Below, one piece after another: positions 1 through 32,767 of a DNA stretch of 32,767 nucleotides. The DNA lies in assembly GCA_020434205.1 (NCBI GenBank), contig JAGRBF010000034.1, positions 1 to 32,767 on the forward strand, given 5' to 3'. This stretch comes from Calditrichota bacterium (GTDB lineage: Bacteria > Calditrichota > Calditrichia > RBG-13-44-9 > J075). Position numbers and translations under genes: made by a program. The number at the start of each line of letters is the position of its first letter. Position 1 is the stretch's first letter. Below the pieces are notes generated by a model. It was not told the origin of the DNA. It searched no databases and saw nothing but the letters and a program-made list of their open reading frames with translations.

Positions 1-420
1 ATTATCATGTGCACGGTGCACGATGACAATGAGCATATTTTCCAGGCCATCTGTGCCGGCGCGGTAGGATACCTGCTCAAGAAAACCCCGCCGGAAGAGC
101 TCCTCAAGGCCATCCGCGAAGCGGCCGGCGGCGGATCTCCCATGACCCCGAATATCGCCCGCCAGGTGATCACCTCATTTCAGAGGCCAAGCGCCGCCGA
201 GCAACAGGAAGAGGTTTACACCCTGACGCCCCGCGAACAGGAGGTGCTGGAGGCCCTGGCCACCGGCAAGTCCTACCACGGGATTGCCCGGGAAATGCAC
301 ATTTCCATCAACAGCGTGCGCTTCCACATCCGCGGGATCTACGAAAAACTCCAGGTGCACTCGCGAACTGAGGCGATCGCCATGGGGCTGAAGAAGAAGC
401 TGATTCAACCTCCCCGCTAA
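1..420 (+). CDS. LuxR/NarL-family response regulator, 5'-truncated by window edge
   Basis: Only the C-terminal part is present; the frame is open from base 1 and the start lies outside the window. The first residues, IIMCTVHDD, correspond to the beta4 strand of a receiver domain with its conserved Thr. They are followed by a CheY-type signature, AGAVGYLLKKTPPEEL, with the conserved Lys. After a short linker comes a GerE/LuxR helix-turn-helix starting at LTPREQEVLEALATGKS, with the recognition-helix region SINSVRFHIRGIYEKLQV. The phospho-acceptor Asp is upstream of the window. The protein is expected to be a DNA-binding transcription factor phosphorylated by a histidine kinase; no kinase partner is visible here. 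Its TAA stop overlaps the TAG stop of the convergent protease gene within a shared CTAA, so no terminator fits between them. Confidence 0.93.
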   Translation: MIMCTVHDDNEHIFQAICAGAVGYLLKKTPPEELLKAIREAAGGGSPMTPNIARQVITSFQRPSAAEQQEEVYTLTPREQEVLEALATGKSYHGIAREMHISINSVRFHIRGIYEKLQVHSRTEAIAMGLKKKLIQPPR

Positions 421-1379
421 TCTTCTCCCAGGGCCAGTTTTTTCAGCCAATCCATCGCTGCCTGATAATGCGGGAAAGCCTTTTCGGCACGGCGGAATTC
501 CGTCGAATGGGCGATGATCCGGCCCTTTCTTTCCACCACCCCCAGCTTTTTGTGCAGCAGCTCGTGATACATCACGAAGTCGATGACGTAACGCGGCAGG
601 GCCGGATTATCCAGGGTGCGGGAAATACGCAGGGTGTCCGAGGCGGGACGGTAAAAGCCAAACTGCCGGCGGGTGCGCCGGTCGCTCCATTCCAGACGGG
701 GCTGATTAAGTTCCCCGTCGAAATAGGCCAGGTTGACCCGGTCAAAAACCCCTTCCAGATCGTAACAGCTTCCGGCGGTTTGGCGCTCCTCCGGGAGCCC
801 GTCCATGGCGTGGACGATTTCGGCAAAGGCCGCCCCGGTGGCGTAACTGCGGATCAGCCGCCGGTCCCCGCTGCGCCGCTTTCCCAGCAAAAAGGCTCCC
901 AGCGCTTGCCAGACCGCTTCTTCGGCGAACAAATACCCTTCGTTGACGCAGATAACCACCCGGGGACCACGACTGGTCAGGCGGTACAAGGATGGGGTAT
1001 GGCGCAGGTGCCATTCCACCCGGGCAGCGCGCAGGCCCAGATGGTGTTCCGCCAGGCGGCGGCAGCGCTCCAGACAGGCCAGATGGGCCTGAAGATGGGC
1101 CGGATGGCACAGAAAACGCATCCACCCCAGAGCCCGGCGGCTGGGTGCCGGCAGGGCGCCGGGGGCCAGGCCGCCGGCCCGGCAATTGTGCTCCGCCACC
1201 CGAACCGCATCGTTCAGACGGCGCAACAATCGCTCCCGGCGGGCATCATCACCGGATAAAACCTGATGCTCCCGCCACAGTTTTTCGGAGAAATAATCGG
1301 CTTTTTTAACCAGCTTCAGGCGCGGTCCGCGGTAGAATGCGTTACCGGCGCCGGAAGGGATAGGAAGATTTTCGGACAA
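417..1379 (-). CDS. SprT-like zinc metalloprotease domain protein
   Basis: 320 aa. The C-terminal third carries a zinc-protease motif, YHELLHKKLG, with HELLH at residues 272-276 and a possible third ligand at His291 (IIAHSTEFRRAE). It is preceded by a segment of SprT type (YDLEGVFDRVNLAYFDGEL). The N-terminal ~200 residues are Arg-rich and unrecognised. There is no signal peptide, so it is probably cytoplasmic. SprT-like proteins (SPRTN, Wss1, bacterial SprT) include DNA-protein crosslink proteases, but the substrate here is unknown. The reading frame begins at TTG, 6 nt after the lipoprotein stop; no earlier ATG/GTG fits and the ribosome site is weak, so the start is uncertain. It is the last gene of the ferritin-lipoprotein-protease operon. 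Confidence 0.8.
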   Translation of the reverse strand: MSENLPIPSGAGNAFYRGPRLKLVKKADYFSEKLWREHQVLSGDDARRERLLRRLNDAVRVAEHNCRAGGLAPGALPAPSRRALGWMRFLCHPAHLQAHLACLERCRRLAEHHLGLRAARVEWHLRHTPSLYRLTSRGPRVVICVNEGYLFAEEAVWQALGAFLLGKRRSGDRRLIRSYATGAAFAEIVHAMDGLPEERQTAGSCYDLEGVFDRVNLAYFDGELNQPRLEWSDRRTRRQFGFYRPASDTLRISRTLDNPALPRYVIDFVMYHELLHKKLGVVERKGRIIAHSTEFRRAEKAFPHYQAAMDWLKKLALGED

Positions 1380-1385
1380 GTCGCT

Positions 1386-2267
1386 CTAACGCTGCAGGTT
1401 CACGTTTCCGTTTCGGTCGAAATTAAGCTGAAGATCCTGAAGAAGGGGCAGGGTAGATCCCAGATTAACGTCCCCGGTCAGCTTATAATCCAGGGCATTG
1501 TTGCCTTTGAGCAACTGATAAACCGAGGTGCCGATCTGCAGAAAATTCAGGGAAAGGGGAATCTTAACCTCGGACTCGCCCTTTTGCCCTACCGACATGG
1601 CGGCGGTGGTTTGTCCGGTGCCCCAGGTCTGGCCGTTTACCGCAAAGTTGTAATTGAGCTTGTTGAGGATCATCCCGAAGGCATTGGGATTGTCGATTTT
1701 GATGCCCAGTTCCAGATCGGCACTGGTCAGGTTAATGCGGTTGAGTTTTAATCCGCCCATTTGGACGGAAGGCAGCTTAAGCAGGGGAACGTTGCCGGAT
1801 TTGGAAACCGGCACCCGCACCGCACCCAACACCGGGAGATCAAAGCTGAAGCCGGCCTTTAGTTCGTAGCCGGAGGTATCCTGTCCCCGAATGGAAGTGA
1901 AGGTCTGATAAATGTCCTTGAATTTTAATGTTAGCGGCAGTTGGATGGCATGGCTGCCGTTGGCGGGGATCTTCAGACCATCGGTATTGTTGCCGCTCAG
2001 GAAACTGTTCCCATTGATGTTCAACCCGTAATCGAAGCCGGCCAGACTGATGCCCATGCCGTTGGGATTGGCGATATCGATATTGAACACCAGATCCACG
2101 GCATCGAAGGACATGCCGGAAATTTTGACGTTGGAAACGTTGACGTCCGGCTTCTTCACCGCGTCACTGACCATTTTGTTGAGAGAAGCACAGCCGGCCA
2201 ACAGCATCAGAAAAGCCGACGCCAGCAGGGTGGTGCGAAATCGAAAACCCGTCAGGTTCATGTTCAT
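1386..2267 (-). CDS. Lipoprotein with two tandem LEA14/WHy (LEA type 2) domains
   Basis: 293 aa from the ATG at 2267, chosen because AGGA sits 8 nt upstream and the N-terminus becomes a lipoprotein signal: TTLLASAFLMLLAGC, lipid-modified Cys26. Two homologous beta-sandwich units follow, about residues 43-135 and 165-265. Each holds the LEA_2 signature around an NPN tripeptide (DIANPNGMGISLAGFDY, residues 64-80; IDNPNAFGMILNKLNY, 191-206). Bacterial LEA14-like lipoproteins are envelope proteins of largely unknown role, linked to desiccation or stress in other taxa. The gene lies 31 nt downstream of the ferritin gene and 6 nt upstream of the SprT-like protease, so the three are probably co-transcribed, possibly as an iron/oxidative or dryness stress set (inference). 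Confidence 0.87.
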   Translation of the reverse strand: MNMNLTGFRFRTTLLASAFLMLLAGCASLNKMVSDAVKKPDVNVSNVKISGMSFDAVDLVFNIDIANPNGMGISLAGFDYGLNINGNSFLSGNNTDGLKIPANGSHAIQLPLTLKFKDIYQTFTSIRGQDTSGYELKAGFSFDLPVLGAVRVPVSKSGNVPLLKLPSVQMGGLKLNRINLTSADLELGIKIDNPNAFGMILNKLNYNFAVNGQTWGTGQTTAAMSVGQKGESEVKIPLSLNFLQIGTSVYQLLKGNNALDYKLTGDVNLGSTLPLLQDLQLNFDRNGNVNLQR

Positions 2268-2298
2268 CAAATAGTCCTCGCTCTTGGCGATTGGGGAT

Positions 2299-2814
2299 TT
2301 AGTCTTCTTCTCCGGCTTCCTTGGCGGCCGCTTTGGCGCCCAGTTCCTTGTCCAGCATGTAGAGTCCGGTGCCGTCATTGCCGATCAGCTTCAACTTATC
2401 CATTATTCCCTGCATCTGGTTTTCTTCTTCCAGTTGCTCATCCACAAACCAGTTCATCAGATTGATGGTGCGGTAATCGCCTTCCGACATGGCCTGTTTT
2501 TGAATAGCGTGGATGGCCGCGGTTACTTTTTGCTCGTGCCCAAGGGCGGTTTTGCAGATGGCGGCCAGGCTTTCGAAGTCCGAGGGCGGCTGGGCAATGG
2601 CCGGAGCAATGGCTTTGCCGTCGGCATCGTTGACGAAGTGAAAAATTTTCATCATGTGTTCGCGCTCTTCTTCGGCCTGGGCGTAAAAAAAGCCCGCCGA
2701 ACCTTCCAGACCCTGCTGATCGCACCAGGAGGCCATCGCCAGGTAGTAATTGGCCGCATAGGCTTCCATGGCGATTTGTTGATTTAATGCGGTGGTGATT
2801 TTTTCGGATAGCAT
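2299..2814 (-). CDS. ftnA: Non-haem bacterial ferritin (FtnA type)
   Basis: 171 aa four-helix-bundle ferritin that oxidises Fe(II) and stores the mineral in a 24-mer. Ferroxidase ligands fall at the same positions as in E. coli FtnA when numbered from the second of two tandem ATGs: Glu17, Glu50, His53, Glu94, Gln127 and Glu130 (motifs AEEEREHM and WFVDEQLEEE). The C-terminal LKLIGNDGTGLYMLDKEL is the usual ferritin ending. Two ATGs lie in tandem at 2817 and 2814. GGAG is only 3 nt from the first but 6 nt from the second, so 2814 is preferred. It is first in a leftward operon with the LEA14-like lipoprotein and the SprT-like protease, behind a good sigma70-type promoter at 2884-2912. No Fur-box-like palindrome was obvious. 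Confidence 0.96.
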   Translation of the reverse strand: MLSEKITTALNQQIAMEAYAANYYLAMASWCDQQGLEGSAGFFYAQAEEEREHMMKIFHFVNDADGKAIAPAIAQPPSDFESLAAICKTALGHEQKVTAAIHAIQKQAMSEGDYRTINLMNWFVDEQLEEENQMQGIMDKLKLIGNDGTGLYMLDKELGAKAAAKEAGEED

Positions 2815-2883
2815 CATAAACTCCGCGTTGGTTTCGTGGATTTCGCGCAGCGGAAAGGGGCCGTTTTGCGACTCATTTGTTGC

Positions 2884-2912
2884 AATATACAGCGGGGAGA
2901 GATGGAATTCAA
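2884..2912 (-). promoter_or_regulatory. Predicted sigma70-type promoter of the ferritin operon
   Basis: On the minus strand TTGAAT (2912-2907), a 17-nt spacer and TATATT (2889-2884) lie ~70 nt upstream of the ferritin start. The -10 box is directly preceded by TG, as in other promoters of this window. Prediction by eye only. Confidence 0.5.
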
Positions 2913-2938
2913 CCGGCTTCGCAGCTCGGGAAGCCGGT
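2912..2938. terminator. Perfect 9-bp hairpin between malQ and the ferritin promoter
   Basis: ACCGGCTTC (2912-2920) and GAAGCCGGT (2930-2938) form a perfect 9-bp stem with a 9-nt loop, 22 nt beyond the malQ stop and just upstream of the ferritin -35 box. No T-run follows it on the minus strand, so it could be an intrinsic-like terminator for malQ, a 3'-end stabiliser, or an operator next to the promoter. Confidence 0.4.
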
Positions 2939-2959
2939 GAAAAATGCAGCGAGTTCGAC

Positions 2960-4483
2960 CTAGGCGGATTCCTCGTCCGGGCTTTTGGGAACCCGGTTGC
3001 TGATTCCGCTCAGGTGGCGCAAATAACCCAGATGATCGTCGTTGAGTTGGTTGGGCCGCAATCGCCAGGACCAATTTCCCTCGGCCCGGCCCGGGAAGTT
3101 CATGCGGGCTTCGCCACCGAGGCGCAGCAGATCCTGAGTGGGGATAATCGCCAGCCGGGCGGTGGAGGTCATGGCCAGGCGAATCAGCGCCCCGGCAATA
3201 TCGTCGGTGGGATAGCCAAGGTAATCGTGCAGGTAGCGTCGTTCGTGATCCGGGGCGGTGGCATACCATCCCAGGGTGGTGTCGTTATCGTGACTCCCGG
3301 TATAGGCCACGCAGTTGGGATCGTAATTATGCGGCAGAAAAGGATCGGCGGGACCGGCTCCCCAGGCAAACTGCAGAATCTTCATTCCGGGGAAACCGAA
3401 ACTCTCCCGGAGCTCCCGGACTTCCGGGGTAATAAAGCCGAGGTCCTCGGCAATGATGGGCACCTCGCCGAGGGCATTGAGCAGGGTGGAAAAGAACTTT
3501 TTGCCCGGTCCCTTTTTCCAGGTCCCGTGTTCGGCGGTGGGATCGCCGTAGGGCACCGCCCAGTAGGCTTCGAACCCGCGAAAGTGGTCGATGCGCACCA
3601 GATCTACCAGATCCATGTTGATGCGCACCCGTTCGATCCACCACTGGAAGCCGCGTTTGGCCATTTTATCCCAGCGGTAAATGGGATTTCCCCACAGCTG
3701 GCCGGTTTTGCTGAAGTAGTCCGGCGGCACCCCGGCTACCACGGTGGGATCGCCGTTTTTGTCCAGGTAAAAAAGCTCCTGATCGGACCACACTTCCGCA
3801 CTGTCGTAAGTGGTGTAAATGGGAATATCGCCCATTATCTGAACGCCTTTTTCCCGGGCATAACGCCGCAGGGAGGCCCATTGCTCAAAAAAGCAGAACT
3901 GCAGGAACTTGTGGGCGGAAATCTCTCCGGACAGCTTCTGCCGGGCTTCTTCCAGGGCTTGCGGGTTGCGCAGTTTGAGGGGTTCCGGCCAGGAATTCCA
4001 GCACTGCTGACCCTGATCGTATTTGATGGCCATAAAGAGGGCAAATTCATTCAGCCACCGGTCGTTATGGGTATCGCAGAAGCTGGCGTAAGCGCTGCGG
4101 TCCTCCGGGGAAGCCTTTTCCACAAAGCGGCCGGCCGCCTTAAGGAGCAGGGGGATTTTCCAGTTGATCACCTCGGCATAGTCCACCCGCTCTTCGGGAA
4201 ACTGGGGCCAGTTGTTAAGTTCGGCTTCACTCAGGTAACCTTTTTCGAACAGGCGCACCGGATCGATCAGCAGGGGATTTCCTGCGAAAACGGAGCTGGT
4301 TTGATAGGGGGAATCGCCGTAGCCGGTGGGGCCAAGGGGCAGAATCTGCCAAACGGTTTGTTGAGAAGCTGCCAGAAAATCAATCCAGGCATAGGCTACC
4401 TTGCCAAGATCGCCGATTCCAAAGGGACTCGGTAAGGAAGTGGGATGCATCAGGAGGCCGGATGCCCGTTCCAATGTGCTCAT
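2960..4483 (-). CDS. malQ: 4-alpha-glucanotransferase (amylomaltase), GH77
   Basis: 507 aa, close to the ~500 aa Thermus-type amylomaltase and lacking the long N-terminal extension of E. coli MalQ. It moves alpha-1,4-glucan segments between maltooligosaccharides, in the cytoplasm, in glycogen/maltodextrin metabolism. The N-terminus ERASGLLMHPTSLPSPFGIG and the segment WQILPLGPTGYGDSPYQ are family signatures. Catalytic residues are seen as Asp299 (LVRIDHFRGFEAYW), Glu346 (IIAEDLGFITPEV) and Asp399 (YTGSHDNDTTLGW), only 4-6 positions from those of the Thermus enzyme. The start is ATG at 4483; the upstream site is only a weak GGGGC-like sequence. The gene seems monocistronic, with a 285-bp upstream region and a hairpin after its stop. 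No other glycogen gene is in the window. Confidence 0.97.
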   Translation of the reverse strand: MSTLERASGLLMHPTSLPSPFGIGDLGKVAYAWIDFLAASQQTVWQILPLGPTGYGDSPYQTSSVFAGNPLLIDPVRLFEKGYLSEAELNNWPQFPEERVDYAEVINWKIPLLLKAAGRFVEKASPEDRSAYASFCDTHNDRWLNEFALFMAIKYDQGQQCWNSWPEPLKLRNPQALEEARQKLSGEISAHKFLQFCFFEQWASLRRYAREKGVQIMGDIPIYTTYDSAEVWSDQELFYLDKNGDPTVVAGVPPDYFSKTGQLWGNPIYRWDKMAKRGFQWWIERVRINMDLVDLVRIDHFRGFEAYWAVPYGDPTAEHGTWKKGPGKKFFSTLLNALGEVPIIAEDLGFITPEVRELRESFGFPGMKILQFAWGAGPADPFLPHNYDPNCVAYTGSHDNDTTLGWYATAPDHERRYLHDYLGYPTDDIAGALIRLAMTSTARLAIIPTQDLLRLGGEARMNFPGRAEGNWSWRLRPNQLNDDHLGYLRHLSGISNRVPKSPDEESA

Positions 4484-4732
4484 ATTTTTTTGCCCCGGGT
4501 AATTAAGATGTCTTTTTTCTATAAGGCACTTTTTAAAGAGTGACGCCCTGGAATGCTCAAATATATAAATACGGATTCGCTCTGCCTAATAACAAATTAT
4601 TCAATGGACCCTCAGGACCGGTGTTTTCAGCTGTTATCAGCCCGGAAGGATAGGGATATCATCGGCAGGCCTTGATTTTTTTCCACTTCCGGTCTGGCTT
4701 TTCCGTCCGGGAGAAGGCCCAAAGCGGGAAAA

Positions 4733-4760
4733 AATATACGTAAAGCACCGGCGATTTCAA
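4733..4760 (-). promoter_or_regulatory. Possible promoter for malQ
   Basis: TTGAAA (minus, 4760-4755), a 16-nt spacer and TATATT (4738-4733). It would give a long (~240 nt) malQ leader. The AT-rich stretch nearer the gene (4555-4605) could hold a second start, for example TTGTTA, 18 nt, TATTTA. I see no clear riboswitch in the leader. Confidence 0.33.
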
Positions 4761-4768
4761 AGTGGCAT

Positions 4769-4984
4769 TCAGTCCCGGGTATTAGGAGGGCAGGCCGCTT
4801 CCCGGGTTTTGCTGCGAAGGGGCAGCTGTCCCAGAACCGCTTTCTTGCCGGGTTCGCTCAGTTCCGGCCAGGCCGCGATCTCTGCCAGGGTGCGCAAACA
4901 TCCCCGGCACAGACCGCTTTCCCGGTCGATCTGGCATACCCGGATACAGGGCGAGGCGACCGTTTGGTTGGCGTTTTCGTTCAT
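4769..4984 (-). CDS. DUF1289 family small Cys4 protein
   Basis: 71 aa. The core SPCIRVCQID...GLCRGCLRTLAEIAAW is the DUF1289 signature, with Cys13, Cys17, Cys26 and Cys29 positioned to bind a metal or Fe-S cluster, followed by WxxLSxxxKxAVLxxL. It has no signal peptide, so it is cytosolic. The family's role is not established. It starts one base after the TAA of the beta-propeller gene, so it is the third gene of the cobalamin-riboswitch operon. That placement hints at a link to B12 use or metal handling, but translational hitch-hiking is equally possible. Confidence 0.85.
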   Translation of the reverse strand: MNENANQTVASPCIRVCQIDRESGLCRGCLRTLAEIAAWPELSEPGKKAVLGQLPLRSKTREAACPPNTRD

Positions 4985-4985
4985 C

Positions 4986-6257
4986 TTAGCGCACCAGGGT
5001 CATCCGGCGAACCACACTGCGTCCGTTTACGGAAAGACGGTAAAAATAGTGGCCGCTCACCAACGCTTCCCCCCTGCTGTTGCGGGCATCCCACCGAATC
5101 CGGTAGGTCCCGGGGGAGCGCAGGCCGGCATCCGGCACTGCGACCCGTTGCCCGAGCACATTGAGCACTTCCAGGAGCACTTCTCCCCCCTCTTCCAGGC
5201 GATATTCGAGCCGGGTTTCGGGATTAAAGGGATTGGGATAGTTGGGCAAAAGGGCGAAGGACAGCGGTTGCTCCGGAAGGTTCCCCAGGCCCACGAAATT
5301 ATCCAGATCCACCACCAGAGAAACCGGTCCGTTGCCCACCGCCCATGACGACTCCCGGTTGAGGTTGCGATCGTAAATATACAGCGAGTCGCTGCCAAAA
5401 TCGGCGAGATAGAGGCGGCCATCGCGATCGGAGGCCATTCCCGGACCTCCGGGCAGGGGATTGGCGGCATCGTAAATAAAGGTCCCGGCAGTCAGGTCGT
5501 AAACCAGAATTCCCGAGCCAAAAGTGGCCAGGTAGGCTCTGCCCTCCCCGGCGCTCACCTGGGTAATGGCGGTGCCCGCCTCAATGGAATCCACCACCGC
5601 AGCAGCAGCAATATCGACGATATCCAGGCGCCCGCCGACGTCCGCGTAATTGCCGGTGCAGGCCACCAGGAGTTGATTTCCGGCAACCGCCACCGACTGG
5701 GGATTTATCCCCACCCGGATTTCCGAAATGGCCAGGGTATTCAGATCGATTTTGGAGAGGGTGCCCGGTTCGTAACCGTTCAGGGTGAAACCGGAATTGC
5801 AGACATAGGCAAATCCGCCATGTACCACCAAACCTTCCGGGGCGGTTCCCACCGTCAGGGTTTGAGTGATGCTGCCGGTGGCCAGATCCACCACCGCCAC
5901 CTGATTGGTAAACAGGAGGGTCACCAGGGCCCGCCCGTCGCCGGTCGTCGCTACGCTCCAGGGGTTGGTTCCACTGCCGAAGTCGATGCTGTTGATGTTC
6001 GTTATGGCATTTTTGTCGACGATCTGCACCTGGTTTACCCCGGAATTGACCACCAACAGGCTGTCCCCGCCGCGGCGGATTTCGTTGGGATAAAGGCCCG
6101 CCGCCAGGGCGTTCAGCTGAACGGTTTGATCGGTGAGGTTGACCACGGAAATATTCTCCCCCAGGGAGTTCAGCACAAAAACACGGGCCCCGGGCTGGGC
6201 GAGGAGGGATCCGGCGCCCGGGAGCAGCAGGCACAGTAAAAGCAGGTATCTGGTCAT
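4986..6257 (-). CDS. Secreted YncE-type beta-propeller with C-terminal sorting domain; BtuG-like candidate
   Basis: 423 aa from the ATG at 6257, which has AAGGAAAG upstream and gives the signal peptide TRYLLLLCLLLPGAGSLLA. A lipobox is absent. Residues ~25-320 are a seven-bladed-type propeller of repeated ~40-residue units (VFVLNSLGENISVVNL, LVTLLFTNQVAVVDLATG, LLVACTGNYADVGGRLDIV, LYLADFGSDSLYIYDR). Residues ~332-423 are a FlgD-like/type IX sorting domain (LLPNYPNPFNPETRLEY ... LNVLGQRV ... GHYFYRLSV). It begins 7 nt after the receptor stop in a B12-riboswitch operon. Bacteroides BtuG is a surface beta-propeller that captures cobalamin and pairs with BtuB, so a matching capture role is inferred here from fold and context. 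Alternatives are a generic surface propeller or a protein for another corrinoid. Confidence 0.8.
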   Translation of the reverse strand: MTRYLLLLCLLLPGAGSLLAQPGARVFVLNSLGENISVVNLTDQTVQLNALAAGLYPNEIRRGGDSLLVVNSGVNQVQIVDKNAITNINSIDFGSGTNPWSVATTGDGRALVTLLFTNQVAVVDLATGSITQTLTVGTAPEGLVVHGGFAYVCNSGFTLNGYEPGTLSKIDLNTLAISEIRVGINPQSVAVAGNQLLVACTGNYADVGGRLDIVDIAAAAVVDSIEAGTAITQVSAGEGRAYLATFGSGILVYDLTAGTFIYDAANPLPGGPGMASDRDGRLYLADFGSDSLYIYDRNLNRESSWAVGNGPVSLVVDLDNFVGLGNLPEQPLSFALLPNYPNPFNPETRLEYRLEEGGEVLLEVLNVLGQRVAVPDAGLRSPGTYRIRWDARNSRGEALVSGHYFYRLSVNGRSVVRRMTLVR

Positions 6258-6264
6258 CTTGTTA

Positions 6265-8526
6265 TCACTTTCCTTGAAATTGAAGATCGACGGTAATTTG
6301 ATAGGTGCGGGCGGGCATCGGATAGCCGCGCAGCAGGTCGTAGCTGGTATTGCCGGCATTCAGCATGGCCAGCTCCAGGCTTCCCCGCAAAGCACCCGCG
6401 GCGAAACCGCGCCCCAGGCCGAAATCGACAACCCGGTAAGGGGGCAGGGCATTTCCGGTATTGGCGGCGGTTACCTGCCGTTCGCCGACGGCGCGCAGGG
6501 CGGCAAAACTGCGCCAGGCACCGGGGTTAAAGATCAGGCGCAGATCCAGGGTATGGCGGGGAATAAAAACGATCTGGCGCTGGTACAAATTATGGGAGGG
6601 GTTCAGGTTGCGGGCCTCCGCAAAACTGTAGGCGGTCCCCAGGCGCAGCACACCGGGCCAGAGATTTTGCCCGGCCTGGAGGTCCAGGCCACTTTTGACG
6701 GCCCGTTCCTCGTTGCGGGGTTCCCAGATGCCGCTCACGCCCTGGTGCCAGAAGATCAGGTCCCGCACCTCTTCCCGGTAGGCATAAAGGCTCAATTCCG
6801 GAAACCATCTTTCCCGTCGCTGGAAACGCAGGGTGGCGTGCCGGACGCTGTTGCGCTCCGGGCGAAGATCGGGGTTTCCCTGTGCCCGGCTATCTCCCCG
6901 CCAGAACAGGCTGTTGAAATCCGGGTAGCGCACCGCCCGCGCCCATCCGGCCGAGAGGGTTACCCCGGGGACGCCCCCGGGCACCAAACTGATCCCCAAA
7001 GCCGGATACCATGCCGCAGGGTTGCCCAGAACCGTTTCGTAGCGGGCGACGCCGCGCAGGGAAAGGGCCTCCAGACCGGGAATTTTCCAGGGAAGCTCCT
7101 GTAGCACCCCGGCATAAAGCCCCTGGCTGTCCCGCATTTTTCGCCCGATGGCCTGGTCCGGAACCAGCAGATTGCGGTGGTCCAGATCCTCCCGGAGATA
7201 CTGGAATCCCAGGCGGGTTTCGTTGCCGCTGCGCGCCTGCCACTGTACATAGCTGTGCCCTTCCCAAACCGCATCGGTCTGGCGATAATCGTAGCGCAGT
7301 AATCCCGGAGCGCTTTGGCTGTTGCGATAGGAACGGGAAATGCGGTTCAGGGAAAGCAGCGAATGCACCACCAGATTGTCGGTGGGAAACCACTGATGTT
7401 CTCCCTGGAGGGACCAGGTCCGGCTGGCCGAAACCGCCTGATAAGGGTCGCGTTCCTCGTAATAACCGGAGGGAATACCGTTCTCCCCGCTGCGGCGATT
7501 TACCAGGAATTTGATCCGATGGGCGCTAAAAAGGGTCAGGTCCAGGCGGGAAAAAAGCTGGCGATTGCGCTGCCAGGCATTCTGGCGCCGGAAGGTCTCG
7601 CCGTCTACGGCATACTCAAAATTCTGACGGGCGTAATCCTGCGAATAGCTGGCGGAGAGGCCGGCGGCATCGCCCCGGGCTTCTGCGGCGATTTTACCGG
7701 AGGCGGACCGGAAGGAACCTCCCTGTGCCCCGACCTCCAGATTTTCCCGCTCCCCCTGACGGGTGGTAAAGCGGACCACCCCGGCAAAAGCGTGGCTGCC
7801 AAAGAGGGCGGTGTTCCCGTGGGGAAGCACCTCCACTGTTTCGAGGCGATCCAGGGGAATCTGGTCGAGATCTACGCTGCCTTCCTGGGCATCGTTGAGG
7901 CGTTGCCCGTCCAGCAGAACCAGCACCTGGTTGCCGCGACTGCCGTGGATAACAATACGGGAGCGTCCCCCGCTTTCGCTGAGCACCTCTACCCCGGGCA
8001 GGGAAATGAGCACCTGGCGCAGGTCCAGGCTTTTCATCTCCCGGAGATCCTCATGGGAAAGCCGCAGCACCTCGCCTTCCAGGGCGGTGTGCGAGGGGGG
8101 CCGGCGCCCTTCCACCGAAACCGCGCTGGCGGGCAGAGGCCTTTGGCGCATTTCCACGGAAACGTGCAGGGGCAGGTCGCTGCTCAGGCGTTGATCCTCC
8201 AGCCACTGTTCCTGATAATCCATGCGGGAAAAGTGCAGGCGGTAGCGGCCGGAGGGAACATTTTCCAGGGCAAAATAGCCCCGGGAATCGCTCATCGCCA
8301 CAAAGGGTGTTTCCGGGATATTGACGGTAACCCCTTCGATGGGCTGGCCGTTTTCCCGATCCATCACCCAACCGGAAATACGGATATTCTCCTGGGCGGC
8401 CAGGGAGAACAGCAGGCCGAAAAAGCCGGCCAGGGCCAAATAAATGATACTGCGGGAGTTGCGACCCCATTGAGGGCGCGGGGGGGCATTACGAGACAAG
8501 GCAACCCAACTTTCCCACGAAAGCAT
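6265..8526 (-). CDS. btuB: TonB-dependent outer-membrane receptor, cobalamin (BtuB-like)
   Basis: Up to 753 aa. Order: N-terminal signal segment (IIYLALAGFFGLLFSLAAQ, ~27-45), carboxypeptidase-regulatory-like beta domain (~48-127, VMDRENGQPIEGVTVNI), plug (~150-258, LPGVEVLSESGGRSRIVIHG, LVLLDGQRL, LETVEVLPHGNTALFGSHAFAGVVRF), then a 22-strand-type barrel. The N-terminal CarboxypepD_reg domain is typical of FCB-group receptors. The substrate is assigned from the cobalamin riboswitch directly upstream. The start is uncertain: the ATG at 8526 lies only 12 nt from riboswitch stem P1 and has no Shine-Dalgarno sequence, while a TTG nine codons later (8499) has a weak GGGAAAG upstream. It imports bound corrinoid into the periplasm with TonB-ExbBD energy; no TonB, BtuF or BtuCD gene is in the window. 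Confidence 0.9.
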   Translation of the reverse strand: MLSWESWVALSRNAPPRPQWGRNSRSIIYLALAGFFGLLFSLAAQENIRISGWVMDRENGQPIEGVTVNIPETPFVAMSDSRGYFALENVPSGRYRLHFSRMDYQEQWLEDQRLSSDLPLHVSVEMRQRPLPASAVSVEGRRPPSHTALEGEVLRLSHEDLREMKSLDLRQVLISLPGVEVLSESGGRSRIVIHGSRGNQVLVLLDGQRLNDAQEGSVDLDQIPLDRLETVEVLPHGNTALFGSHAFAGVVRFTTRQGERENLEVGAQGGSFRSASGKIAAEARGDAAGLSASYSQDYARQNFEYAVDGETFRRQNAWQRNRQLFSRLDLTLFSAHRIKFLVNRRSGENGIPSGYYEERDPYQAVSASRTWSLQGEHQWFPTDNLVVHSLLSLNRISRSYRNSQSAPGLLRYDYRQTDAVWEGHSYVQWQARSGNETRLGFQYLREDLDHRNLLVPDQAIGRKMRDSQGLYAGVLQELPWKIPGLEALSLRGVARYETVLGNPAAWYPALGISLVPGGVPGVTLSAGWARAVRYPDFNSLFWRGDSRAQGNPDLRPERNSVRHATLRFQRRERWFPELSLYAYREEVRDLIFWHQGVSGIWEPRNEERAVKSGLDLQAGQNLWPGVLRLGTAYSFAEARNLNPSHNLYQRQIVFIPRHTLDLRLIFNPGAWRSFAALRAVGERQVTAANTGNALPPYRVVDFGLGRGFAAGALRGSLELAMLNAGNTSYDLLRGYPMPARTYQITVDLQFQGK

Positions 8527-8535
8527 TACTTGGGT
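8504..8535 (-). promoter_or_regulatory. Nested hairpin over the btuB start (candidate expression platform)
   Basis: Read on the minus strand, ACCCAA pairs with TTGGGT, and inside them CTTTC pairs with GAAAG around a GTGG loop. The structure begins 3 nt after riboswitch P1 and encloses the ATG at 8526. It is a plausible ribosome-site or start-codon sequestering hairpin. Confidence 0.4.
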
Positions 8536-8537
8536 AT

Positions 8538-8690
8538 CGGTTGAGGCCGGTCTCCTGACTCAGAGATCATCCGGCACATCCGCCTTCCCATCCCGGGGAT
8601 CCGGGACAGTGGCATCCTGGATGGCCGTCCTTCTTTACAGTTGCGGGGCAGTGGCGGATTTTCACCGCGCTTCCCGTTCACCTTCAACCG
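8538..8690 (-). ncRNA. Cobalamin (adenosylcobalamin-class) riboswitch
   Basis: On the minus strand the element reads, in order: GGGAAGCGCGGTGAAAATCC, then GCCACTGCCCCGCAACTGTA (the B12 box, around 8655-8637), a second GCCACTG, GGGAAGGCGG, then GAGTCAGGAGACCGGCC at the 3' side. These are the conserved landmarks of the cobalamin riboswitch in correct order and spacing. P1 closes it: CGGTTGAAGG (8690-8681) pairs with CCTCAACCG (8546-8538) apart from one bulged A. The gene start follows within 12 nt, so control of translation initiation is more likely than a terminator. It should repress the receptor, propeller and DUF1289 genes when B12 is plentiful. Confidence 0.97.
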
Positions 8691-8761
8691 TGAATTGATG
8701 CGGTACCAGACCGCGGGATGTCAAATAACCGAAAAAAGGGCGCAAAAACGCCGCACCAAAA

Positions 8762-8790
8762 AATATACAGTTCCCTTGCCGTTTAACCAA
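8762..8790 (-). promoter_or_regulatory. Predicted promoter of the cobalamin-riboswitch operon
   Basis: Minus strand: TTGGTT (8790-8785), a 17-nt spacer and TATATT (8767-8762), with TG directly before the -10. It lies ~70 nt upstream of riboswitch P1 and just after the terminator of the response-regulator gene. A TTGACA at ~8725 has no -10 partner. Confidence 0.5.
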
Positions 8791-8793
8791 CGG

Positions 8794-8827
8794 CAAAAAT
8801 ATTCGGCTTGCCACGCGGGGCGCCGAA
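8794..8827 (-). terminator. Intrinsic terminator after the response-regulator gene
   Basis: On the minus strand TTCGGC (8827-8822) pairs with GCCGAA (8807-8802), the intervening bases can form an inner GCC/GGC pair, and TATTTTTG follows. It lies ~20-50 nt beyond the stop at 8847. It separates the two-component operon from the B12 operon. Confidence 0.55.
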
Positions 8828-8846
8828 GGGAAGGCAAAAAACCGTC

Positions 8847-9224
8847 CTACCGGATGGACTGGCTGGTAACCTGTCCGGCGAGGGTTCGCTTAATCGCGTT
8901 GCGCAATTCGGTTAGATCGGAGGACTTCACCACGTAGGCTTCTGCGGCCCAGCTGAGGTGATTGTCCTTGAAATGCGAATAAGCGGTGTGGATAATCACC
9001 GGGAGATTGGGGTTGAGGCTCAATGCTTTGCGCAGGGCATCCAGTCCGTGCACCTTGGGCATCATCAGATCGAGAATCAGCAGATCCGGCTTTTCGTTAC
9101 GGACCTTCTGCACTGCTGCTTCTCCATCGGCGGCCAGGACCACGTCGTGCCCCATTTCCGAGATTTCCGTTTCGTACAGCAAACGTTGAGCTTCTTCATC
9201 CTCGACAATCAGAATTTTGGCCAT
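8847..9224 (-). CDS. Single-domain (CheY-like) response regulator
   Basis: 125 aa, a receiver domain and nothing else. Acidic pocket Glu8-Asp9 (ILIVEDEEAQ), phospho-acceptor Asp52 (LLILDLMMPKVHG), conserved Thr80 (IIHTAYS) and Lys100 (AYVVKSSDL) are all present, so it should be phosphorylatable. With no output domain it must act through protein contacts or as a phosphorelay intermediate. The start is well set: AAGGAAGGAG ends 8 nt before the ATG. It lies 133 nt downstream of a hybrid PAS-GAF histidine kinase gene on the same strand, and a terminator follows, so kinase plus regulator is the likely pair. Confidence 0.95.
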   Translation of the reverse strand: MAKILIVEDEEAQRLLYETEISEMGHDVVLAADGEAAVQKVRNEKPDLLILDLMMPKVHGLDALRKALSLNPNLPVIIHTAYSHFKDNHLSWAAEAYVVKSSDLTELRNAIKRTLAGQVTSQSIR

Positions 9225-9357
9225 TGAAGACTCCTTCCTTTAATGTTTAACTGAAGTTACGCAGGTATTGCGGACCACAAGGTGTCGCCTTTGCGGCCAG
9301 TAACGTCAGGTTTTAGATTGCCGCCGGTACTACACGCGATCCAGCGAACCGGGGGTT

Positions 9358-11568
9358 TCAGACAACCGTGTCAGGATTGGAATCCGGCTGCGGGGCGGAC
9401 GGAAAATGAAGGCAAAAACGCGTGCCCCCTTCTTCCGGGCTTTCCACCCCGATCGTTCCTTCATGGGCATCGACAATCTGATGCACAATGGACAAACCCA
9501 GGCCGGTACCGCTGGATTTGGTCGTAAAGAACTTGTTGAAAATCTTTTTCAGGATGGGTTGTGCTATGCCCGGGCCGTTATCGGTAATATCAATGCGAAC
9601 CCGGTCCCCATCCATGCGCGTTATCACGGTTATAAGACCGTTTTTTTCCCGCTCTTCCAGAGCTTCCAGAGCTTCCAGAGCGTTCTTCACCAGGTTGAAA
9701 ATGGCCTGGAACAACAGCCGTTCATCCCCCCACACCCAAATTGCTTCACTTTCCGATTCGTGGGAAAAGGTGGCTTGCCTTCTTTCAATGGCGTCCGCCA
9801 GCAAATTGCTCACCCGCTTTACCACGGAATTGATGTTCACGGTCTGCAACTGGGGTTTGGGCGGATTGGCGGCATTCAAAATATTGTTGAGAATGCTTTC
9901 CAGCCCTTCCACCTGTTCCCGGATAATGCGGGCGAATTTTTTGATCTGCGGGTCGTCCGGCACCTTTCTTTCTATGATACGCGCGAAACCGCCGATTGAT
10001 ACCAACGGATTGCGAATTTCGTGGGCCACCTTGGCGGACATTTCCCCGATGCCGGCCAGGCGCTCGGCCTGCAGAAGCTTTTCCTGATTCTGGGCGAGCT
10101 GGCGGTAAGCCGACTGCAAATCCACAATGCGCATTTCCAGATCGTGATACAACCGGGCATTCTCAATGGCCGTACTGGCCTGGGTGGCAAAAAGCTTCAG
10201 GCTTTCCAGATCCTCACGGGTAATTTCGCGATGAGTTATCACATTATCGGCGATAATGATGCCCAGCGGCTCGGTTTTGGAATAGAGCGGCACCAACACG
10301 AAATTATCGTTGCCAAGCACCTCGAACAGGGTCTGATCCCCGACATCCGTTTGCCGGGATTCGCTGCCGGGAAAGGCCCTGTTTTCGACTTTTAGCAGAC
10401 GGCGATTATTGAGAGCTTCTATTAGAACATGATCGGTCCGGTGCAGGGGAACATAAATTTTTCGCACAATTTCGTTGACCCCGCGATCCACCCCTTCCAG
10501 GTCGATGGCATAACTTTTTACAATGTCGCGCAAGTGTTTGTTCTGGGCATTTAGGACGTCCCAGATCTGGCTGGCTTCGTTGGGATTGGAAGGGCCGATG
10601 GCCAGGCTGCCTTGTAAACACGCGGTTTCCTGGTCCACCAGCACCAGAAAAGCCCGGTTAAAACGCAACCCTTCCCCGGCGGTTATGCCGATCAGAATGT
10701 ATTTGAGGATTTCGTCCAGGTGATGGGTGCCGTGCAGGATGTCGTTGAGTTCGTTGAGCTTGGACAGCTCCCGGATGGTGCGCAGCAGCTCCATTTCCAG
10801 GGCCTTGCGGGGGCTGATATCCTTGATGATCTCCGAGCTGCCCAGATAGTTGCGGTTTTCATCCATCACCCGGGTAATGGAAATATCGACGTGAATGCGA
10901 TGTCCGTCCCGGTGAATGCGCTGGGTTTCAAAATTCTGCAGGGCGCCGTCTTTCTCCAGCTCTTTTTTGATGTTGCCGCGCTCCCCCATTTCCCGCAGCT
11001 CGTTCGGCACCAGAATCGCCACGTCCCTGCCGAGAATTTCTTCCTCGCTGTAGCCGAAGAGCTTTTCAGCGCCCTTGTTCCAGCCCTGGATCCGGTCTTC
11101 CGGATCGAGAAAAATAATGGCGTCCTCGGAAATGTTGATGATGGTGGCGTAAAGTTTCTGGCGTTCCCGGAGGGTTTCGCGCAGCTTTTCGTTTTCGGTA
11201 ACGTCGATGCCAACCCGCAGCACCCCTTCCGAGGTCACACCATCACTGGCGTAAACGGGAAAGTTGAAGAACTCCAGGAAGACCTCTTCCCCGCCTTCCC
11301 CAACCAGGGTTTTCACCAGGGTTTTCTGGACCTCATGGGCGGGGGTTTGGAACACCTGCACCGGGCAATCCGAGCAATCCGGGGCGCAGACCCACTGCAT
11401 CTGGCCGCACCCGGCTTCCTGGCCCACCGCAATTTCCGGCAGGCGATCGGCCATAAAACGGTTGAACCAGCGGATTTTATTGTCGGCGTCCACCAGGTAA
11501 AAGTACATGGGATACTGGCCGACGATGCGATCCAGCAATCGCAAAATATCGTTTAATTCATCTATCAT
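9358..11568 (-). CDS. Sensor histidine kinase, PAS-PAS-GAF-HisKA-HATPase
   Basis: 736 aa from the ATG at 11568 (GGAG 7 nt upstream); an alternative ATG at 11601, also with GGAG, would add 11 basic residues. No membrane segment, so it is a soluble sensor. PAS1 (~10-125) includes a four-Cys cluster (Cys54, 61, 65, 68) in GQMQWVCAPDCSDCPV. PAS2 (~135-255) contains DRIQGWNKGAEKLFGYSEEE. GAF (~275-480) follows, then a coiled linker. The H-box is VAHEIRNPLVSIGGF with His516. N-box is FNLVKNALEAL (Asn625/629), G1 DNGPGI (663-668), G2 SGTGLGLSIVHQIV (~685-700). It probably phosphorylates the CheY-like regulator encoded downstream. Signal unknown; the Cys cluster suggests redox or metal sensing (inference). 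A consensus promoter lies at 11706-11734. Confidence 0.95.
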   Translation of the reverse strand: MIDELNDILRLLDRIVGQYPMYFYLVDADNKIRWFNRFMADRLPEIAVGQEAGCGQMQWVCAPDCSDCPVQVFQTPAHEVQKTLVKTLVGEGGEEVFLEFFNFPVYASDGVTSEGVLRVGIDVTENEKLRETLRERQKLYATIINISEDAIIFLDPEDRIQGWNKGAEKLFGYSEEEILGRDVAILVPNELREMGERGNIKKELEKDGALQNFETQRIHRDGHRIHVDISITRVMDENRNYLGSSEIIKDISPRKALEMELLRTIRELSKLNELNDILHGTHHLDEILKYILIGITAGEGLRFNRAFLVLVDQETACLQGSLAIGPSNPNEASQIWDVLNAQNKHLRDIVKSYAIDLEGVDRGVNEIVRKIYVPLHRTDHVLIEALNNRRLLKVENRAFPGSESRQTDVGDQTLFEVLGNDNFVLVPLYSKTEPLGIIIADNVITHREITREDLESLKLFATQASTAIENARLYHDLEMRIVDLQSAYRQLAQNQEKLLQAERLAGIGEMSAKVAHEIRNPLVSIGGFARIIERKVPDDPQIKKFARIIREQVEGLESILNNILNAANPPKPQLQTVNINSVVKRVSNLLADAIERRQATFSHESESEAIWVWGDERLLFQAIFNLVKNALEALEALEEREKNGLITVITRMDGDRVRIDITDNGPGIAQPILKKIFNKFFTTKSSGTGLGLSIVHQIVDAHEGTIGVESPEEGGTRFCLHFPSAPQPDSNPDTVV
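9654..9680. repeat. Three exact tandem copies of a 9-bp unit inside the kinase gene
   Basis: CTTCCAGAG is repeated three times in frame and encodes an ALEALEALE run just after the N-box of the kinase ATPase domain. Slippage would change length by three residues per unit without a frameshift. Confidence 0.85.
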
Positions 11569-11705
11569 CGTGTTTCTCCGTCGCGTGGCGGGGACGGACA
11601 TTCGGTGAACTCCGGGGCAAAAGCAGCGTTAGTTACATCATCCGGCGGGCCCATCCCGGGAGCCCGTTTTCCCCGATCCGGAATAAGCGCGGCTTGCCTG
11701 GTATC

Positions 11706-11734
11706 ATTATACAACGCGGCAATCCGGGAATCAA
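11706..11734 (-). promoter_or_regulatory. Predicted sigma70 promoter of the histidine kinase operon
   Basis: Minus strand: TTGATT (11734-11729), a 17-nt spacer and a perfect TATAAT (11711-11706). It is the closest match to consensus in the window. The leader to the kinase start would be ~100-130 nt. Confidence 0.6.
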
Positions 11735-11782
11735 CCGCTGCCGTCACGCGGGGGCGATTTGTCCGCGCAACCCATTTTCCGC

Positions 11783-11811
11783 TTGGGCGCGGGGAGCCCC
11801 GGCTGTAAATT
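11783..11811 (+). promoter_or_regulatory. Predicted promoter of lptF-lptG-pentapeptide operon
   Basis: Plus strand: TTGGGC (11783-11788), a 17-nt spacer and TAAATT (11806-11811), ~55 nt before the lptF ATG and divergent from the kinase promoter. The spacer holds a GGGGAGCCCC inverted repeat that could be an operator or chance. Confidence 0.42.
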
Positions 11812-11865
11812 GAGCCCTTGAACTGATCAGCACGAATCCGGGCACCGCCTTAACCACCGAACCTC

Positions 11866-13290
11866 ATGACCACCATTTCCCGATACATCATTCGCGAGCA
11901 CCTGCCGCCCTTCTTTTTCTCCCTGGCGGTTATCATGTTCGTTTTTGTGACCAAGTTTATCGTGCAATACATCGGCAAGCTGTTCGGCAAAGGTCTTTCC
12001 ACCCTGACCATTCTGGAGTTCGTTTATCTGAATCTGGCCTGGATGCTGGCTCTGGCCATTCCCATGGCGGTGCTGATCGCCTCGCTGATGGCCTTCGGCC
12101 GCCTTTCCGCGGACAACGAGATCACTATTCTCAAGACCTCGGGGATCAACCTCTACCGCATCATCAGCCCGGTTTTGATCTGGGCCGCTTTGCTGACCCT
12201 GGGCATGATCTGGTATAACGATGTGGTGCTGCCGGAATACAACCACCGGGCCCGCCAGCTGGCCCACAGCATCACCCGTAAAAATCCGGCTTTTTCCCTC
12301 GAAGAGGGGCTTTTCATGAAGGAAAAGAACCTCAATATTTTTGTCGAAGAAATTCAGCGTCCCCTGGAAACCGAACTGACCCGCAACAGCAATCTGGTCG
12401 ATCCGGAATACGACGGTCCCGAGCAGGGCAACGATCGCCTGCGCAATATCACCATCTTCGACGCAAGTGCTCCGGGACTTCAGCGCACCATTACCGCCCA
12501 ATACGGCTACCTGCGTTTCGACCGGGCCCGGGAGCAGTTGGTCTTCAACCTCTTCAACGGGGAAATTCACGAGATCGACACCCGGGATTATTCCGAATAC
12601 CGGCGGGTGGCCTTCCAGCGCAACCAGTTTAACCTCCAGGCCGACGACCAGGTTTTCAAGCGGGTGGAGCAAAAGCAGCGCGGGGATCGGGAAATGCCCA
12701 TCGATACCATGCGGGCCATTGTGGACCGCCGCGAGGCTTCGATGGTGGAGGAAATTGCGCGCCGCAAGGAGATTCTGGCGGAAATGCTGCCCCCGGCGGA
12801 CAGCCTGCATCTGGACCGGGCGGACACCAGCCTGGCGGTAAGCCCGGACAAACTCTACCTGGCCTCGGTTACCGCCACCCGCAAGGTGCAGAGCAACCTG
12901 CAGCGGGTCAATACCTCCCTGAACACCACCCGGGAGCTGCGGCGACAGGTTTATAAATACGAGGTGGAAATCCAGAAAAAGTACTCCATCCCCTTCGCCT
13001 GTATCGTTTTTGTGCTGGTGGGAGCCCCGCTGGGCATTCGGGCCCGCAAAGGTTCCATCGCCATCGGGGTGGCCTTTTCGATCGGCTTTTTCCTGCTTTA
13101 CTGGGTCTGCCTGATCGGCGGCGAGGATCTGGCGGACCGGCAGTTGCTGGAACCCTGGCTGGCCATGTGGATTCCCAATATTCTGGTGGGGGGCATGGGA
13201 CTTTATCTGACCATCCGCACCGTTCAGGAAACCCAATTCTTTAACTGGGAGCGGCTGCCCGCCTTTGTGGGGCGTTTTTTTAAGGATTGA
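11866..13290 (+). CDS. lptF: LPS export permease LptF (YjgP/YjgQ family)
   Basis: 474 aa, longer than the ~360 aa proteobacterial LptF, as is common in FCB-group members. The N-terminus RYIIREHLPPFFFSLAVIMF is typical. TM helices ~15-36, 55-76 and 97-118 flank the coupling motif MAFGRLSADNEITILKTSGI. A large periplasmic domain (~125-370) includes a beta-jellyroll and a helical or coiled stretch (~285-370) not found in short LptF. Then come TM helices ~375-392, 397-417 and 430-450 with the family motif VGAPLGIRARKGS. With LptG and the ATPase LptB (not in the window) it extracts LPS from the inner membrane for the Lpt bridge. The start ATG has no evident Shine-Dalgarno. The stop overlaps the lptG start (TGATG). 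Confidence 0.95.
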   Translation: MTTISRYIIREHLPPFFFSLAVIMFVFVTKFIVQYIGKLFGKGLSTLTILEFVYLNLAWMLALAIPMAVLIASLMAFGRLSADNEITILKTSGINLYRIISPVLIWAALLTLGMIWYNDVVLPEYNHRARQLAHSITRKNPAFSLEEGLFMKEKNLNIFVEEIQRPLETELTRNSNLVDPEYDGPEQGNDRLRNITIFDASAPGLQRTITAQYGYLRFDRAREQLVFNLFNGEIHEIDTRDYSEYRRVAFQRNQFNLQADDQVFKRVEQKQRGDREMPIDTMRAIVDRREASMVEEIARRKEILAEMLPPADSLHLDRADTSLAVSPDKLYLASVTATRKVQSNLQRVNTSLNTTRELRRQVYKYEVEIQKKYSIPFACIVFVLVGAPLGIRARKGSIAIGVAFSIGFFLLYWVCLIGGEDLADRQLLEPWLAMWIPNILVGGMGLYLTIRTVQETQFFNWERLPAFVGRFFKD

Positions 13291-14375
13291 TGATGAAGAT
13301 TCTGGACCGCTACATCGTAAACAAGTTTCTGGCCATCCTGTTTATGGCATCCATGGCCTTCGTGGTGCTTTTTGTGGTGGTGGACCTCATTGAAAATCTG
13401 GATCGGTTTTTAAACAGCCAGGCCACTCTGGTCCAGGGTTTTCTGTATTACCTGTATTACATCCCCCAGATTATTTTGCTGACCCTCCCGGTAAACATGC
13501 TGCTGAGCAGCCTTTTTTCCCTGGGGAGCATGTCCCAGTACAATGAGCTGATCGCCTGTATGTCCGCGGGGGTCAGCTTGTACCGCCTGGTGTTGCCCAT
13601 AATGATCCTGGCCTTTTTTATCAGCATTGGGGCCGGGGTTTTCGGAGAAACCCTGGTTCCGGAAGCCAACCGGGCCCGTCTGGACATCTGGCGCTACGAA
13701 ATTCGCAAGGAGCCGCGGGACCAGGCCCGCAATCGCTCCCAGCTGGCCCTGCAGGACTACGGAAACAGGCAGATCAACATTTCCTATTACGACGGGAAAC
13801 GCAAGATGATCAACAAGGCCTCGATCGTGGAGATCCGCGACAACGAGGTGCAACAGCGTTGGGACGTGCGCAAGATGATCTGGGAGCCGGACAGCAGTTC
13901 CTGGCAGATGGTGGGGGTTATCCACCGCGTTTTGTCCGACAGCGGGGAGCAAATCACCGAATACGACAGCCTGGTTTATCGCAACACCCGGATTTTGCCG
14001 GAAGATCTTCAGGAGCTGCAGATCCAGCCCGAGGAAATGAACTACCAGGAACTGGCGGCCTTTGTGGACAATATGCGCAGCATCGGGGTGGACGCCCGCA
14101 AATGGCTGGCCGACCTGCACATGAAAATCTCCTACCCCTTTGCCAATTTTATCATCGTTTTGTTCGGGGCACCGCTGGCTTCCCGCAAACGGCGCAGCGG
14201 CCCGGCCATCGGTTTCGCGCTGGCCTTGCTGATCAGCTTCGTCTATTTTCTGTTTATGCGCAGCGGGCAGGTGCTGGGGCACAAAGGCGCCCTGGATCCC
14301 ATGGTCGGGGCCTGGATCGGCAACGTTATCTTCGGGACCGGCGGCCTCCTGATGATGATGCTAATGCGCAAATAA
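13290..14375 (+). CDS. lptG: LPS export permease LptG
   Basis: 361 aa from the ATG at 13290, which overlaps the lptF stop as TGATG. A second ATG at 13293 has the better spacing (6 nt) from AAGGA. N-terminal KILDRYIVNKFLAILFMASM, TM helices in the first ~125 residues with the coupling region LFSLGSMSQYNELIACMSAG, a periplasmic beta domain (~130-280), and C-terminal TM helices with FGAPLASRKRRSGPAIGFAL. Pairs with LptF as the heterodimeric membrane part of the LptBFG exporter. The length is normal for the family, unlike the enlarged partner. Translation is probably coupled to lptF. Confidence 0.95.
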   Translation: MMKILDRYIVNKFLAILFMASMAFVVLFVVVDLIENLDRFLNSQATLVQGFLYYLYYIPQIILLTLPVNMLLSSLFSLGSMSQYNELIACMSAGVSLYRLVLPIMILAFFISIGAGVFGETLVPEANRARLDIWRYEIRKEPRDQARNRSQLALQDYGNRQINISYYDGKRKMINKASIVEIRDNEVQQRWDVRKMIWEPDSSSWQMVGVIHRVLSDSGEQITEYDSLVYRNTRILPEDLQELQIQPEEMNYQELAAFVDNMRSIGVDARKWLADLHMKISYPFANFIIVLFGAPLASRKRRSGPAIGFALALLISFVYFLFMRSGQVLGHKGALDPMVGAWIGNVIFGTGGLLMMMLMRK

Positions 14376-14389
14376 ACCAGGGAGCCTCC

Positions 14390-14989
14390 ATGACCCTCTC
14401 CCCTTTTGCTGCCAATCGTTTTGAATTCGAGGACCAGACCTTCCAGGACATTACCGATCTGGGCGGGGATATGAGCCACCGCCGGTTTACCGGCTGCACC
14501 TTCCGCAAATGCCGCTTCACCGAAAGCAACCTGACCGGGGTCCATTTCGACGATTGCCGCCTTGTCGAATGCCAGTTCACCCTCTGCAACCTCAACGACG
14601 TCAAACTTCAGGAGGTAACCTTCGCCACCTGCAAATTGGTGGGGCTGGATTTTACCGTCTGCGATTCTTTTTTGCTGGAGATGAAGTTGGAGGACTGTAT
14701 GCTCAGCGGTGCCAATTTTTCCCGGATGAGCCTGGAGGGTCAGAATTTCGGGGGCTGCGAGCTGCACAACTGCGATTTTATCGGGGCGGACCTCAGGAAA
14801 GCGGATTTCAGCGGGGCGGATTTACACAACAGCGTATTTCATCATACCGATCTGCGCAACTGCGATTTCCGCGATGCCCGCAACTACCTGATCAATCCCA
14901 CCGAAAACAAACTGGCCAAAGCGCGTTTTTCCTGGCCGGAAGCCCTGGCCCTGCTGGAGGTGCTGGAAATCGAGGTAAAGGTCCTGTAG
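14390..14989 (+). CDS. Pentapeptide-repeat protein
   Basis: 199 aa from the ATG at 14390, preceded by AGGGAG at 5-nt spacing and starting 14 nt after lptG. Residues ~30-165 consist of pentapeptide repeats of A(D/N)LxX type, many with Cys in the outer position (CTFRKCRFTESNLTGVHF, LEDCMLSGANF, GADLRKADFSGADLHNSVF), predicting a right-handed quadrilateral beta-helix. There is no signal peptide or TM helix, so it is cytosolic. Some family members (Qnr, McbG) protect DNA gyrase, but these repeats alone do not show that. The function is unknown; its place in the lpt operon is the only clue. Confidence 0.9.
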   Translation: MTLSPFAANRFEFEDQTFQDITDLGGDMSHRRFTGCTFRKCRFTESNLTGVHFDDCRLVECQFTLCNLNDVKLQEVTFATCKLVGLDFTVCDSFLLEMKLEDCMLSGANFSRMSLEGQNFGGCELHNCDFIGADLRKADFSGADLHNSVFHHTDLRNCDFRDARNYLINPTENKLAKARFSWPEALALLEVLEIEVKVL

Positions 14990-14999
14990 ATACGAGGCA

Positions 15000-16100
15000 T
15001 TACCAGGTGCGAATATGGTTCAACACCCGCACCACGCTGGAAGGGGAAACCAGCAGGTTGGTGTAGCTGGCGTTGGCCAGCGGGCAATAACATTCCTTCT
15101 GACGAATGCTTTTGCGGATTTTGGCCGCCTGACCGCTGCGCCATATTTTTTTGAAGTCGTAGTTTTCTTTGCGCAGATTTCCCATGGAATCCGCCCGGAT
15201 ACAACAGGGCCAAACCTCTCCGTCCGGGGAAATCTGGGCGGACATCACCCCCGCGAAACAGGGTATTACCTGAGTGCGCTGGTCGAGAATCTTTTTCACC
15301 AGATCGTAATACTCATACCGGAAACCCTGGGCAATGGCGGCCACCCCGCTCTGCTTACGCTTGCGCATCTCCTCCCTTAAAAAGTCTATGGCGCCGGCAT
15401 ATTTTTCCAGTTGCGGGTTGATGGGTTCCCCGATGGTGCCCAGTTCTACCCGCTCCTCGGCGATCTCGGTGATGTAGGAATCGGGTTCCAGGGGAATCAG
15501 GCCGTCGTAAATGTCCCGAAATTCGTCCACGTTGTAATTGGAAATGACGGTGTGGATGCCCAGGGTAAAATTTTTGTAGCGTTTGAGTTCCTTGAGCTTC
15601 TCATAGGTCTTCATGGCCCGCTCGAAATTGTTTTTCAGGCCGCGCACCTCATCGTGTTTTTCCCCGAGTTGGTCCAGGGAAACATTGATGATCACATCCG
15701 AGTTGGGGCACCCTTCCACAATTTCCTCGGCCAGTTCCGGAATCCGGTGGTAAAGGCTGGCGTTGGTGGGAATGTTGATAATCCCCGGCGAGGTGTGCTG
15801 GTAAGCGGACTTGATAACCTTGGCAATGTCCTTGCGCAGAAAAGGCTCCCCGCCGCTGAAGGTAAACCAGTAGGGGGCCTTGCCGAGGTTGGCGAACAGT
15901 TTGTCGTATTCTTCCAGGGTAAAATTATTAACCCGCTTGAGGTAGACATTGCAGGTCCGGCAGCGCGAATTGCAGGAATAAAGCAGGCTGATGGTAATGT
16001 TGACCGGATAGAGAAATCCGGAACCGACCGCACGCTGGACCTGAAAAGCCGGCAGTTTGGAAACCAGTTGGATCTTCTTCACAGTGGGATTCATGGTCAT
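15000..16100 (-). CDS. Radical SAM protein with SPASM-like C-terminal cysteines
   Basis: 366 aa. The [4Fe-4S]-SAM motif is SCNSRCRTCNV (Cys43, Cys47, Cys50), followed by FSGGEPFLRKDI (81-92, SAM-binding GGEP). The C-terminal region has PCFAGVMSAQISPDGEVWPCC (Cys281, 299, 300) and ECYCPLANA (Cys337, 339), resembling a SPASM/twitch auxiliary cluster domain. SPASM enzymes usually modify peptides or proteins; a few act on sugars or lipids. No small substrate peptide is evident next to it, so the substrate is unknown. The start at 16100 has AAGGA ~10 nt upstream. It converges on the pentapeptide gene with a 10-nt gap, and follows the FG-GAP gene by 160 nt on the same strand. Confidence 0.88.
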   Translation of the reverse strand: MTMNPTVKKIQLVSKLPAFQVQRAVGSGFLYPVNITISLLYSCNSRCRTCNVYLKRVNNFTLEEYDKLFANLGKAPYWFTFSGGEPFLRKDIAKVIKSAYQHTSPGIINIPTNASLYHRIPELAEEIVEGCPNSDVIINVSLDQLGEKHDEVRGLKNNFERAMKTYEKLKELKRYKNFTLGIHTVISNYNVDEFRDIYDGLIPLEPDSYITEIAEERVELGTIGEPINPQLEKYAGAIDFLREEMRKRKQSGVAAIAQGFRYEYYDLVKKILDQRTQVIPCFAGVMSAQISPDGEVWPCCIRADSMGNLRKENYDFKKIWRSGQAAKIRKSIRQKECYCPLANASYTNLLVSPSSVVRVLNHIRTW

Positions 16101-16223
16101 AGGGCAGTCGTCCTTCGATCCTCATGATCGGATGGGCATCAACAAATCTGTAGGCGGGGTAACTACACGAACGCCGGACATCCCCCAAAAATGTCCGCGA
16201 AGGTGAGACTCGAGGTGAGGAAC

Positions 16224-16246
16224 CCCGGCCGCTGTATGCGACCGGG
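16224..16246 (-). terminator. Hairpin after the FG-GAP protein gene
   Basis: CCCGGCCGC (16224-16232) and GCGACCGGG (16238-16246) form a 9-bp stem with one wobble-type mismatch and a 5-nt loop, 15-37 nt after the gene stop on the minus strand. There is no T-run, so it is a weak terminator candidate. A second hairpin, GGACAT/ATGTCC (16176-16196), follows. Confidence 0.35.
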
Positions 16247-16260
16247 ATAAAAAGTCCGCT

Positions 16261-18459
16261 TTACTTCACGTAAATCAGGCGATTGGACAAACGCTGCTCC
16301 CCGACCGTCAGCACATACATGTACTGTCCGGAGCCCACCGCCGTTCCGTTTTCATCCATGGCGTCCCAGGCGATGGTGTGCAATCCGGCATCCAGTCCAT
16401 GGAAATAGAAGCTGCGAATTTTGCGCCCGAGGACGTCAAAAATCTCCAGTTTGCCCCGCGCATCGGTGCGTTCCAGGGTAAAGGGAATCTGGGTAACCCC
16501 GTTAAAGGGGTTGGGGTAATTCTGATGCAACTGGAAGGTCAGGATTTCCTGAGAGCCGTCGAAGAACACCGAGGTTCGGGCGTTTTCCCAACGGGTCCCG
16601 TCCATATCCACGCTAACCAGCTTGTATTCGTACTGGCGCCCCGATTCCACGCGACTGTCGAGAAAACGGTAGCTGTTTTCCTGGCTGCTGTTGCCATGAC
16701 CAATCAGCTCATGGTCCCGGGTATAGGATGCGACCAATTGAAAATCGGTTTGCTGGTCGCTGGCCCGGTAGAGCTCGAAGCCCAGGTTGTTCAGCTCCGA
16801 AGCCGTGTTCCAGGACAGGGAAACCCCGGTGGGGAGAGACCGGGCGCCGAAACCAGCCAGCTGAACCGGCAGCGGATTATCGGTGGAGATGGATCCGATG
16901 GTCCAGCGGGAATAGCGATCGAATTCGCTGGAAATCCCGTTTACGGTAATCACATTGGCGCCGGTATTGATATTTTGCGAGGTTCCGGCGATTTCCCAGC
17001 GGTCGTTGGTTTTGCTGAACACCAGGATCACCAGGTCGTTTTCATCGGTAATGGATGCCCATTCGGTTACGTTGGCCGAACCATAAGCAAAATCGATGGA
17101 AGCAGTATAGTTGGTCTTGGGGGTGGTAACGGTATAAAATCCCCTGGTTGCCAGGTGGTCGATACCGGTATCGAAGCTGGCGCGATCGGGAACCGCCCCG
17201 GCGTTATAAAAAACCGAAACATTTTCGGACTGGTCGCTGGCGCTGAAATCGATGACCACATTGCCCGAATAATAGCTCTGCGGGGCGGCGTCGCCGGCGG
17301 CAATGGTGTTGTCTTCGGTTTGGGTGGTAGCCCACCAGATCAGCTGATTCAAATTGAAGCTGGATCCCAGAATATCGTAATCGCCGTCGCCGTCCATGTC
17401 GGCGGCATCGGCATAATAAGCGAAGTCAATGGTATCCGAAACAATGGTATTGGTAAAGTTTCCCGCGCCGTCATTGGTGAGGGTAACGATCTGGTCGGCC
17501 AGTTCGGCGGCCCCGACCAAATCGGGAATACCATCTCCGTTGAAATCGACTACCTGCACGCTGCGCCCGCGTCCAAAACCGGCCCGGGCGATATTTTCGG
17601 TACCAAAGGAAAGCGCTCCGCTGGTGGTATTGCGCCACCAGGAGACCTTGTCGTCCAGGTAAGAGACCCCGACGATGTCCAGCCGGCCATCACCATCAAA
17701 ATCGCCCACGTCCATTCCATTGGGACCGTTGAAGGTGGAGGTCAGCACCCCCCGGGTAAAGTTTTCCGAACCGTCATTGACGTAATACGAAATGATATCG
17801 CTGAGGTATTCGTTGGTGATAATGTCCAGGTCCCCGTCATTGTCCAGGTCGGCCGCCAAAACATCCGACGGACCCGCCAGCCCTTCATCAATGGCTATGC
17901 GGGTAAAGCTGCCGCCGCCGTTGTTGCGGTTCCAAAAAACCCGGCCGTTGCTGCCCACCCCAAAGCTGGTGGACAACACATCGATGTTGCCGTCTTCATT
18001 AAGATCAACGGCGAAAACCGCATAGGCGCTGTCGCTGGAGGCATCGATATCATTGCCCGTCCAGGAATCTGCCGGGGGATTGGTATTCGCCTGGTAATAG
18101 CGAACCGGATTGGCGGGATTGACCACCGAACCCACTACAATTTCCTTGCGCGAGTCCCCGGTCAGGTTAGCCGCCGCCACGGAACGAGCCCCGTTATCGG
18201 TGGTGCTGACCGTGTATTTGGTGAAGCTGCCGTTGGCTTCCTGCTTATACCAGGCGACAAAAATGGGTCCGCCGGTAATATCATTGGCAGCAGCCACCAC
18301 ATCCATGTCGTAGTCTCCGTCAAAATCCAGGACGATGAATTTTTTGGCCTGAATCAACTGAAGATCCAGATAATTTTTAACCAACTGTCCAAAGGCTGCA
18401 GTGGATACGAGCGTGGAGACAACCAGTAACATTACAAACTTCATTACCATCTCTTTCAT
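16261..18459 (-). CDS. Secreted FG-GAP/VCBS beta-propeller protein with C-terminal sorting domain
   Basis: 732 aa; start ATG with AAGGA 5 nt upstream. Signal peptide ~1-24 (VMLLVVSTLVSTAAFGQ). Residues ~40-390 hold at least six calcium-loop repeats about 45-50 residues apart: LDFDGDYDMDVV, DLNEDGNIDVL, DLDNDGDLDII, DFDGDGRLDIVG, DFNGDGIPDLVG, DMDGDGDYDILG, an integrin-type propeller. A middle beta domain follows (~400-535), then an FN3-like unit (PLPVQLAGFGARSLPTGVSL ... FELYRA), then a FlgD-like sorting domain (~645-732, LHQNYPNPFNGVTQIPF ... IFDVLGRKI) with the usual basic end. It is probably an extracellular or surface protein binding calcium; its ligand is unknown. It lies alone between the GT1 gene (118 nt upstream) and the radical-SAM gene. 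Confidence 0.9.
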   Translation of the reverse strand: MKEMVMKFVMLLVVSTLVSTAAFGQLVKNYLDLQLIQAKKFIVLDFDGDYDMDVVAAANDITGGPIFVAWYKQEANGSFTKYTVSTTDNGARSVAAANLTGDSRKEIVVGSVVNPANPVRYYQANTNPPADSWTGNDIDASSDSAYAVFAVDLNEDGNIDVLSTSFGVGSNGRVFWNRNNGGGSFTRIAIDEGLAGPSDVLAADLDNDGDLDIITNEYLSDIISYYVNDGSENFTRGVLTSTFNGPNGMDVGDFDGDGRLDIVGVSYLDDKVSWWRNTTSGALSFGTENIARAGFGRGRSVQVVDFNGDGIPDLVGAAELADQIVTLTNDGAGNFTNTIVSDTIDFAYYADAADMDGDGDYDILGSSFNLNQLIWWATTQTEDNTIAAGDAAPQSYYSGNVVIDFSASDQSENVSVFYNAGAVPDRASFDTGIDHLATRGFYTVTTPKTNYTASIDFAYGSANVTEWASITDENDLVILVFSKTNDRWEIAGTSQNINTGANVITVNGISSEFDRYSRWTIGSISTDNPLPVQLAGFGARSLPTGVSLSWNTASELNNLGFELYRASDQQTDFQLVASYTRDHELIGHGNSSQENSYRFLDSRVESGRQYEYKLVSVDMDGTRWENARTSVFFDGSQEILTFQLHQNYPNPFNGVTQIPFTLERTDARGKLEIFDVLGRKIRSFYFHGLDAGLHTIAWDAMDENGTAVGSGQYMYVLTVGEQRLSNRLIYVK

Positions 18460-18472
18460 GTTTTCCTTATGG

Positions 18473-18488
18473 CGCCATCCAAATGGCG
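18473..18488 (-). promoter_or_regulatory. Small hairpin just upstream of the FG-GAP gene ribosome site
   Basis: CGCCAT/ATGGCG with a 4-nt loop lies ~6 nt upstream of the AAGGA on the minus strand. On the plus strand it is followed by TTTTT and mimics a terminator, but no plus-strand gene ends here. A leader RNA structure is possible. Confidence 0.3.
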
Positions 18489-18577
18489 TTTTTGTCTGCC
18501 TGATGCCGGTTTATCCGGATGAGCTGCCGGCACGGCTCCCAATATAGTTTTCCTATGACATTTTGCTTTTATGGCGG

Positions 18578-19888
18578 TCACAAATATAGATCCAGTAATT
18601 TCAAAGCCTGCCCGGGTTGAAACTGCTTTATTTGCTTTTGGATCCCACCCAGATTCTTTTCCAGATCCGGGTTTTCCAGAAGCCCCTGCACCGCCGAGGC
18701 AACCTCTTCCCCGGTCAGACGCATTTGCCGGCTTTCCAGATAGCGAAAAAGCTCTCCGGAAAACGATTTTTCGACGGTTTTCAGGTCCTCTTCCCGGTAG
18801 GGCAGAAGACATTCGCCACACCCCATTTGCGCCAGCCGCCGCCCGTTGCCCTCCTGCTCAGCGTGGAAGGGAATAACCAGAAGCGGCTTACCCAGCCGCA
18901 CTGCTTCCATTAAGGTCCCGTATCCGCCGTGCGACACAACCAGGTCGCAGGCGGCAATGAGTGCCTGACCGGGCACCCACCTGAACATTCGGATGTTCTC
19001 AGGCAGGTTGCGATCCTGTGCGGTAACCATTTGGGGATTGGCGATCACCACATTGATTGCCTTACCGGCAAATGCCCGGACCACCGTATCAACCAACGCC
19101 TCGGTGTGGACACTTTGCGCCCCACCGCCAAAAGTCACATATACCATCGGGTTTTCCCTGGGGAATTGGCAGTAAGGCTCCGCCAACTCCGCCTGCCCCG
19201 ATAACTCCAAAGATAAGGGCCCCACAAAGCTGTTTTTGTGATCAACGTCGGATATGGGCTCAATTTGAGGAATACTGGGGATGAGATAATGATCACCCGC
19301 CAGCAGCGACAGGGGCCGCTCCAGCGGCGACAGGCCCACTTTTTCCAGAGCGGTATTAATGATCGGCAAAACCTGGGGAGGCTGAATGCGGTCCCCATAA
19401 TCTTTCCACCAAATCACCCGGCCGTAATCGGGGTGGTTCAGGAAACGAACGATTTGAACTACCGGAACGCTGCAAAGTTGTCCCAGTATCCCGGCCACCA
19501 GACTGGTATCCCCCACAATCAGATCCGGATTGAAATCCCGGATCGCCCGCCGGCAGCGTCGGATCAACCCCGCCAGGATGTCCGGGCTCCAGATACCGTC
19601 CCGAAGCACTTGAAACGCCAATCCTTCGAAGAGGGTATAGTTGTAGCCCGGCCCGGGCGAAAGCGCCTTAACCAGGCGCTGCACATACCATAGCGGATGC
19701 CTGGGGATGTCCACTTGCCGGGCGGGAAGTCCCCTGGCCAGGCGCTTCAGGGTGCTTTTTTGATTGACCAGCAAAAGCACCTGGGCCCCTTGTTCCCGGA
19801 GTTGCCCGGCCAGAATCTGGCAGCGGCTGACATGGCCAAACCCGCCCCCGCCATCGCTGGGCATCAACAAAACCCGTTTTCCCCTCAT
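18578..19888 (-). CDS. GT1-family (UGT/MGT/MurG-like GT-B) glycosyltransferase
   Basis: 436 aa. N-terminal Rossmann half begins RVLLMPSDGGGGFGHVSRC, with the Gly-rich, His19-containing loop of GT-B enzymes. The C-terminal donor domain has VYVTFGGG (~249-256), FRWVPGQALIAACDLVVSHGG (303-322) and GYGTLMEAVRLGKPLLVIPF followed by HAEQEGNG, where Glu344-Gln345 occupies the sugar-donor-binding position. It probably transfers a sugar from a nucleotide-sugar to a lipid or small acceptor, at the cytoplasmic side. No signal peptide. The start ATG overlaps the preceding stop by 4 nt (ATGA), making it the last gene of the hydrolase-flippase-phosphotransferase-GT unit. Acceptor and sugar cannot be told from sequence. 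Confidence 0.88.
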   Translation of the reverse strand: MRGKRVLLMPSDGGGGFGHVSRCQILAGQLREQGAQVLLLVNQKSTLKRLARGLPARQVDIPRHPLWYVQRLVKALSPGPGYNYTLFEGLAFQVLRDGIWSPDILAGLIRRCRRAIRDFNPDLIVGDTSLVAGILGQLCSVPVVQIVRFLNHPDYGRVIWWKDYGDRIQPPQVLPIINTALEKVGLSPLERPLSLLAGDHYLIPSIPQIEPISDVDHKNSFVGPLSLELSGQAELAEPYCQFPRENPMVYVTFGGGAQSVHTEALVDTVVRAFAGKAINVVIANPQMVTAQDRNLPENIRMFRWVPGQALIAACDLVVSHGGYGTLMEAVRLGKPLLVIPFHAEQEGNGRRLAQMGCGECLLPYREEDLKTVEKSFSGELFRYLESRQMRLTGEEVASAVQGLLENPDLEKNLGGIQKQIKQFQPGQALKLLDLYL

Positions 19889-22173
19889 GCCGGACCATCC
19901 GGATCATCTTCAAGCACAATGCTGCCGCTTCCCCCGTCGATAACCAGCATCTGCCCGGTGCGAATGCGGCTGGTGGCATTTTGGGCCCCGACCACGAAAG
20001 GGAGCTGATTTTCCCGGGCGATGGTGGCGATATGGGAGAGGATTCCCCCGATTTCGGTGACCATCCCCCCGGCCTTCAGCAGCAGCGGCGTCCAACCGGG
20101 ATCTGCAGAAGGGGTCACAATAATATGGTCCTTGTCGATTCTCACCTCACTGGAATAGGACTGGAGGACCAGGGCACGCCCTCGCATGCGACCGGCCGAA
20201 CAACCGACCCCGGTAATGCTGCTGCCGCAGGTCGCCTGCTCGGTGGCCGCGGCACCCGGGGCGCTACCGTAAAACAGATAGGGCATAGCGCGCTGAAGCT
20301 CCTCCTGATGTTGCTTTTTACGGGCGGCCACCAGCTCCCGAATCCGGGGCCCGGACAAGTCCCTTTCCTGCTCCAATTCCGCCAGGGTCAGATAAAATAC
20401 GTCTTCCGCCTCGTTAAGGATTTTTTGGGCTGCCAATTTTTTTCCCCGCTCCAGCGCATAGCTGCGGACATCCCGATAATGGCGAATCACCCGGGATTTA
20501 AGGGATTCCCGCTGCTGGATGGCCCTGGACAACGATTTCAGCACCGGACGAAGGTGCCGGGGAAGCGCCGGTGGGTCGCCAGGGGACGGCGCCAACATAA
20601 GTTCGCCTTCAATAATTGCCCGTAAAGCATGCGGATCCTCCCCCCAGGACTGCCCGGCCAGTTCGAATTCATTCTCGGTCCGGTGGCCGAAATTCTGCAG
20701 GAATTGATCATACTGCTGTTGGAAAGCCGCCTTATGGTCGGCATTGCCGGGATGGGCCGCCGTCTGGACCCACAAACCCCGCAAGCGGGTGATTTCCGCA
20801 AAATAGGGATCGCCTCCCTCGGCGGTAAGCGCGGCAATAATTTGCCGGACCACCGGCGCGCTATCCGCCTTCGCCCCGGCCAGATGCAGCATGTAGCCCA
20901 GGTGGGAAAAGCTGCGGGCGGTAATGGCAATATGCCACCCGAACAAAAAACGGTTGACGAAAAACAGGCGTTCCAGTTCGGACAGGAAGGTTTTCCCGGC
21001 CCAAACGTCCAGGTAGCGATCAATAAAAGCAGCCATGCGGTTTTCCATGGCCAGGGAAGGGCGCAACCGCTCCAACCGGTACAGGAGGGTTTTTAGGGCC
21101 CGAACCACCCGCTCTCCGGGGTGATAGCGGGGTTTTTCCGCCTGGGGCGGGGTGTGAAAGCCCAGTCCCAGTTCCAGGACCTTTTCATCCACGTAAGGCT
21201 CCACCCCAAAGCTTTTAAAGATGGTGTCGAGATTGAGGTAAGGCAGTCCTTCGAATTTTTTCGGAGAAAGCACTTTTGGCCAGGGGCGCGGGACCAGGTG
21301 CACCAGGTTGGTAAAGAAGCGGTCCACCAGGCTGTAAAATTTGATTCGGTAGGCCTTGAGCACCACCTCCTGAAAAACATCCCAGGAGAGCGGGGTTAAA
21401 GGGCGCGGGACAATTTCCCCGATATTGGCTCGGGTCCACACCTCATGGGGGGGATACAATTGGGATGGGGGCGGGGCGGGATACGTTTCCGGCACCACCA
21501 CCGGCCTGCTTTGCAAAATAAACAGCCGGCCGTTGGCCCAGGCCCACTCGATGTCCTGAGGTGTCCCGTAATGGGCTTCGATCCGCCGGGCCGCTTCCCA
21601 CAGAGCGGCGGGAAGGTCTCCGGACGGCGGCGCCCCGGGGTCCAGGGAAAAAGCTTCCGGGGTTTTATTGCCGGACACCAGGTCTTCCCCCAGGCCATCG
21701 ATCATCTCCCCCAAATACTCCCGACGCCCGTTAACCGGATTAACGGTAAACAGAACCCCGGCTTTTTCGGCGGGCACCATTTCCTGCACCACCGCACCGA
21801 AGGCGAACTCCCGTTCCTCCAGCCCGTTTTTGGCCAGGTAACTGCGCACCCGTTCGCTGCCGGCGGCTTCAAAACACCGGACGATCGCTTCCCGGACCGC
21901 TTCCGTCCCTTCCAGATCCAGATAGCTTTCAAAAATGCCGGCCGCGGAGAGCCCGGGAAGGTCCTCCTGGGCTGCCGATGAGCGCACCGCACAGCGCTCA
22001 AAACCGGCGATGCGTCGCTCGATTTCCGCGGGGGTTACCGCGGGGTCCGCAACGCAGAAGGCCGGGGGCACCCGGATTCCGGAAAGACGGTTGAGGATAT
22101 AAAGATTGTAAAATTTCCCCCCGACGGTGGCGATGGCAATATCTTCCCGGGGAGATTCAAAATCGAAGATCAT
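19885..22173 (-). CDS. PEP-synthase-like / rifampicin-phosphotransferase-like phosphotransferase
   Basis: 762 aa from the ATG at 22173 (GAGG 5 nt upstream; ATGA overlap with the flippase stop). The N-terminal ATP-grasp domain shows VGGK (Lys20), CAVRSSAAQEDLPG (Arg64), LFTVNPVNG (141-149), GLGEDLVSGNKTPEAF and DIEWAW...ILQSRP (207-224). The segment between VGGK and VRSS is about 40 residues, shorter than in PEP synthase. A helical middle domain follows. The C-terminal swivelling domain has GGILSHIATIARENQLPFVVG with the phosphohistidine at His714. The PEP-binding TIM barrel of PEP synthase is absent, so the ATP-grasp/middle/His order matches rifampicin phosphotransferase (Rph) and relatives, which pass the beta-phosphate of ATP to a substrate. 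The substrate here is unknown; the operon suggests a glycan, lipid or sugar. Confidence 0.87.
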   Translation of the reverse strand: MIFDFESPREDIAIATVGGKFYNLYILNRLSGIRVPPAFCVADPAVTPAEIERRIAGFERCAVRSSAAQEDLPGLSAAGIFESYLDLEGTEAVREAIVRCFEAAGSERVRSYLAKNGLEEREFAFGAVVQEMVPAEKAGVLFTVNPVNGRREYLGEMIDGLGEDLVSGNKTPEAFSLDPGAPPSGDLPAALWEAARRIEAHYGTPQDIEWAWANGRLFILQSRPVVVPETYPAPPPSQLYPPHEVWTRANIGEIVPRPLTPLSWDVFQEVVLKAYRIKFYSLVDRFFTNLVHLVPRPWPKVLSPKKFEGLPYLNLDTIFKSFGVEPYVDEKVLELGLGFHTPPQAEKPRYHPGERVVRALKTLLYRLERLRPSLAMENRMAAFIDRYLDVWAGKTFLSELERLFFVNRFLFGWHIAITARSFSHLGYMLHLAGAKADSAPVVRQIIAALTAEGGDPYFAEITRLRGLWVQTAAHPGNADHKAAFQQQYDQFLQNFGHRTENEFELAGQSWGEDPHALRAIIEGELMLAPSPGDPPALPRHLRPVLKSLSRAIQQRESLKSRVIRHYRDVRSYALERGKKLAAQKILNEAEDVFYLTLAELEQERDLSGPRIRELVAARKKQHQEELQRAMPYLFYGSAPGAAATEQATCGSSITGVGCSAGRMRGRALVLQSYSSEVRIDKDHIIVTPSADPGWTPLLLKAGGMVTEIGGILSHIATIARENQLPFVVGAQNATSRIRTGQMLVIDGGSGSIVLEDDPDGPA

Positions 22174-23630
22174 CGCGACCTCAATCCGCTGAGCAGTTTT
22201 TGATAAAAGGCGGCGCTTTCCCGGTAAAACAAGGAAAAATGGCTGACCAGGTAGATCCCGGCCCCCATCAGGACAAAAACAACCAGAGCGCTCAGCTGGG
22301 AGCCGCCCGGCAAGGGATAAAAATAGCGCATCGCGAACAAAGCCACCATCATCAGCAGCACCGGCAGCACAAATTTGCCCAGCGGCTTGAGGGAGGACCA
22401 AACCGGCATGTTGATCTCGCGGGCCGCCTGGCGAAACAACACCACCAGAAAAGCGATGGTCGCCGCGCAATACCCCGCGGTAACGCCCACCAAACCCCAG
22501 GGAATTCCGGCCACTATAAGCAGAAGGGTAATGGGCAGAAAAACCAGGCTGAGGCGGTAAATCCGCTGGGGCTGGCCCACCGCTTTCAGCATGCTGTTGG
22601 CCGGCTTAAACAGGACCGTCACCAAGCCCAGCAGGCAGAACAGTTGGAAGGGAACCACCGCCTCCTGCCACTTGGCGCCGTAGAACAGGGGAATTATCAG
22701 ATGACCCACCAGGATCAATCCGGCGAACAGGGGCAAGGCAGCGCCGCCGATGTATTCCAGGCTGCTGCGGAACAGGTTGCGCAACTCGCGGGGATCCCGA
22801 TTGGCCCGGGAAAAGGTGGGCAGCAGCACCTTGACGATCAGGTCCCCCAAAACCGCCACCAAGGCCATGGACAGGGTAAAAGCCAGCTTGTAATAGCCCA
22901 GGGCCTGCAGGCCGATCAACTTGGCGACAATCATAAAGTCGATATTTTGAAGGAGAAAGGCGTTAAAATTTGCCCCGAAAATATTGCGTCCATAGCTGAG
23001 CACCTCGCGGGCGGACTGACGGCGGAAGGGCAAACCCGGTTTCCAGCGCACGGCGAGCCAATACCCCAGGGTCATCAGGATGGCATTGCTCAGGATGGGC
23101 AATACCAGGCTGTAAACCCCGTAGCCGCTGAGGGCCAGCCAGATCGACAGGGCAAAACCACTGATCAGGCTGAGGCCGTTAATTTTGGCGAGGGTGGCAA
23201 AGCGCAGGGATTTTTGCAGCAGGGCCAGGTGCACCAGCCCCAGTTGCTGGGCCAGGAAAGCAAACGCGGCAATTCTCTGCAGGGGGACAATCCGGGCATT
23301 CTCAAAGAGGGCTGCGGTGAGCGGGGCACTGGCCAAGGCCAGCAGCGTGAGCAACAAGCCGCCGATCAGGTTTATCGCGAAGGCGGCATTGAGAACATCT
23401 TTGCCTTCGCCCTCCTGTCGGTAAATAACAAAGGCATCCGCGCCCCATCCCCCCAGCACCAGGAGCAGGCCCTGGATCATCGCCACGATGCCGAAGATCC
23501 CGAAATCCTCCGGGAAGAGAATACGCGCCAGCACAATATTTACCCCAAACTCGAAGAGTTTGGTCAGAGCAATGCTCACCAGAAGCCATAAAGACTCCCG
23601 TTTTACCGACTTTTCCCCACCCGGATTCAT
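22170..23630 (-). CDS. MOP-superfamily polysaccharide/lipid-linked oligosaccharide flippase (Wzx-like)
   Basis: 486 aa, 12-14 predicted TM helices. N-terminus ESLWLLVSIALTKLFEFGVNIVLARILFPEDFGIFGIVAMIQG is the hallmark of the PST/Wzx group, and ILMTLGYWLAVRWKPGLPFR plus ANFNAFLLQNIDFMIVAKLIG are typical later segments. Such proteins flip undecaprenyl-diphosphate-linked oligosaccharides across the inner membrane. Its ATG directly abuts the TAG of the upstream hydrolase (TAGATG) with little Shine-Dalgarno, and its stop overlaps the next gene by 4 nt, so translation is probably coupled through the operon. No Wzy polymerase or initiating transferase is in view, so the glycan is made by genes elsewhere. 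Confidence 0.92.
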   Translation of the reverse strand: MNPGGEKSVKRESLWLLVSIALTKLFEFGVNIVLARILFPEDFGIFGIVAMIQGLLLVLGGWGADAFVIYRQEGEGKDVLNAAFAINLIGGLLLTLLALASAPLTAALFENARIVPLQRIAAFAFLAQQLGLVHLALLQKSLRFATLAKINGLSLISGFALSIWLALSGYGVYSLVLPILSNAILMTLGYWLAVRWKPGLPFRRQSAREVLSYGRNIFGANFNAFLLQNIDFMIVAKLIGLQALGYYKLAFTLSMALVAVLGDLIVKVLLPTFSRANRDPRELRNLFRSSLEYIGGAALPLFAGLILVGHLIIPLFYGAKWQEAVVPFQLFCLLGLVTVLFKPANSMLKAVGQPQRIYRLSLVFLPITLLLIVAGIPWGLVGVTAGYCAATIAFLVVLFRQAAREINMPVWSSLKPLGKFVLPVLLMMVALFAMRYFYPLPGGSQLSALVVFVLMGAGIYLVSHFSLFYRESAAFYQKLLSGLRSR

Positions 23631-25361
23631 CTATTTGATCAGCACCAGTTTTTGCGTTTTAGCGAAAGATTCTCCGGCAATGCGTACGAAATAAATACCC
23701 GAAGCCAGCCCTTCCCCATCCAGGCGCATGCTGTGGGAGCCGGCATCCTGATTTCCCCGAAAGAGGGTCTCCAGCACCCGCCCCTGGATGTCCATAACCA
23801 CCACGGACAACTTCTGGGCTTTTTGCAGGGCGTATTCGATGGTGGCGGTGGCGTTTACCGGATTGGGATACAGGGAGAACTGAAAATCCACGGCCAGGCC
23901 GCTTTCCACAGGATCATTATCGCCCAGACCGGTTAAAGATGAACCCTCACCCAGCAAAAAGATGCGCACGCTGTTTCCGGGAACGCTGTAGGTGAAGTTC
24001 CCGCCGGAAACGGAAAGGCTGTCGAAGGGAACAATGGCGCTCAGACCGTCCACCACCCGGGCCCGGGAAAAGTCCGCTCCCCCGCTCAATTGGAAATCCA
24101 GGGTGCGCGAGCTGGTGCTGTAGTTTACCGCGGCAATGGCCAGCGACGAATCGCCCCGGACCGCCAGCACCTCCATTCGGTTGATGCTCTCGGCGCTTTG
24201 CACGATCACCCCGTTGGTAAAGTGATTGTAGAAGTTGGCAAAAGCCCAGAAGCCCGGAAACAGTTTATAGGCCTCCCCGTTGGTATTGGTGCCGCGCCAG
24301 TCCTCGAACAAGCCGTAGCCGGTCCAGCCGGAGAGCGGCAGGGAGGGGCTGTTGAGGTAGAGATTGGAAAAGCGGAACATCACCATCCCGGCCAGGTCCA
24401 GCTCCCAGATCCGCACCAGATTGCGGGTCAGGGCTATTCCCGCCTCTTCGGAATCGTAGTTGATCAGAAAACCGGCCCCGTAGTCGTTGTCGCCCATTTC
24501 GGACAGGTAGAGGGGAAGGTTGTATCCCACCAGATCGTCGTGAATGCTGGTGATCATCCCATTGATGGCGCTGGCCCCGATTTGGTAGACGTGAAAAGCC
24601 AGAAAATCGACGTACTGATCCCCGCCGGCATTGAGGAACTGGCGGGTCAGATTGGCCTGAAAAACCTCTTCGATGCCCCCCATGCGGATTTCCGGGGAAA
24701 CCTCGTCCGCGGCGGCACGGGCGGCGGCAGCCATGGCCAGCAGGTCGTTGAGGTCCCCTTCGAAAGCGTGGGTGGGAAAAGAAGGATCGCTGTTGGGTTC
24801 GTTGACGAAAGTGAACATCACCCGGGAAGGCGGCACCCCGACATCGTTCACCAGCCAGCTCAGGCTGGCGCGGACAATTTCAGAATATTCGGCGTAATTG
24901 GTGGGCGGCCAGGCCCCGCTGGCGCCCAGCATAAAGGTATTGGGGGTGGAGGCCAGCCAGTTGGCGCAATCCCAGATATTGAGGTAAAAGACCAGATCGG
25001 GGTGTTGGCGGCGCATGGCCACGAACCAGCGGTGAAAGCTGGTGGTTTTGCCGTAGGCGACATCCGCCTGGGAGACAAAATCAAAGTTGATCACCGAATT
25101 TTCGGGATTGCTGTTGTCGTTAGCCGGTTCGAACTCGAACATGGGAAATTGCATGCGCAGGATATTGAGGTTGGAGGTCCGGTAGCGCTGCAAAAACATG
25201 CTACTGTCCTGATCAATCCAGGTGCCTTCGAAGCCGTAATGAACCGGAACGGTTCCCACCTGATTGTCCAGGTTAACGGAAACGGTTTGGGACTGGCAGC
25301 ACAGGGAGACAATCAGAAGGGCGGATACGGCAGCGAGACGGGAGGCGCCGGTTAGAAACAT
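23631..25361 (-). CDS. Secreted clan GH-A glycoside hydrolase (GH39/GH5-like) with C-terminal sorting domain
   Basis: 576 aa from the ATG at 25361 (AAGGA 5 nt upstream; the longer reading frame upstream is noncoding-like). Signal peptide ~1-25 (LAAVSALLIVSLCCQSQ). A (beta/alpha)8 barrel runs ~35-400: the acid/base is Glu188 in FTFVNEPNSD and the nucleophile is Glu288 in LYLSEMGDNDYG, the two-Glu pattern of retaining clan A enzymes. NIWDCANWLAS and GLFEDWRGTNTNGEAY are shared with the downstream-strand paralogue at 25684-27177. A beta-sandwich domain follows (~400-480), then a sorting domain (~495-576, FSLYPNPVNATATIEYALQK ... GIYFVRIAG). First gene of the flippase/Rph-like/GT1 operon. Exact GH family and substrate cannot be decided. 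PslG, a GH39 enzyme in Psl exopolysaccharide synthesis, is a functional analogy only. Confidence 0.85.
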   Translation of the reverse strand: MFLTGASRLAAVSALLIVSLCCQSQTVSVNLDNQVGTVPVHYGFEGTWIDQDSSMFLQRYRTSNLNILRMQFPMFEFEPANDNSNPENSVINFDFVSQADVAYGKTTSFHRWFVAMRRQHPDLVFYLNIWDCANWLASTPNTFMLGASGAWPPTNYAEYSEIVRASLSWLVNDVGVPPSRVMFTFVNEPNSDPSFPTHAFEGDLNDLLAMAAAARAAADEVSPEIRMGGIEEVFQANLTRQFLNAGGDQYVDFLAFHVYQIGASAINGMITSIHDDLVGYNLPLYLSEMGDNDYGAGFLINYDSEEAGIALTRNLVRIWELDLAGMVMFRFSNLYLNSPSLPLSGWTGYGLFEDWRGTNTNGEAYKLFPGFWAFANFYNHFTNGVIVQSAESINRMEVLAVRGDSSLAIAAVNYSTSSRTLDFQLSGGADFSRARVVDGLSAIVPFDSLSVSGGNFTYSVPGNSVRIFLLGEGSSLTGLGDNDPVESGLAVDFQFSLYPNPVNATATIEYALQKAQKLSVVVMDIQGRVLETLFRGNQDAGSHSMRLDGEGLASGIYFVRIAGESFAKTQKLVLIK

Positions 25362-25510
25362 GTTGATCCTTTCGCAATGGGTTCTTTTTCGGATGCAGGC
25401 TAAGAGCGGCATAAAAAGTGCCAATCCATATAAAAATTCAATATTTGGCGACATTTTGCGTTTTCCGAAAAATCCAACCACTCGTGGGACATTAACCAAA
25501 CTTTTGTTTA

Positions 25511-25524
25511 TTAAGCGCTTACAA
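25511..25524. promoter_or_regulatory. LacI-family/cre-like palindromic operator candidate
   Basis: TTAAGCGCTTACAA contains the perfect 10-bp palindrome TAAGCGCTTA. On the minus strand TGTAAGCGCTTAAT fits 12 of 14 positions of the cre-type consensus TGWAANCGNTNWCA. It lies ~150 nt upstream of the secreted hydrolase start, a fitting place for sugar-responsive control by a LacI-family regulator. No such regulator is in the window. Confidence 0.42.
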
Positions 25525-25598
25525 CACCCTGCGAAACGGCGCGATACCCAATTTTCTGCAAGGGGGAATTCTAAACCGCCCGTAGCGTAGGCTGGCGA

Positions 25599-25628
25599 TT
25601 GAACGACGGGGTACTTCATCTGTATAAT
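25599..25628 (+). promoter_or_regulatory. Orphan plus-strand promoter candidate
   Basis: TTGAAC, an 18-nt spacer and a perfect TATAAT read rightward, with no plus-strand gene downstream; transcription would run antisense to the hydrolase at 25684-27177. Could be antisense RNA or chance in an AT-rich gap. Confidence 0.3.
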
Positions 25629-25683
25629 TTAGGTACAGAATAAGCGGGAAGGCGTTTTTTTTGCGGTGGCGGCGAAATTGCCC

Positions 25684-27177
25684 CTACCGGACCAGCCGGA
25701 ACAGCACCACTCCCCTCCCGGAAGCCGCAAAAGAAAAGCTGCCCTGCTGCACCGGCAGTTCCCGGCTAGGTTCGATGCCGCTCAAAGCGTCGGTCACCAA
25801 AACCCGATGCCACTGCTCTTCCCGACCCTCCCAGCGGAAAACCAGATCGGTTTTCTCGCGGCCCAAATTATAGGCAGCCAGAATTGCCGGCGCAGACGGG
25901 TCCCACACCGCCAGGACGTCCACTTGGCGCAGGTCGCAACGGACCTGAACCACCTTGCCGCCGGCGAGATGGCGAAAGCTGTTGGCCAGCACCCAGAAAA
26001 CCGAATGAATGCGATAAGCCTCTCCATCAGTATGGGTGCCGCGCCAGTCCTCGAAAAGCCCGTATCCCTTCCAACCGGCCACCTGGGCATGGTCGCTGCC
26101 GTAATAGCTGCTGCTCAGCCGGAACATCTGGAAGCTCTCCAGAGGAGCGCGCCAGATGCTCATAACGTGGCTGGCCATGGCCACTCCCGCATCCCGGGGG
26201 CGGTAATCGATCAGAAAATCCTTGCCGTAATCGTTGTCCCCCAACTCGGTCAGGTATACCGGTTTGCCGCTTTGGGCCAGTTTTGCCGCAATGCCGGAGA
26301 TGCGGTTTCCAATCTGAAACGGACCGGTACCGTAAACGTGAAAACTGAGAAAATCCAGGTAATCTCCCCCGCCGGCTTTCAGGAAACGTTCGGTGATGCC
26401 GCTGCTGTTGATCTCCTCGATACCGCCCAGGCGGATTTCCCTGGAGACCTCGTCCAGCGCTTCGCGGGCGGCGCGGGCCATGGTCAGCAAATCCCGGACA
26501 TCCCCCTTAAAGGCGGTGGTGGGATATTTGCCGCGGGCGTTGGGCTCGTTGACGAAGGCGAACATAATCCGCTGCGGGGGAACCTTCAGATCCCCGGTAA
26601 GCCAGCGGGCAATCGAGCTGATCCACTCCCGGTATTCCGGATAATAGGCCGGGGGAAAAGCGCCGCTGCGCCCCCCGAAAAAAGTGCCCCTGGTGCTGGC
26701 CAGCCAGTTGGCGCAGTCCCAGATATTGATCGAGACATTCAGATCCGGATGCCGGCGCAGCAGGTTGCGCAGCATGCGGTGGTAGCCGATGGTTTTGCCG
26801 CGTTCCGCATCCAGATCGAAATCCCGGTTAAAATTGATCTCGCTGTTGTAGGGCGCGGCATTTTCGTTTTCGGGTTCGTATTTGAACATGGGCATCTGGA
26901 TGCGCACGGTGTTGATACCCAGCAGGGCGAATCGCTCCAGAAAAAGGGCGCTGTCCTCGTTAACCCAGGTTCCTTCCACCCCGAGGAATTTGGGGGGCGA
27001 ACTGATGACCGAATCCGGGAAGATGGAAATCTGCTGGGCCAGGAGGCCCGGGAGGCAGAGCAGCAGCCAGAGGGCCAGGCCGGGGAGGTAGGACCGTTGG
27101 CTATAAGCCGTTAGCCGCAAGCCGAAATCCCTATTCGCTTCTCGCTTTTCGCCCTTCCCTTTTCGCGCTTCGCCCAT
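25684..27177 (-). CDS. Secreted clan GH-A glycoside hydrolase paralogue without sorting domain
   Basis: 497 aa from the ATG at 27177, which overlaps the flavoprotein stop as TGATG. Catalytic Glu211 (FAFVNEPNARG) and Glu311 (VYLTELGDNDYG) match the paralogue at 23631-25361, as do SINIWDCANWLAST, GGIEE, FLSFHVY and GLFEDWRGTHTDGEAY. It ends after the accessory beta domain, so the ~80-residue sorting domain is missing and it may remain periplasmic or be freely secreted. The first ~30 residues (MGEARKGKGEKREANRDFGL...) are an odd Lys/Arg-rich run encoded by purine-rich imperfect repeats, before a hydrophobic segment LPGLALWLLLCLPGLLAQ. The true start may be an internal TTG (~27121). Last gene of the flavoprotein operon. 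Confidence 0.83.
   Translation of the reverse strand: MGEARKGKGEKREANRDFGLRLTAYSQRSYLPGLALWLLLCLPGLLAQQISIFPDSVISSPPKFLGVEGTWVNEDSALFLERFALLGINTVRIQMPMFKYEPENENAAPYNSEINFNRDFDLDAERGKTIGYHRMLRNLLRRHPDLNVSINIWDCANWLASTRGTFFGGRSGAFPPAYYPEYREWISSIARWLTGDLKVPPQRIMFAFVNEPNARGKYPTTAFKGDVRDLLTMARAAREALDEVSREIRLGGIEEINSSGITERFLKAGGGDYLDFLSFHVYGTGPFQIGNRISGIAAKLAQSGKPVYLTELGDNDYGKDFLIDYRPRDAGVAMASHVMSIWRAPLESFQMFRLSSSYYGSDHAQVAGWKGYGLFEDWRGTHTDGEAYRIHSVFWVLANSFRHLAGGKVVQVRCDLRQVDVLAVWDPSAPAILAAYNLGREKTDLVFRWEGREEQWHRVLVTDALSGIEPSRELPVQQGSFSFAASGRGVVLFRLVR
27128..27177. repeat. Purine-rich imperfect repeat at the 5' end of the hydrolase gene
   Basis: On the minus strand the segment is a run of GCGAA/GCGAAAAG-like units (GCGAAAAG occurs twice, with GCGAAG, GCGAGAAG and GCGAAT between). 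It encodes the charged N-terminal extension. It resembles an inserted simple-sequence or dispersed intergenic repeat that has been read into the gene. Confidence 0.5.
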
Positions 27178-28382
27178 CAATCCCGGGTTCCGTGGGTAAA
27201 GGTAATCTCCCCGGCGGACTTCATCTTTTGGGGCATGCCCAGGGCCGGGTAAAAGAGGGTGCGCAACTTGTTGAAGCGATTGTATTCCCCGCCGAAGGCG
27301 GCGATGGAAAGCAGCTTGGTGGGCAGGCTGGAATGGTATTTCATACTTTTAATGATAATGTCCGACGCCCAGTTCTGGTGTTTGAGGTCCTTGAAAAATC
27401 CCGCCTCCATTTTGTCGGCGTATTCGTTCAGAAAAAGGCGGTCGAAACGCCCGGATTTGAAGGCTTTGTCGGTAACCTCGGCCAGATGCTGGGCGGCTTC
27501 CAGGCAGTAGTCGATGCCCGCCCCGAAAAGGGGGCTGACCATCCCGGCGGCGTCGCCGATCAGCGCTTCGGAATCGTCGACGTATTCATCCAGCAGGCGC
27601 ATGGGAATGTAGCCGCCGTTCTTTTTCAGAATTTTTTGATCTTTGAGGAGCGGGGCGGTAACCGGGTGTTTTTCGATCATCACCTGAAAAGCATCCTTGA
27701 GGTCCTGGCGATTTTTCATTTCCGGCAGGATAGTGCCGATCCCCACGTTCATCATGCCGTTGTCGGGGAAAATCCAGGCATATCCCCAGCGAACCAGGCG
27801 CTGGTCCAGGTAGATTTTGCAGACATCCGGTTCTACGGTAACCCCTTCAAAATCATAGGCATAAGCAAAAGCCCACCACGGCTTTTTGGGCTCGGGATTA
27901 AAGCGCGGATTTTTTTTGGCGGCCAGGGAAAAAGGGCCGTCGGCAAAAACGGCCAGTTTGCACTGGAAGGATTCTTTTTCGCGATCCTTGCTCTGGGTAT
28001 GGACCACCACATCTCCCTTGCCGCGGATTTCGTAGTCCGTGGCGGTAGTCGAGGTGAGCAGGGTGGCCCCTTTGCGGGCGGCATTTTCGGAGAGGTAGCG
28101 GTCGAAGCGGCAGCGCTGTACGGTTACGAATTCCTCCTGGTGGGCAACCGATCCCCAGGGGAACACAAAATCGATCCGGCTGATGGGCGCCTCGGCAATG
28201 GCCGGATCTTCCACGAAATGTTCGAAGTGCCTTCGGGAGAGCAGGCCGCCGCAGGCGGTAATTTTCCCGGAGAACTCCTGGCGTTCCAGGAGCAGAACCG
28301 AGTACCCGTTTTCCGCGGCCAGGCGGGCATAGCTCGATCCGGCAGGCCCGGCACCAATCACCACTATATCATACGATTTCAT
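27177..28382 (-). CDS. Geranylgeranyl-reductase-family FAD oxidoreductase
   Basis: 401 aa. FAD-binding start VVIGAGPAGSSYARLAA (GAGPAG 10-15) with an acidic end at LLLERQ; a second FAD motif EALIGDAAGMVSPLFGAGI (Gly276-Asp277). Residues 201-216, YAWIFPDNGMMNVGIG, fit the YxWxFPx7GxG substrate motif known from archaeal geranylgeranyl reductases; Cys44 in CGGLL lies in the region holding a conserved Cys in that group. Such enzymes hydrogenate prenyl double bonds of archaeal lipids, dolichol-type polyprenols, chlorophyll side chains or menaquinone (MenJ). Start supported by AGGAG 7 nt upstream; ATGA overlap with the preceding flavoprotein gene. Next to a second GGR-type protein and near UbiA, so a prenyl-lipid reductase is likely. 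Electron donor unknown. Confidence 0.88.
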   Translation of the reverse strand: MKSYDIVVIGAGPAGSSYARLAAENGYSVLLLERQEFSGKITACGGLLSRRHFEHFVEDPAIAEAPISRIDFVFPWGSVAHQEEFVTVQRCRFDRYLSENAARKGATLLTSTTATDYEIRGKGDVVVHTQSKDREKESFQCKLAVFADGPFSLAAKKNPRFNPEPKKPWWAFAYAYDFEGVTVEPDVCKIYLDQRLVRWGYAWIFPDNGMMNVGIGTILPEMKNRQDLKDAFQVMIEKHPVTAPLLKDQKILKKNGGYIPMRLLDEYVDDSEALIGDAAGMVSPLFGAGIDYCLEAAQHLAEVTDKAFKSGRFDRLFLNEYADKMEAGFFKDLKHQNWASDIIIKSMKYHSSLPTKLLSIAAFGGEYNRFNKLRTLFYPALGMPQKMKSAGEITFTHGTRD

Positions 28383-29608
28383 GTTCTTTCTCCTAAGGAA
28401 GATTCCGTCCGGCGGGATGTTTTAAATTTGCGTTGCGCCTTGAACATCAGCCAGCGCATCAGGGTCAGCGGTTTGGACATGGTATGGCCGTTATCCCGCA
28501 TACGGGCGAGCAGCTGTTCGGCATTCAATCTGGAAACGTCGTACTGAATGAGAAAATCCCAGACTTCGTCCGGCATGTCCCATAGTTTGAGGGGCATTTT
28601 GGTAACCCCTTCGTAGGCCTGCCGGTATCGGCTGTCCCACTGCTTCTGAAAAGCGATAAGGGCCTCCTCCCCGAAGGCTCCTTTTTCGAATGCCTGGCGG
28701 GCCACTCTTCCGGCCAGATCCCCGTTGAGGAGGGCCGGTTCGACCCCCATGCACATCCAGGGAGTGGCGTGTCCGGCGGCATCCCCGGTAATCAGAACCC
28801 GGTCGTAAAACATTTTTTCCAGGGGCTCTACCGGAATGGTGCCGGATTCGTAATGAATCTGCCGGGCGCCCTTCAGGAAGCCCGCAAAAGGCTGGAATTC
28901 GGCCACCGCCCGGTGGAAATTGTCCTTGAGATCTTTGGCGGGAAAACGCACCGAATCGTTGACAATGGCAAATCCCACGCTGGCGCGGCGGTTTTCCACC
29001 GGGTAATACCAGCCCCCACCGGAGCCGTAGCTGGTGGAACCTGCAATAAAATAACATTCGTCGTCCACGCTGTGGGAGCAGTTTTCGTACATCAGTCCCA
29101 GGGAATGGCTGTAGAGCACCTCCACCGGCCCGGCGCCCAGCAAATTGCCCAGCAGGTGGACCTTGCCGGAGGCGTCGATGGCCATTTTGGCCCGCACCTG
29201 GTCGCCGCTGGAGAGGGTCAGGCGAATCCCGTCGCCGAGGTCCTCAAACCCTGTTACCCTGCGCCGCACCAGCTGAAAATTGGGGTTGGGATCCAGATAC
29301 TGTTTTTCCAGCTTCCGGCAGGCGGCCAGGTAATTCAGCCCGGCCAGGACCGGGTTTTCGAAGCGGTGCCCGGAGGAAACCCCGGTAGGGGTTATCATAA
29401 CAAAGGCGCGGTACTGCTCCAGCGCGCAATCCAGCAAGTCATACTGGGCCAGGGTGTCGCAAAAGGTCAGGCGGGTGGGATTGTTTTTGCCGGATTTAAA
29501 CGGGTCCAACACAACAACCCTTACCTCGGGATTTTCCAACAAACTGCGCGCCGCGGACAATCCGGCCAGGCCCCCCCCGATAATGGCGATATCCGCATCA
29601 TATTGCAT
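28379..29608 (-). CDS. FAD-dependent oxidoreductase, geranylgeranyl-reductase/lycopene-cyclase-like
   Basis: 409 aa from the ATG at 29608 (GGGAAG close upstream; the longer upstream frame has no coding character). N-terminal dinucleotide motif IAIIGGGLAGLSAARSL (GGGLAG 11-16) with VVVLDP; second FAD motif VLITGDAAGHATPWMCMGVEPALL (Gly275-Asp276). WYYPVENRRASVGFA (200-214) is a degenerate form of the GGR WxFPx7-8GxG signature, so the protein is probably a diverged second reductase, though lycopene-cyclase or halogenase/monooxygenase relatives share the fold. Overlaps the next flavoprotein by 4 nt (ATGA), suggesting the two are made together and act on one substrate or form a complex. A 345-nt gap separates it from the UbiA gene upstream. 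Confidence 0.82.
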   Translation of the reverse strand: MQYDADIAIIGGGLAGLSAARSLLENPEVRVVVLDPFKSGKNNPTRLTFCDTLAQYDLLDCALEQYRAFVMITPTGVSSGHRFENPVLAGLNYLAACRKLEKQYLDPNPNFQLVRRRVTGFEDLGDGIRLTLSSGDQVRAKMAIDASGKVHLLGNLLGAGPVEVLYSHSLGLMYENCSHSVDDECYFIAGSTSYGSGGGWYYPVENRRASVGFAIVNDSVRFPAKDLKDNFHRAVAEFQPFAGFLKGARQIHYESGTIPVEPLEKMFYDRVLITGDAAGHATPWMCMGVEPALLNGDLAGRVARQAFEKGAFGEEALIAFQKQWDSRYRQAYEGVTKMPLKLWDMPDEVWDFLIQYDVSRLNAEQLLARMRDNGHTMSKPLTLMRWLMFKAQRKFKTSRRTESSLGERT

Positions 29609-29952
29609 GTTCTTCCCTGTCCCTTTGTCACTTTCAGATTCGTAACTGGCTTGGCACGCCGAAACATGTTCTGTTAAAAAGCACCAGAGCGGGTAACCAC
29701 GGCTCAAAAAGGCGGTTTACTGCACCGGAAGCATCTTTTTGACGGCGGTATAGTTATCGGCTTTGATGCAATAATATTAAACGCCGGAAAGCGCTTTTGC
29801 GCCCTTACCATCCGGGTTCGCAACCCGGGTACCCGTGAGAACCCGCCCGGTACAGCCCCGTTTCCCGGCAAGCCGGGAAGGTTCAAGAAACGACGGTTGG
29901 GCAACATCAGCATCTAATTTAACCGGAATCACCGCCGGTATCGTGAAGCCTG
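29609..29952. other. Structured intergenic region between UbiA and the flavoprotein operon
   Basis: 344 bp without a convincing gene. It contains three hairpins in a row (29791-29879) and the leader of the flavoprotein gene. A 69-codon frame (29704-29913) and a short frame ending ...ADNYTAVKKMLPVQ exist on the minus strand but have no family features; a decayed gene cannot be excluded. I find no clear promoter, so the flavoproteins may be read through from the GT2-UbiA transcript. Confidence 0.6.
29791..29879. repeat. Cluster of three inverted repeats (hairpin array)
   Basis: GCGC-TTTT-GCGC (29791-29802), CCGGGTT-CGC-AACCCGG (29812-29828) and TTCCCGGC-AA-GCCGGGAA (29862-29879), all perfect, with a GGTACC-type palindrome between the last two. 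On the minus strand the smallest hairpin is followed by TTT. Could be a terminator/attenuator, an RNA processing site, or a REP-like dispersed element. Confidence 0.6.
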
Positions 29953-30990
29953 TCACTTAAACAACTTGCCAATAACCTGAAGGGGCCACTTGAGTTTGGC
30001 GGGGGTCGGCATGACCCAGATGAAGTAAAACCCGAGAATTACCAGATAGGTGCTGTTCATTAAGGACAGCAGAAAGGTCAGCAGCGCGGGCACCAGGATA
30101 TTGGGAATGATAATGTGCAAGACATTGGCCAGACCGCGGATTTCCTGATAATACGGATCGATGATGTGCTTCTGGCGCAGTTCCCGGACCACCAGCAGCG
30201 CAAACAATAGCAGGTAGCCGCCCAGCACCGGCCAGATGGGAGACAGGCCGCGGAAGGTGATCACCGCTCCTATGGCATCCACCCACACCCACAAAATGGC
30301 CAGAAAAGCCAGGCGCTCCAGCACCAGAAAAAGCCGGAAGCCGAAGGCCACCTTCTCCTGACCGTGGGTTACCGCAAAGGTTTTGGTGCTGGTTTTAACG
30401 TCCCCTTCGTAATCGTAAAACTGGTGCCCGATATCGTAGGCCCCGCCCTTAAACACCGCGTAGGCGATAAAAACCCAGAGATGGGGGTGATGCAGGCTGC
30501 CGAAGATGGAAAAGCAGATCAGGGTGGGCACCACCATCTGGGCCGCGAAGGGGATGATCAGCCCGATCAGCCCGCGCTCCTTGAAGCGAATGGGGGGCAT
30601 GGAATAAAAGGTGGCGATAAAAAACTGGATCGCCCACAGGACCCAGAAATCCTCATAAACCAGAAAATGGCTGCCGGAGAGCAGCACCAAAACGGTAATA
30701 CCGACCAGAATGCCGGTGCGTACGGCGGGACTAAAGGCGGCCAGATCGTTGTTTTTGCCCTGTCGCAGGTCGATGTCCAGATCGGCGTAGTTGTTGATAA
30801 CGTATCCGTAGATGGTCGAGGTAATGCTGAAAACCGCGAAAATCAGAAAATCGGCTGTGTTTTGCCAGGCATCGCGCCCTTCGGTAAGCATCAGGTAAAA
30901 GCACAGCATGTAGAGGATGGGCAGTTTGTCCAGCGCCCAATCCTTCCAGCGGATCAGGCTGGCAATGTGTTGCAGGCGGGTATTCGGCAT
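29953..30990 (-). CDS. UbiA-family membrane prenyltransferase
   Basis: 345 aa from the ATG at 30990; the longer frame upstream overlaps the GT2 gene and is Pro/Arg-rich, so it is rejected. Both Mg-diphosphate motifs are present: NNYADLDIDLRQGKN (Asn66, Asp70, Asp74, the NxxxDxxxD motif) and FYDYEGDVKTSTKTFAV (Asp193, Asp197). Eight or nine TM helices. UbiA enzymes join a polyprenyl chain to an aromatic, sugar or glycerol-lipid acceptor: MenA, chlorophyll synthase, DPPR synthase, or the archaeal DGGGP synthase. The acceptor is not readable from sequence. It starts 22 nt after the bifunctional GT2 gene, and two geranylgeranyl-reductase-type flavoproteins follow, which argues for a prenylated product whose chain is later saturated. 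Confidence 0.9.
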   Translation of the reverse strand: MPNTRLQHIASLIRWKDWALDKLPILYMLCFYLMLTEGRDAWQNTADFLIFAVFSITSTIYGYVINNYADLDIDLRQGKNNDLAAFSPAVRTGILVGITVLVLLSGSHFLVYEDFWVLWAIQFFIATFYSMPPIRFKERGLIGLIIPFAAQMVVPTLICFSIFGSLHHPHLWVFIAYAVFKGGAYDIGHQFYDYEGDVKTSTKTFAVTHGQEKVAFGFRLFLVLERLAFLAILWVWVDAIGAVITFRGLSPIWPVLGGYLLLFALLVVRELRQKHIIDPYYQEIRGLANVLHIIIPNILVPALLTFLLSLMNSTYLVILGFYFIWVMPTPAKLKWPLQVIGKLFK

Positions 30991-31012
30991 GGTTACTCGC
31001 GGGAGAGCCCGG

Positions 31013-32767
31013 TTAAGGTTGTGAGGATACCGAGGTGGAGCCGGCCGTTTCCTGGGTGGAGGCTCCGGCGTTGGCCGGGGTCTCCCGACCGTCGCGGGGC
31101 ATATTATCAAAGTTTTTGGTGGTGGTGGAAATGCTCCACACAAAGGGATTTTTGTCGAACAGGTGGAAATTGATGGTCCCCGCCACCCGGCAGTAGGCTT
31201 CCACGGCGATCAGCCCGGTCATGTACAGCACCTCCCGCGGGGTCCAGCGCATCTCCTTGAGGATATAGCGAAAAATCGAGGAGGAACGGAAGGTGGCCAC
31301 CTGGTAGCCGGTAGTGGCCAGAAGGTGTTTGTGCCCCACCGCGATGCGGCGGCGCTGCTTAACAAAATCGTGCAGGGTTTCCGGTCCCTTGTTGCGCACC
31401 AGGGCTTCCGGCGCGTAGCAGATTTTGAGGCCCTTTTCCCGAAAAATCGCCTCGATGATGGCCTCGTCCACCGCGGTAAAAAAGGGAATGGAGGGAATGA
31501 TGTTGCGGAAGGCGATCAATTCCCCGCATTTGGGATGCTCCATGGCGATGTGATGGTGCAGGGCCCACAGCTTGTTGACGCAGAAGCCGATGAAGGTGTT
31601 CTCCGGGTTCACCGGAATGGGATGGGCCCCGTTGGTGCCCACTTCCGGATCGAAAAAGGGGTTGATCAAATGTTCGATGGTATCCGGTTCGGTGATGGTG
31701 TCGGCGCTTTCCAGCACCAGAATATCCCCGGTGGCCACCTTGAGGTATTCGTTGATAGCCGAAGCCTTGCCGCGGCGATCCTTCTCCACCACCAGCAGAA
31801 TACGCTCGTCCGCGGCCGCCATTTCCCGCACGATCTCATCGGTGCGATCGGTCGACCCGGAGGAAACCACCACAATCTGGGTGATGCGTCCGGACTGCAT
31901 CTGCTGTCCCTGAAGGGCTTCCAGGCAGACGGCGATATTTTTTTCCTCGTTATAGGCCATCACCCCCACGCTAACTTCAAAGCTCTCCGGGATCCCGAAG
32001 CTCCCGTCATTCTTAAAACGGGTGGGGCTGAGCAATTCCTCGTATTCCGCCACAAAACGTTTGTAATCCTTGCGCAGAAAGGTCAGGTGGCGCAGGATTT
32101 CCAGCAGGGGGGCCCGGTAACGGGTGATCTTGGAGAGGGTGGAGAGGCGCTCCCGCCAGCCGAAGCCGGAGTCGTTGCTTTCCGAGGCGCGGAAAACAAA
32201 GGGGATTTCTTTGACCCGCGCCCGCAGGGCATAGGCGGCGTGGATCATGTGGACCTGGAACAAGTGGCCGGAATCCGGCAGGGCGTCCAGATCGGTCTGG
32301 CGCAGGAAATCGGCGGAATAAACCCGGAAGCCCGAGGAAAAATCCCAGATGGGCTTCACCATCAGGTAGGCGATAAACATGTTGGCGAATTTGCTGGCCA
32401 CCAGTTGGCGAAAGCGCCAGCCTTCCACCCGCACCCCGCTGATGTAGCGGCTGCCGATCAACAAGTCGTAATGGCGGGCGTGTTTGAGGAATTTTTTGAT
32501 ATAGGCGGGCGGATGGGAAAAATCCGCGTTCATGGTAATTACGTAATCAAAACCGTTTTCCAGGGCGATGCGAAAGCCGTCCCGCAGGGCGGAGCCAATC
32601 CCGTTTTTGCCCTGGCGATGCACCACCCGAATGTCCCGGAACTCCTGTGCGAGGGCATCCGCCACCGCTCCGGTTCCATCCGGAGAATTGTCGTCCACAA
32701 TGATAATCGGATAATCGCGGCCCACCAAACGCAGCATGCGCACCAGGCGGGGCAGTTGCTCGCTTTC
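31013..32767 (-). CDS. Two-domain GT2 glycosyltransferase (polyprenyl-phosphate-mannose-synthase-like plus second GT2), 5'-truncated
   Basis: 584 codons visible. The frame is open to the window edge; residues before the GTG at 32743 (ESEQLPRLVRML) continue the family pattern, so the true start lies outside. Domain 1 (~1-210, numbered from that GTG) is DPM1-like: IIIVDDNSPDGTG, GKNGIGSALRDGFRIA, YVITMNADFSHPP (MNADFSHP in place of MDaDlSH), YDLLIGSRYISGV. Domain 2 (~254-475) starts EVSVGVMAYNEEKNIAVCLE, with VVVSSGSTDRTDEI, ILVLESADTITEP (replacing the usual DxD), AVDEAIIEAIF and KQRRRIAVGHKHL. A Ser/Thr-rich tail ends the protein. Lacks obvious TM helices except perhaps ~503-522. Probably loads a sugar on a polyprenyl-phosphate and acts on a second step; sugar unknown. 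Upstream gene of UbiA. Confidence 0.88.
   Translation of the reverse strand, partial: ESEQLPRLVRMLRLVGRDYPIIIVDDNSPDGTGAVADALAQEFRDIRVVHRQGKNGIGSALRDGFRIALENGFDYVITMNADFSHPPAYIKKFLKHARHYDLLIGSRYISGVRVEGWRFRQLVASKFANMFIAYLMVKPIWDFSSGFRVYSADFLRQTDLDALPDSGHLFQVHMIHAAYALRARVKEIPFVFRASESNDSGFGWRERLSTLSKITRYRAPLLEILRHLTFLRKDYKRFVAEYEELLSPTRFKNDGSFGIPESFEVSVGVMAYNEEKNIAVCLEALQGQQMQSGRITQIVVVSSGSTDRTDEIVREMAAADERILLVVEKDRRGKASAINEYLKVATGDILVLESADTITEPDTIEHLINPFFDPEVGTNGAHPIPVNPENTFIGFCVNKLWALHHHIAMEHPKCGELIAFRNIIPSIPFFTAVDEAIIEAIFREKGLKICYAPEALVRNKGPETLHDFVKQRRRIAVGHKHLLATTGYQVATFRSSSIFRYILKEMRWTPREVLYMTGLIAVEAYCRVAGTINFHLFDKNPFVWSISTTTKNFDNMPRDGRETPANAGASTQETAGSTSVSSQP

Follow-up and report, generated by a model that had tools for sequence, protein, structure and literature searches.

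How might a bacterium outside the Bacteroidota capture vitamin B12 at its surface? The question is raised by a locus in the window (the whole 32,767-nucleotide stretch that was analysed, from contig JAGRBF010000034.1 of assembly GCA_020434205.1), in which a cobalamin riboswitch is followed by a TonB-dependent receptor and then by a secreted propeller with a C-terminal sorting domain. In Bacteroides, the surface lipoprotein BtuG binds cobalamin very tightly and passes it on to BtuB. The mechanism of the BtuB-BtuG pair has been described as that of a lid, and the lipid anchor of BtuG is part of this lid model (PMC10404256). BtuG homologues have been reported to be exclusive to the Bacteroidetes, based on a BlastP search at 1e-10 over 313 gut strains (PMC6143338). 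The first-pass annotation of this DNA proposed an analogous capture module, anchored through a different secretion route in a non-Bacteroidota lineage, and the phylum is indeed Calditrichota. The reading favoured here, to which we give a probability of roughly 0.78, is that the propeller would be a B12-capturing lid of the BtuG type for the receptor, exported and attached via type IX secretion.

The operon (Table 1) opens with a riboswitch that had been recognised as a canonical cobalamin one and that covers the full RF00174 model above its gathering score of 31.5 (E 3.3e-25); the 5.6 Mb genome has no second RF00174 match. The operon first delimited at 4769-8690 is real, but the end at 8690 omits the first 35 nt of the riboswitch; a TonB receptor does come next, but the spacing of 12 nt given for it was counted from a shorter core, and the receptor starts 1 nt past the Rfam aptamer boundary. 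The propeller begins at ATG 6257, which is 7 nt past the receptor stop, exactly the distance that had been noted; a longer open reading frame from 6359 is a false extension. DUF1289, also correctly placed after the propeller, starts 1 nt past the propeller stop, and a 4-alpha-glucanotransferase gene lies downstream of the operon. A hairpin that would refold at the start of the receptor was considered as an expression platform; since the folded stretch is not stabler than its shuffles, no such claim is made. The recurrence of the same gene order across many genomes (see below) argues that the arrangement is not due to chance.

Table 1. Features of the B12 operon (positions are those of the window)
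Feature	Positions	Strand	Evidence
Cobalamin (B12) riboswitch aptamer, RF00174	8528..8725	-	103.9 bits, full model 1-189
BtuB-like TonB-dependent receptor, 753 aa	6265..8526	-	Plug domain, best NCBIfam family, Foldseek
Receptor N-terminal carboxypeptidase-regulatory-like domain, residues 50-126	8149..8379	-	PF13620, 46.1 bits
Receptor plug domain, residues 153-250	7777..8070	-	PF07715, 67.7 bits
Secreted BtuG-like seven-bladed propeller with sorting tail, 423 aa	4986..6257	-	Sequence, model, Foldseek, tree
Propeller signal peptide, residues 1-21, MTRYLLLLCLLLPGAGSLLAQ, without a usable lipobox	6195..6257	-	Sequence
Propeller domain, residues 24-318, 28 strands forming 7 blades	5304..6188	-	AlphaFold2 model
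Type IX type-A sorting domain / FlgD-like Ig domain, residues ~340-419	5001..5240	-	TIGR04183, FlgD_ig
DUF1289 small cysteine protein, last gene of the operon	4769..4984	-	69.1 bits vs cut-off 27

The signal peptide of the propeller contains no lipobox, and there is no cysteine past the cleavage region; the signal peptides of its relatives end in an A-x-A/Q-like manner. In the AlphaFold2 model (pLDDT 84.6), seven four-stranded blades lead via a flexible linker into a C-terminal domain of seven strands, with pLDDT mostly above 85 over the propeller domain and low confidence over the linker (residues 320-346). The tail passes the cut-offs of both TIGR04183 (30.0 bits vs 23) and Pfam FlgD_ig (31.1 bits vs 27) which, together with the model, bears out its description as a FlgD/type IX-type domain. 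The best PDB match by sequence is the generic archaeal YVTN propeller 1l0q, with BtuG1 next, so that sequence alone would not decide the identity of the propeller. Foldseek also ranks this tandem propeller first (TM 0.65, 13.5 Å), and ranks 2-17 are occupied by BtuG1, BtuG2, and BtuG3, which align over the propeller domain with target TM scores of about 0.75-0.80 and mostly with an rmsd of around 3 Å; the alignment is less clean for 8blw_B, the full-length, fused chain of BtuG1. The structural comparison with BtuG that had been suggested as a check therefore yields a match. The window propeller has no match to Pfam DUF5074 even at E 1; this family is passed by a relative from clade II (see below), L282 (31.6 bits), and by a lipoprotein relative, G017 (81.7 bits). 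The latter, a Caldithrix-type orthologue, matches BtuG3 at 4.7e-42, while Caldithrix-type lipoprotein orthologues match BtuG2 at 2.2e-41, and a profile-profile comparison of the sorting type with the lipoprotein type gives an E of 6.2e-47 with 288 columns in register.

In a maximum-likelihood propeller tree with Calditrichota's own generic YVTN propellers as the outgroup, the BtuG-like proteins, including the window propeller, split from the generic ones with a support of 97/93 (94/78 in a larger tree). Bacteroides BtuG1-3 fall into clade I, together with lipoproteins of Calditrichota, of the Ignavibacteriales-named class, and of one KSB1-phylum genome; the G017 protein is one of its members. 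Clade II contains the window propeller, 20 further proteins with sorting tails, six lipoproteins, and one protein whose end is dockerin-like; its sorting-tail proteins are spread over Calditrichota, KSB1, and a third phylum. Since the window propeller shares a clade with BtuG to the exclusion of the generic YVTN propellers, and since relatives in that clade pass DUF5074, it is better called homologous to BtuG rather than merely analogous. It is a BtuG-like propeller of the second clade and not BtuG proper because a lipid anchor was looked for and is absent.

Is the ligand pocket preserved? The pocket residues of BtuG2 named in PMC10404256 are Trp194, Tyr239, Trp272, Tyr316, and Tyr335. Tyr239 aligns with Tyr204 of the window propeller and is kept in 89% of clade II; Phe157 stands at the position of Trp194; and the other three of these five aromatics are not kept. 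Asn54 of BtuG2, which is not among the residues named in that paper and which is conserved throughout, aligns with Asn30. As the named residues are partly kept, and as several of them are missing from BtuG1 too, whose structure with cyanocobalamin is likewise known, the putative pocket appears compatible with corrinoid binding, without being proof of it. One could imagine that the module imports some other corrinoid (cobinamide or a particular cobamide) via a remodelled pocket, given that the residues narrowing the upper-ligand cavity of BtuG2 are lost and that the two clades are distinct from each other. However, BtuG2 itself binds cobinamide just as it binds cobalamin (PMC10404256); a difference in specificity is therefore not required, and a change of substrate is considered rather unlikely.

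The distribution of the gene pair bears on the same question. RF00174 occurs in 36 of 40 Calditrichota genomes, nearly always once, and the order riboswitch, receptor, propeller is found at 24 of the 29 riboswitch loci that are readable far enough; the exceptions are G008, G012, G021, G032, and the second riboswitch of G030. A BtuF-like gene often comes next after the receptor-propeller pair. For scans of genomes, a tail-free core alignment served as the query, a scan with the whole protein having given mostly unrelated proteins that share the sorting tail only. Outside Calditrichota, the core profile is matched at E 1e-15 or better by 146 of 245 genomes of the Ignavibacteriales-named class, and by 38 of 82 KSB1-phylum genomes. 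In the former class, 17 loci were examined and a riboswitch is present at 14 of the 16 testable ones, while in KSB1 the whole order is seen at 10 of 11 loci, the eleventh of which is cut off upstream; these loci were taken mostly from the best-scoring matches, and the rates are accordingly not unbiased. At two clade II loci (G012 and G128) the pair has no riboswitch beside it. The co-occurrence of receptor, propeller, and riboswitch that had been expected in relatives is thus seen in Calditrichota, KSB1, and the Ignavibacteriales-named class, and these riboswitch-linked relatives contradict the statement in PMC6143338 that BtuG is exclusive to the Bacteroidetes. In the open-access literature searched, nothing was found that links BtuG with Ignavibacteria.

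Some loci depart from the common arrangement. Two tandem TonB receptors precede the propeller at L119 (G040), L121 (G012), and L232 and L233 (G128), with a riboswitch nearby in G040 and none nearby in G012 and G128. At L174 (G021) and L171 (G032), the riboswitch is followed by a divergent, different TonB receptor and a BtuF-like gene without a propeller, which shows that the propeller is dispensable. DUF1289 adjoins the pair or the riboswitch in G002, G004, G005, G006, G010, G012, and G014, and in G012 (L155) it lies directly between the riboswitch and a BtuF-like gene; this recurrence in B12 operons, and these neighbours in G012, hint at a role for DUF1289 in corrinoid handling.

A sceptical explanation would be that a generic YVTN propeller has been recruited to a B12 operon for adhesion, scaffolding, or the like and does not bind corrinoids; 1l0q as the best sequence match and the only partial conservation of the BtuG2 pocket are in keeping with this. 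However, the window propeller groups with BtuG and apart from the generic propellers of its own phylum, and a clade II relative passes DUF5074. Moreover, when genomes are searched with the core profile of the sorting type, the top match in nearly every one is the riboswitch-linked propeller, and other propellers score clearly lower. Such a recruitment is therefore very improbable.

The receptor itself has TIGR01779 (TonB-B12) as its best NCBIfam family (E 2.8e-26), albeit at 92.2 bits, below the curated cut-off of 599.7. Its model is of moderate confidence (pLDDT 70), and the first five Foldseek ranks are all BtuB, namely E. coli BtuB and the BtuB1 and BtuB3 of B. thetaiotaomicron. The receptor tree splits into partners of clade I and partners of clade II, as does the propeller tree, and the pairwise distances of receptors and propellers are correlated (0.83, above all 5000 permutations), a value to which common ancestry contributes. 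Judging from these trees and distances, receptor and propeller travel together in evolution.

What, then, has become of the anchor? In the first set of propellers to be tabulated, 12 have a tail without a lipobox, 27 have a lipobox without a tail, and none has both; the exact test for this exclusivity gives 2.6e-10 (12 vs 27 proteins), ignoring shared ancestry. A single origin of the sorting tail has a p-AU of 0.22, and an earlier, smaller tree suggested two origins; a single origin is thus neither shown nor rejected by these sequences. Since the two ends of a closed propeller meet in neighbouring strands, an anchor shifted from the N- to the C-terminus may still attach the protein by the same side of its disc. 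Another kind of ending occurs at L122 (G048), where a clade II propeller on the minus strand, under a cobalamin riboswitch, has neither a lipobox nor a sorting tail. Its C-terminus is dockerin-like, with two calcium-loop-like repeats; identification as a dockerin was not adopted, the Dockerin_1 match (E 0.002) being below the cut-off.

The genome encodes the means for the different secretion route that had been proposed. The sortase PorU is present at 809.8 bits (it is above the cut-off in 36 of 40 Calditrichota genomes, this one included), and the translocon protein SprA is above the cut-off, in pieces, so that the sorting tail can be used. The window encodes two more secreted proteins that end in type IX sorting tails (16264-18459 and 23634-25619), FG-GAP repeats being present in one of them, and a radical SAM/SPASM protein (15003-16100) resembling heme d1/NirJ2-type and peptide-maturase families, all below their cut-offs. 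The cell uses B12, as is evident from its B12-dependent methionine synthase, MetH. The inner-membrane half of the pathway was not located, since the single PF01497 match, on another contig, is in a protein that fails the BtuF model.

Type A sorting tails are normally removed. With PorU encoded in the genome and no second anchor on the window propeller, type IX export and cleavage by PorU might free the propeller, which would then act as a diffusible corrinoid binder that docks on the receptor later. However, receptor and propeller are inherited together, as expected of a fixed complex, and the presence of lipoproteins in the same clade argues that retention at the surface is ancestral; release is therefore improbable. 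A broader version, in which the protein is a B12-binding scavenger that is either secreted and diffusible or linked to a sugar-lipid and laterally mobile, and in which an extra domain found in KSB1 may bind corrinoid too, is likewise doubtful. This domain, of ~195 aa, lies between propeller and sorting tail in the clade II propellers of KSB1 (L282-L289, ~640 aa; for example, L282:429-1010). It has no Pfam match and no sequence match to BtuH-type or other solved PDB structures, and is no more than weakly linked to the LIC_13355 lipoprotein family; it is a candidate for a new corrinoid-binding domain.

Under the favoured reading of a surface-attached lid, scarcity of corrinoid would, in keeping with the known function of RF00174, lead the riboswitch to allow expression of the operon. 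The BtuB-like receptor would be placed in the outer membrane, and the propeller would cross the inner membrane via its signal peptide; its C-terminal domain would direct it across the outer membrane by the type IX route, taking the place of the N-terminal lipid anchor of BtuG. The tail would probably be processed by PorU and the propeller linked to a surface glycolipid. There, it would capture corrinoids on one face, as Bacteroides BtuG does, and hand them, as a lid, to the receptor for import with TonB energy. In this scheme, corrinoid binding, the lid complex with the receptor, and the cleavage of the tail and attachment are what we infer; the first-pass proposal of a BtuG-like module with another anchor outside the Bacteroidota gains from the BtuG fold match, the tail, and the co-occurrence with receptor and riboswitch.

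Several consequences follow. Lid-assisted B12 capture is probably older than the gut, and not special to it, because BtuG relatives occur across Calditrichota, KSB1, and the Ignavibacteriales-named class. The change of anchor shows that a C-terminal type IX signal can stand in for an N-terminal lipid, which makes whether the lid needs a tether at all a testable question. Under the favoured reading, type IX secretion would gain a role in vitamin uptake; a search of the open-access literature brought up no cargo that captures B12 in such a way, and the one paper there in which both BtuG and type IX secretion occur deals with the BAM complex of Bacteroidota (PMC12578637).

How does the module compare with known systems? 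It shares several features with the B. thetaiotaomicron BtuB-BtuG1-3 systems (8blw, 8bmx, 8p97, 3dsm): a riboswitch-controlled receptor adjoins a seven-bladed propeller, the propellers have the same fold and belong to a common clade, and a BtuF-like gene lies downstream in relatives of the window protein. It differs from them in lacking a lipobox, in having a C-terminal type IX sorting domain, in coming from Calditrichota, and in having a shortened blade-1 motif (NEGNF) and three changed pocket aromatics. BtuG1 (BT1490) is a propeller fused to a BtuH-type B12-binding domain, and the KSB1 relatives likewise have an extra domain after the propeller; however, no match in sequence was detected between this domain and the BtuG1 PDB chain, a sorting tail comes after it, and the window propeller is without it. 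YncE and YVTN surface propellers (1l0q, 3vgz) share the repeat type and the general fold with the window propeller but lie outside the BtuG-like clade, match it less well in structure, and have no link to a cobalamin riboswitch. Finally, the window propeller is like type IX cargo of type A in that its tail is above the NCBIfam cut-off and its genome encodes both PorU and SprA.
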